This document shows, in pieces, positions 1 through 64,000 of a stretch of DNA of 64,000 nt (its first letter is position 1; every line of letters starts with the position of its first letter). A program made the translations under genes and the position numbers. Under the pieces are notes generated by a model that had not been told where the DNA came from, searched no databases, and was given only the letters and a program-made list of their open reading frames with translations. This stretch comes from Sphingobacteriia bacterium (GTDB taxonomy: Bacteria; Bacteroidota; Bacteroidia; Chitinophagales; Chitinophagaceae): assembly GCA_947456855.1 (NCBI GenBank), contig CANGTR010000003.1:1-64000 (forward strand), read 5' to 3'.

Positions 1-122
1 AAACCTATGGTATTTGTAGAGTAACAGGAAGGTTAATCGACAAAGCTCGTTTGCGTGCTGTTCCTCATGCAACACTTAGTTTAGAAGCTAAATTAGGTTT
101 GGTAAAGCCTTCTTCTGAATAA
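1..122 (+). CDS. TraR/DksA-type zinc-finger protein, C-terminal end (partial)
   Basis: Only the last 39 codons are in the window, read in frame from base 3 to the TAA at 120-122. The peptide contains YGICRVTGRLIDKARLRAVP and HATLSLEAK, which matches the C-terminal zinc-finger tail of the small DksA/TraR-like proteins common in Bacteroidota. These proteins bind RNA polymerase through its secondary channel and modulate transcription in other bacteria. The C4 zinc motif would start upstream of the window, and only one of its cysteines is visible. It converges on the ABC exporter gene across a long hairpin. The family call rests on recognition of this short tail. Confidence 0.72.
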   Translation, partial: TYGICRVTGRLIDKARLRAVPHATLSLEAKLGLVKPSSE

Positions 123-139
123 ATAGTTCTTATATATTC

Positions 140-250
140 AAAGCTTGATACAAACGTCAACTGCTTTAAAATTGCTGAATTCTTCTCGCTTCGCGATGTC
201 GAATTCAAAGCGCGCAATTTTAAAAAGGTTTCCTTTTTGTATCAAGCTTT
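140..250. repeat. Long nested inverted repeat between convergent genes
   Basis: Arms at 140-154 and 236-250 are exact 15-base reverse complements (AAAGCTTGATACAAA). A second exact pair, 11 bases, lies inside at 165-175 and 214-224. GAATTC occurs at 177-182 and 201-206. The tip TCGC-TTC-GCGA is at 186-196. The whole forms one interrupted hairpin of about 111 bases. The flanking genes converge on it, so a bidirectional terminator is the simplest role. Its length and nested design also fit a palindromic interspersed element. Confidence 0.8.
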
Positions 251-255
251 TTTAA

Positions 256-2085
256 TTACTTCACTTCCTGCATATCTACTAGCTTTTTGTAAATCCCTCC
301 TTTAGCTAATAAACTATCGTGGGTTCCTCTTTCTGCGATCTCACCTTTTTGTAAAACTATTATTTCATTGGCATGTCTGATGGTAGACAATCGATGTGCA
401 ATAACAATGGATGTTCTGTTTTGCATCATATTATTAATGGCGTCTTGTACCAATCTTTCACTTTCGGTATCAAGTGATGAAGTTGCTTCATCTAAAATAA
501 GGATGGGAGGATTTTTTAATACAGCTCTTGCAATAGTAACTCTTTGCCTTTCGCCACCACTCAATTTACTTCCTCTATCCCCAATATTCGTATCAAAACC
601 ATCTTCTTTTTTACGAATAAAATCCAAAGCATTGGCCACTTTAGCTGCATGCTCAATGGATTCTATAGAAGCTAATTCTGTACCTAAAGAAATATTATTG
701 GCAATGGTATCATTGAATAGTATGGGCTCTTGTGTAACGATACCCATTAAATTTCTAATGCTATTTAATGAAAATGATTTGATGTTATTTCCATCAATCA
801 AAATCTCACCACTGCTTACATCGTGAAATCGAGGAATTAAATCGGCTAAGCTGCTTTTGCCAGCACCCGAAGATCCAACCAGGGCAATGGTTTTGCCTTT
901 TTCAATTACCAGATTGATATTTTTTAAAATGGGCACATCGTCATAAGAAAATGAAACGTTTTTAAATTCTATTTTATCCTTGAACTCGGCAATCGTTGCG
1001 GCATTTGGTAAATCATTAACAGTTAATGGTGCTTGTAAAATTTCTTCAATTCTTTTGATTGCAGCACTGCCTCTTTGAGAGTTATAAAATGCTGTTGACA
1101 ATGATTTTGCTGGGTTTATAATTTGGGTGAATATTAAGATATAACTAATAAAACTATCACCTTCTAATCCGGCTTGGTTGCCTAAAACCAATCTGCCTCC
1201 AAACCATAAAATACAACTCAATACCATTACACCCATGAATTCCGACATTGGGGAAGCCAAGTCTCTTCTAAAATTCATTTTATTGCGAATATGATTTAAA
1301 TTATTATTGGTGTTGAAGAAGCGATTTCTTAAAATGGTTTCTGCATTAAAAGCCTTGATAACTCTTAATCCACCTAATGTTTCATCCAAAATAGACATTA
1401 AACTCCCCAATTCTTCTGCAGAAGCTGTGGATTGTTTTTTCAATGATCTACTTAACCTGCCAATTAAAAATCCAGTAACTGGCAATAAAACCAACAAGAA
1501 CAATGATAAGAGAGGGCTGATATACACTAGTACTCCTAAAATGATCAAAATATTCAAAGGATCTCTGATCAATCCTTCTAAAGTACTCATTACGCTCCAT
1601 TCGATCTCGTTGGCATCATTGCTCATCCGGCTAATGATATCACCCTTTTTTTGTTCGGTAAAAAAACCAATGGGCAGTTCTAAAATCTTAGCATACAAAT
1701 CAGACCTTAATTTGGTCATTACATAATTTCGCATTGGCGCCAGAACCCTATAAGACAAATAAGTAAACATATTTTTAAAAAATATGGAAACGATGATAAT
1801 GATACAAACAGTTCCTAAGGCATAAATGGCACCTTCTCGTGCAATTAATTCATTATAGTAATATTTGAAATAATCTATCAAGTTTTTCAATCCTTCAACC
1901 GAAAAGCTCATTTCAGGTTTAACTACTTCCTCTTTTTTATCGGTAAAGAGTAGTTTCAGAATAGGAGATAGCATGGCCAATGAAACCAAAGAAAATAAAA
2001 TAGAAAGTAGGTTGAAAACAACGTATAATGCGATGTTTCGCTTCTGGTTGCTTAGGTAAAATAGGATTCGTTCAAATCGCTTCAT
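256..2085 (-). CDS. ABC exporter, MsbA/multidrug type (fused membrane and ATPase domains)
   Basis: This is a half-size ABC exporter of about 609 residues when started at the ATG at 2085 (MKRFERILFYLS). The open frame extends 16 codons further but that segment does not look like family sequence. The membrane domain covers about residues 20-340 with six predicted helices and the ATPase about 370-609. Visible motifs are Walker A GSSGAGKSS (about 404-412), signature LSGGERQR (about 508-515), Walker B ILILDEATSSLD (about 526) and the H-loop in IVIAHRLST. Proteins of this class act as inner-membrane homodimers; the Bacteroidota members are usually described as lipid A flippase MsbA or multidrug exporters, and the substrate cannot be told here. 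It is divergent from rbfA, with 61 bases between the starts. Confidence 0.93.
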   Translation of the reverse strand: MKRFERILFYLSNQKRNIALYVVFNLLSILFSLVSLAMLSPILKLLFTDKKEEVVKPEMSFSVEGLKNLIDYFKYYYNELIAREGAIYALGTVCIIIIVSIFFKNMFTYLSYRVLAPMRNYVMTKLRSDLYAKILELPIGFFTEQKKGDIISRMSNDANEIEWSVMSTLEGLIRDPLNILIILGVLVYISPLLSLFLLVLLPVTGFLIGRLSRSLKKQSTASAEELGSLMSILDETLGGLRVIKAFNAETILRNRFFNTNNNLNHIRNKMNFRRDLASPMSEFMGVMVLSCILWFGGRLVLGNQAGLEGDSFISYILIFTQIINPAKSLSTAFYNSQRGSAAIKRIEEILQAPLTVNDLPNAATIAEFKDKIEFKNVSFSYDDVPILKNINLVIEKGKTIALVGSSGAGKSSLADLIPRFHDVSSGEILIDGNNIKSFSLNSIRNLMGIVTQEPILFNDTIANNISLGTELASIESIEHAAKVANALDFIRKKEDGFDTNIGDRGSKLSGGERQRVTIARAVLKNPPILILDEATSSLDTESERLVQDAINNMMQNRTSIVIAHRLSTIRHANEIIVLQKGEIAERGTHDSLLAKGGIYKKLVDMQEVK

Positions 2086-2146
2086 ACAGGAATAAATGGT
2101 AAAACACCACAAAGTAACTAATTTTACACCCAATAAACAGTAGAAT

Positions 2147-2530
2147 ATGGAGGAAGGTAAACGTCAAAGACAAATTGCAGGTGCATTGCAGGAACAATTT
2201 AGCGAGATATTTCGTAGGCTTAATCTATCTATGATAGATGGTGGGATGGTGTCTATATCTAGTGTAAAGGTTACACCAGACCTTTTAGAGGCCCGGGTAT
2301 ACATCAGTTTGTTTCAAGTAAAAAATGCATCTAATGTGATGAAAATCATCGAATCCAGGGCCTGGGAAATTAAAAAGGAGCTGGCTGATAAAATGAAGCA
2401 CCAATTAAGGAGAATTCCTGTGATTCATTTTTACAATGATGATACGTTGGATTATGTTTTTAAAATGGAGCAAGTATTTAAAGAAATTAATGAGGGCGGA
2501 ACAAGTTCTAATGAAAACAAAAATGAATAA
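2147..2530 (+). CDS. rbfA: Ribosome-binding factor A
   Basis: The 127-residue protein has normal RbfA length and the KH-like fold pattern: GMVSISSVKVTPDLLEARVY in the middle and MKHQLRRIPVIHFYNDDT near the end. RbfA binds the 30S subunit and helps 16S rRNA 5'-end maturation, notably at low temperature. A near-consensus -7 box (TAATTTTA, 2119-2126) lies 20 bases before the ATG. The next gene is an FtsX-like permease on the same strand, separated by a repeat array. Confidence 0.93.
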   Translation: MEEGKRQRQIAGALQEQFSEIFRRLNLSMIDGGMVSISSVKVTPDLLEARVYISLFQVKNASNVMKIIESRAWEIKKELADKMKHQLRRIPVIHFYNDDTLDYVFKMEQVFKEINEGGTSSNENKNE

Positions 2531-2550
2531 ACTTAATACAATGTAAAGTG

Positions 2551-2598
2551 TATCTCATAATTCATATCTTATAATTCATATCTCATAATTCATAATTC
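2551..2598. repeat. Heptamer-type tandem array A (14-base units)
   Basis: Three tandem 14-base units (TATCTCATAATTCA at 2551-2564 and 2579-2592, TATCTTATAATTCA at 2565-2578) plus a partial unit fill the gap between rbfA and the next start codon. The unit is a dimer of the 7-base period seen in the other arrays of this window. It is the only array where the TATCTC strand, not GAGATA, follows the upstream gene in the sense direction. Confidence 0.9.
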
Positions 2599-2603
2599 TT
2601 CAT

Positions 2604-3812
2604 TTGAACCTGCTTTTCGCCTGGCGCTATTTTAGATCAAAAAAATCAACCAATGCAATTAATATTATTGCTTGGATAGCTGTTACTGCCATTGCTGTAG
2701 GAACAGCTGCGCTTGTTATTATTTTAAGTGTATTTAATGGGTTTGAAGATTTGGTAAAAGGATTGTACGGCGATTTTTATGCTTCGGTAAAGGTTGTGCC
2801 TGCACAAGCAAAAACCTTTCATATTTCTGCCGATCAGCTCAATCAATTAAAGGCGATAAAACAAATCAAAGCAACAAGTTTTATTGCCGAAGAGAAAGCA
2901 TTGTTAATGGGAAATTATCAAGCCATTGTAACAGTTAAAGGTGTTGAGGATAATTACAATAATATCAATAATATATCAAAATATGTAAAACGTGGAAGCT
3001 TTGAACTTGGAGACAAGGAAAACCCTGGAATTATTATGGGTGCTGGCATAGAGAATGCCGCAGGAGTGGATATAGAGCGAGGTTTAACGCCCACTATTTT
3101 ATACATGCCCAATCAAAATGCAGCTAATTTGAGTGCTACGGATGGCTTAAATTCTTATGTTGTTAAACCAACCGGAACATTTGTTATTCAACAGGATTTT
3201 GACAATAAATATGCATTTACGAATTTGGCTTTTTTAAAGTACATGTTGAATATGTCGGAGGATGAATATAGTGCAATAGAAATAAAAACAAATGGACAAG
3301 ATGAACTGGTAAAAAGGGATCTACAAAAATTATTAGGGAGTGGATATAAAGTGCAAACTCGATATGAACAAAACCAATCTTTGTATGCAGTTATGCAAAT
3401 GGAGAAATGGGTAATTTATGCAATATTGTCTTTGATTTTAGTTGTAGCTGCATTCAATATGATAGGTGCTTTAACCATGTTGGTTTTAGAGAAACAAAAA
3501 GACATTGCAGTATTAAAAGCAATGGGGGCAGATGATGGTAGAATTCGAAGTATTTTTTTACTAGAAGGATTGTTATTGGCTGGAATAGGAACAGGATTAG
3601 GATTGTTTATTGCAACTTGCATTTGTTGGTTGCAAATAAAATACCATTTAATCAAATTGGGGGGATCAACTTTTATTATAGATTACTATCCTGTAAAAAC
3701 AGCCATCTCCGATTATTTATTGGTATTTTTAACAGTGAGTGGTATTGCTTTTTCAGCAGCATGGTTCACTTCCAGAAAATCGAGTAAAGCCTCTTACTCC
3801 CTCAGAACCTAA
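2604..3812 (+). CDS. FtsX/LolE-like ABC transporter permease
   Basis: This 402-residue membrane protein has the LolC/LolE-MacB permease layout: one helix near the N-terminus (about 22-45), a large extracytoplasmic domain (about 46-268), then three helices (about 270-295, 318-345, 370-390). The FtsX core is seen in FNMIGALTMLVLEKQKDIAV followed by LKAMGADDGRIRSIFLLEG. Such permeases work with a separate LolD-like ATPase on lipoprotein release or other envelope tasks; no ATPase gene is adjacent. The best start is TTG at 2604 (L-N-L-L-F-A-W), and no in-frame ATG gives a better N-terminus. Array A ends only a few bases before it. Confidence 0.88.
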   Translation: MNLLFAWRYFRSKKSTNAINIIAWIAVTAIAVGTAALVIILSVFNGFEDLVKGLYGDFYASVKVVPAQAKTFHISADQLNQLKAIKQIKATSFIAEEKALLMGNYQAIVTVKGVEDNYNNINNISKYVKRGSFELGDKENPGIIMGAGIENAAGVDIERGLTPTILYMPNQNAANLSATDGLNSYVVKPTGTFVIQQDFDNKYAFTNLAFLKYMLNMSEDEYSAIEIKTNGQDELVKRDLQKLLGSGYKVQTRYEQNQSLYAVMQMEKWVIYAILSLILVVAAFNMIGALTMLVLEKQKDIAVLKAMGADDGRIRSIFLLEGLLLAGIGTGLGLFIATCICWLQIKYHLIKLGGSTFIIDYYPVKTAISDYLLVFLTVSGIAFSAAWFTSRKSSKASYSLRT

Positions 3813-3881
3813 TATCTCTTATCTTGTATCTCTAATCTCTAATCTCTAATCTCTTATCTTGTATCTCTTATCTCTTATCTC
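3813..3881. repeat. Heptamer-type tandem array B
   Basis: About ten 7-base units of ATCTCTT/ATCTCTA, with some ATCTTGT variants, fill the whole gap between the stop codon of the FtsX-like gene and the stop codon of the convergent transketolase gene. On the minus strand the transketolase stop TAG runs directly into GAGATAAGAGATAAG. Confidence 0.93.
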
Positions 3882-4724
3882 CTAATAGTCTCCCAGAGTT
3901 TCTGGCAACTGCGCCAAAGCTTTAGCTAGCTGATCATCATTGGGGGCAATTCCATGCCATTCATGGCTGCCTTCCATAAAATCAACGCCCTTGCCCATTT
4001 CTGTTGTCATCAATATGCAAATAGGTTTTCCTTGACCTGTCATTGACTTTGCTTTATCTAAAACAGAAACAACATCATCCATATCGTTGCCATTCATGTC
4101 TAAAACAGTCCAGTTGAATGCTTCAAATTTGGTTTTCAAGTTATCTAAATTCAAAACTTTATTGGTTGGCCCATCAATTTGTTGACCATTAACGTCAATT
4201 GTAATAATCAGGTTATCTACTTTATTATGAGGCGCAAATAAAATGGCTTCCCAATTTTGTCCTTCTTGTAATTCACCATCACCATGCAATGAAAATACCA
4301 AGTGCGGATCGTTATTCAGTTTTTTTGTTAATGCAGCGCCAATTGCAACACTCATACCTTGTCCTAATGATCCACTAGCAATTCTTACACCAGGAAGGTG
4401 TTCATGAGTAGTTGGATGACCTTGTAAACGGGTATTGATTTTTCTGAAACTCGCTAATTCTTTAACATCAAAATAGCCAGAACGGGCTAAAACAGAGTAG
4501 AATACAGGCGAAATATGACCATTCGATAAAAAGAACAGGTCTTCATTTACTCCATCCATTTTAAAATCTGTATGATGAGTCATTGAATGAAAATACAAAG
4601 CAGTTAAGAAATCGGCGCAGCCTAAAGAGCCTCCAGGGTGTCCACTTTGAACGGCATGCACCATTCTTACTATATCTCTTCTTACCTGACTGGTTATTTT
4701 TTTCAACTCATCAATACTTGCCAT
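3882..4724 (-). CDS. Transketolase, N-terminal (TPP-binding) subunit
   Basis: This is the N-terminal half of transketolase made as a separate protein, 280 residues from ATG 4724 (MASIDELKKITSQ). It carries SGHPGGSLGCADFL (about 27-40), GSLGQGMSVAIGAAL (about 118-132) and the thiamine-diphosphate motif GDGELQEGQNWE from about 148. A complete enzyme needs the pyrimidine-binding and C-terminal domains from a partner subunit; no such gene is in the window. With its partner it would act in the non-oxidative pentose phosphate pathway. A near-consensus -7 box (TATCTTCG on the minus strand, 4752-4759) lies 27 bases upstream. Its stop codon abuts array B. Confidence 0.92.
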   Translation of the reverse strand: MASIDELKKITSQVRRDIVRMVHAVQSGHPGGSLGCADFLTALYFHSMTHHTDFKMDGVNEDLFFLSNGHISPVFYSVLARSGYFDVKELASFRKINTRLQGHPTTHEHLPGVRIASGSLGQGMSVAIGAALTKKLNNDPHLVFSLHGDGELQEGQNWEAILFAPHNKVDNLIITIDVNGQQIDGPTNKVLNLDNLKTKFEAFNWTVLDMNGNDMDDVVSVLDKAKSMTGQGKPICILMTTEMGKGVDFMEGSHEWHGIAPNDDQLAKALAQLPETLGDY

Positions 4725-5127
4725 ATAAAAGGTTTTTTTTGGATTGAGCAGCGAAGATAAAACCAATTGCACCATTATAAGAAGTAAAATACTAAAATCT
4801 TGGTATGGCAGATGAAAAAAGGATTAACTATGTTCGTAAATTGCTGATTCAATAACAATTTACCAATGCTTAGTACCAATCCTTCCTTCTGATTATCCAG
4901 GTATCAAACATTATTCTCTAACTGTAGTTTTTATAGGTGTTCGCCTTTTTCTTCTGATCTCAACCTTATCTCAATCTTATCTTTCATAGATGGTTATACG
5001 GAGTAAAGACGCATGTAGTGGAAATGCCTCAGCCGTTTTAAAGCAAATAGTTCTCCCTAAGTAAAAGCATGAGATAAAGTATAATTTGAAATGATTCTGT
5101 AGATTTGCGCTAATTTAAAAAGCTATT
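4725..5127. other. Intergenic region before frr
   Basis: The roughly 400 bases between the divergent transketolase and frr genes hold the frr -7 box and little else. A 16-codon open frame from ATG 4805 reads MADEKRINYVRKLLIQ then stops; I see no support for it as a gene. A short TTATCTCAATCTTATCT-like run near 4960-4985 may be a decayed heptamer array. I see no tRNA or structured RNA. Confidence 0.6.
5100..5107 (+). promoter_or_regulatory. -7 box (TANNTTTG) of frr
   Basis: TAGATTTG matches the Bacteroidota -7 consensus TANNTTTG exactly and ends 20 bases before the frr ATG. A TTTG at 5085-5088 is too close to be a normal -33 element. Confidence 0.6.
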
Positions 5128-5691
5128 ATGACGGAAGACATTGATTTGATATTATCAGATTTAACCGAAACTATGCAGAAAGGGATTCAGCATTTAGAAG
5201 CTGAATTGGTTAAAATCCGTGCTGGGAAAGCTAATCCAGCTATGTTAGACGGATTAAATGTAGATTATTATGGTGCACCTACTGCGATCAATCAGGTTGC
5301 GAATATTCAGGTATTGGATGCTAGAACTATTAGTATTCAGCCATGGGAAAAAAACATGTTACAAGCCATTGAGAAATCGATCATGGCTGCAAATATTGGG
5401 GTAACACCTCAAAACGATGGTGTTCAAATCAGGTTATTTATGCCCCCTCTAACAGAAGAAAGAAGAAAAGAATTGGTAAAAAAAGCCAGTGCAGAAGGAG
5501 AGCATTCTAAGGTTGCTCTTCGAAATGTAAGAAGGGATGCAATAGAACAAGTAAAAAAATTACAAAAAGACGGGTTGAGTGAAGATGCAGCTAAAGATGC
5601 TGAAAAAAACATTCAGGAAACCACCGATAAATTTATTCTTCTGGTAGAAAAACATTTGGCTGCCAAAGAAAAAGAGATGATGGTTATTTAG
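5128..5691 (+). CDS. frr: Ribosome-recycling factor
   Basis: The 187-residue protein is full length for RRF. Family sequence includes MQKGIQHLEAELVKIRAGKA with NPAMLDGLNVDYYGAPTAI, then VRRDAIEQVKKLQKDGLSED and a long C-terminal helix. RRF and EF-G split the post-termination 70S ribosome. It starts at ATG 5128 behind an exact -7 box. Its last 8 bases overlap the end of the convergent EamA gene. Confidence 0.96.
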   Translation: MTEDIDLILSDLTETMQKGIQHLEAELVKIRAGKANPAMLDGLNVDYYGAPTAINQVANIQVLDARTISIQPWEKNMLQAIEKSIMAANIGVTPQNDGVQIRLFMPPLTEERRKELVKKASAEGEHSKVALRNVRRDAIEQVKKLQKDGLSEDAAKDAEKNIQETTDKFILLVEKHLAAKEKEMMVI

Positions 5692-6556
5692 TTTTTTTAT
5701 TAACTAAGTAAACTCCAACTAAAATAATAGAAAGGCATACTACCTGTTGAATATTTACATGTTCTCCGCCCCATATGCCCCAGCCGATGGCTACAAATGG
5801 GATTCCATAAGTAACTGTAGATGCAAATAAAGCACCAGCACGTTTTACCAGCATGTAAAAAAGAATGGAGGCAATGGCTGTTCCAAATACACCCAATGTA
5901 GCAGAAGCTAATGTAGACTGTATATAGTTATGCTCAGAAAGGGGTAAAGCAAAAAATCCGGTGAATTGAAGTATCAACCCGCAAGGGATGATTAAGAAAA
6001 TAAATGCCATAGAAGCAATTTCTAATGAACCTATTCCTTGCATATTCTTTCCTACCATATTTACATTGATCCCATAGAATAGGGTGGCCAATAATACAAG
6101 GAATGCGTAACTTATATATTGAACTGTAATATTTGCTCCAGCAGCAACCAATAAGGTTAAACCTATAAAACCAATGATGATACCTACAACTTGATTCATT
6201 TTTACCTTAAGTTGAAAAAAACCAATACCGGTAACTATAACAAATAGAGGGGTTAATGCATTTAAAATACCCGCCAATGCACTGTCTATTTTAGTTTCTG
6301 CAATACAAAATAAATAGGCAGGAAAAAAACTGCCCAATAAGCCAGAAAGCACCACCAAAGCTCTTTTTTGGGATGGAATATGTTTAAATGCTTTGATGGC
6401 GAAAGGCAATAGAATGATTCCCGCACTCATAATTCTTATTGAAGCCACTTGATAAGGGCTCAACACATTCATGCCCCCTTTCATTAAAATAAAAGAACTG
6501 CCCCAGATTAAGCAAAGTGCAATAAAAATTAGCCAATTAATGATTTTCTTTCCCAA
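5684..6556 (-). CDS. EamA/DMT-superfamily permease
   Basis: The 290-residue hydrophobic protein has about ten predicted helices and two EamA repeats. The first repeat has LCLIWGSSFILMKGGMNVLS, PYQVASIRIMSAGIILLPFA and ALAGILNALTPLF; the second repeat begins near residue 150. DMT permeases export amino acids, metabolites or drugs; substrate cannot be predicted. The only reasonable start is TTG at 6556 (M-G-K-K-I-I-N-W), with no in-frame ATG upstream. It overlaps frr by 8 bases at the 3' ends and is divergent from mscL. Confidence 0.87.
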   Translation of the reverse strand: MGKKIINWLIFIALCLIWGSSFILMKGGMNVLSPYQVASIRIMSAGIILLPFAIKAFKHIPSQKRALVVLSGLLGSFFPAYLFCIAETKIDSALAGILNALTPLFVIVTGIGFFQLKVKMNQVVGIIIGFIGLTLLVAAGANITVQYISYAFLVLLATLFYGINVNMVGKNMQGIGSLEIASMAFIFLIIPCGLILQFTGFFALPLSEHNYIQSTLASATLGVFGTAIASILFYMLVKRAGALFASTVTYGIPFVAIGWGIWGGEHVNIQQVVCLSIILVGVYLVNKKTK

Positions 6557-6650
6557 CGTAATTATTTGTTCAAAGATGCAATTTTATGTTGCATTATGAA
6601 GATTTAAAAAAATTCATTATTTTTATTCCCATTATTAAAACAATTTAGAT

Positions 6651-7088
6651 ATGGGAATGTTGAAAGAATTCAAAGAGTTTGCCGTAAGAGGCAATTTAGT
6701 AGATACAGCAGTTGCATTTGTTATGGGTGTTTCTTTTGGTAAAATTGTTACTTCTTTTGTGGATGGAATGGTTATGCCATTGGTAGGAATGCTAACAGGC
6801 GGGGTAGATTTCAATGATAAAAAATTTGTATTAAAATCTGCAGTAGATGTTGTAAAAGACGCAGCAGGAGTGGTTCTGACTCCAGCAGTTCCAGAAGTTT
6901 CCGTGAAGTATGGCACATTTATTACCAATCTATTTGATTTTATAGTAGTTGCCTTTGCGGTGTTTATGGTAATCAAAGGAATTAATAAGATCAAAAAAGA
7001 AACAGTAGCAGACTCAGCAGCCGAACCAGCTGGCCCCTCTAGTACAGATGCTTTATTGATGGAAATAAGAGACTCTTTAAAGAAGTAG
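6651..7088 (+). CDS. mscL: Large-conductance mechanosensitive channel
   Basis: The 145-residue protein is normal MscL size. The pore helix is seen in FKEFAVRGNLVDTAVAFVMG, with GKIVTSFVDGMVMPLVGMLTGG after it, and the second helix in FLFDFIVVAFAVFMVIKGIN-like sequence (TNLFDFIVVAFAVFMVIKGI). It forms a pentameric inner-membrane valve that opens at extreme turgor. The C-terminal tail is charged. A partial -7 box (TATTTTTA, 6618-6625) precedes the ATG, and a strong terminator follows the stop. Confidence 0.96.
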   Translation: MGMLKEFKEFAVRGNLVDTAVAFVMGVSFGKIVTSFVDGMVMPLVGMLTGGVDFNDKKFVLKSAVDVVKDAAGVVLTPAVPEVSVKYGTFITNLFDFIVVAFAVFMVIKGINKIKKETVADSAAEPAGPSSTDALLMEIRDSLKK

Positions 7089-7115
7089 CACCTTTTGGTG
7101 GATAACTATTTAGTA

Positions 7116-7140
7116 AAACAGGCTTTTTTAAAGCCTGTTT
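7116..7140 (+). terminator. Stem-loop after mscL
   Basis: Eleven-base arms AAACAGGCTTT (7116-7126) and AAAGCCTGTTT (7130-7140) with a three-base loop. It is followed by a weak T-rich stretch. It separates mscL from scpA. Confidence 0.8.
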
Positions 7141-7171
7141 ATGTTTCTTTGTATCAATCAATGCAATTGAA

Positions 7172-7963
7172 GTGAGTGCAGTTAATTATCAGATTAAGTT
7201 AGATCAGTTTGAAGGACCTTTCGACCTATTGTTGTTTTTTATCGAAAGAGATGAATTGGATATTTATAATATCCCCATTACCAAAATCATCAATGATTTC
7301 CTAGACTTTATTCATAGTTCGGAGAAATTGAATATTGAATTAAGCAGTGAGTTTATTCTATTCATTTCAACCTTAATGAGAATTAAGGCTAGATTGTTGT
7401 TGCCTCGAAAAGAAATTGATGCTTCCGGTAATGAAATAGACCCTCGTCAAGAATTAATTGATAAAATTTTAGAATACAAACGTTTTAAAGAAGCGGCAGT
7501 TCAAATGGCTGAAATGGAAGCTATGAGAATGCTGATGGTAAAACGTGGAAATCTTCAAAAAGAAATTGCAGCAATAGGAGAGGAAGCTTCTGAAGGAACT
7601 GAGATCCAAAATATTACTTTATTCAAATTGATGAAATCTTTTGAAAAGGTAATGCAACGTGTACATGACAGACAAAACAAACCTGTACACACTGTTGTTC
7701 GTTACAACTATACTATGGAAGGAAGCCGAGATTATATGCTCGATTTTGTGGCGAAAGAAAAAACGGTAGCTTTCGAAAAAGTATTTGAAATATGCGAAGA
7801 TCGCATCCATGCAATATTCTTATTCTTATCTATACTCGAATTATCTCAACAAAAATTCATGAAATTATTGGTTGGCCAGGGCATGAATAATTTTATTGTT
7901 GAATGGAACGACAATCGTGCAGCTGATATAGCGGAGGAAGGATTGGCTGAGGAAGAGATATGA
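7172..7963 (+). CDS. scpA: Segregation and condensation protein A
   Basis: The 263-residue protein is ScpA, the kleisin subunit of the SMC-ScpA-ScpB chromosome condensin. The N-terminal signature YQIKLDQFEGPFDLLLFFIE is clear, followed by LDIYNIPITKIINDFLDFI and LIDKILEYKRFKEAA. The start is GTG at 7172 (M-S-A-V-N-Y-Q). The last codons (GAA GAG ATA TGA) merge into the heptamer array, so the repeat begins inside the coding end. No scpB or smc gene is nearby. Confidence 0.92.
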   Translation: MSAVNYQIKLDQFEGPFDLLLFFIERDELDIYNIPITKIINDFLDFIHSSEKLNIELSSEFILFISTLMRIKARLLLPRKEIDASGNEIDPRQELIDKILEYKRFKEAAVQMAEMEAMRMLMVKRGNLQKEIAAIGEEASEGTEIQNITLFKLMKSFEKVMQRVHDRQNKPVHTVVRYNYTMEGSRDYMLDFVAKEKTVAFEKVFEICEDRIHAIFLFLSILELSQQKFMKLLVGQGMNNFIVEWNDNRAADIAEEGLAEEEI

Positions 7964-8053
7964 GATAAAAGATAGGAGATATAAGATATGAGATATAAGA
8001 TATAAGATATAAGATATAAGATAGGAGATATAAGATAGGAGATATAAGATATT
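7956..8053. repeat. Heptamer-type tandem array C-left (GAGATA on plus strand)
   Basis: About fourteen units of AGATATA/AGATATG/AGATAGG run from the last codons of scpA to 8053. On the plus strand, sense for scpA, the array reads GAGATATGAGATAAAAGATAG. It is followed by about 17 unique bases and then the oppositely oriented array C-right. Confidence 0.93.
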
Positions 8054-8070
8054 AATGAACACTTAAAATG

Positions 8071-8150
8071 TATCTCTTAATTCATATCTCTTAACTCATA
8101 TCTCATAATTAATATCTCATAATTCATATCTCATAATTCAGATCTCTTCA
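8071..8150. repeat. Heptamer-type tandem array C-right (14-base units)
   Basis: Five 14-base units of TATCTCATAATTCA type (8071-8140) plus a partial unit end close to the dxs stop codon. The units match array A closely. Read on the minus strand, sense for dxs, it is a GAGATATGAATTAT array just downstream of the dxs stop. Confidence 0.92.
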
Positions 8151-8153
8151 TAC

Positions 8154-10076
8154 TTAATTCTTAACGAAAACTTTCTCGCTCATTAACAACCTTACAGCAT
8201 CAGCAATACCTTGTGCATCGTAAGCACATTCGCGGTGTAATTCTTTAGGAGTACCGTGTTCAACTAAACGATCCGGAATTCCTAAAATGCTTACTTCAGC
8301 TTGATAATTATTGGCGTTCATGAATTCTAAAACTGCAGAACCAAATCCACCCACAACAGTTCCGTCTTCAACAGTAACTATTTTTTGGTAGTTGCTGAAA
8401 ACTTCGTGTAATAAGTCTTCATCAATTGGTTTCACAAAACGAAGATCATAATGTGCTGGATCAATTCCTTCAGTTCTTAGTTGACGTATAGCTGCTTGGG
8501 CAAAATTGCCCGGATGACCAAAACTTAAAATAGCAATTTCTTTTCCATCTTTTAATTTCCGGCCTTTACCAATGGTGATTGCTTCGAATGGTGTTTTCCA
8601 TTCTGTCATAACACCTTCTCCTCTTGGGTAACGAATTACAAAAGGATATTTATTGCTATCCAATTGTGCAGTGTACATTAAATTGCGCAACTCTTTTTCA
8701 TTCATTGGAGCACTCACAACCATATGTGGTATACAACGCATATATGGAATATCATAACATCCATGATGAGTAGGTCCATCTTCTCCAACCAATCCTGCTC
8801 TGTCTAAACAAAACACCACAGGTAATTTTTGTATAGCTACATCATGCACTACTTGATCGTATGCACGTTGCATGAACGATGAATAAATATTACAAAACAC
8901 CCTCAATCCTTGAGTGGCCATTCCTGCACTAACAGTAACTGCATGTTGCTCACAGATACCCACATCAAAAGCGCGATGTGGCATTTTCTCCATCATGAAT
9001 TTTAGTGAAGATCCGCTCGGCATGGCTGGTGTAACCCCCATTATTTTATCATTCATTTCAGCCAACTCAATCATGGTATGACCAAATACATCTTGGTACT
9101 TGGGTGGTTGAGGAGCGTCTATTTTTTTCTTGAATATTTCACCAGTTACTTTATCGAATAATCCAGGAGCATGCCATTTAGTTTGGTCTTTCTCCGCTAA
9201 CGCATAACCCTTGCCTTTTACCGTAACAATATGCAGGATTTTAGGACCTGGCATTTCTTTTAAATCTTTTAATGTATCAACCAGATTAGAAATATTGTGC
9301 CCATCAATCGGTCCAAAATAACGAAGGTTCAATGCCTCAAATAAATTGCTGCTTTTGCTCACAACCCCTTTGATGCTGGCTTCTAGCTTGCTGGCCATTT
9401 CTCTAGAGAAATTTTTTCCAATAGGTAATTTACCCATTAAGTTCCAAACTTCATCCCTTACCTTATTGTAAGTTGGAGAAGTAGAAATGTCGGTTAAATA
9501 TTCTTTTAGTGCACCAACATTTGGGTCGATGCTCATGCAATTGTCATTTAATATAATCAACACATCGCTGTCTGCAACTCCTGCATGATTCATTGCTTCA
9601 AAAGCCATACCAGCGGTCATAGATCCATCACCAATAACCGCAACAGATTTTCTGTTTTCGCCTCTGTATTTGGCAGCCATCGCCATTCCCAAAGCAGCAG
9701 ATATAGATGTAGAAGAGTGCCCCACACCAAAAGTATCGTATTCGCTCTCTGATCTTTTTGGGAAACCACTTAGCCCATTGTATTTACGGTTGGTGGCAAA
9801 ATTGTCTCTTCTTCCGGTTAAAATTTTATGTCCATATGCTTGGTGACCCACATCCCATACCAATTGGTCGTATGGGGTATTGTAAACATAGTGAAGCGCT
9901 ACGCTCAATTCAACCACTCCTAAACTTGCAGCAAAATGCCCTCCCTGAACACTTACTATGTCAATAATATATTGCCTAAGTTCATCGCATACCTGGTGGA
10001 GTTGTTCTCTACCTAATTTTTTTAAATCCGAAGGGTTGTTGATGTTTTTTAACAATGGTCCTGGAATGAACTCCAT
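8154..10076 (-). CDS. dxs: 1-deoxy-D-xylulose-5-phosphate synthase
   Basis: This enzyme condenses pyruvate and glyceraldehyde 3-phosphate to DXP, first step of the MEP isoprenoid route and source for thiamine and pyridoxal synthesis. From ATG 10076 (MEFIPGPLLKNINNP) it is 640 residues, normal length; the open frame continues 16 codons upstream without family similarity. Motifs are GDGSMTAGMAFEAMNHAG (thiamine diphosphate, about 149-166), IDGHNISNLVDTL, and YSSFMQRAYDQVVHDVAIQ followed by DRAGLVGEDGPTHHG in the pyrimidine domain. A near-consensus -7 box (TACTTTTA, minus strand, 10095-10102) lies 18 bases upstream. Confidence 0.97.
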   Translation of the reverse strand: MEFIPGPLLKNINNPSDLKKLGREQLHQVCDELRQYIIDIVSVQGGHFAASLGVVELSVALHYVYNTPYDQLVWDVGHQAYGHKILTGRRDNFATNRKYNGLSGFPKRSESEYDTFGVGHSSTSISAALGMAMAAKYRGENRKSVAVIGDGSMTAGMAFEAMNHAGVADSDVLIILNDNCMSIDPNVGALKEYLTDISTSPTYNKVRDEVWNLMGKLPIGKNFSREMASKLEASIKGVVSKSSNLFEALNLRYFGPIDGHNISNLVDTLKDLKEMPGPKILHIVTVKGKGYALAEKDQTKWHAPGLFDKVTGEIFKKKIDAPQPPKYQDVFGHTMIELAEMNDKIMGVTPAMPSGSSLKFMMEKMPHRAFDVGICEQHAVTVSAGMATQGLRVFCNIYSSFMQRAYDQVVHDVAIQKLPVVFCLDRAGLVGEDGPTHHGCYDIPYMRCIPHMVVSAPMNEKELRNLMYTAQLDSNKYPFVIRYPRGEGVMTEWKTPFEAITIGKGRKLKDGKEIAILSFGHPGNFAQAAIRQLRTEGIDPAHYDLRFVKPIDEDLLHEVFSNYQKIVTVEDGTVVGGFGSAVLEFMNANNYQAEVSILGIPDRLVEHGTPKELHRECAYDAQGIADAVRLLMSEKVFVKN

Positions 10077-10259
10077 GCATGTATATTTTATGGGTAAAAG
10101 TACGAAATTGGGCCCAAAAACCACCCAATAAGGTCTAAAACAGCCAAATACACCGATGGTTCGGAATCTAGCTTAATATTTTTAGCCAATTAGCCCCAAA
10201 ATTTGCCATTAGTCCTAAATTAGATATATGAGGGGGTATAGAATTTAACTTCGTTGTAC

Positions 10260-11330
10260 ATGAGAAACAAAAGAAAAGCAATTTTGTATTGGTATTGCCA
10301 GATTGGTGGTTGGATGATGTATGGGTTAACAATGGTATTTTTTGCCTTTGTTTTTGATAGTAGGATCAATGCTATTTTTTATCCTAAACTGCTGGTCATA
10401 ATTACTACAGGCTTAATTTTTACCCATATCCTCAGAGAGTTAATTAAAGTGCTGCACTTGCGCCCCCCCGAACTATCTAAGAAATGGTTCTTATTTACCG
10501 TTATTCTTTTATCCATTTTAGTTCTATTTAATCTAACCAATAGTGCATTGGCAGAGTGGCTTGGATTATTTAATCCTAAAACAAAGGTTTCGGTAGAAAA
10601 GCGGTTTTTGGTTAATTTGGTTTCCGACTCACCATTGATATTGGTTTGGGTATCCATTTATTATTTATGGCACTATATAGAATTGGGAACTAAAATTGAA
10701 ATTCAAAAAGTAAAATTAGAGAGCTTGGTTAAAGAACTAGAATTAAATACCATCAAATCTCATATTAATCCGCATTTTATTTTTAATGCATTAAACAGCA
10801 TTCGTGCATTGGTAGATGAAAATCCTGAAAGAGCAAGAACTGCAATCACTGAGTTGAGTAATATTTTAAGAAGCAGTATGCAATCCGAAAAGCTTGCTAC
10901 TGTGCCATTTGAAAAAGAACTGAATATTGTTAAAGATTATTTAGCTTTAGAACATATACGTTTTGAAGATCGATTAATGGTTGAATTTGATATTGATGAG
11001 GATACCCTTGATCAACCAATACCACCTATGATGTTGCAAACTTTAGTAGAGAACGCCATCAAGCATGGCGTTGGTAAACAAAAGCAAGGAGGATTGGTAA
11101 AAATAATTTCTGATTTTAGAGACAATCATCATGAAGTGATTGTACAAAATACCGGATCTTTTACAAAAGAAGGGATATCTGATGGATTTGGAATAAGCAG
11201 TACACACGACAGACTTAAATTATTGTTCGGCAAAAAAGCTCATTTTTCTATTAGCAATAAAGGCAATGACTTAGTGGAAGCAGTAATTGTTATGCCTATT
11301 CATGAGTTTTCAACTTTAGTTAAAAATTAA
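10260..11330 (+). CDS. LytS-type sensor histidine kinase (PF06580 family)
   Basis: The protein is 356 residues from ATG 10260; a TTG two codons earlier is possible but less likely. Four predicted membrane helices cover about residues 10-140. They are followed by the His_kinase domain with the phosphoacceptor in HINPHFIFNALNSIRALVDE (His about 171) and an ATP-binding domain with PPMMLQTLVENAIKHGVG. There is no extracellular sensor domain beyond short loops. It sits 6 bases upstream of a LytTR regulator, so the two form a cognate pair. The signal and target genes are unknown. Confidence 0.92.
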   Translation: MRNKRKAILYWYCQIGGWMMYGLTMVFFAFVFDSRINAIFYPKLLVIITTGLIFTHILRELIKVLHLRPPELSKKWFLFTVILLSILVLFNLTNSALAEWLGLFNPKTKVSVEKRFLVNLVSDSPLILVWVSIYYLWHYIELGTKIEIQKVKLESLVKELELNTIKSHINPHFIFNALNSIRALVDENPERARTAITELSNILRSSMQSEKLATVPFEKELNIVKDYLALEHIRFEDRLMVEFDIDEDTLDQPIPPMMLQTLVENAIKHGVGKQKQGGLVKIISDFRDNHHEVIVQNTGSFTKEGISDGFGISSTHDRLKLLFGKKAHFSISNKGNDLVEAVIVMPIHEFSTLVKN

Positions 11331-11336
11331 AATCAT

Positions 11337-12068
11337 ATGGCTATCAAAGCAATTATTATTGATGATGAACGCTTGGCTCGTAACGAACTAAAAAAATTGT
11401 TACAGGATCATGGCGATATAGAAGTGATTGAGGAAGCTGCCAATGTAGATGAAGGGATTGAAAAAATCGAATCCTTAAATCCAGACTTGATTTTTCTAGA
11501 TATACAAATGCCTGGTAAAACTGGATTTGATTTATTGGCTGAAGTAGAGAAAGCACCTAAAGTAATATTCACTACAGCGTATGACGAATATGCAATAAAA
11601 GCGTTTGAAGTAAATGCGATGGACTATTTGCTTAAGCCAATTGAGCCCAAGCGTTTAACAGATGCTATACAGAAATTGCAAGCAGAAATGTTTAAAGAAC
11701 ATGTAGGTTTAAATGGCGCTAACAGAGGTCCATTAACCGAATATGATCAGGTTTTTGTGAAAGATGGAGAGCGTTGTTGGTTTGTAAAATTAGGGGAAAT
11801 CAGGTTGTTTGAAAGTGTTGGAAACTACGCCAAAGTATTTTTTGGTACCAATAAGCCGCTTATTTTAAAATCATTGAATGCACTGGAAGAAAGATTAGAT
11901 GACAGAATGTTTTTTAGGGCAAATAGAAAGCATATCATTAATCTAAGGTGGATTGAAAAAATTGAACCTTATTTCAATGGCGGATTAATTCTTGATTTAA
12001 AAGGAGGAGAAAAAATTGAAGTAAGTCGTCGTCAGACAGTTAAGTTCAAAGAGATGATGAGCCTTTAG
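11337..12068 (+). CDS. LytTR-family response regulator
   Basis: The 243-residue regulator has an N-terminal receiver domain with acidic pair D9/D10, phosphoacceptor D55 in LIFLDIQMPGKTG and the conserved lysine in LLKPI (about 107). A LytTR DNA-binding domain covers about 138-240, ending RANRKHIINLRWIEKIEPYF and VSRRQTVKFKEMM. It is translated with the upstream kinase (6-base gap). The stop codon TAG runs straight into a GAGATA repeat array. Confidence 0.93.
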   Translation: MAIKAIIIDDERLARNELKKLLQDHGDIEVIEEAANVDEGIEKIESLNPDLIFLDIQMPGKTGFDLLAEVEKAPKVIFTTAYDEYAIKAFEVNAMDYLLKPIEPKRLTDAIQKLQAEMFKEHVGLNGANRGPLTEYDQVFVKDGERCWFVKLGEIRLFESVGNYAKVFFGTNKPLILKSLNALEERLDDRMFFRANRKHIINLRWIEKIEPYFNGGLILDLKGGEKIEVSRRQTVKFKEMMSL

Positions 12069-12141
12069 GAGATAGGAGATAAGAGATATAAGATAAAAGA
12101 TAAGAGATAAAAGAGAAGAGATAAAAGATAAGAGAAGAAGT
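12069..12141. repeat. Heptamer-type tandem array D
   Basis: About ten degenerate 7-base units (GAGATAG, GAGATAA, AGATATA, AGATAAA, AGAGAAG) begin at the base after the regulator's TAG stop. The GAGATA strand is the sense strand of that gene. The first bases (GAGATAGGAGATAAGAGATA) nearly equal the minus-strand start of array B after the transketolase stop. Confidence 0.92.
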
Positions 12142-12165
12142 AGTTAGAATTATTAATAAAGTTTT

Positions 12166-13455
12166 ATGAGAAAAATAGTTGGTTTAATTACGGTGTTGTT
12201 TTGCGCGAGTATAGTTACTGCACAAAATATTGATATTATTATCAATGCTGCAGAAGTTGAGCGGATTGAAAAAACATTGTCTGCTGATGATATGCAAGGA
12301 AGAAGAACTTTTACACCTGGCATAGATAAAGCAGCTGCATTTATTGCCGAAGAATTTAAAAAAGCGGGTTTACAAACTTTTAAGCAAAATGGCAACTACT
12401 TGCAATCATTTAATATGGTGAAAGCAAAATTTTTAACTGCTTCTGCCAATTTTGACGGAAATGAAATCGATCCGAAAAATATTATAGCACTTACTTGTAA
12501 ACCTGATTTATTAATCAACGAACAGTCTGGCTATGAATTAGTAAGAATAACAAAAGCAGATAATTTTAACACCGAAGCCAGAAAATACAGCAGCATGACG
12601 AAAAACTATATTGTTTTGGTAGACAGTAGTTATGCGGCTAATTTCAGCAGATTAATTAGGCTGAAATCGAATATGTTTGAATCCAACAATTCAGTTGTTT
12701 TTATTTTATCTCAACAAATCCCCAACAAATTTACCATTCAAGCTAAACATGAAATTTCAACACAACCATTGAGTAATGTTGTTGGAATTATACCTGGCAA
12801 ATCTTTGGCAAATGAATATGTAATATTCTCTGGTCATTACGATCATTTGGGTATTGACAGCAAAAGAGCTGTTAACAATGACTCTATTTATAATGGAGCC
12901 AATGATGATGCAGCAGGAACCACTGCAGTTATGCTATTGGCCAATTATTATAGAATAATGAATAACAATGAGCGCACGTTGATTTTTGCAGCATTTACAG
13001 CTGAAGAAGTGGGTGGTTTTGGAGCAACTCATTTTTCTAAACAGTTTAATCCTGCCGACGTTAAAGCCATGTTTAATATTGAAATGATTGGTACTGAAAG
13101 TAAGTGGGGTGCTAATAGTGCTTATATTACAGGATTCGACAAAACTGATATGGGGTCAATTCTGCAAAAAAATTTAGCAGGTACTTCTTTTAATTTCTAT
13201 CCTGATCCATATCCTGATCAAAATTTATTTTATCGTTCAGACAACGCAACATTGGCAAGATTGGGCGTGCCTGCTCACACTATCTCTACTTCAAAAATGG
13301 ATAGTGAACCCAATTACCATAAAGTTTCTGATGAAATCGGAACGCTGAATATTCCCAACATGACGCAAATCATTAAATCGATTGCTTTAAGTGCAAGGGG
13401 CATTGTAAGTGGAAAAGAAACACCTACTAGAGTAGATACGAGTGCATTGAAGTAA
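12166..13455 (+). CDS. Secreted M28-family metallopeptidase
   Basis: The 429-residue protein starts with a signal peptide (MRKIVGLITVLFCASIVTAQ). The M28 zinc ligands are visible: H224 in FSGHYDHLG, D247 in NGANDDAAGTTAVM, the catalytic pair E280-E281 in FTAEEVGGFG, an acidic residue in NIEMIG (about 306) and a late histidine in NYHKVSDE. A PA-like insert probably occupies about 100-200. Family members are exported aminopeptidases with two zinc ions. It follows array D, and the expected promoter region is therefore mostly repeat. Confidence 0.92.
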   Translation: MRKIVGLITVLFCASIVTAQNIDIIINAAEVERIEKTLSADDMQGRRTFTPGIDKAAAFIAEEFKKAGLQTFKQNGNYLQSFNMVKAKFLTASANFDGNEIDPKNIIALTCKPDLLINEQSGYELVRITKADNFNTEARKYSSMTKNYIVLVDSSYAANFSRLIRLKSNMFESNNSVVFILSQQIPNKFTIQAKHEISTQPLSNVVGIIPGKSLANEYVIFSGHYDHLGIDSKRAVNNDSIYNGANDDAAGTTAVMLLANYYRIMNNNERTLIFAAFTAEEVGGFGATHFSKQFNPADVKAMFNIEMIGTESKWGANSAYITGFDKTDMGSILQKNLAGTSFNFYPDPYPDQNLFYRSDNATLARLGVPAHTISTSKMDSEPNYHKVSDEIGTLNIPNMTQIIKSIALSARGIVSGKETPTRVDTSALK

Positions 13456-13490
13456 AAAAGCCGCCTCAATTAAAATTGAAACGGCTTTTA
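13456..13490. terminator. Bidirectional terminator between M28 peptidase and OmpA-like fragment
   Basis: Arms AAAAGCCG (13456-13463) and CGGCTTTT (13482-13489) enclose a second pair TCAATT/AATTGA (13466-13471, 13474-13479). A/T runs on both sides make it usable for both convergent genes. Confidence 0.85.
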
Positions 13491-13507
13491 TGTTATTTTG
13501 TATTTTA

Positions 13508-14095
13508 CTAATATATTGTAAACTCTACTCTTCTATTCTTTTGACGTCCACTAGCGGTTTTATTGCTTTCAATTGGTTTAGATTCTCCAAACCCTTCTGA
13601 TTCAATTTTGAAGCTATTAACACCTTTGTTGATCATATATTTTTTAACAGCATCGGCTCTGTTTTTAGATAAAGTCATATTGGCTGCATCACTGCCTATA
13701 TTATCTGTATGACCAGCTAGTTTTAATTGGATGCCTTTTTGATTCATTAGGTCGGCAACTCTATTTAGATACAAAAAAGAACGCTCTCTAATGATTGCTT
13801 TGCCAAAATCAAATTCAAGATTTCGAACTGCTTCATCAACAATTTTCCGATCTTCTCCGGTAATTATATAAGTATTATTGCGTACAATGGTTGTATCTCT
13901 AGATGGAGGTGGAACAGGAAGTGTACAACCAGCGCCATCTACTTTTACATTTTTTGGCGTGTTGGCGCATTTGTCGAAGTAATCACTTACCCCATCTCCA
14001 TCACTGTCCATTTTCATTTTATTCATTTGATCACGTAGGTCTGCTACTTCTGCCAAACGTTGATTGTATCTTTCTTCACTTACTGCCAGAACTAA
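13508..14095 (-). pseudogene. OmpA-family protein, C-terminal part only (5'-truncated)
   Basis: The recognisable protein begins near VLAVSEERYNQRLAEVADLR (close to 14080-14095). It continues with a calcium-binding type-3-repeat-like segment (DSDGDGVSDYFDKC) and a complete OmpA peptidoglycan-binding domain (LAGHTDNIGSDAANMTLSKN, ending GRQKNRRVEFTIY). Usual family members start with a signal peptide and an outer-membrane barrel; neither is present. The open frame runs on to a TTG at 14167, but those codons are the antisense of another gene fragment and look meaningless. The left half of a rearrangement junction or an assembly error explains this best. A rescued cytoplasmic product is possible but unlikely. 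Confidence 0.75.
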
Positions 14096-14264
14096 ATACC
14101 TCAAAGAGTTAGATGCATTGGAACAAAAAAATGATTTATTAAAATCTAAAATCAATTTGTACAACAATGGAGCAAAAGATAAGTGGGAGGCATTTAAGAA
14201 AGGTTTTAATCAAGAAGTTGATGATTTAGGTAAGTCAATATCAGCATTGGCTACAAAAAATTAA
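14085..14264 (+). pseudogene. Coiled-coil protein, C-terminal fragment (5'-truncated)
   Basis: The plus strand encodes KYLKELDALEQKNDLLKSKI, then NLYNNGAKDKWEAFKKGFNQ and EVDDLGKSISALATKN before a stop at 14262-14264. The strong helical heptad pattern and clean codon use indicate a real C-terminus of a small coiled-coil protein of unknown function. No ATG or ribosome site precedes it; the only upstream start in frame is a TTG inside antisense OmpA sequence. A good terminator follows, as expected for a true gene end. Its missing 5' part meets the missing 5' part of the OmpA-like gene at the same point. Confidence 0.6.
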
Positions 14265-14280
14265 ATACGCTATACCTTAG

Positions 14281-14315
14281 AAGCATGCAAGCCAATTTTA
14301 TTGCTTTGCATGCTT
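14281..14315. terminator. Bidirectional terminator after coiled-coil fragment and P-type ATPase
   Basis: Exact 10-base arms AAGCATGCAA (14281-14290) and TTGCATGCTT (14306-14315), followed on the plus strand by TCTTTTTGTGCTTTTT. The right arm is also coding for the last residues (KHAKQ) of the minus-strand ATPase, whose stop lies in the loop. Confidence 0.8.
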
Positions 14316-16802
14316 TCTTTTTGTGCTTTTTACTATCTCATACCATATCACTGATACCAGTCCTAAACTAGCAGTGATTCCCAAATCATATAAAGAAAGT
14401 GCTTCAAACTGAAAGAAGTTTGCAAACATTGGGATGTACAGTAAACATGCTGTAATGAAAATGGTTATTGCTATTATAATGGTTACAAGGTTGTTTTTAT
14501 ATTTTAATGTAGTTATAATTGAGTAATAAAAAGAACGATTTACTAAGGTTAAAAATATGTTCGCAAATATTAATACAGTAAACACCATTGTTCTTGTGTG
14601 CGATTCAGCATATTGTTGAGAAACGCTATATTGATAGGCAACGATTGTTCCTACAGTAATGGCTAATCCTTGTATAATACTGGTAGTTAGTTCCTTCCAA
14701 TTAAAAAAGGTACTACTAATTGGTCGTGGAACTTGAACCATTGTGTTTTTTTCCATCGGTTCATTCTCATAAATAATTGAACAGGTGGGACCCATTATTA
14801 ATTCTAAGAATATGACATGTACTGGTGTGAAAATATTCGGATAGATCCAACCTAATGCAAGAGGTATAAATACAGTTAGCACTATTGGAATATGGATGGA
14901 AATAATGTATTGAATAGCCTTTTTTAGATTGGTATATATTTTTCTTCCAACGGCAACGGCATCCAACATTTTAGATAAATCATCTTCTGATAAAATAATC
15001 GATGCTGCTTGCTTTGCAATTTCTGTTCCTTTTGCCCCCATTGCAATACCAATATGTGCAGCTTTTAATGCGGGGCCATCATTTACACCGTCTCCCGTCA
15101 TGGCAACAATTTCATTATTGGCTTTTAAAGCATTGATTATTTTTAGTTTCGCCTCCGGAAACATGCGGGTAAAAAGCATGGTTTCATTTACTTTGGCTCT
15201 AAGTTCATGTTCATTAAGTAGCATTAGTTCATCTCCAGATAAATGATGCTCCCATCCTTTAAAGCCAATTTGTTTTGCAATTGAAATAGAAGTAGCTGCA
15301 TTGTCTCCAGTCACTATTTTTACCCCTATTCCTGCTTGATAAAAGCCTTTTAAAACTGATTGAATGTTTTCTTTTGGAGGGTCATAAAAAGCGATTAATC
15401 CTTTAAATTGAAAAGAGAAGTTTTGTTGTTCTTTTGGAAAATCATTGTTTTTGTATTCAGCAGTTGCAACCCCTAATATTCTGAATCCTTCTGCTGCTAA
15501 TTGTTGAATGGCTTTTTCAATCTTCGCTTTTGAATTGGTATCCAATGTTGAAATTTGAATGAAGGCTTCTGGAGCCCCTTTTGCTGCAATGATTCTTTCT
15601 CCTGCAGTGTTTTCAAAAATATGTGTCATCATTGGAGGTTTTCCACTCAATGGATATTCATGAACCATTTTGAAATTGGGGCGTTCGTCTTTAGAAAAAT
15701 GATCAATATAACTGTTGTGTAAGGCAATTTCCATAGGATCAAATGGAATTGGTTCGCTGGCCCACATGGCAAGTCTGATCGTATCTCCAGATTCATCATT
15801 TTTAAAATTCGTAGCATCAAATATAGAATCGGATTCAAAAACATATAGTTTAGCCAAACTCATTTTGTTTTCAGTAAGGGTGCCTGTTTTGTCGGTACAA
15901 ATAACAGTAGCACTTCCTAAAGTTTCTACAGTTTTCATTTGTTTTACAACAATGCCCATTTTCATCAATCTCCAAGCGCCCAATGCCATGAATGTGGTAA
16001 ATGCAACGGGGATTTCTTCGGGTAGAATACTCATTGCAAGGGTTAATGCTTTGAGCAAACTGTCGAGTATATTGTGGCTGTGGTAATAATTGATTGCCCA
16101 AACAATTAAAAACACAACAGTTCCAATACCAACCATCAATTTAACAAAGTGGTTAATTTGTAATTCTAATGGTGTTGGTTCTTCATCAATACTTTCTAAA
16201 CTTTTTCCAATTTTTCCTAATTTGGTATTATTCCCTATTGCAGTCACTTCAATAATTGCCAATCCACTTCCAACGGTAGTGCCGCTATATACTTTATTGT
16301 CTTCTGCTGTTTGATCTTTATAAACACTTAAAGACTCTCCTGTAAGAATTGATTCATTCACAGAAAAATCATTGGAATGAATAATGGTTCCATCTGCAGA
16401 AATTGCAACGCCTTCTTCAATCATTAAACAATCTCCAATTACCAATTCTTCTGTATTGATTTCAACTATTAATCCATCTCTAATGACTTTGCAAGTTGGT
16501 TGTGTAAACTTTTTTAATTTTAATAATGCGTTTTTGCTGCGAGCGTCTTGGTAAAGGGATATGGCGGCAACAAGAATAATAGATACTGCTAGAAAAATTC
16601 CATCTCCTGTTTTTCCGCTGATAAAATAGATGATTGATGCAATCAATAATAGGCTTACCATTGGCTCTTTAGCCAAACTTTTGATTGCATCCAAAAAACC
16701 ATGTTCTTTTTTGAAGGTCATCAGGTTTTGGCCATGTTCTTTCCTCGATTCAATTACCTGAGATGCCTTTAAACCGCTAATATTAAAATTTTCTACAGCC
16801 AT
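14298..16802 (-). CDS. Cation-translocating P-type ATPase (P2-like)
   Basis: The 834-residue pump has TGES (154-157, dephosphorylation loop), PEEIP in the fourth helix (261-265), the phosphorylated aspartate D304 in CTDKTGTLTENK, and TGDGVNDGPALK in the hinge. The layout of two plus two plus six helices and the PEEIP motif place it near calcium/manganese-type P2 ATPases rather than CPx heavy-metal pumps. The exact ion is not assignable. It begins 16 bases downstream of the Nramp-like gene on the same strand, so a joint metal-ion transport operon is likely. Confidence 0.9.
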   Translation of the reverse strand: MAVENFNISGLKASQVIESRKEHGQNLMTFKKEHGFLDAIKSLAKEPMVSLLLIASIIYFISGKTGDGIFLAVSIILVAAISLYQDARSKNALLKLKKFTQPTCKVIRDGLIVEINTEELVIGDCLMIEEGVAISADGTIIHSNDFSVNESILTGESLSVYKDQTAEDNKVYSGTTVGSGLAIIEVTAIGNNTKLGKIGKSLESIDEEPTPLELQINHFVKLMVGIGTVVFLIVWAINYYHSHNILDSLLKALTLAMSILPEEIPVAFTTFMALGAWRLMKMGIVVKQMKTVETLGSATVICTDKTGTLTENKMSLAKLYVFESDSIFDATNFKNDESGDTIRLAMWASEPIPFDPMEIALHNSYIDHFSKDERPNFKMVHEYPLSGKPPMMTHIFENTAGERIIAAKGAPEAFIQISTLDTNSKAKIEKAIQQLAAEGFRILGVATAEYKNNDFPKEQQNFSFQFKGLIAFYDPPKENIQSVLKGFYQAGIGVKIVTGDNAATSISIAKQIGFKGWEHHLSGDELMLLNEHELRAKVNETMLFTRMFPEAKLKIINALKANNEIVAMTGDGVNDGPALKAAHIGIAMGAKGTEIAKQAASIILSEDDLSKMLDAVAVGRKIYTNLKKAIQYIISIHIPIVLTVFIPLALGWIYPNIFTPVHVIFLELIMGPTCSIIYENEPMEKNTMVQVPRPISSTFFNWKELTTSIIQGLAITVGTIVAYQYSVSQQYAESHTRTMVFTVLIFANIFLTLVNRSFYYSIITTLKYKNNLVTIIIAITIFITACLLYIPMFANFFQFEALSLYDLGITASLGLVSVIWYEIVKSTKRKHAKQ

Positions 16803-16818
16803 TTTCGCGTTGTTACAA

Positions 16819-18090
16819 TTAGGTTCCAGTTATTTGAAAATACACCAATAATCCAGCTGAAATACCCATGATTAAAAATGCAGCTACACCTAAAATATTT
16901 GATAGTATACTATTGGTAAATTTGCCCATTACTTTTTCGTTATTACTGATATGTAAAATAATGGCGATTAATACGGGAGCTGTTAATCCGTAAAGTATGG
17001 CTGTATAAATCAATGCTTTGATGGGAGAAATGCCAATATAATTTAAGGATAGGCCCAGTAGCAATGAAATAGCTATGATGATATAAAATCCTTTGGCTTC
17101 ATGAAACTTTTTATCTAATCCCTGTTCCCATCCAAATGTTTCTGTAAAAATATAGGATAATGAACCACTTAATACTGGTATAGCTATTAAGCCAGTTCCA
17201 ATTACACCAATTGCAAAAAGCAAGTAAGCTAAATTGCCTGCCAATGGTTTTAAAGCCATAGCTGCTTGTTCTACTGTATCAATTTGATGAACTCCTCCTT
17301 TAAAGAGTACAGTACCTGTTGTAAGAATAATAAAAAACATCACAATACCAGAGAATGTCATTCCAAAGTCTACATCTTGTTTCATTTCATGAATTATTTT
17401 TTTATTGACCACTATATGCTTTTGCTTGTTTTTCATTTCTTCTACTTCTACAGATGCTTGCCAAAAGAAAAGATAAGGCGAAATGGTAGTGCCTAAAATG
17501 CCCACTAAAATGGCTAAAAATGCCTTGTTGAAATGAATTGTAGGGATAAAAGTTGATGTGATTATTTCCTCAAAATCTTGTTTGTATAAAAACGGGACGA
17601 TAAAATAGACCAACATTACAATGCACAAATATTTTAAGGTTGCAGCAATTTTTTGATAGGGTAAGTAGATGATTAAACCCAACAACAACAACGTAAAAAA
17701 TACACTAAAAAAACCTGCATCAATCCTTGGAAATAATAAGTTGCCAACGGCGCCCATTCCGGCTATATCTGCTCCTATATTCATTACAATAGCCGGGAAA
17801 CTAAAAATCAACATCAAATATAAAATAGGCCTTGGGTAATGTTTTTTTAGTGTCCCTGTTAATCCTTGTGAAGTAACCAACCCAATTCTTGCACACATTT
17901 GTTGAATGGCAGCCATAAGTGGAAATGCAACAATAGAAGTCCAAAGTGTAGAGAGCCCATATGCTGCTCCTGCTTGAGAATAAGTGGCAATTCCAGATGG
18001 GTCATCATCGCTTGCGCCTGTTACCAATCCTGGACCAATAATCTTCCAAAATCGAAGAAATGGATGGGGCTTTTTTTTAGACATTTCCAT
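16819..18090 (-). CDS. Nramp-family divalent cation transporter with altered metal-site motifs
   Basis: This is a 423-residue membrane protein with about eleven helices and the Nramp/SLC11 fold signature at the N-terminus (IGPGLVTGASDDDPSGIATY). Classical manganese/iron Nramps have DPGN in helix 1 and MPH in helix 6. Here helix 1 has DPSG (30-33) and the helix 6 region reads TTISPYLFFW (201-210), so the conserved methionine and histidine are absent. That pattern suggests a different substrate or coupling from MntH, possibly magnesium as reported for Nramp-related transporters; this is inference. It precedes the P-type ATPase gene by 16 bases. Confidence 0.88.
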   Translation of the reverse strand: MEMSKKKPHPFLRFWKIIGPGLVTGASDDDPSGIATYSQAGAAYGLSTLWTSIVAFPLMAAIQQMCARIGLVTSQGLTGTLKKHYPRPILYLMLIFSFPAIVMNIGADIAGMGAVGNLLFPRIDAGFFSVFFTLLLLGLIIYLPYQKIAATLKYLCIVMLVYFIVPFLYKQDFEEIITSTFIPTIHFNKAFLAILVGILGTTISPYLFFWQASVEVEEMKNKQKHIVVNKKIIHEMKQDVDFGMTFSGIVMFFIILTTGTVLFKGGVHQIDTVEQAAMALKPLAGNLAYLLFAIGVIGTGLIAIPVLSGSLSYIFTETFGWEQGLDKKFHEAKGFYIIIAISLLLGLSLNYIGISPIKALIYTAILYGLTAPVLIAIILHISNNEKVMGKFTNSILSNILGVAAFLIMGISAGLLVYFQITGT

Positions 18091-22937
<4,847 letters not shown>

Positions 22938-22941
<4 letters not shown>

Positions 22942-23978
22942 ATTTTTATTTTATTCAAGATTAATTCTGCCAACAGTTCAGATAAACTGACTGAGGCCAC
23001 TGCTATTCGTTGATCGGCTGCACCATAGTAAATAAAAACTGTATCGCTTTCTACTATTGCGCCTGTTGGAAAACATACATTGTTAACCTCCCCTTTTAAT
23101 TCCCATTCTTTTTCGGGAAAGAATAATGGATAAGGCAGTCTTGCAATTTCTTTTTTAGGATTTTCTAAATCGAGTAAAGCTGCGCATGCTGAGTATATAT
23201 AGCCTTTTACACTATCATGAACGCCGTGGTAAATAATAAGCCAACCTTCATTTGTTTCAATCGGCGGACATCCCCCGCCAATATAGCTCACTTCGTGATC
23301 ATACTTTGGCGCTAGAACAATGCATTCATCGACATGTTTAAAATAGCGCTGCCAAAATTCAATTGTTAAATCAGTTAGTTTTTCTACAGCAACTACAATT
23401 TGAACATCAGGCTTTATTCTGTGTAGAAAACAAAATTGGTTATTTATTTTTCGTGGAAAAAATATCAGGTTTTTATCCCACAAAAGAACTTTTTGATCTT
23501 GATTGGTATGGCTCTTTTGGTAATCATTAAAGCGAGCATACTTTTCGTTGATCGATCTTTCATATTCGGCAAAATGGCTGAACTCTTCGTAGGTGAGCTG
23601 TGGCACTATAATTCCCTTTTTTTCCCAATGCACCAAATCTGTTGAAGTGGCCAATGCTCCTAAAGCATTAGTGCCATCATATGCTGTATAAGAAAGATAA
23701 TAAATGCCTTCAATGGCTACAATTCTTGGATCTTCTAATCCTTGAAATTCGTATTCGGCTTGTGGAACAAGCAGCGGTTGGTCATTTCGATTCTGTACTT
23801 CAGTAGGCGAAGACAAATTACAATATCCTATAGTAGAATAATTGTCTTTTGCTACTGCTCTATAAAACATGTGAATTAAATCACCTATTTTGATTACAGC
23901 AGGATTCAGTACACCTTCATTTTCAAAAATATTATTGGTGCTACGCAACACAATACCTAGCTTGTTTACCTTGACCAC
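22938..23978 (-). CDS. Glycoside hydrolase family 130 protein (beta-mannoside phosphorylase type)
   Basis: The 346-residue protein fits the five-bladed propeller of GH130: LNPAVIKIGDLIHMFYRAVA, the LEDPRIVAIEGIYYLSYTAY blade and the YIGGGCPPIETNEGWLIIYH segment. Family members cleave beta-mannosides or mannosyl-N-acetylglucosamine, most by phosphorolysis. No signal peptide is seen, so it is probably cytoplasmic. The start is GTG at 23978. Its TGA overlaps the ATG of the glycosyltransferase gene (ATGA), which indicates a shared transcript. The exact linkage specificity is unknown. Confidence 0.9.
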
Positions 23979-24117
23979 AACAATGATTTTATTGATTGGG
24001 TACTTACTTTGAATAGACTAAGCAATACACCTTAGGCAAGATCACTTATTTGATCAAGGCTAGTCTTACACAATTCTGACTAAATGTTATAGATATTTTA
24101 TTTCAAAACGATTGAAA

Positions 24118-24771
24118 TCAAATTGCGTAGATAGCATTAAAAAAATGCTCCAATTTGGTGGGGTCTAATTTATTAGCAGTTCTTACTCCGCTACAAAGGT
24201 CTAATCCAAAGGGTTGAACCTGATCTATTGCTTGTTGCACATTATCAGCATTCAAGCCGCCAGCAAGAAAAACAGGAACCTTAGATTGTTCTACAATCTT
24301 TTTACTGAGTGTCCAATTATGCACTCTGCCAGTTCCTCCTAATTCTTTAATAGGCAAATTGGGGTTGCCGCTATCTAATAACAATGCATCAACGGAATCA
24401 GAAATACGGATTGCTTCATCAATGGAGCTTTCATCAATCACATGAATCACTTGCACTAATTTAATAGCTGGAAGTGCTGTTCTAATTTGTTGATAGGTTC
24501 CTTTTTTGAGCTCGTCTACTATTTGAATGGTATTGGTTAATGTTCTTTGATGATGCAGCATAATTTCATTTGCCGAAGTTTCGCTTGTAAGCATAAACGT
24601 GGCGATTGCTGGTGGAATAATTTTTGCAATAGCCAATATTTCTTCGTCCGATATAATGCCTGGTCCACTTGGCATATTGGCCACAAGACCCAATGCAGAA
24701 GCACCAAACTGCATGGCCATTCTTGCTTCTTCAATTGAATTAATACAGCAGATTTTTACTCTTGGAGTCAT
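24118..24771 (-). CDS. trpF: TrpF-like phosphoribosylanthranilate isomerase homologue
   Basis: The 217-residue TIM-barrel protein has the TrpF start VKICCINSIEEA with the catalytic cysteine, the catalytic aspartate in ALLLDSGNP, and the phosphate loop LAGGLNADNVQQAI plus DLCSGVRT. Two usual TrpF motifs differ: the QLHG strand reads IQIVDE and the SxR loop reads PSGPGI. It lies 8 bases after pcrB with no other trp gene in the window. Tryptophan synthesis remains the best call, but a changed substrate is possible. Confidence 0.78.
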   Translation of the reverse strand: MTPRVKICCINSIEEARMAMQFGASALGLVANMPSGPGIISDEEILAIAKIIPPAIATFMLTSETSANEIMLHHQRTLTNTIQIVDELKKGTYQQIRTALPAIKLVQVIHVIDESSIDEAIRISDSVDALLLDSGNPNLPIKELGGTGRVHNWTLSKKIVEQSKVPVFLAGGLNADNVQQAIDQVQPFGLDLCSGVRTANKLDPTKLEHFFNAIYAI

Positions 24772-24779
24772 AAAAATGA

Positions 24780-25541
24780 TTAACCAATCTTTATGCCAGC
24801 AACACCATGCACTGCATGGCTAATTTCCTTAATAAGGCTGAGGTCTTTTTCTATAGCATTGCCAACAACAATTACATCTGCACCAGCTTTGCAATTTAAA
24901 TAGGCTTTTTCTGGCTCTGTAATGCCGCCACCAACAATCAATGGCACTTCTATATGTTTGGCAACTTTTTCAATCATTAATTCATTGATAGGGCGTTTGG
25001 CTCCACTTCCTGCATCCATGTAAATTAATTTCATTCCCAGCATTTCTCCTGCCATTGCAGTACACATGGCTATCTCGTTTTTATCTGCCGGAATAGGCGT
25101 TGCATTGGAGATATAGGAGACCGTAGTTGGCGCTCCTCCATCAATCACCATATATCCAGTTGGCATAATTTCCAGGCCGCTCTTTTTTACAAAAGGGGCA
25201 CTGATTACATGCTGCCCAATGAGTAATTCAGGATTCCTGCCCGATATCAAAGACAAATACAGTAATGCATCTGCATATTTGCTTACCTGCGAAGGTGAAC
25301 CAGGAAACAATATTACAGGAATATTGCAGCTTGCTTTAATCTGCTGTATACATTCATCCAAATGACTGGAAATCACCAAGCTTCCTCCCACAAAAAAATA
25401 ATCTACTTTGGCATCAATACCCAATGAAACCAATTGTTCTATAGCAGCAGTATCTACCTTGTCTGGATCGATTAGTACAGCAAATGATTTTTTTCCCAGT
25501 TGCTTGCGTTCGGTAAATTGATGATATATTGCTTGCTTCAT
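24780..25541 (-). CDS. pcrB: Geranylgeranylglyceryl/heptaprenylglyceryl phosphate synthase
   Basis: The 253-residue TIM-barrel prenyltransferase joins a polyprenyl diphosphate to glycerol 1-phosphate. Motifs are FAVLIDPDKVD, FVGGSLVISSHLDECI, VILFPGSPSQVSKYADALLY, KLIYMDAGSGAKRPIN and the phosphate loop PLIVGGGITEPEKA with VVGNAIEKD. Close relatives occur widely in Bacteroidota and in archaea, where the product is an ether-lipid precursor. The bacterial physiological product is less clear. It is the first gene of a two-gene operon with the TrpF-like gene. Confidence 0.92.
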   Translation of the reverse strand: MKQAIYHQFTERKQLGKKSFAVLIDPDKVDTAAIEQLVSLGIDAKVDYFFVGGSLVISSHLDECIQQIKASCNIPVILFPGSPSQVSKYADALLYLSLISGRNPELLIGQHVISAPFVKKSGLEIMPTGYMVIDGGAPTTVSYISNATPIPADKNEIAMCTAMAGEMLGMKLIYMDAGSGAKRPINELMIEKVAKHIEVPLIVGGGITEPEKAYLNCKAGADVIVVGNAIEKDLSLIKEISHAVHGVAGIKIG

Positions 25542-25942
25542 TCAGTAAATTATTCTACGCCTTGCAAAAATGCAGAAAAGTTTCCGTTTAAAGCAAGATT
25601 TTGACCCCTGTTTCGGGATTTAACCATTTTCTGCAATTTGTTTAGCCTAAAATGCCCTTTTTTGGGTGTATAGCTAGTTTAAGTTGATTTTGTTTAAGGT
25701 TTTTTGTGCATTTATTGAACTATTAATCAACCAAAATTTTGTACCCATTTTTTTCTACACTTGTGCATAATCGAGCAAATTCAATCAGGATTTGAGGTAC
25801 GAATTTATTCACCCTCCTTATCCACAACCTGTGCATATTTACGGTGTTGAATTATGAAAATGGAAAGATATTTTCGTCAACCGCCTTAACAAAGTATCGT
25901 TAAAAGGGAACCCATTAAAAAAGTTAAAAACGTTACTGCCTT
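25542..25942. other. Intergenic region before nrdJ
   Basis: The 401 bases separate divergent pcrB and nrdJ. They hold a cluster of DnaA-box-like sequences (25705-25838) and AT-rich runs. I see no cobalamin riboswitch, although the downstream enzyme is B12-dependent; no GCCACTG-type B12 box is present. No tRNA or small gene is evident. Confidence 0.6.
25762..25838. promoter_or_regulatory. DnaA-box-like cluster upstream of nrdJ
   Basis: Against TTATNCACA there are exact matches at 25762-25770 (minus strand, TTATGCACA) and 25818-25826 (plus strand, TTATCCACA). One-mismatch sites lie at 25805-25813 (TTATTCACC) and 25830-25838 (minus strand, ATATGCACA). A weaker one lies at 25705-25713. Four sites within 77 bases suggests DnaA control of the reductase promoter, as known for nrdAB in E. 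coli; binding here is inference. Confidence 0.5.
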
Positions 25943-28900
25943 ATGCCCAACGCACGCACAACCAACAAAGGCTTACAATTCAGCCGCCGCTTCACCAAAG
26001 ATGGTGTTAGCCCTTATGACATGTTTGATTACGATTATCGCGATAGTGTAATCAAAAATCCGAATGGAGAAAAAGTATTTGAAATGAACAATGTGGAGGT
26101 TCCCAAACAATGGAGCCAAATTGCCACAGATATCTTAGCACAGAAATATTTCCGTAAGGCAGGCGTGCCTCAGGCGGATGGGTCGCTGGGCAGAGAAACC
26201 AGTGTAAAGCAAGTAGCACACCGTATGGCTCATTGTTGGAGGGTATGGGGTGAGCGTTATGGATATTTTGCTACTGAAAAAGATGCACAAGTATTTTATG
26301 ATGAATTGGCTTATAGTATTTTGAATCAAGCTTGTGTACCTAATTCGCCACAATGGTTCAATACAGGATTACATGAAGTATATGGCATCACTGGTAAGCC
26401 ACAAGGCCATTACTATGTAGATCCAAAAGACAGTAAACTAAAAAAATCAACCAATGCTTACGAGCGCCCTCAGCCTCATGCTTGTTTCATCCTTAGTGTA
26501 AGTGATGATTTGGTAAATGAAGGCGGTATCATGGATCTATGGACCCGTGAAGCGCGCATTTTTAAATATGGTTCTGGTGTGGGAACCAACTTTTCTCAAA
26601 TTCGTGGTGGTGGCGAAAAATTAAGCGGTGGTGGTACCTCTAGTGGATTAATGAGTTTCTTAAAAATTGGTGATCGTGCAGCTGGTGCCATCAAAAGTGG
26701 TGGAACTACCAGAAGAGCAGCTAAAATGGTATGCTTGGATTTAGATCATCCTGAAGTGATGGAATTTATCAACTGGAAAGTAGGCGAAGAAAAGAAAGTA
26801 GCAGCTTTAGTAGAAGCTGGTTATGATAATGGATATGAAGGAGAGGCTTATGCAACTGTTTCTGGACAAAATTCCAATAACTCTGTTCGTATTCCCAATG
26901 AGTTCTTTAAAGTGTTGGCAGAAGGCGGAGATTGGGAATTAAAAGCCCGTACCGATGGACGTGTAATGCAAAAAATTCCTGCAACTAAAGTATGGGAGCA
27001 AATTGCTTATGCAGCTTGGCGTTGTGCTGATCCTGGAACTCAATATGATACCACCATTAATGAATGGCATACATGCCCTAAAGGTGGACGCATCAATGCT
27101 TCTAACCCTTGTTCTGAGTACATGTTCTTAGACAACACAGCATGTAATTTAGCTTCTATCAACTTGCGTAAATTCCACGATAACGACACCAATATTTTTG
27201 ACGTAGAAGGTTTTGAATACACCACTCGTTTGTGGACCACTGTTTTAGAAGTTTCTGTATTGATGGCACAGTTCCCTTCAAAAGAAGTAGCTCAACTTTC
27301 TTACGATTACAGAACATTGGGTCTTGGTTTTGCTAACCTTGGTTCTATGTTGATGGTAAGTGGTATTGCATATGATTCTGAAGAAGCTCGCGGTATTGCT
27401 GGAGCTATCTCAGCCATCATGACTGGTATTGCTTATAAAACATCGGCTGAAATGGCTTCTTTCTTAGGTGCTTTTGACAAGTATGCCGACAATAAAGAAG
27501 ACATGCTTCGAGTAATGCGCAATCACCGTGCTGCTGCTTATGATGCAACTGATGCATATACCGGAATCGAAATCAAGCCACAAGGAATTAAAGCACAGTA
27601 TTGCCCTGATTATTTATTGAAGTCTGCTACAAAGGCATGGGACGATGCAGTTCAATTAGGAGAGAAATATGGTTACCGCAATGCGCAAACAACCGTAATT
27701 GCTCCTACAGGAACAATTGGATTGGTGATGGACTGCGATACAACCGGAGTGGAACCTGATTTTGCATTGGTTAAATTTAAAAAATTAAGTGGTGGTGGAT
27801 ATTTCAAAATCATCAATGAATCTGTTCCGCAAGCATTAAAGAATTTAGGCTATTCACCTGAAGAAGCATTAGCAATAGAACAATACGCTGTAGGTGCCGC
27901 TAGTTTTGAAAATGCGCCTTTCATCAACAACGCATCTTTATTGGCTAAAGGATTTTTGCCTGCAGAAATTGAAAAACTAAATGGTGCGGCACGTTCTGCT
28001 TTTGAAATAGGATTTATTTTCAATCGCTTTACTTTAGGTGATGAGTGTATGCAACGCTTAGGATTTAGCGAAGCAGAATATGCCGATTGGAGCTTCAATT
28101 TATTAGAAGCCATTGGTTTTACCGAAGAAGAAATTGATGCAGCCAACGATTATGTTTGTGGTACCATGACCATTGAAGGTGCTCCATTGTTAAAAGAAGA
28201 ACATTTGTCTGTTTTTGATTGCGCTAACAAGTGCGGCAAGAAAGGCGAAAGATATATTCATGCATATGGCCATATTCGTATGATGGCAGCATGTCAACCG
28301 TTCTTAAGTGGTGCGATCTCTAAAACCATCAACCTTCCTCACGAAGCAACTGTAGAAGAAATTGCCGACTGTTATAAAATGAGTTGGGAACTGGGATTGA
28401 AAGCAAATGCTTTATATCGTGATGGATCTAAGTTAAGCCAGCCATTGAGCACCAAATCTGATAAAAAGAAAAAAGTAGGTGAAACTGCAGCAGTAGTTAC
28501 TGAAGATACCACTGCGGCTTTAACCGAATCCAATATTGTTGATTTAAGTAAATTAACAGTGGATGAATTATTAGAAGAGGTACAAAAGCGCATGGCTGCT
28601 TCTACAGATACCAAATTAAAGCGCCAACTTTCTGGTATTGTTGAGAAAAAATCTTTACCTGCTAAGCGTCGCGGATTTACGCAGAAAGCCAAAATTGGTG
28701 GACAAGTAATTTTCTTACGTACAGGCGAATACATGGATGGAACATTGGGTGAAATTTTCATCGATCTTGCCAAAGAAGGTTCAACCCTTCGTAGCTTCAT
28801 GAACTGTTTTGCTATTGCAATTTCTGTTGGATTACAATACGGTGTTCCGTTAGAAGAATTCGTAGAGAAATTTGTATTCACTAAGTTCGAGCCATCTGGA

Positions 28901-29311
28901 ATGGTAGATCATCCGAATATCAAAACAACTACTTCTCTGGTAGACTTTGTATTCCGTGCGTTGGCTTATGAATATTTAGATAGAACTGATTTGGTACATG
29001 TATTAGACAAACCTACCATCGGTAATACCGGTGAAGGAGAAGGAGAAGCCACTTTTTTGGGAAAGCCCGAATTGAGTAGCATTCGCGTAACGGCTCCAAC
29101 TGCTAATACTACTCCAGCTGCGGTTCCTCAATCGCAAAAATTACAACGCGCAACTGCTGTTAAAGCAGATGCAGGAATGGATGCTGTAAATGCACATGCA
29201 AAAGGTATGCAAAGTGATTCACCCTCTTGTAGCACCTGCGGTCATCTTACCATCAGAAGCGGTACTTGTTATAAATGTTTGAACTGTGGAACCAGTATGG
29301 GTTGCAGTTAA
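25943..29311 (+). CDS. nrdJ: Adenosylcobalamin-dependent (class II) ribonucleotide reductase
   Basis: The 1122-residue reductase makes deoxyribonucleotides using B12, independent of oxygen. Key stretches are GTNFSQIRGGGEKLSGGGTS, NPCSEYMFLDNTACNLASIN with the catalytic cysteine and glutamate region, and TVIAPTGTIGLVMDCDTTG. A TSCPD-like domain (about 900-1010) and a C-terminal cysteine-rich tail (CSTCGHLTIRSGTCYKCLNC, ending MGCS) follow. The tail likely relays electrons or binds zinc. Start ATG 25943 follows the DnaA-box cluster. Two terminators follow. Confidence 0.96.
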   Translation: MPNARTTNKGLQFSRRFTKDGVSPYDMFDYDYRDSVIKNPNGEKVFEMNNVEVPKQWSQIATDILAQKYFRKAGVPQADGSLGRETSVKQVAHRMAHCWRVWGERYGYFATEKDAQVFYDELAYSILNQACVPNSPQWFNTGLHEVYGITGKPQGHYYVDPKDSKLKKSTNAYERPQPHACFILSVSDDLVNEGGIMDLWTREARIFKYGSGVGTNFSQIRGGGEKLSGGGTSSGLMSFLKIGDRAAGAIKSGGTTRRAAKMVCLDLDHPEVMEFINWKVGEEKKVAALVEAGYDNGYEGEAYATVSGQNSNNSVRIPNEFFKVLAEGGDWELKARTDGRVMQKIPATKVWEQIAYAAWRCADPGTQYDTTINEWHTCPKGGRINASNPCSEYMFLDNTACNLASINLRKFHDNDTNIFDVEGFEYTTRLWTTVLEVSVLMAQFPSKEVAQLSYDYRTLGLGFANLGSMLMVSGIAYDSEEARGIAGAISAIMTGIAYKTSAEMASFLGAFDKYADNKEDMLRVMRNHRAAAYDATDAYTGIEIKPQGIKAQYCPDYLLKSATKAWDDAVQLGEKYGYRNAQTTVIAPTGTIGLVMDCDTTGVEPDFALVKFKKLSGGGYFKIINESVPQALKNLGYSPEEALAIEQYAVGAASFENAPFINNASLLAKGFLPAEIEKLNGAARSAFEIGFIFNRFTLGDECMQRLGFSEAEYADWSFNLLEAIGFTEEEIDAANDYVCGTMTIEGAPLLKEEHLSVFDCANKCGKKGERYIHAYGHIRMMAACQPFLSGAISKTINLPHEATVEEIADCYKMSWELGLKANALYRDGSKLSQPLSTKSDKKKKVGETAAVVTEDTTAALTESNIVDLSKLTVDELLEEVQKRMAASTDTKLKRQLSGIVEKKSLPAKRRGFTQKAKIGGQVIFLRTGEYMDGTLGEIFIDLAKEGSTLRSFMNCFAIAISVGLQYGVPLEEFVEKFVFTKFEPSGMVDHPNIKTTTSLVDFVFRALAYEYLDRTDLVHVLDKPTIGNTGEGEGEATFLGKPELSSIRVTAPTANTTPAAVPQSQKLQRATAVKADAGMDAVNAHAKGMQSDSPSCSTCGHLTIRSGTCYKCLNCGTSMGCS

Positions 29312-29343
29312 TTACAATAGTTAATCCTTGCCGTTTGAAAGAG

Positions 29344-29373
29344 ACGTCCCGATGAAATCGGGGCGTTTTTTTT
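29344..29373 (+). terminator. First terminator after nrdJ
   Basis: Arms ACGTCCCGAT (29344-29353) and ATCGGGGCGT (29357-29366, one G-U pair) with a three-base loop, then seven T. Confidence 0.85.
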
Positions 29374-29384
29374 ATCCACCCCAT

Positions 29385-29418
29385 ACCGGTCAGACCATCT
29401 TGGTCTGACCGGTTTTTC
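29385..29418 (+). terminator. Second stem-loop after nrdJ
   Basis: Exact 13-base arms ACCGGTCAGACCA (29385-29397) and TGGTCTGACCGGT (29401-29413) with a three-base loop and five T. The GC-rich perfect stem stands out from the surrounding AT-rich DNA and could instead be a repeat element. Confidence 0.78.
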
Positions 29419-29461
29419 ATGATAAATTACTATATTCATACTCGTTTAAAAAGTCGATTCT

Positions 29462-31204
29462 ATGGGGGATTTTCAAATCAAAAAACAAACCAAAAAATAT
29501 GATGCAGTAATTGTAGGATCAGGTGCCGGTGGTGGAATGGCTGCCTATACATTGGCCAAAGCCGGATTAAAAGTTTGTTTGCTTGAAGCGGGTGCCGACT
29601 TTGATCCTGCAGTACATTCTGCGCAATTAAAAAATCCTTGGGATTCTCCACGCCGTGGGGCAAGTTCTAAATATCGTCCGTTTGGAGAATTTGATGGTTG
29701 TTACTGGGGATGGGAAATTGATGGAGAGCCTTATACACAAGCTCCAGGATCCGAAAAGTTTGACTGGTGGCGTGCTCGTATGATGGGAGGCAGAACCAAT
29801 CACTGGGGTAGAATTTCTTTGCGATTTGGCCCAAAAGATTTTAAAAGAAAAAGTATTGATGGATTGGGAGATGATTGGCCCATTGGTTATGAAGATATCA
29901 AGCCTTATTACGATAAAATTGATCAACTCATTGGCGTATTCGGAAGCAATGAAGGATTGGAAAATGATCCTGATGGAATTTTTCTGCCTCCACCCAAACC
30001 TCGTTTGCACGAGTTGATGATCAAAAAAGCAGCCACTGGAATTGGTATCCCTGTTATTCCTTCGCGCTTGTCTATCCTTACTAAAAAAATAAATGACGAA
30101 AGAGGTGCTTGTTTTTATTGTGCACAATGCAATAGAAGTTGTAAAGCCTATGCCGATTTTTCTTCAGGTTCTGTGCTTGTAAAGCCCGCCATCAATACAG
30201 GCAATGTTGATGTGATCACACAAGCAATGGCTAGGGAAGTAATTACCAACGAAGCAGGGTTAGCTACTGGAATTTCATACATTAATAAAATAGACAATCA
30301 AGAGTATCAAGTGAGCGGTCGTGTGGTAATATTGGCAGCAAGCACTTGTGAAACTGCTCGACTATTGTTGAATTCGAAATCGAAAAGACATCCCAACGGA
30401 TTGGCCAATGAAAGCAATGTAGTAGGAAAATATTTACATGATTCAACTGGAGCAGCCATGGGTGGTGTATTGCCAGAACTCTTTGGTAGAAAGCGTTACA
30501 ACGAAGATGGTGTAGGCGGTATGCATATTTATACCCCTTGGTGGAAGGACAATAAAAAATTAGATTTCCCTAGGGGGTATCATATAGAATACTGGGGTGG
30601 AATGAGTCAGCCCGCTTATGGTTTTGGAATGGGTATACAAGGACAGAATGGAAAATTTCAAGTGAACGGAAAAACAAAAGATGCAGGTGGTTATGGTGCT
30701 TCATTAAAAGAAGATGTACGCTTTTTTTATGGAGCTGGTGTTGGTATGGCAGGAAGGGGAGAATCAGTTCCGAATATTAATAACTATTGCGAAATAGATC
30801 CAACTGTAGTAGATAAATATGGCATTCCTGTTTTGCGTTTTCATGCTAAAAATTCGGAGTATGAAATCAATCAAGCGAAGCATATGAAAGAAACCTTCAA
30901 AGAAATAATGCACAATATGGGTGCAATCATTACTTGGGGAGCTGATGATGATGCATCCAATAATTATGGATTATCAAACCCAGGCAATATTATTCATGAA
31001 GCAGGAACTGTAAGAATGGGTAACGATAAAAAAACTTCTGCGCTCAATAAATGGAGCCAAGCACATGATTGCAAAACCTTGTTTTGTGTGGATGGATCTC
31101 AATTTGTTTCTCAAGCAGATAAAAACATTACTTGGACCATTTTAGCCTTGAGTATGCGTGCAAGCGAATACATCATTGATGAAATGAAAAAACAAAATAT
31201 TTAA
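29462..31204 (+). CDS. GMC-family FAD-dependent oxidoreductase
   Basis: The 580-residue flavoprotein begins with the dinucleotide-binding motif VIVGSGAGGGMAAYTLAKAG and continues GGRTNHWGRISLRFGPKDFK, with the C-terminal GMC region NPGNIIHEAGTVRMG and FCVDGSQFVSQADKNITWTI. A cluster CFYCAQCNRSCKAYADFSSG (about 218-237) resembles that in sugar-alcohol dehydrogenases of this group. Together with the next gene it looks like the large subunit of a gluconate/sorbitol-type periplasmic dehydrogenase. The substrate is not predictable. Confidence 0.9.
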   Translation: MGDFQIKKQTKKYDAVIVGSGAGGGMAAYTLAKAGLKVCLLEAGADFDPAVHSAQLKNPWDSPRRGASSKYRPFGEFDGCYWGWEIDGEPYTQAPGSEKFDWWRARMMGGRTNHWGRISLRFGPKDFKRKSIDGLGDDWPIGYEDIKPYYDKIDQLIGVFGSNEGLENDPDGIFLPPPKPRLHELMIKKAATGIGIPVIPSRLSILTKKINDERGACFYCAQCNRSCKAYADFSSGSVLVKPAINTGNVDVITQAMAREVITNEAGLATGISYINKIDNQEYQVSGRVVILAASTCETARLLLNSKSKRHPNGLANESNVVGKYLHDSTGAAMGGVLPELFGRKRYNEDGVGGMHIYTPWWKDNKKLDFPRGYHIEYWGGMSQPAYGFGMGIQGQNGKFQVNGKTKDAGGYGASLKEDVRFFYGAGVGMAGRGESVPNINNYCEIDPTVVDKYGIPVLRFHAKNSEYEINQAKHMKETFKEIMHNMGAIITWGADDDASNNYGLSNPGNIIHEAGTVRMGNDKKTSALNKWSQAHDCKTLFCVDGSQFVSQADKNITWTILALSMRASEYIIDEMKKQNI

Positions 31205-31205
31205 T

Positions 31206-31862
31206 ATGGATAGGAGAAAATCAATCAAAGCCTTAATGATTGGTACTGTTGGTGCTGGTGTTTTGGTGGAAGCTTGTAAAAGTGCTGATAAGAAAGCAAT
31301 AGCAGCATCTTCAGATGCTTCCTTGGATTTTAGAATGCAAGAAGAGAAAAATTATTTAGGCAAGCTGAGCAAGGAAGCCAATTTCTTTGATGAACATGAA
31401 ATGGCTACTATCACCGTGTTGGGCGATATCATTATTCCGAAAGATGAAGTGAGTGGATCTGCCAGCGACGCTAAAGTGCCTGAGTTCATCGAATTCATTG
31501 TTAAAGATATGCCTTCACATCAAACGCCTATTCGCGGTGGATTGAAGTGGCTGGATTTGTATTGTTATAAATTATATGAAAAAGCATTTATTAATTGCGA
31601 TACTAAGCAACAAATTGCTGTGGTTGATTCAATCGCCTATCCCGAAAAAGCAAGACCTGAATTAAAACAAGGAGTGGCTTTTTTTTCTGCTATGCGCGAT
31701 CTGGTAGCTACAGGTTTTTATACTTCTGAAATTGGTGTGAAAGATGTGGGTTATATGGGTAATGTGCCAAATCAATGGAATGGCGTACCAGCCGATGTGC
31801 TGAAGCAATACAAGCTATCGTATACCGAAAAGGAATTAAAAGAATGTGTGAGTTATGATTAA
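31206..31862 (+). CDS. Gluconate 2-dehydrogenase subunit 3 family protein
   Basis: The 218-residue partner starts one base after the GMC stop (TAATATG). Its N-terminus MDRRKSIKALMIGTVGAGVL has twin arginines and a hydrophobic stretch, followed by a lipobox-like VEAC (cysteine 24), so Tat export with lipid anchoring is plausible. The domain signature is MATITVLGDIIIPKDEVSGS. Subunit 3 proteins chaperone or escort the flavoprotein. It converges on metG with a 4-base overlap. Confidence 0.87.
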   Translation: MDRRKSIKALMIGTVGAGVLVEACKSADKKAIAASSDASLDFRMQEEKNYLGKLSKEANFFDEHEMATITVLGDIIIPKDEVSGSASDAKVPEFIEFIVKDMPSHQTPIRGGLKWLDLYCYKLYEKAFINCDTKQQIAVVDSIAYPEKARPELKQGVAFFSAMRDLVATGFYTSEIGVKDVGYMGNVPNQWNGVPADVLKQYKLSYTEKELKECVSYD

Positions 31863-34021
31863 CTCACACCAGATCCATTATCAATAGCTGTTTCAGGATT
31901 AATGAAATGCAATTTACCTGCTGCATCTTCGGCCATTAATATCATACCATTGCTTTCTATTCCGCGCATTTTGCGGGGTGCTAAATTACAAACCACCGTT
32001 ACTTGTTTGCCAACAATGTCCTCGGGTTTGAAATGCATGGCAATGCCTGAAACGATGGTGCGTGTTTCAAAACCAAGGTCTACTTGCAATTTCAACAGCT
32101 TATCTGCTTTCTCTACTTTTTCTGCGGCAACAATGGTGCCTACTTTTAAGTCGATTTTTGCAAAATCATCGAATACAATTTCAGGCTTAACTGCCGAGGC
32201 CCTTGGTTCGGATCCGCTGTCTGGCCCAGCCTTCGGCAGGGTGCCGACGCTGGCTGATACGATAGGTTCTTTATTCACGGCTGCTGCTTTTAATTTTTCT
32301 ACTTGTTTAATAATTTCTTCGTCTTCAATTTTGCGGAATAATAATTCTGGAGCACGCAAACTATAGCCAACACTTAATAATTTCATGCTGCCTGCATTTT
32401 CCCAATCCAATATTTTATCTACTACTTTTAATAAATAGCAAATCTTCTTTGCAGTAAAGGGTAAGAACGGATTTATTAAAATGGCTAAGTTGGCCGTTAA
32501 TTGTAAACAAATATGCAAACAATTATCAATTAGTTTCTGAGCCTCAGGGTTTGATGCTAATTGCTTGGCAACAATCCAAGGTTCTTTTTTCTGCATGTAT
32601 TGGTTGCCTATTCTTGCCAAATTAATTACTTCGAATAAAGCATCTCTAAACTTGTATTCTTCTAAAAGCTTTTCCACTTTTTCTTTAGTGGCTTTAATAT
32701 TGTCAATGGCTTCTTTATCGAGTTCATCCAACAGGTTGGCATGCAAAGGAGGAATTTTACCTTTGCATAATTTATGCATCAATACCAATGCACGATTGAT
32801 AAAGTTACCAAATATGCTTACCAGTTCACTGTTATTGGCATCCTGAAATCCTTTCCAAGTAAATTCACTGTCTTTGCTTTCTGGTGCAATCAGTGTAAGA
32901 TAATAGCGCAATACATCTGCCATTTGGCTACCGCCATTTTCTGGCTTGATAAAATCATTGATATAGTCTTCCATTTCGAGTTTCCAGTTTCTACTGGTAC
33001 TCATTTTATCGCCTTCTAAATTCATGAACTCATTGGCGGGAACATTATCGGGTAAAATATTTCCATGCAATTGTAACATTACCGGAAAAATAATACAGTG
33101 AAAAACAATATTGTCTTTTCCAATAAAGTGAACCAGTTTGGTGTCTTTGCTTTCCCAATAAGGTTTCCAGTCTTTGTCATTATTTAAAGCCCATTGTTTG
33201 GTAGCACTGATATATCCGATTGGTGCATCAAACCACACGTAGAGTACTTTGCCTGCACTGCCTTCCACCGTTTCAGGAACTTTTACACCCCAATCCAGAT
33301 CGCGGGTAACCGCACGAGGCAACAATCCGCCGTCAATCCAACTCTTGCATTGACCTACTACGGTAGAACGCCAATCATTGGCATGCTCTTCTAAAATCCA
33401 TTTGCGTAAAAAGGCTTCATGTCTATCCAGTGGTAAATACCAATGTTTGGTGCTTTTTTTGATTGGCGCATTTCCACTTAATGTACTTACCGGATTGATT
33501 AATTCATCTGGGCTTAAACTCTTTCCGCAATTCTCACATTGATCTCCGTATGCTGCTGGATAAGCGCAGTTTGGGCAAGTGCCTTTAATATATCTATCCG
33601 CTAAAAAACTAGCAGCTTTTTCGTCGAAATATTGTTCAGACTCTTTGGTAATCAAATCGCCTTTATCATTGAGCGATTGAAAAAATTCCCGGGCTGTTTC
33701 GTGATGAATTGGATCGCTGGTTCTATGATAAATATCAAATGATATTCCTAAATCATTGAAGTTTTGCTCAATAATTGGATGGTATTTATCGATGATCGCT
33801 TGTGCCGTAGTACCTTCTTTTGTAGCTTGAATAGGTATAGCTGTTCCATGCTCATCGCTTCCGCAAACAAATACCACATCACGCTTCTGCGCCCTTAAAT
33901 ACCTTACATAGGTGTCTGCAGGCAAATAGGCGCCCGCCAAATGGCCAATATGTTTCAAGCCGTTGGCATAAGGCAAAGCGGCGGTAATTAAATATCTTTT
34001 AGGTGTTTCTTGATTACTCAT
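31859..34021 (-). CDS. metG: Methionyl-tRNA synthetase
   Basis: The 720-residue class I synthetase starts at ATG 34021 (MSNQETPKRY). It contains HIGH in GLKHIGHLAGAYLPADTYVR, the zinc knuckle CPNCAYPAAYGDQCENCG, KMSTS in DKMSTSRNWKLE and a C-terminal tRNA-binding OB domain (about 610-720) starting FDDFAKIDLKVGTIVAAEKV. The linker before the OB domain contains an unusual GC-rich insert (ASVGTLPKAGPDSGSEPRAS, bases about 32192-32262) discussed separately. It converges on the GMC partner gene. Confidence 0.97.
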   Translation of the reverse strand: MSNQETPKRYLITAALPYANGLKHIGHLAGAYLPADTYVRYLRAQKRDVVFVCGSDEHGTAIPIQATKEGTTAQAIIDKYHPIIEQNFNDLGISFDIYHRTSDPIHHETAREFFQSLNDKGDLITKESEQYFDEKAASFLADRYIKGTCPNCAYPAAYGDQCENCGKSLSPDELINPVSTLSGNAPIKKSTKHWYLPLDRHEAFLRKWILEEHANDWRSTVVGQCKSWIDGGLLPRAVTRDLDWGVKVPETVEGSAGKVLYVWFDAPIGYISATKQWALNNDKDWKPYWESKDTKLVHFIGKDNIVFHCIIFPVMLQLHGNILPDNVPANEFMNLEGDKMSTSRNWKLEMEDYINDFIKPENGGSQMADVLRYYLTLIAPESKDSEFTWKGFQDANNSELVSIFGNFINRALVLMHKLCKGKIPPLHANLLDELDKEAIDNIKATKEKVEKLLEEYKFRDALFEVINLARIGNQYMQKKEPWIVAKQLASNPEAQKLIDNCLHICLQLTANLAILINPFLPFTAKKICYLLKVVDKILDWENAGSMKLLSVGYSLRAPELLFRKIEDEEIIKQVEKLKAAAVNKEPIVSASVGTLPKAGPDSGSEPRASAVKPEIVFDDFAKIDLKVGTIVAAEKVEKADKLLKLQVDLGFETRTIVSGIAMHFKPEDIVGKQVTVVCNLAPRKMRGIESNGMILMAEDAAGKLHFINPETAIDNGSGVS
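32192..32262. repeat. GC-rich hairpin insert inside the metG linker
   Basis: About 70 bases are far richer in G and C than the surrounding gene. A stem forms from CCAGC (32226-32230) with GCTGG (32249-32253) and CGGC (32234-32237) with GCCG (32243-32246). The segment stays in frame and encodes a Ser/Gly/Pro-rich stretch in a linker where insertions are tolerated. Confidence 0.6.
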
Positions 34022-34132
34022 ATAATTGGTGTAGAAAGCAGCAAAAATAAGCAAAGCAGGGCTAAGTATCGATTATTCATATTGAAATGCCCTTCATGGC
34101 CCAACTTATTGGTCTTTTTTGTATTTTTCGAG

Positions 34133-35155
34133 ATGCAACGAAAATCATTTTTGCAGTTGGCTTCAATGGGGATGCTCCCCTTTGGATCATTCGCTGCCAA
34201 AGAAAATAATTCGAATCGGAATCGCATCAAAATCCCTCCTTATTTGAAAAAAGGAGACAGTATTGGTATTTGCTGCCCTTCGGGATATTCTACCATGGCA
34301 GATATTCAACAATCCATTATTCAAATTGAGAGTTGGGGTTATCAAGTTAAATTGGGGCAAACCATTGGTAAAAGAGATTTCACTTTTGGTGGAACTGATG
34401 CAGAACGTGCAGCAGACTTTCAACAAATGATGGATGATGATTCTGTTAAAGCCATCATGTGTGCAACAGGTGGATATGGTGCCGTTAGAATGGTGGATAT
34501 GCTCAATTTTGCTCGATTCAAGAAAAAACCAAAATGGATTATTGGTTTTAGTGATATCACCGTATTGCATTGTCATTTGAACCAGGTAGTTCATACTGCA
34601 AGCTTGCATTCAAAAATGTGTGGAAGTTTTCCAAAAGATTGGGCAATCGCAGATGAGATACAAGTAAATACTATTTTATCTATTAAGCGAGCTTTAGAAG
34701 GAGAAAAAATAGTTTACCCAATTATTTCCAACACCAATAATCGAATTGGTGAAGCAGAAGGCGTATTGGTTGGTGGTAATTTAAAAATATTAGAGAATAT
34801 GAGTGGATCAATCTCTTCTATTAATACGGATGGTAAAATTCTATTTGTAGAAGATGTAAGTGAGCCTTTGTATAATATAGATCGAATGTTATGCAATCTA
34901 TTGCGCGCAGGAAAATTAACTAAATTAAAAGGATTGATTATTGGCGGATTTACTAGCATTAAACCAGATACACCCGATTCTCCCTTTGGCAGAGATATTA
35001 TTACCATTGTAAAAGAAAAAGTAGATCAATTTAATTATCCTGTTTGCTTTGATTTTCCGGTGGGTCATCAGAAAAATAATTTTGCATTGAAATGTGGACT
35101 TGTCCATCGGTTAACTGTTGGGCAAGACGCCGTTTCGTTGCAGGAAATTAATTAG
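34133..35155 (+). CDS. S66-family LD-carboxypeptidase, exported paralogue
   Basis: The best start is ATG 34133 (MQRKSFLQLASMGMLPFGSF), giving 340 residues with a signal-like N-terminus. The upstream frame overlaps metG and has no family similarity. The S66 nucleophile is S140 in WIIGFSDITVLH, the catalytic glutamate lies in ILFVEDVSEPLYNIDRM and the histidine in FPVGHQKNNFALKCG. LD-carboxypeptidases trim the terminal D-alanine of murein tetrapeptides. A second S66 gene follows after 8 bases. Confidence 0.9.
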   Translation: MQRKSFLQLASMGMLPFGSFAAKENNSNRNRIKIPPYLKKGDSIGICCPSGYSTMADIQQSIIQIESWGYQVKLGQTIGKRDFTFGGTDAERAADFQQMMDDDSVKAIMCATGGYGAVRMVDMLNFARFKKKPKWIIGFSDITVLHCHLNQVVHTASLHSKMCGSFPKDWAIADEIQVNTILSIKRALEGEKIVYPIISNTNNRIGEAEGVLVGGNLKILENMSGSISSINTDGKILFVEDVSEPLYNIDRMLCNLLRAGKLTKLKGLIIGGFTSIKPDTPDSPFGRDIITIVKEKVDQFNYPVCFDFPVGHQKNNFALKCGLVHRLTVGQDAVSLQEIN

Positions 35156-35163
35156 TTTGCAGT

Positions 35164-36075
35164 ATGATTAAAGTACCACCTTATTTAAGTAAGGGCAGCA
35201 CCATTGGCCTTACCTGCCCAGCAGGATACATGGAATTGGATAAAGTACAAAACTGTATTCATACACTTCAAAACTGGGGCTATGAAGTGATGGTGGGTAA
35301 AACCATTGGAAGTAAAAGCAAAACCTATTTCAGCGGAACGGATTCAGCAAGAAGGGATGAGTTTCAGGCGATGTTAGATGATAAAAATATTCATGCTATT
35401 CTTTGCGGAAGAGGGGGCTATGGTGTTAGTAGATTTATTGATCAATTGGACTTTTCTACTTTCAAAAAGCATCCTAAATGGATTATTGGTTTTAGTGATA
35501 TCACTGTTTTTTTAGCACATCTACATTCACAGTTAAATGCCGCTTCTATTCATTCTCCCATGGCCAATGCATTTAATGAAGGGGGACATAAGAGTATATA
35601 TGTGCAATCATTACAGAAAGCTTTAAAAGGGATAAAATCAAATTATACAGCAGCGCCAAATTCAAAAAATAAAATTGGCAAAGCAAGTGGTCAATTAATT
35701 GGTGGCAACCTGGCTTTATTGGCACATTTATGTGGAACAAAATCGGCGTATAAAACAAATGGGAAGATCCTATTCATAGAGGATATTGGAGAATACATTT
35801 ATAATATTGATCGAATGTTTCTTCAATTAAAAAGAGCAGGCCATTTGAAAAAATTAGCAGGATTAATTGTTGGAAAGTTTACAGAGATTAAAGATAATCC
35901 AAGACCTTTTGGACAAACTATTCCTGAACTCATTTTGCAACATGTTGCCGAATACAATTATCCGGTTTGCTTTGAATTTCCGGTGAGTCATGAAAAAGAA
36001 AATCTAGCTTTGAAAGTGGGAATAGAGCATCTACTTTCGGTTTCAAAAAAAGCGGTTCAGCTAAAAGAGTTGTAA
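35164..36075 (+). CDS. S66-family LD-carboxypeptidase, cytoplasmic-type paralogue
   Basis: The 303-residue protein is a tandem paralogue of the preceding gene: same PPYL-KG-IG-CP start, nucleophile S111 in WIIGFSDITVFLAHL, glutamate in ILFIEDIGEYIYNIDRM and histidine in FPVSHEKENLALKVG. It lacks a signal peptide, so the pair may act on either side of the membrane on murein peptides, in recycling (cytoplasm) and in remodelling (periplasm). It converges on a hydrolase gene with 15 bases of overlap. Confidence 0.9.
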   Translation: MIKVPPYLSKGSTIGLTCPAGYMELDKVQNCIHTLQNWGYEVMVGKTIGSKSKTYFSGTDSARRDEFQAMLDDKNIHAILCGRGGYGVSRFIDQLDFSTFKKHPKWIIGFSDITVFLAHLHSQLNAASIHSPMANAFNEGGHKSIYVQSLQKALKGIKSNYTAAPNSKNKIGKASGQLIGGNLALLAHLCGTKSAYKTNGKILFIEDIGEYIYNIDRMFLQLKRAGHLKKLAGLIVGKFTEIKDNPRPFGQTIPELILQHVAEYNYPVCFEFPVSHEKENLALKVGIEHLLSVSKKAVQLKEL

Positions 36076-36873
36076 AATACTATTTAAAGAATCCTGCATT
36101 ATTTTAAAATCATTTAAATCATTATGACTGCCTTTTTCTATCTCAATAAAATGATCAGTGGGCTTGAGCAATGGTTTTAATTTTTTTGCATTCCGTAAAG
36201 GGATTACTCCATCATCTGTTCCATGAAAAATAGTTATTGGTGCAGTAACTTTTGGTAAGTAAGTATAAGTTGGAAATTGATAATGCATCATTTGGTCTAC
36301 AGGGTAGATCCAAAATAAAGTCTTTACTAAATCGGCTAATCCATAATAAGGGGTTTCTAAAATCAAATGCCTGCAATCTCTAATAGAAGCTAATTGCGAT
36401 GCAATACCAGTTCCCAAAGATTTGCCATATACAACGATCTGTTGTGGGCTGTATGTAGTTCTTGCTAATTTGTACAATTGTAAAGCAGCTTCGTAAACAA
36501 TTGCTTCTGTGAACTTGCCGGTTGATTTTCCAAAACCTGGATAATCAATCATCCAAACTTCATAACCATTTGAAGTGAAATTTTTAGCAAATGGGGCATA
36601 TCTGCTAATATTGGTTCGGTTGCCATGAAAATACAATACAACCCCTTTGGCTGAGCTGTCGGCAGGTGTAAATTGAATAAGATTGATTTCGGAGGTTTCA
36701 TCAATTGCAATAAATTTTTCTTTGTAGAGTTGATTGAATGCATAAGTGCTATCTCTATCAACAATAACGGGATGCAATATCAGTTTGTCTTGTAATAAAT
36801 ACAAAGCACTTCCGATTAATGCATATACAATCAATACAATTTTTATCCAGGTATATTTCTTAGTTGATTTCAC
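36061..36873 (-). CDS. Membrane-anchored alpha/beta hydrolase (first of two paralogues)
   Basis: The 270-residue hydrolase has an N-terminal membrane helix (about 9-28), oxyanion sequence LYFHGNRTNISRY, nucleophile in YGKSLGTGIAS, acid in FHGTDDGVIP and histidine in KGSHNDL. It is similar to the next upstream gene along its length. BEM46/ABHD13-like proteins have mostly unknown substrates. It is the last gene of the kup-rhodanese-hydrolase strand group. Confidence 0.87.
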   Translation of the reverse strand: MKSTKKYTWIKIVLIVYALIGSALYLLQDKLILHPVIVDRDSTYAFNQLYKEKFIAIDETSEINLIQFTPADSSAKGVVLYFHGNRTNISRYAPFAKNFTSNGYEVWMIDYPGFGKSTGKFTEAIVYEAALQLYKLARTTYSPQQIVVYGKSLGTGIASQLASIRDCRHLILETPYYGLADLVKTLFWIYPVDQMMHYQFPTYTYLPKVTAPITIFHGTDDGVIPLRNAKKLKPLLKPTDHFIEIEKGSHNDLNDFKIMQDSLNSILQLF

Positions 36874-36896
36874 ACAGCGAAATTAGGTAGATGCAA

Positions 36897-37703
36897 TCAA
36901 TACTTTAGAATATCTCTGATGAAATTGTGGTATTCATCAAAAGAAGGCAAATTATTATGACCTCCACCATGAATTCTAATCAAAGTAATTTTATGCGGAT
37001 TAAATCGCTGCAATTCTTCGCTGTGTTTGATAGGTATTAACCAATCTTTTGTGCCATGAATAATATAGGTATGGCAATTGACTTTTCTAATCCATTTATC
37101 GGTCTGTAGCTTAAACCTGAGGATAAGCCTATGAGGAATGAATGGAGTAAATCTTTCAGCTACTTTAATAAAGCTATAATAGGGTGCATCTAAAATCAGG
37201 TATCTAGGTGTATTATCTGCTGCAATTTTTGTTGCAAATCCACTTCCTAAACTCCTGCCATAAACAAGAATATGATGCTCGTCGTATTTTTCTTTTAAAC
37301 GTTCATAAATAAATTGCATATCAGCCAACATGGCTTTTTCGCTTCTTTTTCCAGTACTTTTTCCAAAGCCCCTATAGTCAACTAATAATACATCGTACTG
37401 AAACCTGAAAAAATCCTTGGCATACTTTGCCCAGCCTTTAATGCTTCTCGAATTACCATGAAAATATAAAATGAGTCCTTTGGGTGCTGGTACATAAAAA
37501 TGTAGTCCATTGATGCGAACACCAGGTTCTATATCAAAAAAAAGTTCTTCAAATGGCGCATCGTATTGATACGTAAAATCTTGTGCAAGTTTCTCGGGTT
37601 TAAATATCATTTTTTCTTGCAGCAAATATGCTACAACAACAATGATCAAGTAGCCTAGAATAATATAAAAAATGGTAGTGGACAAACTATGGCAATGAAT
37701 CAA
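36897..37703 (-). CDS. Membrane-anchored alpha/beta hydrolase (second paralogue)
   Basis: The protein is up to 268 residues with the same plan as its neighbour: N-terminal helix, YFHGNSRSIKGWAKYAKDFF, nucleophile in YGRSLGSGFATK, HGTKDWLIP and GGGHNNL. No ATG start is available; TTG at 37703 or TTG at 37685 are the candidates, and alignment to the paralogue favours 37685. It sits 23 bases upstream of the first paralogue. Function is unknown. Confidence 0.86.
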   Translation of the reverse strand: MIHCHSLSTTIFYIILGYLIIVVVAYLLQEKMIFKPEKLAQDFTYQYDAPFEELFFDIEPGVRINGLHFYVPAPKGLILYFHGNSRSIKGWAKYAKDFFRFQYDVLLVDYRGFGKSTGKRSEKAMLADMQFIYERLKEKYDEHHILVYGRSLGSGFATKIAADNTPRYLILDAPYYSFIKVAERFTPFIPHRLILRFKLQTDKWIRKVNCHTYIIHGTKDWLIPIKHSEELQRFNPHKITLIRIHGGGHNNLPSFDEYHNFIRDILKY

Positions 37704-37730
37704 TCAGTAATATCCGATTTTTTTACCAGA

Positions 37731-38024
37731 TTAACAAGTAGTGTTCCAGGCTTCCAATCCACCAGCAAGATTCATCAATTGCAAATTCGGATTTTTTAAA
37801 AGCAACTTTTGGATGGCAATCATACTTCTGATGCCTCTTTTGCAATACACCAACACTTTTTGATTGGTTGGTATTTCATTGATTCTAGCAACAATTTCAC
37901 CCAAAGGAATTAAAATGCCGCCAATGTTAAACTCATCATGTTCATCTTGTTCTCTAACATCTAGGAGAAAAAAACCTGAATCAGGTAAGATGGCTTTTAA
38001 TTCGGAGGGAGAAATGCTGGTCAT
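37731..38024 (-). CDS. Single-domain rhodanese-like protein
   Basis: The 97-residue protein has the rhodanese strands FFLLDVREQDEHDEFNIGG, the active cysteine loop VYCKRGIRS and the end GGLEAWNTTC. Such proteins carry persulfide sulfur. Its ATG overlaps the stop of kup (ATGA), so the two are probably co-translated. The link to potassium uptake is not obvious. Confidence 0.92.
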   Translation of the reverse strand: MTSISPSELKAILPDSGFFLLDVREQDEHDEFNIGGILIPLGEIVARINEIPTNQKVLVYCKRGIRSMIAIQKLLLKNPNLQLMNLAGGLEAWNTTC

Positions 38025-40012
38025 CGATATTCACTCTCATCGTTAAAAATTCTCTTTAAATTCAATTTAGAAACTGGGGCAACAATTAAAGGAAATTTCT
38101 CTACAGAAACATTGCTAGGATCTAATCCAAAACCTCGCTCTTCACTCAAGCTGATTTCTTTTAACCAGAAATACAATTTCATTACGATGCGTTCAAAAAT
38201 AGGAAGCTCATTGTCTTGACTTAAATATTTTTCTAAAACGATAAACTGAAAATCGCCTACAATATTATTTTTTTCAAGACTTTCGTATCTGCTGGTAATA
38301 TTTACTTCCTTGTTTTTTACCAAATCTTCTACTACTTTACGGAACATAAGGTTTATTCTTTGCTCCATTCTAAATCCTAAGCGGAACTCTATTCTAATAA
38401 TATCGTTAGGTATAATATGCTCTACAGAATATTCGCATGTATAGGGGTCATCTAATACATCAACATGAACAAACCAATAAATATCCGCTCGCTTTGGTTT
38501 TTTATTCAATATTGAATAAATAATTTTATGCTCAATCTCATTGTGGTTATTAGCACTTGTCATGTATACCAAATGCGTAGAAAATTTTGGAATTACTTTA
38601 TCATTACTTAATTCCTGAATCATTGGTATGTAGTGCTCAAGTCTTACAAATTCAACATACCTGTTTTTAATTTTTCTGCTCCTATACCATACATACATTA
38701 CTGCAAACAAGCCGCCACCAATAATGAGTGTTACATATCCACCATGAATAAATTTTTCCATCAAAGCAATTAAAAAGGAACTTTCTACTATTAAGTAAAT
38801 AATTAAAAAAAGATAAATCCAAGTAGAAAATGTTCTTTTTAATACCATGTAATTAGAAAATAAGATAGTTGTCATAGTCATGGTTACTATGATGGCTAAA
38901 CCATATGCCGCTCCCATCCTAGAAGAATCTCTGAAATAAAGTACCACTCCTACACATCCTATATATAGTAATAAATTAATTCCTGGTACAAATAGTTGAC
39001 CCCTTTCTTCCGAAGGATAACGTACTTTCATTTTTGGCCAAAGATTCAACCTCAATGCCTCACTGATTAACGTGAATGAACCAGAAATCATTGCTTGACT
39101 TGCTATAATGGCTGCGGAAGTGGCAATTATCACACCACAAAGGATAAACCATTGCGGCATAATATCATAAAATGCATTTATTCCCAATGATTCTTTTGCC
39201 GCTGATGTAACCAGAAGTCCTTTGTGTTTGGCCAATAAAGATGCTCCCTGACCAAAATAATTGAGTAATAGGCATATTTTTACATAAATCCAAGTGATTC
39301 GGATGTTTTTACGGCCACAATGTCCCATATCGCTGTACAATGCTTCTGCTCCTGTGGTACACAAAAAAACTGCCCCCAATAACCAAAACCCATTTGGATA
39401 TTTTGCTAATAAATGAATAGCATAATAAGGATTCAATGCTTTTAATATACCCGGATGTTGGCTTATTTCATAACTTCCTAATATAGCCAACATGGTAAAC
39501 CAAATAAACATGATTGGTCCAAAAAGCTTTCCAATGCTTGCAGAACCAAATTGCTGCATGAAAAAAAATAAAGACAAAATGATTAATACAATTATTACAA
39601 TTGTACTTGTAGTAATATAGTGTAATGCCGGAAGTTCTTTTAATCCTTCTATAGCAGATGTTACAGAAATTGGTGGTGTAATGATGCCATCGGCCAATAA
39701 GGCGGCTCCCCCGATCATGGCAGGGATGACCAACCACTTTCTTCTTCGCCTAACCAAAGCATACAGTGCAAAAATGCCTCCCTCGCCATTATTATCTGCT
39801 TTTAGCACTAGTAAAACGTATTTCAGTGTAGTTTGTAGAGTAATAATCCAAATAATACAGGATAATGACCCAAAAATCAATTCCTCTGAGATTGTTTTAT
39901 TGCTTATTATTTCGTTGAAAACGTATAAAGGAGAAGTTCCTATATCTCCATAAATAATCCCTAAGGCAATGATCAGACCAGTTGCGGTGACTTTGTTTAA
40001 ATTTTTACTCAC
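38021..40012 (-). CDS. kup: KUP-family potassium uptake transporter
   Basis: The 663-residue protein has about twelve helices in the first 450 residues and a hydrophilic C-terminal domain. Signatures are GIIYGDIGTSPLYVFNEI, ADNNGEGGIFALYALVRRRR and GGAALLADGIITPPISVTSA. KUP proteins take up K+ with protons. The start is GTG at 40012. An exact -7 box on the minus strand (TACATTTG, 40050-40057) lies 37 bases upstream. A second match (40012-40019) overlaps the start codon and is probably chance. Confidence 0.94.
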   Translation of the reverse strand: MSKNLNKVTATGLIIALGIIYGDIGTSPLYVFNEIISNKTISEELIFGSLSCIIWIITLQTTLKYVLLVLKADNNGEGGIFALYALVRRRRKWLVIPAMIGGAALLADGIITPPISVTSAIEGLKELPALHYITTSTIVIIVLIILSLFFFMQQFGSASIGKLFGPIMFIWFTMLAILGSYEISQHPGILKALNPYYAIHLLAKYPNGFWLLGAVFLCTTGAEALYSDMGHCGRKNIRITWIYVKICLLLNYFGQGASLLAKHKGLLVTSAAKESLGINAFYDIMPQWFILCGVIIATSAAIIASQAMISGSFTLISEALRLNLWPKMKVRYPSEERGQLFVPGINLLLYIGCVGVVLYFRDSSRMGAAYGLAIIVTMTMTTILFSNYMVLKRTFSTWIYLFLIIYLIVESSFLIALMEKFIHGGYVTLIIGGGLFAVMYVWYRSRKIKNRYVEFVRLEHYIPMIQELSNDKVIPKFSTHLVYMTSANNHNEIEHKIIYSILNKKPKRADIYWFVHVDVLDDPYTCEYSVEHIIPNDIIRIEFRLGFRMEQRINLMFRKVVEDLVKNKEVNITSRYESLEKNNIVGDFQFIVLEKYLSQDNELPIFERIVMKLYFWLKEISLSEERGFGLDPSNVSVEKFPLIVAPVSKLNLKRIFNDESEYR

Positions 40013-40049
40013 AAAAGTACTTTGAAGCTTAAATGCTAATTTGCTTTAA

Positions 40050-40057
40050 CAAATGTA
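40050..40057 (-). promoter_or_regulatory. -7 box (TANNTTTG) of kup
   Basis: Minus-strand TACATTTG matches the consensus exactly, 37 bases before the kup GTG start. Confidence 0.5.
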
Positions 40058-40094
40058 TGGGTAAATTCAATACCGTAAATAAACTGCTCTGCCG

Positions 40095-40102
40095 TACATT
40101 TG
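40095..40102 (+). promoter_or_regulatory. -7 box (TANNTTTG) of the secreted unknown gene
   Basis: TACATTTG is an exact match 22 bases before ATG 40125. Confidence 0.6.
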
Positions 40103-40124
40103 AATATTAAAGATTTAACCTGCA

Positions 40125-41702
40125 ATGAAATATAGAATAGCCATTTTTTTAAGTCTTTTTTTGGGGAGTATAGTAATGGTGAATGCCCAGCAACTGGTTT
40201 TTTCGGAGCCTGAAAAAGACGATGCCCGGAACTTAAATTTTGAAATATTGGGCAAAATAGATGGGAAAATACTGATCTATAAAAATGCCAGAGATTTACA
40301 TCAAATGGCAGTTTATGATATGGAAATGAAACTGGTGGACAAACTGAAAATGGATTACCTTACCGAAAAGGGCAAAGTTTTAAGCACCGATTTTATTCAA
40401 TATTCTGATTTTATTTACCTACTCTATCAATTTCAGCAAAAAAATACTGTTTTTGCCATGGCTGTTAAAATTGATGGCAACGGTAAAAAACTAGGCGATC
40501 CAGTTGTATTAGATACAACATCTAATTTGAATTTTAATGTTGATAGCAAAATTTATACTTTCATCAATAGTGAGGATAAGCAAAAAATTGTTGCTTTTAA
40601 AATCAGTACCAAGAATGAAAAAGAACATGCGGTAACTTCTTGCATTTTCGATAAGTCACTTAACTTAATAGAGAAAGTACGTGTTCCTATAAGTATGCCA
40701 GAAAAAAATGATTTTTTAGGAGAATTTGGTGTGGCTAATAATGGGAATATGGTTTGCTTAAGACAATCTGGGACTGGGCAGAATGACAATATTAATAAAG
40801 TTAGCTTATTAATAAAGCCTTTTGGCGCTATCAATTATAAAACAAGTAACCTCCCAATAAACAAGATTTTTTTGGATGATACGAGAGTTAAAATTGACAA
40901 TAGAAATGGGCACTGTATCATCACTTCTTTTTTTAGTAAAATGCGAAGAGGAAATATAGATGGATTGTATTATACATTGTGGGATTTAGAAGGCAATAAG
41001 GAATTATTAAATGCAACTACAACTTTTTCAGAAGAATATCGATCTGATGTGAAAGGTGATGGACCTCAAAAAATGGCGTTTAATGATTTTTTTCTCAAAA
41101 ATTTGATTTTGAGAAAAGATGGCGGGTTTATGATTATTGCCGAAGCGGCCTACGTAACCAATCGAGGAAATACCTTCAATCGATGGGATTATATGAATGG
41201 AAATCCTTTTTTTAATCCATTTGGGGGTGGGTTTATTGGAACTCCAATGAACTATTATCCAATGTATGGGGGAATGGGGTATTATCCTTGGGGAGGCATT
41301 AATAATTTCGGCATGATGGGTAATAATTTGGGTAATAATGTTAATAGATATTATGCAGATAATGTGGCCATCATTTCTTTTGAGCCAGACGGTAAAATGG
41401 AATGGAGTAATGTTATTAGAAAAACGCAATACGATGACAACACAGATAATTTTATTGGCTATGGCCTTGTAAATAGTGGCGATCAGATTCATTTCTTATT
41501 TAATCTTCAAGAAAAAAGAAGCAATGTTTTAACCGATCAAAGTATGATGCCCAATGGTCAAATTGATCGCAATCCAACAATAAAAAATTTAGACAAAGGA
41601 TATGATTTTATGCCAAGGCATATTAAACAAGTTGGATTAAGACAAGCTGTACTGCCTTGTATGTATAGAGGGTATACCTGTTTTGTAAAAGTAGACTTTT
41701 AA
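40125..41702 (+). CDS. Secreted protein of unknown function with Gly/Tyr/Met/Asn-rich segment
   Basis: I do not recognise a named family. The 525-residue product has a signal peptide (MKYRIAIFLSLFLGSIVMVN, then AQQ), a body of beta-rich sequence resembling propeller-type proteins, and a segment at about 355-408 rich in Gly, Tyr, Met, Asn and Phe (FNPFGGGFIGTP, YYPMYGGMGYYPWGG, GMMGNNLGNN). The rest ends YMPRHIKQVGLRQAV-like sequence. It has its own exact -7 box. It is probably exported; an extracellular or envelope role is inferred only from the signal. Confidence 0.8.
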   Translation: MKYRIAIFLSLFLGSIVMVNAQQLVFSEPEKDDARNLNFEILGKIDGKILIYKNARDLHQMAVYDMEMKLVDKLKMDYLTEKGKVLSTDFIQYSDFIYLLYQFQQKNTVFAMAVKIDGNGKKLGDPVVLDTTSNLNFNVDSKIYTFINSEDKQKIVAFKISTKNEKEHAVTSCIFDKSLNLIEKVRVPISMPEKNDFLGEFGVANNGNMVCLRQSGTGQNDNINKVSLLIKPFGAINYKTSNLPINKIFLDDTRVKIDNRNGHCIITSFFSKMRRGNIDGLYYTLWDLEGNKELLNATTTFSEEYRSDVKGDGPQKMAFNDFFLKNLILRKDGGFMIIAEAAYVTNRGNTFNRWDYMNGNPFFNPFGGGFIGTPMNYYPMYGGMGYYPWGGINNFGMMGNNLGNNVNRYYADNVAIISFEPDGKMEWSNVIRKTQYDDNTDNFIGYGLVNSGDQIHFLFNLQEKRSNVLTDQSMMPNGQIDRNPTIKNLDKGYDFMPRHIKQVGLRQAVLPCMYRGYTCFVKVDF

Positions 41703-41711
41703 AATAATTCT

Positions 41712-42695
41712 GTGGTTTTTTTATTTAAAGACAAATCTGTTGTAAATATACTTTTCCTTGTTTTGTTAAGCATTGGGGTACACTTCCATTTTTTTACAAG
41801 CAATCCAGTATTGTTAATTAATACAAATGATGGTGTACTTCCCTTATTGATGCAAAGGTATTTAACCAATATCAATCCTAATTTTTTATTCATTCTTTAT
41901 ATGGCTGCATTATTGATCCAAGCCATTCGACTCAATTTTTTGTTCATTGAAGTTAAACTTTTTCAACAGGCTGATTATACTGTGGCAATGACCTATGTAT
42001 TGCTTTCTGGATTGTTTTTGCCATGGTGTAATATCACGCCAGCTTTATTGGCTAACTTTTTATTGATTTGGTTGGTGATTAAAATCGTTCAATTATACAA
42101 TCAACCCAAACCCAAAGAAGTTTTATTTAATATTGGTATTTTAACTGGCATCTCCATGATTGCGTATCATCCAATTGCTTTGATGATGATGGTAATTGTA
42201 TTTGCTTTGGCAATATTGAGGCCATTTAAATTACAAGAGTGGTTTGTGCTAATAATGGGGATATTGGTTCCTTATTATTTTTTAGGTGCTTGGTTATTTG
42301 TAACGGATCAATTAAATGCCATTATTCAGTATTTACCTGAGTTGGATTTTGAAATTCCAAAATTCATTTTCAATAAAAGTTTTATAATTAGCCTGTCGGT
42401 ATTTGTTGTAAGTTTTTTAGCCGGATTTATTTATTGGCAACAGTTTAACAGCAGATTGGTTATTCAGACAAGAAAAAATTGGTCAGTACTTTTATTGATG
42501 AGTTTGTTCTTAATTGGCGTGCCCTTTGTTTTTAAAAGTGTTGGTTTCGAAGCTAGTTTTATCTGCATTGTTCCAGTATCGGCAATTGTTTCCAATGCAT
42601 TCTCGTATCCAAGACGGCCTATATTCCCTAATTTCCTCTTTTTACTCTTTATTCTTGCAATTGTGTATAATTATTGGGATTTGGTCAATAATTAA
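41712..42695 (+). CDS. DUF6427-like integral membrane protein
   Basis: The 327-residue protein is almost entirely hydrophobic, with about nine predicted helices. It matches the general form of the DUF6427 proteins found across Bacteroidota. Start is GTG at 41712, 9 bases after the preceding stop. Conserved-looking stretches include NDGVLPLLMQRYLTNINPNF and YHPIALMMMVIVFALAILRP. No function is known. It is likely co-transcribed with the secreted unknown gene. Confidence 0.78.
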   Translation: MVFLFKDKSVVNILFLVLLSIGVHFHFFTSNPVLLINTNDGVLPLLMQRYLTNINPNFLFILYMAALLIQAIRLNFLFIEVKLFQQADYTVAMTYVLLSGLFLPWCNITPALLANFLLIWLVIKIVQLYNQPKPKEVLFNIGILTGISMIAYHPIALMMMVIVFALAILRPFKLQEWFVLIMGILVPYYFLGAWLFVTDQLNAIIQYLPELDFEIPKFIFNKSFIISLSVFVVSFLAGFIYWQQFNSRLVIQTRKNWSVLLLMSLFLIGVPFVFKSVGFEASFICIVPVSAIVSNAFSYPRRPIFPNFLFLLFILAIVYNYWDLVNN

Positions 42696-42718
42696 GCACA
42701 GTTTCAATTGTTGATTTG

Positions 42719-42726
42719 TACCTTTG
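42719..42726 (+). promoter_or_regulatory. -7 box (TANNTTTG) of purQ
   Basis: TACCTTTG is an exact match 22 bases before the purQ ATG. Confidence 0.6.
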
Positions 42727-42748
42727 ATCTTCAAAATATATAGAACTC

Positions 42749-43408
42749 ATGAAATTTGGAGTAGTCGTTTTTCCTGGCTCAAATTGCGATAGAGACATGC
42801 AAGATGCATTGCAAAATGATTTGAATAAAGAAGTGATTATGCTTTGGCATAAAGACAAAGATTTATCTGCTTTTACAACAAACGATTGCATCGTTTTGCC
42901 CGGTGGTTTTTCTTATGGAGATTATTTGCGATGTGGAGCAATTGCTCGTTTTAGTCCAATGATGCAATCTGTTATCGAATTTGCCAATCGTGGAGGAAAG
43001 GTATTGGGTGTTTGTAATGGGTTTCAAATATTGTGCGAAAGTGGTTTATTGCCTGGTGTATTGTTGCAAAACGCCAATCAGCAATTTATTTGTAAAAATG
43101 TTTTTATAAAAAACGGAGAGGGGGAAGCATTAAAAATTCCTATAGCTCATGGCGAGGGACGTTTTCATGCAGATGAATCCACTTTAGATCAATTAGAAAA
43201 AAACGATCAAGTCATTTTTAGATATTGTACCCAATTGGGAGAGATCAATGAAATAGCCAATCCAAATGGTGCTGTAAGGAATATTGCTGGCATCCGTAAT
43301 CACAATAACAATGTATATGGTATGATGCCACATCCCGAAAGAGCTACTTCTTCTCTATTGAACAATATCGATGGAAAAAAAGTTTTTGAGATTTTAAATA
43401 TCAACTAA
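42749..43408 (+). CDS. purQ: Phosphoribosylformylglycinamidine synthase, glutaminase subunit
   Basis: The 219-residue class I glutamine amidotransferase begins KFGVVVFPGSNCDRDMQDAL, has FSYGDYLRCGAIARFSPMM, the nucleophilic cysteine in GVCNGFQILCESGLLPG, and the His-Glu pair in MMPHPERAT. It supplies ammonia to PurL in the fourth step of purine synthesis. The separate PurQ implies a small PurL and PurS in this organism rather than the long fused enzyme. It has its own -7 box and sits 11 bases before a DsbD-alpha gene. Confidence 0.95.
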   Translation: MKFGVVVFPGSNCDRDMQDALQNDLNKEVIMLWHKDKDLSAFTTNDCIVLPGGFSYGDYLRCGAIARFSPMMQSVIEFANRGGKVLGVCNGFQILCESGLLPGVLLQNANQQFICKNVFIKNGEGEALKIPIAHGEGRFHADESTLDQLEKNDQVIFRYCTQLGEINEIANPNGAVRNIAGIRNHNNNVYGMMPHPERATSSLLNNIDGKKVFEILNIN

Positions 43409-43419
43409 ACAACATAGCT

Positions 43420-43872
43420 ATGAAAAGAGTGCTTTTTTTGTTATTGGCCTGCTTGCTTTTTTTAAGTGCTCAAAGCCAAATTAAAGATCCGGTAACCTGG
43501 ACGTATAAAGCCAATAAAAAAGCACAAGGAGTTTATGAGGTTGTAATTACTGCAGCTATTCCAAAGCCATGGCATATGTATTCTCAAACTACTCCCTCCG
43601 GGGGGCCAGTGCCTACCAAAATTACTTTCAATAATAATCCATTAATTGCAATAGATGGGAAGTTGAGAGAAACTGGTAAGATGGAAAAAGTGGATGATAA
43701 AGTTTTTGGCGTTAAAGTTTTTTATTATTCTGGAAAAGTAGTTTATGCTCAAGTTGTAAAAGTAAAAGGAGGCTTAAGTACCAATATTTCTGGTACTGTA
43801 AGTTTTATGGTTTGTGACGATACGCAGTGTTTGCCTCCTACTAAGAAAACTTTTGATCTGAAATTGCAATAA
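43420..43872 (+). CDS. Stand-alone DsbD N-terminal (alpha) domain protein
   Basis: The 150-residue exported protein has a signal peptide (MKRVLFLLLACLLFLSAQSQ) and the DsbD alpha-domain fold: WTYKANKKAQGVYEVVITAA, then WHMYSQTTPSGGPVPTKITF. The cysteine pair C132 and C137 in FMVCDDTQCLPP is at the site of the DsbD alpha thiols. It probably hands electrons from DsbD to periplasmic substrates. It is 18 bases upstream of the full dsbD gene. Confidence 0.88.
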   Translation: MKRVLFLLLACLLFLSAQSQIKDPVTWTYKANKKAQGVYEVVITAAIPKPWHMYSQTTPSGGPVPTKITFNNNPLIAIDGKLRETGKMEKVDDKVFGVKVFYYSGKVVYAQVVKVKGGLSTNISGTVSFMVCDDTQCLPPTKKTFDLKLQ

Positions 43873-43890
43873 GCTTACGAAAATTGATAA

Positions 43891-45864
43891 ATGAAAAAAA
43901 GCCTTGTTCTTTTTATTGCAATCTTGATGTTGTCGACATCAATTTTTGCGCAGGAAAAACAACCTGTTCAAATTGCTTTTGGTGCCAATAGAATCAATGA
44001 TTCTATTGTTCATTTAATAGTAAAAACAACCATTGATAAAGGCGCTCAAATCTTTTCTGTAAAAAAAAGAGGGGAGGATGATCCTTTTGTTTCTGCAATG
44101 CAACTTGATAGTACATGTGCTTCTTATCAAATCAATTCGGATACTGCAACAGAGCAAGGAAGCCTTTTACTGGTACCGGAAACCAATGTCAGTAAATCTG
44201 CTTATCGCTTGTTTGCTGATAGTGTAATTTTTATCTTCCCATTGCACATCAATCAAAAAGACAGTGTTTTAATCAAAGGAAAATTTGTTTGGTTGGCTAA
44301 ATCGGACAATGATTTTCCAAGTGGTGAAATTGCTTTCACTGTTCCTTTGCCTCAATCTGAAACGAAAGAAAATAACAATGATGCAGGTGCTGTTGAAGGA
44401 AAATCAATTTGGCAAATATTTCTACTGTGTTTTATTACAGGATTAATTGCCGTTATCACACCATGTGTTTTTCCGTTGATTCCTGTAACAGTTAGTTTCT
44501 TTTTAAAACGAAGCAAAACAAAGGTTGAAGGATTGAGTAATGCGCTTTGGTATTCCTTATCCATCATTTTAATTTATACTATCCCCACATTCATTTTGGT
44601 ATTAATATTTGGCGATGATGTTTTATATCAAATATCTACAAGTGCGGTTTCTAACTTGGTCTTCTTTGCTATCTTCCTTGTTTTTGCCATTTCATTTTTT
44701 GGCGTTTTCGAAATTCAATTGCCCAATAGTTGGGCCAATAAAGCCGATCAAAAAGCAGGCAAGGGTGGTTTAGTGGGTATTTTTTTTATGGCACTTACGC
44801 TGGTAATTGTTTCTTTTTCTTGTACAGGTCCGATAGTAGGCACTTTATTGGGTCAAGCGAGTACTGGTGGAGTTTCATCGGCACCTGTTATAGGTATGTT
44901 GGGTTTTGGTGCCGGTTTGGCTTTGCCTTTTTCTTTATTTGCCTTTTTCCCTACACTATTGCAATCTTTACCAAAAAGTGGCGGTTGGTTAAATTCAGTG
45001 AAAGTATGTTTTGGATTTATTGAATTGGCATTGGCATTAAAATTTCTTTCTAATGTTGATTTGATTTATCATTGGCGCCTTTTAGATAGAGATGTGTTTC
45101 TGGTTTTGTGGATTGTGATTTTTGGTTTAATGGGCGTTTATCTTTTGGGTAAGATCAAATTTTCGCATGATAGTGATTTGCCTTATTTAAGCGTGCCACG
45201 TTTGTTTTTTGCAATCGCAACATTTTCATTTGTAGTGTATTTAATTCCTGGTTTATGGGGTGCACCTCTGCGTCATTTAAGTGGATTCATACCTCCAGAT
45301 GAAACCCAAGACTTCAATTTAGATTTACTCAAATACCAACAAAATAGTCATTCAAATGCGGCTAAAACGGCTTCTTTAGCAGCAGCTCCAAAAAGGCTAA
45401 CGGATAAATTACATGTTCCTTATAACCTTACCGCCTATTTTACTTTAGAGGAAGGTCTAGCTGCAGCAAAAGCATTGAATAAGCCGATCATGCTCGATTT
45501 TACTGGTCATAGTTGTGCCAATTGCCGAAAAATGGAAAAAGAAGTATGGAAAGATCCTGAAGTATTAAAAAGAATGAGGGAGAATTTTGTATTGGTTAGT
45601 TTATATGTAGACGAATCAACAGAATTGCCACTCAATGAGCAATACATTAAAAAGGATGGCGATAAAGTAATTACTGAAGGAGATCGAAATTTAGATTATG
45701 AAATCACTCAATTTGGATTCAACGCACAGCCTTTGTACATGTTTCTAGATGTCAATGGAAAGCCAATTAGTTCCATTAAATATGGGTATAATCCAGATAT
45801 CAACTTGTTCATTAGCCATTTAGACGCGGTTAAAGCAAGTTTTGAAAAAACACCTACCAGATAA
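43891..45864 (+). CDS. dsbD: Thiol:disulfide interchange protein DsbD
   Basis: The 657-residue protein has a signal peptide, an alpha-like domain (about 21-165), a CcdA-type membrane domain with C192 in AVITPCVFPLIPVT and a second cysteine in VSFSCTGPIVGTLLG, and a C-terminal thioredoxin-like domain with CANC in FTGHSCANCRKMEKEVW (about 530-546). It moves electrons from cytoplasmic thioredoxin to the periplasm. The alpha domain lacks the usual cysteine pair; the corresponding strand reads FVWLAKSDNDFPS. The adjacent small DsbD-alpha protein may supply that function. Confidence 0.93.
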   Translation: MKKSLVLFIAILMLSTSIFAQEKQPVQIAFGANRINDSIVHLIVKTTIDKGAQIFSVKKRGEDDPFVSAMQLDSTCASYQINSDTATEQGSLLLVPETNVSKSAYRLFADSVIFIFPLHINQKDSVLIKGKFVWLAKSDNDFPSGEIAFTVPLPQSETKENNNDAGAVEGKSIWQIFLLCFITGLIAVITPCVFPLIPVTVSFFLKRSKTKVEGLSNALWYSLSIILIYTIPTFILVLIFGDDVLYQISTSAVSNLVFFAIFLVFAISFFGVFEIQLPNSWANKADQKAGKGGLVGIFFMALTLVIVSFSCTGPIVGTLLGQASTGGVSSAPVIGMLGFGAGLALPFSLFAFFPTLLQSLPKSGGWLNSVKVCFGFIELALALKFLSNVDLIYHWRLLDRDVFLVLWIVIFGLMGVYLLGKIKFSHDSDLPYLSVPRLFFAIATFSFVVYLIPGLWGAPLRHLSGFIPPDETQDFNLDLLKYQQNSHSNAAKTASLAAAPKRLTDKLHVPYNLTAYFTLEEGLAAAKALNKPIMLDFTGHSCANCRKMEKEVWKDPEVLKRMRENFVLVSLYVDESTELPLNEQYIKKDGDKVITEGDRNLDYEITQFGFNAQPLYMFLDVNGKPISSIKYGYNPDINLFISHLDAVKASFEKTPTR

Positions 45865-45940
45865 TTATGCTGAATAATTGAGCAGCATAAGAAGTAAAAA
45901 AAGGATTGTTGGCAGAACAGCAGATCCACTAGCATTAAAA

Positions 45941-45963
45941 AACCCCCGTTACTCACAGGGGTT
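45941..45963. terminator. Bidirectional terminator between dsbD and sigma factor
   Basis: AACCCC (45941-45946) pairs with GGGGTT (45958-45963) and A/T runs flank both sides, serving the two convergent genes. Confidence 0.7.
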
Positions 45964-45968
45964 CTTTG

Positions 45969-46550
45969 TTAAAGTGCAATTTGTTTTTCGGTCATTATCT
46001 TTCGAAGATTAATAAGTCCGTACCGCATCCTTCCTAAGGCTGTATTAATGCTACAATTGGTGATTTCGGCTATTTCTTTAAAACTCATATTGGCGTAATG
46101 CCTTAATACAATTATTTCTCTTTGTTCTTCAGGTAAAAGGTCGAGCATTTTCCGAACCCTGTTGTGACTTTGACCTTGCATGATTTTTCCATCTGGGGCT
46201 TCTTCGTATACTTGTAATACATCAAAAATTTCATTGTTGTCGCTGGTTTTGATAGCTGGTGTGCGTTTTACTTTTCGAAAATAGTCTACACATAGATTGT
46301 GCGCAATCCTCAATGCCCAAGGTAAAAATTTACCTTCTTCGGTGTAGCGCTTGTTTTTCAGTGTGTCGATTATTTTTATAAACACATCCTGAAAAAGATC
46401 TTCAGCTAAATAAGTGTCTTTCACAAAAAAGAGGATGGAAGAAAATATCTTGTCTTTATAGCGGTAAATAAGTGTTTCAAAGGCATCGGTATCGCCATCT
46501 TGAAAAGCCCGTATCAACTCATTATCAGACGCATGGTCCATTGTTCTCAT
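45969..46550 (-). CDS. ECF-type RNA polymerase sigma factor
   Basis: The 193-residue factor has sigma region 2 (AFETLIYRYKDKIFSSILFF, DLFQDVFIKIIDTLK, HNLCVDYFRKV) and region 4 (LLPEEQREIIVLRHYANMSF, then AEITNCSINTALGRMRYGL). No anti-sigma gene is adjacent. The start is ATG 46550. Conserved solo ECF factors of this type are frequent in Bacteroidota; regulon unknown. Confidence 0.93.
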   Translation of the reverse strand: MRTMDHASDNELIRAFQDGDTDAFETLIYRYKDKIFSSILFFVKDTYLAEDLFQDVFIKIIDTLKNKRYTEEGKFLPWALRIAHNLCVDYFRKVKRTPAIKTSDNNEIFDVLQVYEEAPDGKIMQGQSHNRVRKMLDLLPEEQREIIVLRHYANMSFKEIAEITNCSINTALGRMRYGLINLRKIMTEKQIAL

Positions 46551-46749
46551 CGTTTGGGTTTTTGGGTTAGGATGTTCAAAAAATCAGGATATTGGATAAC
46601 GGTTTTCGAATCGAGAACAAATTAGAATTCTTTTACATTCACAATTGCTTTGTGGAAATCATATTTTCGATCGGCAATGTTATACACATTCTTAAGGGTT
46701 CATTTAAGATACTTATTCTTGTGTTGCTCAACTAAAGCTATAATAATCT

Positions 46750-46757
46750 GTTACTTT
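46750..46757 (+). promoter_or_regulatory. -7 box (TANNTTTG) of uvrA
   Basis: TACTTTTG is an exact match 22 bases before the uvrA ATG. Confidence 0.6.
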
Positions 46758-46779
46758 TGTACCGATAGGACAATTCAAT

Positions 46780-49644
46780 ATGACAACAAAAAAAGTACCT
46801 GAAGCTGGGGTAATAGCCAATACATTAAATGGAGATATTGTTCTTACAGGTGCTAGAACACATAATCTGAAAAATGTTTCTGTTCGTTTTCCTAGGAATA
46901 AGCTCATTGTAGTTACTGGCGTTTCTGGCAGCGGTAAATCATCATTAACCATTGACACCTTATTTGCCGAAGGCCAACGTAGGTATGCGGAAAGCTTGAG
47001 TGCTTATGCAAGGCAGTTCATGGCGAGAATGGTTAAACCTGATGTTGATTATATCAAAGGGCTTTGTCCGGCAATTGCCATTGAACAAAAAGTAATTACC
47101 CGTACTCCCAGAAGTACTGTTGGAAGCATGACAGAGATTTATGATTACTTAAGATTGATGTATGCCAGAATTGGTAAAACAATTTCTCCTGTAACCGGAA
47201 AGCAAGTTAAAAAAGATGATGTAGGCGATGTGATGCATGCAATTACACAATTGAGAGCGGGTGCCAAAGTGATTATGCTGGTTGCTTTTAAGCAACATGC
47301 CAATAGAGCTATCAGAGAAGAGTTGAATATATTAATGCAGAAAGGTTTTTCAAGAATGTACCTTAGGGAATTAGGAACTAAGAAAGATGAATTAAAAGAT
47401 AGCAATAGAGCATTAGGAATTGTAAAACGTATAGAAGAACTTCTTGAACTATCTGACTCTGCTTTAAAAGACCAGGTTTCAAAAGCTGGATCTAGATTCT
47501 TTGTACTCATCGACCGTGTAGTAGTGAAAGATTTTGATGAAGAAGATATACATCGCTTGTCTGATTCGATCGGTACTGCTTTTTATGAAGGTGATGGCGA
47601 AATGAACATTGAAATTGATGCTGCAAAATTGTTGCATTTTAGTAATAAGTTTGAATCTGATGGAATTGTATTTGAAGAACCCTCCCCTAATTTATTTTCA
47701 TTTAATAATCCTTATGGGGCATGCCCTGTATGCGAAGGTTACGGTCAAGTATTAGGAATAGACGCTGATTTAGTAATACCTGATAAACGTTTATCATTGT
47801 ATGAAGGTGCCATTGCACCTTGGAAGGGCGAGAAGCTAGGATGGTGGAAAGAGCAGTTTATTAAAGGAGCTACCAAAATGAGTTTTCCCATCCATAAACC
47901 CATTATGGATTTAACCAAGGAACAATATGATCAATTGTGGAATGGGGGAACTGGTGCACTAGGAATCAATGATTTTTTTAAGGAAGTAGCATCTAATTTG
48001 TACAAAGTTCAATACCGTGTTTTGTTGAGTAGATATAGGGGAAGAACAACGTGTAATGAATGTGAAGGATATCGATTGCGCAAAGAGGCATTGTATGTTA
48101 TGGTGGGCGATAAGCATATTGCTCAACTATGTGAGATGCCTGTTCGTGATCTGCAAATCTGGTTCGATCAATTGGCTATTTCTGAGCATGATGGGCAAGT
48201 TGCAAAAAGAATTTTATTAGAATTACATCAACGCATAAAAACCTTATTAGATGTGGGTTTGGGCTATCTTACTTTAAATAGATTGGCCAATAGTTTAAGT
48301 GGGGGAGAGAGTCAACGCATTCAATTAACCAGAAGTTTAGGAAGTAATTTAACCAACTCCCTATACATATTAGATGAGCCATCCATTGGCTTGCATTCCA
48401 GAGATACTGCCCGCTTAATTCAAGTGTTAAAATCTTTACGCGATTTAGGCAATACTGTGGTTGTGGTAGAGCATGATGAAATGATGATGCGCGAAGCAGA
48501 TCATATCATCGATATGGGGCCATTGGCTTCTCATTTAGGTGGCGAAGTAGTTGCAGCAGGTAATTATGATTTTATCATAAATCATCCGGATAGTTTAACA
48601 GGCAAGTACCTCACTGGCAAATTACGCATCGAAGCTCCTAAGCAAGTTAGAAAATGGATTAGCAGTATTTCTGTTGAAGGTGCAAGGCAAAATAATCTAA
48701 AAGATATAACAGTGGAGTTTCCATTACATGCGCTAACAGTTGTAGCTGGCGTTAGTGGAAGTGGGAAAACAACATTGATTAAACAAATTTTGTACCCTGC
48801 ATTGCAGAAAATCAAGGGAGCTCCTGCAGATAAAGTGGGGCTACATAAAACAATTTCGGGCGATATCGATACAATTAATTTGATCGAAATGATTGATCAA
48901 AACCCAATTGGTAAATCTTCAAGAAGCAATCCCATTACTTATATTAAAGCCTACGATTCTATTAGAGATTTGTATTCGAAACAGGGGCTAGCAAAGATGC
49001 GTGGATTCTTGCCCAAACATTTTTCATTTAATGTAGATGGTGGAAGATGTGATACCTGTAAAGGCGAAGGTGAAACAGTTGTTGAAATGCAGTTCTTAGC
49101 GGATGTGCATCTTACTTGTGAATCTTGCGGTGGGAAGAGATTTAAAGAAGAAGTATTAGAAGTAAAATACAATGGCAAATCCATTTTTGAATTACTGGAA
49201 TTGAGTGTAGACGAAGCCATTGAATTTTTTAAAGAAGAGAAAGCCATTCAAAAATCCATACAGCCCTTACAGGATGTAGGTTTGGGCTATATCAAATTAG
49301 GGCAAAGCAGCGATACATTAAGTGGGGGTGAAGCACAACGTGTAAAATTAGCCAGCTTTTTAGGCAAAGGAAAAGGGATTGGGCATGTACTGTTTATTTT
49401 TGATGAACCAACTACAGGTTTGCATTTTCATGATATTAAAAAACTATTGTCTTCTTTCAATGCATTGATAGAACAAGGTCATTCTTTGATTGTAATTGAA
49501 CACAATACCGATGTACTTAAATCGGCGGATTGGTTAATTGAACTGGGTCCTGAGGCTGGAGATGCAGGCGGGGAGCTGGTTTACGCAGGAGTGCCAGCTG
49601 GTATCAAAAAAAATAAGCGCAGTGTAACTGCGCCTTATTTATAA
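46780..49644 (+). CDS. uvrA: UvrABC excinuclease subunit A
   Basis: The 954-residue damage-recognition ATPase has both ABC modules: Walker A VTGVSGSGKSSLTIDTLFAE and AGVSGSGKTTLIKQILYPAL, signatures LSGGESQRIQL and LSGGEAQRVKL, and zinc fingers including CPVCEGYGQVLG and CDTCKGEGETVVEMQFLADV. It starts the nucleotide excision repair pathway with UvrB. Full length and intact. No uvrB or lexA is nearby. Confidence 0.97.
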   Translation: MTTKKVPEAGVIANTLNGDIVLTGARTHNLKNVSVRFPRNKLIVVTGVSGSGKSSLTIDTLFAEGQRRYAESLSAYARQFMARMVKPDVDYIKGLCPAIAIEQKVITRTPRSTVGSMTEIYDYLRLMYARIGKTISPVTGKQVKKDDVGDVMHAITQLRAGAKVIMLVAFKQHANRAIREELNILMQKGFSRMYLRELGTKKDELKDSNRALGIVKRIEELLELSDSALKDQVSKAGSRFFVLIDRVVVKDFDEEDIHRLSDSIGTAFYEGDGEMNIEIDAAKLLHFSNKFESDGIVFEEPSPNLFSFNNPYGACPVCEGYGQVLGIDADLVIPDKRLSLYEGAIAPWKGEKLGWWKEQFIKGATKMSFPIHKPIMDLTKEQYDQLWNGGTGALGINDFFKEVASNLYKVQYRVLLSRYRGRTTCNECEGYRLRKEALYVMVGDKHIAQLCEMPVRDLQIWFDQLAISEHDGQVAKRILLELHQRIKTLLDVGLGYLTLNRLANSLSGGESQRIQLTRSLGSNLTNSLYILDEPSIGLHSRDTARLIQVLKSLRDLGNTVVVVEHDEMMMREADHIIDMGPLASHLGGEVVAAGNYDFIINHPDSLTGKYLTGKLRIEAPKQVRKWISSISVEGARQNNLKDITVEFPLHALTVVAGVSGSGKTTLIKQILYPALQKIKGAPADKVGLHKTISGDIDTINLIEMIDQNPIGKSSRSNPITYIKAYDSIRDLYSKQGLAKMRGFLPKHFSFNVDGGRCDTCKGEGETVVEMQFLADVHLTCESCGGKRFKEEVLEVKYNGKSIFELLELSVDEAIEFFKEEKAIQKSIQPLQDVGLGYIKLGQSSDTLSGGEAQRVKLASFLGKGKGIGHVLFIFDEPTTGLHFHDIKKLLSSFNALIEQGHSLIVIEHNTDVLKSADWLIELGPEAGDAGGELVYAGVPAGIKKNKRSVTAPYL

Positions 49645-49715
49645 TTTTTTTTATTTCACTTTTACCAAGCTCGATATTGGTGCTTGAATTTATCGATTGA
49701 CAACTGTTGTTTATG

Positions 49716-50138
49716 CTATCTTAATCTATCGGCACTTTTCACCAATTTATCGTCGTTGTAAATAGCTCTTGAAGCAAGCATTAAACAAGCAGGCATTGCG
49801 AAACTTATTAAAGAACCTAAATCGAGATTGGCTTCTGTAAATGTTGATTTCGCATTAAAGTATAAAAAAATCTGAACAATAGATACAACTCCTGTACAAA
49901 GGGTTACAAGCATTTGACGTTTGCGATCTTTGTACATGAATATTGCAATCAATGCTGCAACTGCAATAGCAACAGCAATAATCATGGTAAACACAGTTTG
50001 GTTTGCTGTGAATTCAATCCATTCTTTTACATTGGTGGTTGCATTTAACTTGTTGCCACTAAAAAAAGACAGCTTAAAACTAGCTCCAGCTAATACCGCA
50101 GTAACGATTAACCAAACCGTTTGAATTCTCTGTATCAT
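49716..50138 (-). CDS. DUF4293 family membrane protein
   Basis: The 140-residue protein starts MIQRIQTVWLIVTAVLAGAS, the typical DUF4293 opening, and has four predicted helices. Members are Bacteroidota-specific and lack a known function. It lies downstream of glyA on the same strand, separated by repeat array E. Confidence 0.88.
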   Translation of the reverse strand: MIQRIQTVWLIVTAVLAGASFKLSFFSGNKLNATTNVKEWIEFTANQTVFTMIIAVAIAVAALIAIFMYKDRKRQMLVTLCTGVVSIVQIFLYFNAKSTFTEANLDLGSLISFAMPACLMLASRAIYNDDKLVKSADRLR

Positions 50139-50158
50139 AATATCAATTTAATGTCTTT

Positions 50159-50250
50159 CATCTCATATCTCATATCTCATATCTCTTATCTAATATCTAA
50201 TATCTAATATCTAATATCTCTTATCTCTCATCTCTTATCTCTTATCTCCT
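50159..50250. repeat. Heptamer-type tandem array E
   Basis: About thirteen 7-base units (ATCTCAT, ATCTCTT, ATCTAAT and variants) fill the gap between glyA and the DUF4293 gene. On the minus strand, sense for both genes, the array reads GAGATAAGAGATAAGAGATG a few bases after the glyA TAG. Confidence 0.93.
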
Positions 50251-50254
50251 CGAT

Positions 50255-51535
50255 CTATCCCATTTCAGGATACAAAATAAATTGCTCCATGAATGCATTC
50301 ACTTGTTTTTTTACTGCGCTGATAACATTGGCGTCATCAGCATTCATCAATACATTGTCAATTACATTCACTACAAATTGCATGTGCTCTTCTTTGAAAC
50401 CTCTGGTAGTAATTGCAGGTACACCAAAACGAATACCTGAAGTAACAAATGCGCTCTTGTCATCAAATGGAACCATGTTTTTGTTGGCAGTAATATCGGC
50501 CTGAACCAAAACCTGCTCTGCTTTCTTGCCACTGATATTTTTATTGCGCAAATCAATTAGCATTAAATGGTTATCTGTTCCGCCACTGATAATATGGTAT
50601 CCTTTCTGAACAAAAGCAGCTGCCATGGCTTGTGCATTCTTCTGCACTTGTTGCTGGTAAACCAAAAACTCATCTGATAAAATTTCTCCAAAAGCAACGG
50701 CTTTGGCGGCAATCACGTGTTGAAGTGGGCCTCCTTGAATGCCAGGAAATACTGCCATATCCAATAAGTTACTCATCATTCGAATATTCCCTTTTACATC
50801 TTTAAGCCCCCATGGATTTTCAAAATCTTTATTCATCATAATGATGCCGCCTCTTGGTCCACGCAAGGTTTTGTGTGTAGTAGAAGTAACAAAATGACAA
50901 TGTTCAAATGGGCTATTCAATAATTTTTTAGCAATTAATCCTGCAGGATGTGCAATATCTGCTAAAACCAATGCGCCCACTTCATCAGCTACTTTTCTAA
51001 TGCGTGCATAATCCCAATCCCTGCTATAAGCACTAGCACCACAGTAAATTAATTTTGGTTTTACAGCTCTTGCTTGTGATTCAAGCATGTCATAATCAAT
51101 TAAACCAGTTTCTCTAACAACACCATAAAAATGAGGTTGATAGAGTTTACCGCTATAATTTACGGCACTTCCATGCGTAAGATGTCCGCCCATGCTCAAA
51201 TCCAATCCGAGTGTTGCATCTCCAGGTTGTAAAACAGCTAATGCAACCGCCGCATTTGCCTGCGCCCCACTATGTGGTTGCACATTGGCATATTCTACTC
51301 CAAAAATTTGTTTTAAACGATCTATTGCCAATTGTTCTGTTTGGTCTACTATTTCACAACCAGCATAATACCTTCTACCCGGATAGCCCTCGGCATACTT
51401 ATTGGTCATCACATTGCCCATTGCCTGCATTACCTGTAAACTGGTGAAGTTTTCTGATGCAATCAATTCAATTCCATGACGTTGTCTTTCTAATTCCTTT
51501 CGAATAAGGTCAAAAACCAAGCTATCTCTTTGCAT
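50255..51535 (-). CDS. glyA: Serine hydroxymethyltransferase
   Basis: The 426-residue PLP enzyme converts serine and tetrahydrofolate to glycine and methylene-THF. Visible are [45 protein letters not shown], the PLP lysine in [17 protein letters not shown] and [16 protein letters not shown]. Normal length and complete. The stop TAG is followed after six bases by the GAGATAA array. Confidence 0.97.
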
Positions 51536-51722
51536 GTAAAATATTTTTGCGAAGTTAATTCAAGGAGTATACCGAACCTCAATTAAAATAAGCATTTTTT
51601 ACCATGATTTCCCCACAATAGTTGGTTAATTCGGCTTATTTGCTATTTTCACAGTCCATTTGGCTTTTGTGTGACTTGTACATGTTAATTATTGTGTCAT
51701 TTGGATTGATAAAGAACCAAAA

Positions 51723-52715
51723 ATGAAAGCAATTATACCCGTTGCTGGTGCTGGAACCAAACTCAGGCCACATACCTATACTCAACCTAAGGCCCTTATT
51801 CCTATTGCAGGTAAAACGATTCTAAGTTTTATTGTAGATCAATTGAGGGAGGCTGGTATTCATGAATTTATTTTTATCGTGGGATATTTGGGAGAAAAAA
51901 TTCAGGATTATGTAAAACATACGTATCCAGAACTAACCACCCATTTTGTATTCCAAAATGAAAGACATGGCACAGGGCATGCCATTGAATTAACTAAATC
52001 CATAGTTGGATCAGATGAGGTGTTTGTGGTATTGGGCGACACCATTTGCGAATACGATGTGCAAGAAGTAGTGAATAGCCCTTATAGTATGCTGGGTATA
52101 AAAAAAGTAGACGACCCAAGAAATTTCGGAGTTGCTTCTATCAATGAAGAAGGCTTTATAGACCAAGTAGTGGAGAAACCTGCTATTCCGAAAAGCAATA
52201 TGGCGTTAGTAGGGTTATACAAAATAAAAGAAACCCATTTTTTGTTTGAATGCCTGCACTCTTTGTTTATACAAGACATCAAAACACAGGGAGAGTATAA
52301 TTTAACGGATGCCCTCGATTGTATGATTAAGCGTGGAGCTCAGTTTAAACCCTTCAAAGTAAAGAGTTGGTTTGATTGCGGGAAAAAAGAATCTTTATTA
52401 GAGAGCAATGCAACTTTATTAAAGAAAATTGGCGGCAATACAGAATACGATCATGGGTATTTAAATACCATTATCATTCCGCCAGTGAGTATTGGAGTTG
52501 GTTGCGATATATCAAATTCAATTATTGGCCCGCATGTAGCCATTGGGGCAAATACCAGTATTAAACATTCCATTGTTCGGGATAGTATTATTGGTTCCTA
52601 TACCAATTTATTTGAAGTTGTTTTAGATAACTCTTTGATTGGAAGTGATGCATCTGTGAAAGGGCTAAGCAGGAGTTTAAATATTGGCGATAATACCGAA
52701 ATTGATTTTGGTTAA
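51723..52715 (+). CDS. Sugar-phosphate nucleotidyltransferase with C-terminal hexapeptide domain
   Basis: The 330-residue protein has an N-terminal nucleotidyltransferase domain (MKAIIPVAGAGTKLRPHTYT, PKALIPIAGKTILSFIVDQL, VVLGDTICEYD, VEKPAIPKSNMALVGLYKI) and a left-handed helix from about 245 to 325. It makes NDP-sugars from sugar-1-phosphates, probably glucose- or glucosamine-type; the nucleotide and sugar cannot be told. The G-x-G-T-R pattern reads GAGTKLRP here. The 187-base upstream gap has no clear -7 box. Confidence 0.9.
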   Translation: MKAIIPVAGAGTKLRPHTYTQPKALIPIAGKTILSFIVDQLREAGIHEFIFIVGYLGEKIQDYVKHTYPELTTHFVFQNERHGTGHAIELTKSIVGSDEVFVVLGDTICEYDVQEVVNSPYSMLGIKKVDDPRNFGVASINEEGFIDQVVEKPAIPKSNMALVGLYKIKETHFLFECLHSLFIQDIKTQGEYNLTDALDCMIKRGAQFKPFKVKSWFDCGKKESLLESNATLLKKIGGNTEYDHGYLNTIIIPPVSIGVGCDISNSIIGPHVAIGANTSIKHSIVRDSIIGSYTNLFEVVLDNSLIGSDASVKGLSRSLNIGDNTEIDFG

Positions 52716-52788
52716 TGTATCTGCATTTTCAATTTTGATTTTCAACAGGTTTAGCTAGTTTTATTCTTCAAAAGATAATGATCAGGAT

Positions 52789-53757
52789 ATGGATCAATTA
52801 GAATCTGCAAAACCAACATCAATTACCACGCTGTTTAATATCAAATACCCAATCATTCAAGCCGGAATGATTTGGGCTAGTGGATGGCGACTCGCAAGTG
52901 CTGTTAGCAATGCTGGTGGTTTGGGTTTGATTGGTGCTGGAAGTATGTACCCCAATGTTTTAAGAGAACATATTCAGCAATGCAAAGCTGCAACTGAAAA
53001 ACCATTTGGGGTAAATGTGCCATTATTGTATCCCAATATTGAAGAAATCATTCAAATAATTATTGAAGAAAAAGTGCCCATTGTTTTTACCAGTGCGGGC
53101 AATCCAAAAACCTATACGTCCATCTTAAAATCACATGGTATTAAAGTAGTACATGTGGTAAGTAGCAGCAAATTTGCTTTAAAATCTCAGGAAGCGGGTT
53201 GCGATGCTGTGGTTGCAGAAGGGTTTGAAGCAGGGGGGCATAATGGTCGTGAGGAAACTACTACGATGGTTTTGATACCAGCAGTTAAAGCTGCTATTGC
53301 TATTCCATTAATTGCAGCAGGTGGAATTGCAACCGGCAAACAAATGTTGGCTGCTATGGTACTTGGAGCAGATGCTGTACAAATTGGGAGCAGGTTTGTG
53401 TGTACTCCAGAAGCTTCTTCTCATGAAAATTTTAAAAATGCAGTGGTTAATGCTGCAGAAGGTGATACGCAGTTAAGCATGAAAAAACTGGTGCCAGTTC
53501 GTTTATTAAAAAATGATTTTTTTAAAATAGTGAATGAAGCAGAATTAAAAGGTGCAGATGAAAATCAATTAAAGGATATTCTAGGAAGAGCAAGGGCAAA
53601 ACGAGGTATGTTTGAAGGAGATATGGTAGAAGGAGAATTAGAAATAGGGCAGGTTTCATCGCTTATTACAACAATAAAACCTGCTGCTGATATAGTTGAA
53701 GAAATAGTAGCAGAATACAATGCTACTTTACAATCCCTTGCCAATTTTCAATTGTAA
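52789..53757 (+). CDS. Nitronate monooxygenase / FabK-like FMN enzyme
   Basis: The 322-residue TIM-barrel flavoprotein starts LFNIKYPIIQAGMIWASGWR, has AGGLGLIGAGSMYP, VVAEGFEAGGHNGREE with the catalytic-type histidine, PLIAAGGIATGKQMLAAMVL and GADAVQIGSRFVCTPEAS. The family oxidises nitronates, and close relatives act as enoyl-ACP reductases; both are possible. It follows the nucleotidyltransferase on the same strand with a 73-base gap. Confidence 0.88.
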   Translation: MDQLESAKPTSITTLFNIKYPIIQAGMIWASGWRLASAVSNAGGLGLIGAGSMYPNVLREHIQQCKAATEKPFGVNVPLLYPNIEEIIQIIIEEKVPIVFTSAGNPKTYTSILKSHGIKVVHVVSSSKFALKSQEAGCDAVVAEGFEAGGHNGREETTTMVLIPAVKAAIAIPLIAAGGIATGKQMLAAMVLGADAVQIGSRFVCTPEASSHENFKNAVVNAAEGDTQLSMKKLVPVRLLKNDFFKIVNEAELKGADENQLKDILGRARAKRGMFEGDMVEGELEIGQVSSLITTIKPAADIVEEIVAEYNATLQSLANFQL

Positions 53758-53768
53758 AAGTGGGCTTT

Positions 53769-54524
53769 TTATTTTTGTAAATAAAAAGAGTTGGCCTGCG
53801 ATAAACAGGTAACCGTTAAATCATTGATGCATACATGGGCTGGTAAGTTGGCGGTATAAAAAACAATATCTGCAACATCTTTTGCAGCCAATGCTTTGTA
53901 TCCATCATACACCATTTCGGCTTTTTGTTCATTGCCTTTGAATCTTACCAGTGAAAATTCTGTTTCAGCGGCCCCAGGATGCACTGCTGTTACTTTTATT
54001 TTATAAGGCAATAAATCAATACGCATTGATTTGCTAATTGCATCTACTGCATGTTTAGAAGCACAATAGCCATTTCCATCTTTGTATACTTCTTTGCCAG
54101 CAGTAGAGCCAATATTAATAACATGACCATTTTGCTGTTCTATAAAAATGGGTAATACAGCTTTAGTTACATACATCAAACCTTTTAGATTTGTATCAAT
54201 CATTGTATCCCAATCATCGAGAGATGCATTTTCAAAACTATCTCTTCCTAGTGCTAGTCCGGCATTGTTTACCAATACATCTATTTTTTTCCATTCTGCG
54301 GGCAATGATTCAATAGAATCAAAAACGGCTTTTCTGTCTTGTACATCAAAGCAGCATGCAAGCACTTTTATATTGAATTTATTGGAAAGTTCAAGCGACA
54401 ATTCGTTTAATCGATCGGCTCTTCTGCCAGTAATAATGCAGTTCCAACCTGCTGCTGCAAATGTTTCTGCAATGGCTTTTCCAAAACCCGATGTTGCTCC
54501 AGTAACTAAAATTGTTTTACTCAT
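53769..54524 (-). CDS. Short-chain dehydrogenase/reductase
   Basis: The 251-residue SDR has the NADP site TGATSGFGKAIAETFA, NNAGLALGRDS, and the YxxxK catalytic motif in GYCASKHAVDA with the serine in INIGSTAGK. It matches the serine/3-hydroxypropionate dehydrogenase-like (YdfG) group in general form; substrate uncertain. It follows the hydrolase by 35 bases on the same strand. Confidence 0.9.
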   Translation of the reverse strand: MSKTILVTGATSGFGKAIAETFAAAGWNCIITGRRADRLNELSLELSNKFNIKVLACCFDVQDRKAVFDSIESLPAEWKKIDVLVNNAGLALGRDSFENASLDDWDTMIDTNLKGLMYVTKAVLPIFIEQQNGHVINIGSTAGKEVYKDGNGYCASKHAVDAISKSMRIDLLPYKIKVTAVHPGAAETEFSLVRFKGNEQKAEMVYDGYKALAAKDVADIVFYTANLPAHVCINDLTVTCLSQANSFYLQK

Positions 54525-54559
54525 ATGTTGTAAAATTAATCAATCAATTAGAATATAAT

Positions 54560-55354
54560 TTAAGAAAGACATGTTTTAATGAATGACAATATCAACTGAT
54601 TTATTTCTTGTGGTGCTTCCCACATACCCATATGACCAACACGTTCTAAAATATGAAATTCAATCATTTTGGATAATTCAGCTTGTTCTTTTAGGTCTTT
54701 TAAAGGAGCTGCAATATCTTCGGTTCCTGCAATCAATAACACGGGAATTGTAGTGTTGATTAACTGCTTGGTTCTATCTGGCCTATTCATCATTGCTTGA
54801 CAATAAGCTTGTAAAGATGTATTGCTAAAACTTTTGCTTTTTTGAATCAATTCATCAACCGATTCTTCATTGTTGAATTTAAATCGTACACTAAATAAAT
54901 TTGGAATGGTATTTTTCAAAAAAGAATAACCACCATATTCTTCAATGATATCAATGCTTTTTAACCTGTTTTTTTTCTTCTCTTCGCTATCGGGATATGC
55001 TGTTGAGTGAATTAAGCCAAATCCTTTGAGGTATTGCGGATATTTTTCGGCAAATGCTAAGGTGATATATCCGCCCATGCTATGGCCTAATAGAATACAT
55101 TCGGTAATTTTTTCTTTCTCTAATAACAATTGAATATCATCAGCCATGTCTTCAATGCTTAAAGTTGATTTGCCTTGCATTAAAGGGGATGAACCTGTTC
55201 CCTGAAGATTAGGAATAATAAGTAGACAAAAGTCTTTTAAAACAACTATTTGATTGTTCCAAATAGTATTGTCTTCACCAAATCCATGTAATAAAATAAC
55301 CGGAAATCCTTGGCCGTATGTATTGTATTGCAATGTTGTTTGGTTATGATTCAT
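54560..55354 (-). CDS. Alpha/beta-fold hydrolase
   Basis: The 264-residue protein has the HG oxyanion LLHGFGEDNTIWNNQI, nucleophile in LLGHSMGGYITLAFAEKYP, acid in LIAGTEDIAAP and histidine in RVGHMGMWEAP. There is no signal peptide. Fold is certain; substrate is not. It lies between lnt and the SDR on the same strand, so joint transcription is likely. Confidence 0.9.
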   Translation of the reverse strand: MNHNQTTLQYNTYGQGFPVILLHGFGEDNTIWNNQIVVLKDFCLLIIPNLQGTGSSPLMQGKSTLSIEDMADDIQLLLEKEKITECILLGHSMGGYITLAFAEKYPQYLKGFGLIHSTAYPDSEEKKKNRLKSIDIIEEYGGYSFLKNTIPNLFSVRFKFNNEESVDELIQKSKSFSNTSLQAYCQAMMNRPDRTKQLINTTIPVLLIAGTEDIAAPLKDLKEQAELSKMIEFHILERVGHMGMWEAPQEINQLILSFIKTCLS

Positions 55355-55378
55355 TTGTTGATTTGAATGAGCATGAAA

Positions 55379-56953
55379 TTAAATGAATCGTTTTTTTATA
55401 AAATTATAAATAAAAAACAGTGCCAATAACAATGTGCCCAAAAGTCCAGTCAGCAATATATAATCTCCGTACTTAACATAGAAAGTGATTTTATTGTTGA
55501 GTGGGATATTGTATTTAATGATTGCAGCTTTATTCCAAGGCTGTTGTTCTACAATTTGGCCAACGTCATTGATGATTGCTGAAATACCCGTGTTGGCGCT
55601 TCTTGCAACCCATCTTCTTGTTTCGATGGCCCGTAATCTAGCATAAGACAAATGTTGTTTATGCCCGGGTGTATTGCCCCACCAACCATCATTGGTAATG
55701 ATGGTTAATAAGTTGGCTCCTTGTTGAACATAACTGTTTACATATTCGCCATAAATGCTCTCGTAACAAATAATGGGAGCCGAAACAATTCCAGTTCCAG
55801 CCATTTTGAAAACAGCCGAATTGGTTGATTTCCCATAACCACCTGTGCTTCCACCAAATTGTTCAAACACCGGGCTCATGAATCGCAGAAAAGAAGGCAA
55901 TGATTCAACACCTGGCACCAATTTGCTTTTATTGTATAGTTGAATGGGTTCACCTGCTTTAATGGCAATGGCCGCATTGAATGCATCATAATACATTCCA
56001 GAAGAACTCGTATGTGCAGTAGGCGTTTCTTTTACAGCCCCATAATTTTTAAAAGTTTCTATACCTGAAAGAATGGTAATCGTTGGATGCTGTTTTGCAA
56101 ATTCAAATATGGGTTGATAATAAGGATTACTGGTAATGTTTTCTTGCCATTCTGCAACACTCATGGCTGTTTCTGGCCAAATGATTAATTGCGTATTGCT
56201 ATCTATACTTGATTTTGAAAGCGAAATCAATAAATCGATTTGCTGATTCGCATTGCTTAATTCAAATTTTTGATAGGGATCTATATTGGGTTGAACAACA
56301 ATGATGTTTTTATTAGTAGCATTTTTCTCTTGATTGCTTAACACATTTTGATTAAAAATACCTGTTAGGGCAATTGGAAAAAGTAAAATCAATAATTGGA
56401 TTAGCTCAACCTTTTTTGTTCTTCGTTTATTAAGATCATGGCTGAATGCATAGCTCACTAAATTAAAGTACAATACCAATAAGCTTCCTCCACCAACTCC
56501 TGTATATTCATACCATTGCACATAGCTGGGATGACTTGCAAATACATTGCCCAGTGTAAGCCAAGGCCAACTTAGCTCCCAATTCAAATGAATGTATTCA
56601 AAGCATAACCAAAATAAGCCCAATGCAACCAAAGAAAATGGTTTAGGGTATTTGGATTTACAAATGGAGTACCCCCACCAAGGTAAACACATTAATAAGC
56701 TATTGGCTATGATGGCAGCGATAGCTCCTACACTTGTTGAATTCCAAAGCCACCAAGTGGTGGAGGTATTCCAGATAAGCATGGTGATAAATGTGTAACC
56801 AAATAGTTCTTTTGGGCTTTTTGTATGATCTGCAACAAAAAGCAGTGGAACAAAAGCAATAAAAATCAAAAGGGTTAAATACGAATTAGGCCATGCAGCA
56901 AAAAGCAGCAAACCCGAAAGCACAGAGAGTCCAAGCTTATGTATTTTTTTCAA
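55379..56953 (-). CDS. lnt: Apolipoprotein N-acyltransferase
   Basis: The 524-residue membrane enzyme adds the third acyl chain to lipoproteins. About six N-terminal helices (1-205) precede a nitrilase-like domain with the Glu in WPETAMSVAEW, Lys in YNKSKLVPGVE and Cys in APIICYESIYGEY. A C-terminal helix anchors it. It sits 20 bases downstream of guaB on the same strand. Confidence 0.95.
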   Translation of the reverse strand: MKKIHKLGLSVLSGLLLFAAWPNSYLTLLIFIAFVPLLFVADHTKSPKELFGYTFITMLIWNTSTTWWLWNSTSVGAIAAIIANSLLMCLPWWGYSICKSKYPKPFSLVALGLFWLCFEYIHLNWELSWPWLTLGNVFASHPSYVQWYEYTGVGGGSLLVLYFNLVSYAFSHDLNKRRTKKVELIQLLILLFPIALTGIFNQNVLSNQEKNATNKNIIVVQPNIDPYQKFELSNANQQIDLLISLSKSSIDSNTQLIIWPETAMSVAEWQENITSNPYYQPIFEFAKQHPTITILSGIETFKNYGAVKETPTAHTSSSGMYYDAFNAAIAIKAGEPIQLYNKSKLVPGVESLPSFLRFMSPVFEQFGGSTGGYGKSTNSAVFKMAGTGIVSAPIICYESIYGEYVNSYVQQGANLLTIITNDGWWGNTPGHKQHLSYARLRAIETRRWVARSANTGISAIINDVGQIVEQQPWNKAAIIKYNIPLNNKITFYVKYGDYILLTGLLGTLLLALFFIYNFIKKRFI

Positions 56954-56973
56954 ACAAGTTTATTTTGAAGTAG

Positions 56974-58473
56974 TTATTTCCTACTATAATTAGGCGCTTC
57001 TTTGGTAATATCAATATCATGTGCATGGCTTTCTTTCATACCTGCATTGGTGATTTTGATGAAAGTTGCTTTTTGTAATGCTTCAATATTTTTTGCACCA
57101 CAATAACCCATTCCAGATCTTAATCCCCCAACGTATTGATAAATGATTTCACTCAAACTTCCTTTGTATGCAACCCTACCCTCAATTCCTTCTGGAACAA
57201 ATTTCTTGATATCGGCTTCTACATCCTGAAAATACCTGTCACCACTACCTTGGCTCATGGCACCTAAACTTCCCATACCTCTATATTCTTTGAATTTCCT
57301 TCCTTCATATATAATGGTATCGCCAGGGCTTTCTTCAACTCCTGCAAAAACACTTCCCATCATCACCATATTGGCACCAGCTGCCAATGCTTTTACCATA
57401 TCTCCTGTATACCTGATACCGCCATCTGCAATTACTGGAATGCCCATCGATTTAAGTGCAGATGCAGCTTCCATAACAGCGGTAAGCTGAGGAACTCCTG
57501 CTCCTGCAACAATTCTTGTAGTACAAATAGAACCTGGTCCGATGCCCACTTTAACGCAGTTGGCTCCAGCAGCTGCTAATGCTTTTGCACCTGCAGCAGT
57601 TCCCACATTTCCTGCAATGATTTGTAATTGTTTGAAATTTTTTCTCAATGCTTTCAATGCTTCAATTACTCCTTTGCTATGGCCATGGGCACTATCCAAC
57701 GTAACAACATCAACACCTACTTGTTGCAAGGCATAGGCACGATCCATTAAATCTTTGGTTATGCCTAAAGCTGCACCTGCAAGCAATCTTCCAAGATTGT
57801 CTTTAACTGCGTTGGGGAAATTCCGAATTTGTAAAATATCTCTGTAGGTGATCAAACCAATCAGCTTACCTTGTTTATTTACAACAGGTAGCTTTTCGAT
57901 TTTATAATTTTGAAGTATTTTTTCTGCTTTTTTAAGGTCGGTACCTTCTGGTGCAGTAATGAGGTTTTCTTTGGTCATTACTTCTTTTACTTTGCGCTTT
58001 TTATCCGATTCAAAACGCAGGTCTCTGTTGGTTAAGATGCCTACCAATTTGCCTCCACCATCAACTATTGGAATACCACCAATTTTATTTTCTTTCATTA
58101 AAAACAATGCATCACCAATGGTAGCATCCACCAATAAAGTAATTGGATCGATAATCATTCCGCTTTCACTGCGTTTAACCTTACGCACTTGTTCGGCCTG
58201 TTTTTCGATGGACATGTTTTTGTGTAAAATACCTAAACCGCCTTCTCTTGCAAGTGCAATGGCCAAATTGGCTTCTGTAACAGTATCCATTGCAGCGGAT
58301 AAAATAGGCACATTTAAAATGATGTCTTTGGTTAAATGAGCACTGATGTTAACTTCTCTAGGAAGTACTTCGCTGAATGCAGGCATCAGCAGAACATCGT
58401 CAAAAGTAAGTCCCTCGCCAAATAAACGGGAGCTGTTTTTGCTTTTTGTGGAGCGGTTGAGGTTTGTTGCCAT
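56974..58473 (-). CDS. guaB: IMP dehydrogenase
   Basis: The enzyme makes XMP from IMP in GTP synthesis. From ATG 58473 ([10 protein letters not shown]) it is 499 residues, normal with a CBS pair (about 100-215). Motifs are [29 protein letters not shown], the catalytic cysteine in [18 protein letters not shown], and the flap [12 protein letters not shown] followed by [12 protein letters not shown] longer frame reaches 58497 but is not family-like. An exact -7 box (58506-58513) lies 32 bases upstream. Confidence 0.97.
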
Positions 58474-58505
58474 GTGCAAAGATAGTCTTGTGACCAAATT
58501 CCCTC

Positions 58506-58513
58506 CAAAAATA
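58506..58513 (-). promoter_or_regulatory. -7 box (TANNTTTG) of guaB
   Basis: Minus-strand TATTTTTG matches exactly, 32 bases before the guaB ATG. A second exact match at 58477-58484 lies too close to the ATG to serve. Confidence 0.55.
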
Positions 58514-58520
58514 TTTATAG

Positions 58521-58528
58521 TAACTTTG
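58521..58528 (+). promoter_or_regulatory. -7 box (TANNTTTG) of the MFS gene
   Basis: TAACTTTG matches exactly, 30 bases before the ATG at 58559. It lies 7 bases from the divergent guaB box. Confidence 0.6.
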
Positions 58529-58558
58529 CTGCTTTCCTAAAATGGATAGTTCCAAACA

Positions 58559-59761
58559 ATGTCTGTATTAAAGCCTACTGCAACAACACCTTATTTTACT
58601 TTTCAGTTTGCGCTACTTTGTTTGAGTAATTTCTTGTTTGCCACCAGTTTTAATATGATGATTCCTGAATTGCCAGGGTATCTTACTTTATTGGGTGGTG
58701 CCGAATACAAAGGGTTGATTATTGCTTTATTTACTTTAATGGCGGGATTGTCAAGACCATTCAGCGGCAAGCTAACCGATACAATAGGCAGGGTTCCAGT
58801 GATGATTTTTGGCTCCTTGGTTTGTGTAATATGCAGCTTGCTCTATCCTTTGCTTACCTCAGTTGTTGGATTTTTATTCCTTCGATTTTTACATGGGTTT
58901 TCAACCGGATTCAAGCCAACGGCAACATCAGCATATGGTGCAGATGTGGTGCATGAATCTAGAAGGGGAGAAGCATTGGGGGCACTATCTATTGGCTATA
59001 CTTTGGGATCTTCAGCCGGGCCTATGATCGGCAGTTATTTAGTAGACTATTTTAGTTATAACGTCATGTTTTATGTATCTGCAGGATTTGCACTTGCATC
59101 TGTAGGAATTTTATACAATGTAAAAGAAACTTTAAAAGACCCACAGCCATTTAAGCTACAATTATTGACAATCAATAAAACAGAAATATTTGAAAAAACT
59201 ACATGGAGGCCAGCGCTCATTACTTTACTCTTGTGTTTTTCTATTGGAACGATCTTAACCATTGCGCCTGATTTAAGTGAACATTTGGGATTGCATAATA
59301 AAGGATTGTTTTTTGCATTTTTTACAGTTGCTTCTTTACTCATAAGGGTACTTGCTGCTAAAGTTTCGGATCGATTCGGAAGGGTGCCTGTATTAATCGT
59401 ATCTTCTTTTGTATTGGTGATCGCATTAATTGTTTTGGCATTTTCCAATTCGGTTGTATTAATGATGATTGGTTCTGTTGTTTATGGGTTGAGTTGGGGC
59501 ATCAATAGCCCCGCCTTAAGTGCATGGACGGTAGATCTTTGTGCTCCAGAAAATAGGGGGAAAGCCATTGCCTCAATGTATATCGCATTAGAGATTGGAA
59601 TAGGAGCAGGGGCCATTTTTTCTGCATGGATTTACAATAACAATGCGCAGTATTTTACCTATGCATTTTTATTGCCTGGTTTTTTTGCATTGCTTGCATT
59701 TGGCTTACTTATTCGGTGGCATAATTCAGCTAAACCAAAGCAATTTTCTTCCCCGGAATAG
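58559..59761 (+). CDS. MFS transporter
   Basis: The 400-residue protein has twelve predicted helices in two halves. The MFS motif A is seen in GLSRPFSGKLTDTIGRVPVM and the second-half copy in AAKVSDRFGRVPVLIVSS. Drug or metabolite efflux is typical; substrate is unknown. The gene is divergent from guaB and overlaps dprA by 32 bases at the 3' end. Confidence 0.9.
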   Translation: MSVLKPTATTPYFTFQFALLCLSNFLFATSFNMMIPELPGYLTLLGGAEYKGLIIALFTLMAGLSRPFSGKLTDTIGRVPVMIFGSLVCVICSLLYPLLTSVVGFLFLRFLHGFSTGFKPTATSAYGADVVHESRRGEALGALSIGYTLGSSAGPMIGSYLVDYFSYNVMFYVSAGFALASVGILYNVKETLKDPQPFKLQLLTINKTEIFEKTTWRPALITLLLCFSIGTILTIAPDLSEHLGLHNKGLFFAFFTVASLLIRVLAAKVSDRFGRVPVLIVSSFVLVIALIVLAFSNSVVLMMIGSVVYGLSWGINSPALSAWTVDLCAPENRGKAIASMYIALEIGIGAGAIFSAWIYNNNAQYFTYAFLLPGFFALLAFGLLIRWHNSAKPKQFSSPE

Positions 59762-60824
59762 TTTGAATAATATCCAATAATTCTAAATTCAAAACAATAC
59801 TTGCCATTTTACTACTATTGTATCCTGTTTTAATCAATAATTCATCCATCGAAAACGTTGATTGGTTTTGTAAAATTTCAATAATCGTTTGTTCTTCTTT
59901 AGAAAGTGTTTTAAATAATTCTGCTTGTTTTGTTATGGGATCTTTCTTTGTTTTCCAATTTAATGTTTCTAATAAATGTTCGGTATTGGAAAACAATATG
60001 GCCTTGTTTTCTTGAATCAATTTCAAACAACCACTGCTTTTTGGGTCGTTTAATTTACCAGGTACTGCAAATAATTCTCTGTTATAATGAAAGGCAAGAT
60101 CTGCAGTAATCATACTCCCTCCCTTTGTTGCGGTTTCAATTACAATAGTAGCATCGGCCATGCCTGCAACAATGCGATTTCTTCTGGGGAAATTGTATTT
60201 ATCAGGTTGTGTATTTAAATTGAATTCGGTTAGTAGCCCTCCATGATTTATCATATCATTTGCCAAAGATCGATGCAGTGATGGATATAAATCATCCAAT
60301 CCATGTGCAAGTACTCCGATGGTATTTTGGTGATTCCTTAGAGCAGCTTTATGTGCTATTGCATCAATTCCAAATGCTAGGCCGCTAATGATCAATGTAT
60401 TTGCAGGCAATTGTTCAACAATTCTTTCAGTAATCATTTTACCATAACTAGAATTTGTTCTTGTTCCAATAATACTGATTATGCGCTCTTCATTCAAAGA
60501 AGCGTTTCCTTTATAATATAGTAGTATTGGAGCGTCATGGCAGTTGATTAATCTTTGTGGATATTCATTGTTGAAAATGAATAAGGGTTTTATAGAATGC
60601 TTTTCTATAAAATTAATTTCTTCGTCAACTCGTTTAAAATCATTCCAAGCAATTATTTTATTAGCACTCCATTCGCCAATTCCTTCAATCTGACAAAGTT
60701 CTTTTTTGTTTGCTTTGAAAATGTCTTTAGCATTTACAAAATGTTCCAATAATTTTTTTTGTGAAACAGGGCCAATGGTCGGAACCATGGTAAGTGCAAT
60801 CTGATACTTTAAATCTGGATGCAT
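59730..60824 (-). CDS. dprA: DNA-processing protein A
   Basis: The 364-residue protein loads RecA on incoming single-stranded DNA in natural transformation. It has an N-terminal helix-hairpin region (MVPTIGPVSQKKLLEHF, CQIEGIGEWSANKII), the Rossmann core (SIIGTRTNSSYGKMITERI, ISGLAFGIDAIAHKAAL, FPRRNRIVAGMADATIVIET) and a C-terminal winged helix. Complete. It is convergent on and overlaps the MFS gene. Confidence 0.95.
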   Translation of the reverse strand: MHPDLKYQIALTMVPTIGPVSQKKLLEHFVNAKDIFKANKKELCQIEGIGEWSANKIIAWNDFKRVDEEINFIEKHSIKPLFIFNNEYPQRLINCHDAPILLYYKGNASLNEERIISIIGTRTNSSYGKMITERIVEQLPANTLIISGLAFGIDAIAHKAALRNHQNTIGVLAHGLDDLYPSLHRSLANDMINHGGLLTEFNLNTQPDKYNFPRRNRIVAGMADATIVIETATKGGSMITADLAFHYNRELFAVPGKLNDPKSSGCLKLIQENKAILFSNTEHLLETLNWKTKKDPITKQAELFKTLSKEEQTIIEILQNQSTFSMDELLIKTGYNSSKMASIVLNLELLDIIQTIPGKKIALV

Positions 60825-60881
60825 GCATTTGTTTCATCCAAAATGCATCAATTTCTGATAAATTGATTAGGTATTTATACC

Positions 60882-62795
60882 TTAAAGCTGCGTGATTGTA
60901 ACGGTGGTTCTTCTGTTTTTAGATCTTCCTGTTTCGGTTTTATTGTCTCCTATGGGTTGTGAATCGCCATAACCTTTAAATCGAAGTCGATTGGTATTAA
61001 TGCCTTTGTTGATCAGCCAATCTACTATGGCTTTTGCCCTATTTTCGGAAAGTAATTGGTTGTCTGATTGTTTACCAATATTGTCTGTATGCCCATTGAT
61101 GGATATTTGAATGGAAGGGTTTTCTACTAGTACTTGTAATAATTTATTCAATTCAATAGTAGCATCTACGGGTAGTTGAAATGAATTACTGGTAAATTCT
61201 ATATTTCTAAATGTTAAACTGGCATTCAATTCGATTGGCTGAAGGGTAATATCTTTTTGATAAACACTGTCTGCTGCTTTGTTGCTTAATTGGTACAATT
61301 CATTAAAGTATAAGTATCCTTTTCTATTAACAGAAAAAGTATAGTCTTTTCCAATAGGAAGTGTTATAAAATATTCACCTGTTTCATCTGTTTGAATCTT
61401 CATCAACGCATTGCCAGTTGCATTGTTAATCAACTCAACAGAAGAAGGCAATCTTTTTCCCGTTTTTTTATCCGTAATTTTCCCTTTTACATACAATGTT
61501 CTATTTGGTCTGATATCAGGTCTCATATCAAACTTATATAAATCCAGTTGCCCTCTGCTATCGCTTCTGTCGCTTGCATAATAAGCGGTTAAACCATCAG
61601 CAGAAACTGCTAAACTGCCCTCGTTTTCAATGGTATTAATAGGGTATCCTAAATTTGCTGGAATACCCCATTCGCCTTTGCTGTTTTTTCTAACGATGAA
61701 TAAATCGGATCCGCCGTATCCTTGTAAACCATCGGATGTAAAATACATGGTTTGATTATCGGCATGAATAAATGGAGCTTGATCGTCTCCAGCAGTATTA
61801 ATGGTAGCACCCATATTAATGGCAGGAGACCATTTACCGTTGGATTGTAGATTGCTCATATAAATATCTGATCCTCCAAAACCACCAGGTCTGTTGCTGC
61901 TAAAGTAAAGCACTCTTTTGTCGGGGCTAATTGTGGGAGAACTTTCCCAGAATTCAGTATTGATGGCTTCACCTAAATTTTGAGGTTCACTCCAACCTTG
62001 TGGTGTATAATTGGAAATATATAAATCAAAATTACCAAAGCCCCCTTCTGTAAATCGAGCTGTAAATAACATCCATTCTCCATCTTGCGAAACAGTGATT
62101 GCGCCCTTCTGCGATTCGAAATTAATATCTCCTTTAATTAAACTTGCTCTGCCCAATTGTTTTCCATTGATTGTACTCTGATAAAAATCTTCTCGTATTT
62201 GATTTCCTCTTCTGGTAAAAACCAATAAACTATCTGTAACAGTTACAGATGGAAAATATTCGGCAGCAGGTGAGTTTACACTGTCGCCTAAATTGATTGG
62301 ACTAAATTGATAATCAGTGATAGGATGTTTTGCAGCATAATCAAGTGCAAATTCAAAACATTTTTTTCTGAATTTGGCACTTTTAATACTCCTATCATTC
62401 AATTTGGGAATTTGAAGAAATCGATTCACTGCATATAACGCATCTGTAAATTGACCATTACCGGCCAAGTTTATTGAATAGGGAAGTTGATATACAGCAA
62501 AATAAATAGAGTCTTTTTGTTTGGCTATTTCGTAAAATTGAATTGATCGCTGGTATTGTTTTAATTCTCCAAAAGCTCCAGCAAGCGATAGATAACCATC
62601 TAAAAAATCAGGATCTTCTTTTACTGTATTCAGCAATAATGGAACAGCTTCTTTAAATGAATCATCCCTTAAAAGCGAAATTGCTTTTTCATAGTTTGCC
62701 AATATTTTAGGGTTTACCCGATCTGCATTGTAGTTGAGTTGAGCTTGGGTAGAAAATCCCACCAAAAAAAAGACTATTGTAAAAAGTAGTTTCAT
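60882..62795 (-). CDS. PorE-like TPR / beta-propeller / OmpA-domain protein
   Basis: The 637-residue exported protein has, in order: signal peptide (MKLLFTIVFFLVGFSTQAQ), TPR helices (about 30-115), WD40-like PD40 blades (about 160-430; LYFSSNRPGGFGGSDIY, MYFTSDGLQGYGGSDLF), a carboxypeptidase regulatory-like domain (about 433-520) and a C-terminal OmpA domain (about 530-637; NGHTDNIGKQSDNQLLSENR). This order matches PorE, a peptidoglycan-binding part of the type IX secretion system. Many paralogues exist, so PorE identity is probable but not certain. A terminator separates it from hmuY. Confidence 0.88.
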   Translation of the reverse strand: MKLLFTIVFFLVGFSTQAQLNYNADRVNPKILANYEKAISLLRDDSFKEAVPLLLNTVKEDPDFLDGYLSLAGAFGELKQYQRSIQFYEIAKQKDSIYFAVYQLPYSINLAGNGQFTDALYAVNRFLQIPKLNDRSIKSAKFRKKCFEFALDYAAKHPITDYQFSPINLGDSVNSPAAEYFPSVTVTDSLLVFTRRGNQIREDFYQSTINGKQLGRASLIKGDINFESQKGAITVSQDGEWMLFTARFTEGGFGNFDLYISNYTPQGWSEPQNLGEAINTEFWESSPTISPDKRVLYFSSNRPGGFGGSDIYMSNLQSNGKWSPAINMGATINTAGDDQAPFIHADNQTMYFTSDGLQGYGGSDLFIVRKNSKGEWGIPANLGYPINTIENEGSLAVSADGLTAYYASDRSDSRGQLDLYKFDMRPDIRPNRTLYVKGKITDKKTGKRLPSSVELINNATGNALMKIQTDETGEYFITLPIGKDYTFSVNRKGYLYFNELYQLSNKAADSVYQKDITLQPIELNASLTFRNIEFTSNSFQLPVDATIELNKLLQVLVENPSIQISINGHTDNIGKQSDNQLLSENRAKAIVDWLINKGINTNRLRFKGYGDSQPIGDNKTETGRSKNRRTTVTITQL

Positions 62796-62844
62796 CTTAT
62801 TTCAATCAACAATATCGGTAAAATATAGGCAGTAATTTGTTAAA

Positions 62845-62876
62845 ATAAAAAACCCTGCAATTTTAGATTGCAGGGC
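62845..62876 (-). terminator. Terminator of the heme-uptake genes
   Basis: CCCTGCAAT (62853-62861) pairs exactly with ATTGCAGGG (62867-62875), followed on the minus strand by six T. It ends the receptor-hmuY transcript. Confidence 0.85.
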
Positions 62877-62894
62877 ATTATTCTAATAATGGTT

Positions 62895-63536
62895 TTAAAA
62901 ATTCTTGCTTCCGTTTGGTTGATAGGTATAACGGAAGGTATAGTATCTTTGTTCGGATAGTTTGATTGCGTCAGATGCTGTTGCAGGAGGGGTTACTCCA
63001 CCTTTGTAATAATTTAAGATTTCTAGTTTTGCATATTTTCCCGAAGCGGTTCTGATCATTAATACCCTTCCTGGAATTGGATTTACCAGGTTATTGATTG
63101 CATCGTAAACAAACCAACCTCTATTGCTTCCGGCAGGTATGGCAAAAGAACTGGGTGCATTGTCTACTTTAAAAGTAGAGTCTGCAGGTACAGCGCTAAG
63201 ATTGTTGTACAAACCAATAAATACAAAACCTCCACCTAAACCTGGTCCACTATTTCCACCATTGATAATAATAGAAGTGCCCCTGAACCCAATATCCCAT
63301 TTTGTTGTTGCACTATCTGCAGTTGTAATTTTTTTATTGGTTTCTAAACTATAGAAACTGTATTTGCCTGATCCAAATGGGATACCCTGTGGAGTTAATC
63401 CGATAATGGTGTCGGCCGCCAAATTGTTAACTGTTATTGAACTGGTTGGCGTGTTGTTGCTTGTAGCAGTTTCTGTTGCTTTATTGCAAGAAGCCAATGT
63501 GATGATCAATCCAATCATGTAGATTCCCTTTTTCAT
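62895..63536 (-). CDS. HmuY-like heme-binding lipoprotein
   Basis: The 213-residue protein has a lipoprotein signal with cysteine 17 (IITLASCNKA) and a HmuY-type body: FGSGKYSFYSLETNKKITTA, TTKWDIGFRGTSIIINGGNS and RYYTFRYTYQPNGSKNF at the end. HmuY captures heme and passes it to a TonB receptor. The receptor gene lies 6 bases upstream, so the pair is an operon. Confidence 0.88.
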   Translation of the reverse strand: MKKGIYMIGLIITLASCNKATETATSNNTPTSSITVNNLAADTIIGLTPQGIPFGSGKYSFYSLETNKKITTADSATTKWDIGFRGTSIIINGGNSGPGLGGGFVFIGLYNNLSAVPADSTFKVDNAPSSFAIPAGSNRGWFVYDAINNLVNPIPGRVLMIRTASGKYAKLEILNYYKGGVTPPATASDAIKLSEQRYYTFRYTYQPNGSKNF

Positions 63537-63542
63537 ATATGT

Positions 63543-64000
63543 CTATTTTTTGTTTTTTTGAATAAATTGATAGGTGATAGTGGTATAAAAAATGCGGCCT
63601 GGCATATTTGGTAAATTATTGATATCGGTATAGTTCAGCAGATTGTTGACCCCGATTTGTAAATTCAACTTTTTGGCAATTGTTTTTCCAATGGCTGTAT
63701 TTATCTGAACAAATCCTTTGGCAAAAGCATCGTTGGTATTGAACAATCCGTTTCCGTCAGTATCTGTAACAGCCCACTTAGATCTGTAGATGAATCGAAT
63801 GTTTGCAAATGCATTGTTCTTTTCGTATTGAAGTTTTAAATTACCCATGTGTTTGCTTCTATTGGGTAAGCCAACATATTCACTTTTTTGCATTAACCTA
63901 CTAAAACCATTTTCGTCTCTGGTGAATACTTTTCCTTCTTCTATCTTTTTGATTTCATCTTTATCCCCTGATAGTAAAAATTGATATCCAGCATTGATAT
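63543..64000 (-). CDS. TonB-dependent receptor, C-terminal part (cut by window end)
   Basis: The frame is open from the window edge to the stop at 63543, giving 152 residues. It contains NAGYQFLLSGDKDEIKKIEE, LPNRSKHMGNLKLQYEKNNA, NIRFIYRSKWAVTDTDGNGL and the final barrel strands LQIGVNNLLNYTDINNLPNM and GRIFYTTITYQFI. Adjacent HmuY suggests a HmuR-type heme receptor. The plug domain is outside the window. Confidence 0.88.
   Translation of the reverse strand, partial: INAGYQFLLSGDKDEIKKIEEGKVFTRDENGFSRLMQKSEYVGLPNRSKHMGNLKLQYEKNNAFANIRFIYRSKWAVTDTDGNGLFNTNDAFAKGFVQINTAIGKTIAKKLNLQIGVNNLLNYTDINNLPNMPGRIFYTTITYQFIQKNKK

Follow-up and report, generated by a model that had tools for sequence, protein, structure and literature searches.

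A probable DnaA-binding array at the promoter of the class II ribonucleotide reductase gene nrdJ in Sediminibacterium

Organization of the pcrB–nrdJ intergenic region

The window described here, a stretch of 64,000 nucleotides, belongs to a freshwater Sediminibacterium genome (Chitinophagaceae), the assembly of which comprises 2.48 Mb in 132 contigs. It carries nrdJ, encoding a class II ribonucleotide reductase (RNR) with the class II N-terminal domain, the barrel, and the TSCPD domain, as well as a divergently transcribed gene of the PcrB family. The AT-rich intergenic region between these two genes contains four DnaA boxes that span 77 bp (25762-25838) and are followed by a putative promoter. 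The features of this locus are listed below.

24780-25541, minus strand: PcrB-family (geranylgeranylglyceryl phosphate synthase-like) gene, pcrB, Pfam PF01884; divergent neighbor of nrdJ
25705-25713, minus strand: weak box-like site, AAATGCACA, two mismatches
25762-25770, minus strand: DnaA box 3, TTATGCACA, exact, inverted, at offset -56 from box 1
25775-25799, plus strand: conserved middle block, GCAAATTCAATCAGGATTTGAGGTA, between box 3 and box 2
25805-25813, plus strand: DnaA box 2, TTATTCACC, one mismatch, at offset -13 from box 1
25818-25826, plus strand: DnaA box 1, TTATCCACA, exact, the most conserved of the boxes
25830-25838, minus strand: DnaA box 4, ATATGCACA, one mismatch, inverted, facing box 1
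25847-25849, plus strand: putative -33 element, TTG (Bacteroidota -33 consensus TTTG, PMC7366714)
25869-25876, plus strand: putative -7 element, TATTTTCG, 19 bp after TTG (Bacteroidota -7 consensus TAnnTTTG, PMC9723704, PMC7366714)
25943-29311, plus strand: nrdJ, class II (adenosylcobalamin-dependent) ribonucleotide reductase, 1122 aa, Pfam PF08471, PF02867, and PF12637

An earlier, sequence-only reading of this DNA had reported two exact boxes and two with one mismatch within 77 bases, flanked by divergent genes, and both statements are borne out. The weaker upstream box that it had also listed does exist, at 25705-25713, but lies outside and upstream of the conserved footprint described below.

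Rarity of the cluster

In the whole window, 65 box-like sites were observed compared to 104 expected by chance, so the cluster upstream of nrdJ is not due to a general enrichment. The 401-bp intergenic region attains a cluster score of 6 within an 80-bp span, a value reached by none of 2000 dinucleotide shuffles of the same region, for which the maximum was 3. Null samples consisted of 449 kb of the own genome, with 95 intergenic regions, and of 1.51 Mb of the complete genome of a relative, G017, with 231 such regions; in both of them the nrdJ region ranks first and oriC, located as described below, ranks second. When the 1.51 Mb of G017 are divided into 150-bp spans, the nrdJ region scores 7 and oriC 6, with all other clusters at 4 or less. 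The sequence-only reading had named random intergenic regions and the true oriC as the yardsticks of box density; by the former, nothing comparable was found in the sampled regions except oriC, and by the latter, the nrdJ array ranks above oriC in the own-genome sample as well as in G017. The own genome contains 68 exact boxes, and three pairs of them are at most 100 bp apart, at nrdJ, in the mraZ promoter, and on contig C96, the last pair being set aside as it is found inside a coding region.

Location of oriC and properties of its boxes

Among the relatives from this genus group, G017 and G010 have genomes that consist of a single contig. In G017, the cumulative GC skew, as sampled, peaks near 0.75 Mb and reaches its minimum at about 2.28-2.295 Mb, with nrdJ positioned at 1.573 Mb. 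The minimum holds a 480-bp AT-rich intergenic region (2294098-2294577, at the end of locus L217) located between nadA and a ppiD-like gene, the latter identified by its SurA_N/PPIC domains, with polA close by, and this region includes nine boxes that are exact or have one mismatch. In G010, the GC skew changes its sign near 0.95 Mb, at the same ppiD–nadA pair, and nrdJ is found at 1.753 Mb. The distance between oriC and nrdJ is 0.72 Mb in G017 and 0.80 Mb in G010, and dnaA is away from oriC in both of these complete genomes. The chromosomal oriC of Sediminibacterium, as judged from sequence, would thus be the ppiD–nadA intergenic region, near polA and not at dnaA. This region is conserved in the genus. 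The copy in the own genome, on contig C28 (L296, 2075-2460), carries degenerate boxes only, with no exact box, and consequently the strongest array of this genome is not at its origin.

The boxes at nrdJ match the DnaA box of the organism's own oriC. The variants ATATACACA, TTATCCCCA, and TTTTCCACA are common to both sites, and a position weight matrix (PWM) constructed from the oriC boxes places nrdJ first in G017, with a score of 14.0, followed by oriC itself (10.4) and by the next region at 7.8. In the own-genome sample the same matrix places nrdJ third, after the stretches from mraZ (contig C5) and from C96; this sample is biased against nrdJ, since these two stretches had been chosen for their exact pairs. 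The reverse test, with a matrix derived from the nrdJ boxes, is weaker: oriC takes third place in G017 and fourth place in the sample of the own genome. The DnaA protein of this organism (477 aa) is canonical, with a GRDHTT motif in domain IV, and this domain matches the structure of DnaA domain IV in PDB 1j1v.

Conservation and geometry of the array

An anchorable box is present in 73 of 74 nrdJ upstream regions from Chitinophagaceae, in most cases with about 100-150 bp between it and the start codon. In a footprint alignment of 72 distinct sequences from this family, anchored on box 1 and with positions 2-4 read without a consensus filter, each of the latter positions converges on a TTATNCACA-like consensus. 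Box 1 itself reads TTATCCACA in 35 of these sequences and TTTTCCACA in another 25. The consensus at offset -13 (box 2) is T-T/A-A-T-C/T-C-A-C-A, with no more than two mismatches in about 35-36 of the 72 sequences; at offset -56 (box 3, inverted) it is T-T-A/T-T-C/T-C-A/C-C-A (about 40-43 of 72), and at offset +12 (box 4, inverted) it is A-T-A-T-N-A/C-A-C-A (62 of 72). Control windows contain sites of this quality in 1, 10, 11, and 11 of the 72 sequences, the comparison window for box 2 being the one with a single occurrence. Conservation upstream of nrdJ in relatives, which the sequence-only reading had proposed to check, is thus found in 72 distinct Chitinophagaceae sequences; outside this family it is weaker.

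Many relatives retain a single box at one mismatch or less, with the remaining boxes degenerate. The spacing between boxes 1 and 4 differs among relatives, from 1 to 4 bp, and appears as N1-N3 before CTGT in the core pattern TCCACA-N1-3-CTGTKNATAT; such variation is expected of independently bound boxes and not of the operator of a rigid dimer. The core pattern is present in 50 of 61 genomes of the genus, nearly always in a single copy and at nrdJ, as well as in 60 of 200 genomes of the wider family. At 20 of 30 wider-family places that were retrieved, nrdJ follows directly downstream, and nearly all of these 20 share the same conserved promoter block.

Second copies of the promoter element, approximately 100 bp in length, are found at places other than nrdJ in L280 (G034:C11) and L282 (G075:C90), one before an ORF of 50 aa that contains cysteines and the other before a tRNA-Ser near a tyrosine-recombinase-like ORF. 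These copies were perhaps captured by mobile elements. In L396 (G232:C212), a pcrB-like ORF is accompanied by the element and by the TATTTTCG promoter, with no nrdJ detected downstream, and a recent loss of nrdJ is possible there. A viral reservoir of the element was considered and rejected, as the core pattern occurs in 87 viral stretches, a number estimated to be near random expectation given a pattern of 16 bases and the collection searched, and none of the viral matches tested has nrdJ downstream.

The nrdJ promoter and the middle block

The array is positioned directly upstream of a putative Bacteroidota-type promoter, TTG-N19-TATTTTCG, which is conserved in the 72 sequences at a near-constant distance from box 1. 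The transcription start site is predicted near 25883, and boxes 2, 1, and 4 would then be centered near -74, -61, and -49, respectively. The middle block is as conserved as the boxes, with high column information in the 72 sequences, and its best match, in both the sampled own genome and G017, is the nrdJ promoter, the next matches being far weaker. Such conservation has no explanation by DnaA and counts against an account based on DnaA only; this block probably binds a second factor.

Other regulators and class I nrdB

NrdR boxes, acaCwAtATaTwGtg, act on all RNR classes including class II (PMC4009431), and share with the nrdJ array the character of conserved repeated elements in RNR promoters, although the motif differs and an NrdR protein was not found. 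No match to the NrdR family (TIGR00244) is present in the own genome or in 60 relatives (61 genomes of the group), nor above the curated cut-off in any of 198 high-quality Bacteroidota, while the control gave matches in 9 of 14 named genomes. NrdR therefore appears to be missing across Bacteroidota, in disagreement with a review according to which nearly all eubacteria encode nrdR (PMC4009431). A reading of the array as part of an NrdR regulon was rejected in view of this result. Control of nrdJ by a riboswitch was likewise rejected: in a search for a cobalamin riboswitch upstream of nrdJ, no Rfam family reached the gathering threshold in the window.

Class I nrdB was considered in 12 genomes from the order, including four of the genus group, and its upstream regions contain 16 boxes compared to 4.7 expected, a number reached in none of 200 shuffles. 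No such boxes are found upstream of nrdB in three genomes that also carry nrdJ (G017, G010, and G021). The genomes with box-rich nrdB (loci within L284-L295) have, in this small sample, no nrdJ match beyond the class I gene.

Weighing of the alternative explanations

The rarity of the cluster, its conservation, and the oriC-like character of its boxes all support the proposal of the sequence-only reading that DnaA couples nucleotide supply to replication at nrdJ, and we regard it as likely that the boxes form a promoter-proximal DnaA-binding array regulating this gene. The same reading is favored by the absence of NrdR and of a known riboswitch, by the box enrichment at class I nrdB in relatives from the order, and by a canonical DnaA domain IV. 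Against it count, besides the middle block, the degenerate boxes of many relatives, an own oriC lacking exact boxes, the weaker reverse matrix test, the near-palindrome of boxes 1 and 4, and the loss of conservation strength beyond Chitinophagaceae. Nine-base motifs with one mismatch are frequent, and AT-rich DNA might bring several of them together by chance, but the result of the shuffles, the first rank among 95 and among 231 intergenic regions, and the retention of the array in 72 distinct sequences leave this explanation with a negligible probability; indeed, it is already refuted by the conservation. A replication origin was the second option of the earlier reading, prompted by an AT-rich region with divergent genes on either side. 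Together with the DnaA-box cluster, this setting might also suggest an origin that is secondary or ancient, but it is not sufficient by itself. GC skew, which that reading had suggested inspecting, has its minimum or sign change at ppiD–nadA and not at nrdJ in the two complete relatives, no sustained skew switch is found within the window, and nrdJ is 0.72-0.80 Mb away from an oriC identified both by skew and by its conserved box cluster. An origin at nrdJ was accordingly rejected as extremely improbable.

It also seems unlikely, if to a lesser degree, that the array is an operator of another Bacteroidota transcription factor, a stand-in for NrdR with a motif that merely resembles the DnaA box. 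Boxes 1 and 4 create an imperfect inverted repeat such as a dimeric factor would bind (core near-palindrome ATCCACA-N3-TGTKGAT), and this repeat is the most conserved part of the array; the pattern is almost confined to nrdJ, and some regulator is to be expected where NrdR is absent. Against such an operator, the gap between its arms ranges from 1 to 4 bp, the same consensus recurs in boxes 2 and 3 as separate single boxes of different orientation, oriC is the only comparable cluster in both genomes, and the oriC-derived matrix places nrdJ first in G017. The datA and DARS loci of E. coli are compact intergenic DnaA-box clusters outside oriC, the function of which also needs IHF or Fis sites. 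A locus of this kind, serving the titration or reactivation of DnaA and situated in the nrdJ promoter region by chance, would agree with an array that outscores the organism's own oriC and with the second copies of the element that two relatives carry at other places. We consider it quite improbable, since the array keeps, in contrast to datA and DARS, a near-constant distance to a single promoter and is located at nrdJ across the family, while its chromosomal distance from dnaA varies.

Proposed mechanism and comparison with known systems

For regulation of nrdJ by DnaA, we infer the occupancy of the boxes, the sign of regulation, and its timing in the cell cycle. Boxes 2, 1, and 4 would constitute the compact core of the array, adjoining the -33 element on its upstream side, while the inverted box 3 lies farther out. 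DnaA would fill box 1 as the strongest site, and the degenerate flanking boxes would be filled cooperatively as active DnaA rises. At intermediate levels of DnaA, activation of RNA polymerase is the likeliest outcome, favored by the position of the boxes, which is close to the core promoter on its upstream side and free of overlap with it. A filament of DnaA-ATP extending over the promoter might then switch the gene to repression, as in E. coli nrdAB, and dNTP supply would follow the DnaA cycle.

E. coli nrdAB is co-regulated by Fis and IciA. Several putative DnaA boxes close to an RNR core promoter, a feature of control of the nrdAB type, are found at nrdJ. In the part of PMC8203912 considered here, nrdAB is described as activated by DnaA-ADP or low DnaA-ATP and repressed by high DnaA-ATP, with strong and weaker boxes mixed in the promoter of the housekeeping RNR, as they are at nrdJ, and a coupling of dNTP supply to the state of DnaA is presumed for both. 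By this analogy, DnaA probably activates nrdJ. The nrdJ array differs in its Bacteroidota sigma promoter, in having four box positions, of which 3 and 2 are separated by a conserved block, and in the absence of NrdR from the phylum sample; because the target is class II (PF08471) and not class I, it should be regarded as a variant of the nrdAB type and not as the same system. The same part of PMC8203912 mentions DnaA control of RNR genes as proposed in B. subtilis and C. crescentus, thus in other phyla and, as here, outside E. coli; it names nrdAB for C. crescentus, refers to no class II target, and states that detailed analysis is lacking. Titles and abstracts of the open-access literature revealed no description of a class II reductase controlled by DnaA, although such an absence does not prove novelty; the sequence-only reading had likewise known of no described case for a class II enzyme in Bacteroidota.

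DnaA control of RNR has been well studied only for the class I nrdAB of E. coli. If the present reading is true, a link between dNTP supply and the initiator has appeared repeatedly, in different phyla and on different RNR classes, and the nrdJ promoter offers a concrete, mutable system for the question of how Bacteroidota, with their little-known cell-cycle control, match precursor supply to replication. We can tentatively speculate that Bacteroidota lack NrdR throughout and that DnaA is their general regulator of dNTP synthesis, with arrays at whichever RNR is the housekeeping one, that is, class II nrdJ in Chitinophagaceae and class I nrdBA in relatives from the order without nrdJ.

Other sites with DnaA boxes

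In L031, L034, L036, L038, and L039, single ATATCCACA or TTTTCCACA sites precede the DnaA domain match by about 100-130 bp and are compatible with weak autoregulation. As a co-target, dnaA was rejected, since its boxes are single, have one mismatch, and are variably placed. In two genomes of one genus (L389 and L390), ATATCCACA is accompanied by an inverted ATATACACA about 90 bp upstream of rpsL-rpsG-like ORFs. The region upstream of mraZ, a gene of the division/cell-wall cluster (L415 2912-3097, G000:C5; divergent from queA), includes two exact TTATCCACA boxes 91 bp apart, together with TTATACACT; these boxes adjoin GTGGGA-like repeats, and this region is a possible second target of DnaA.
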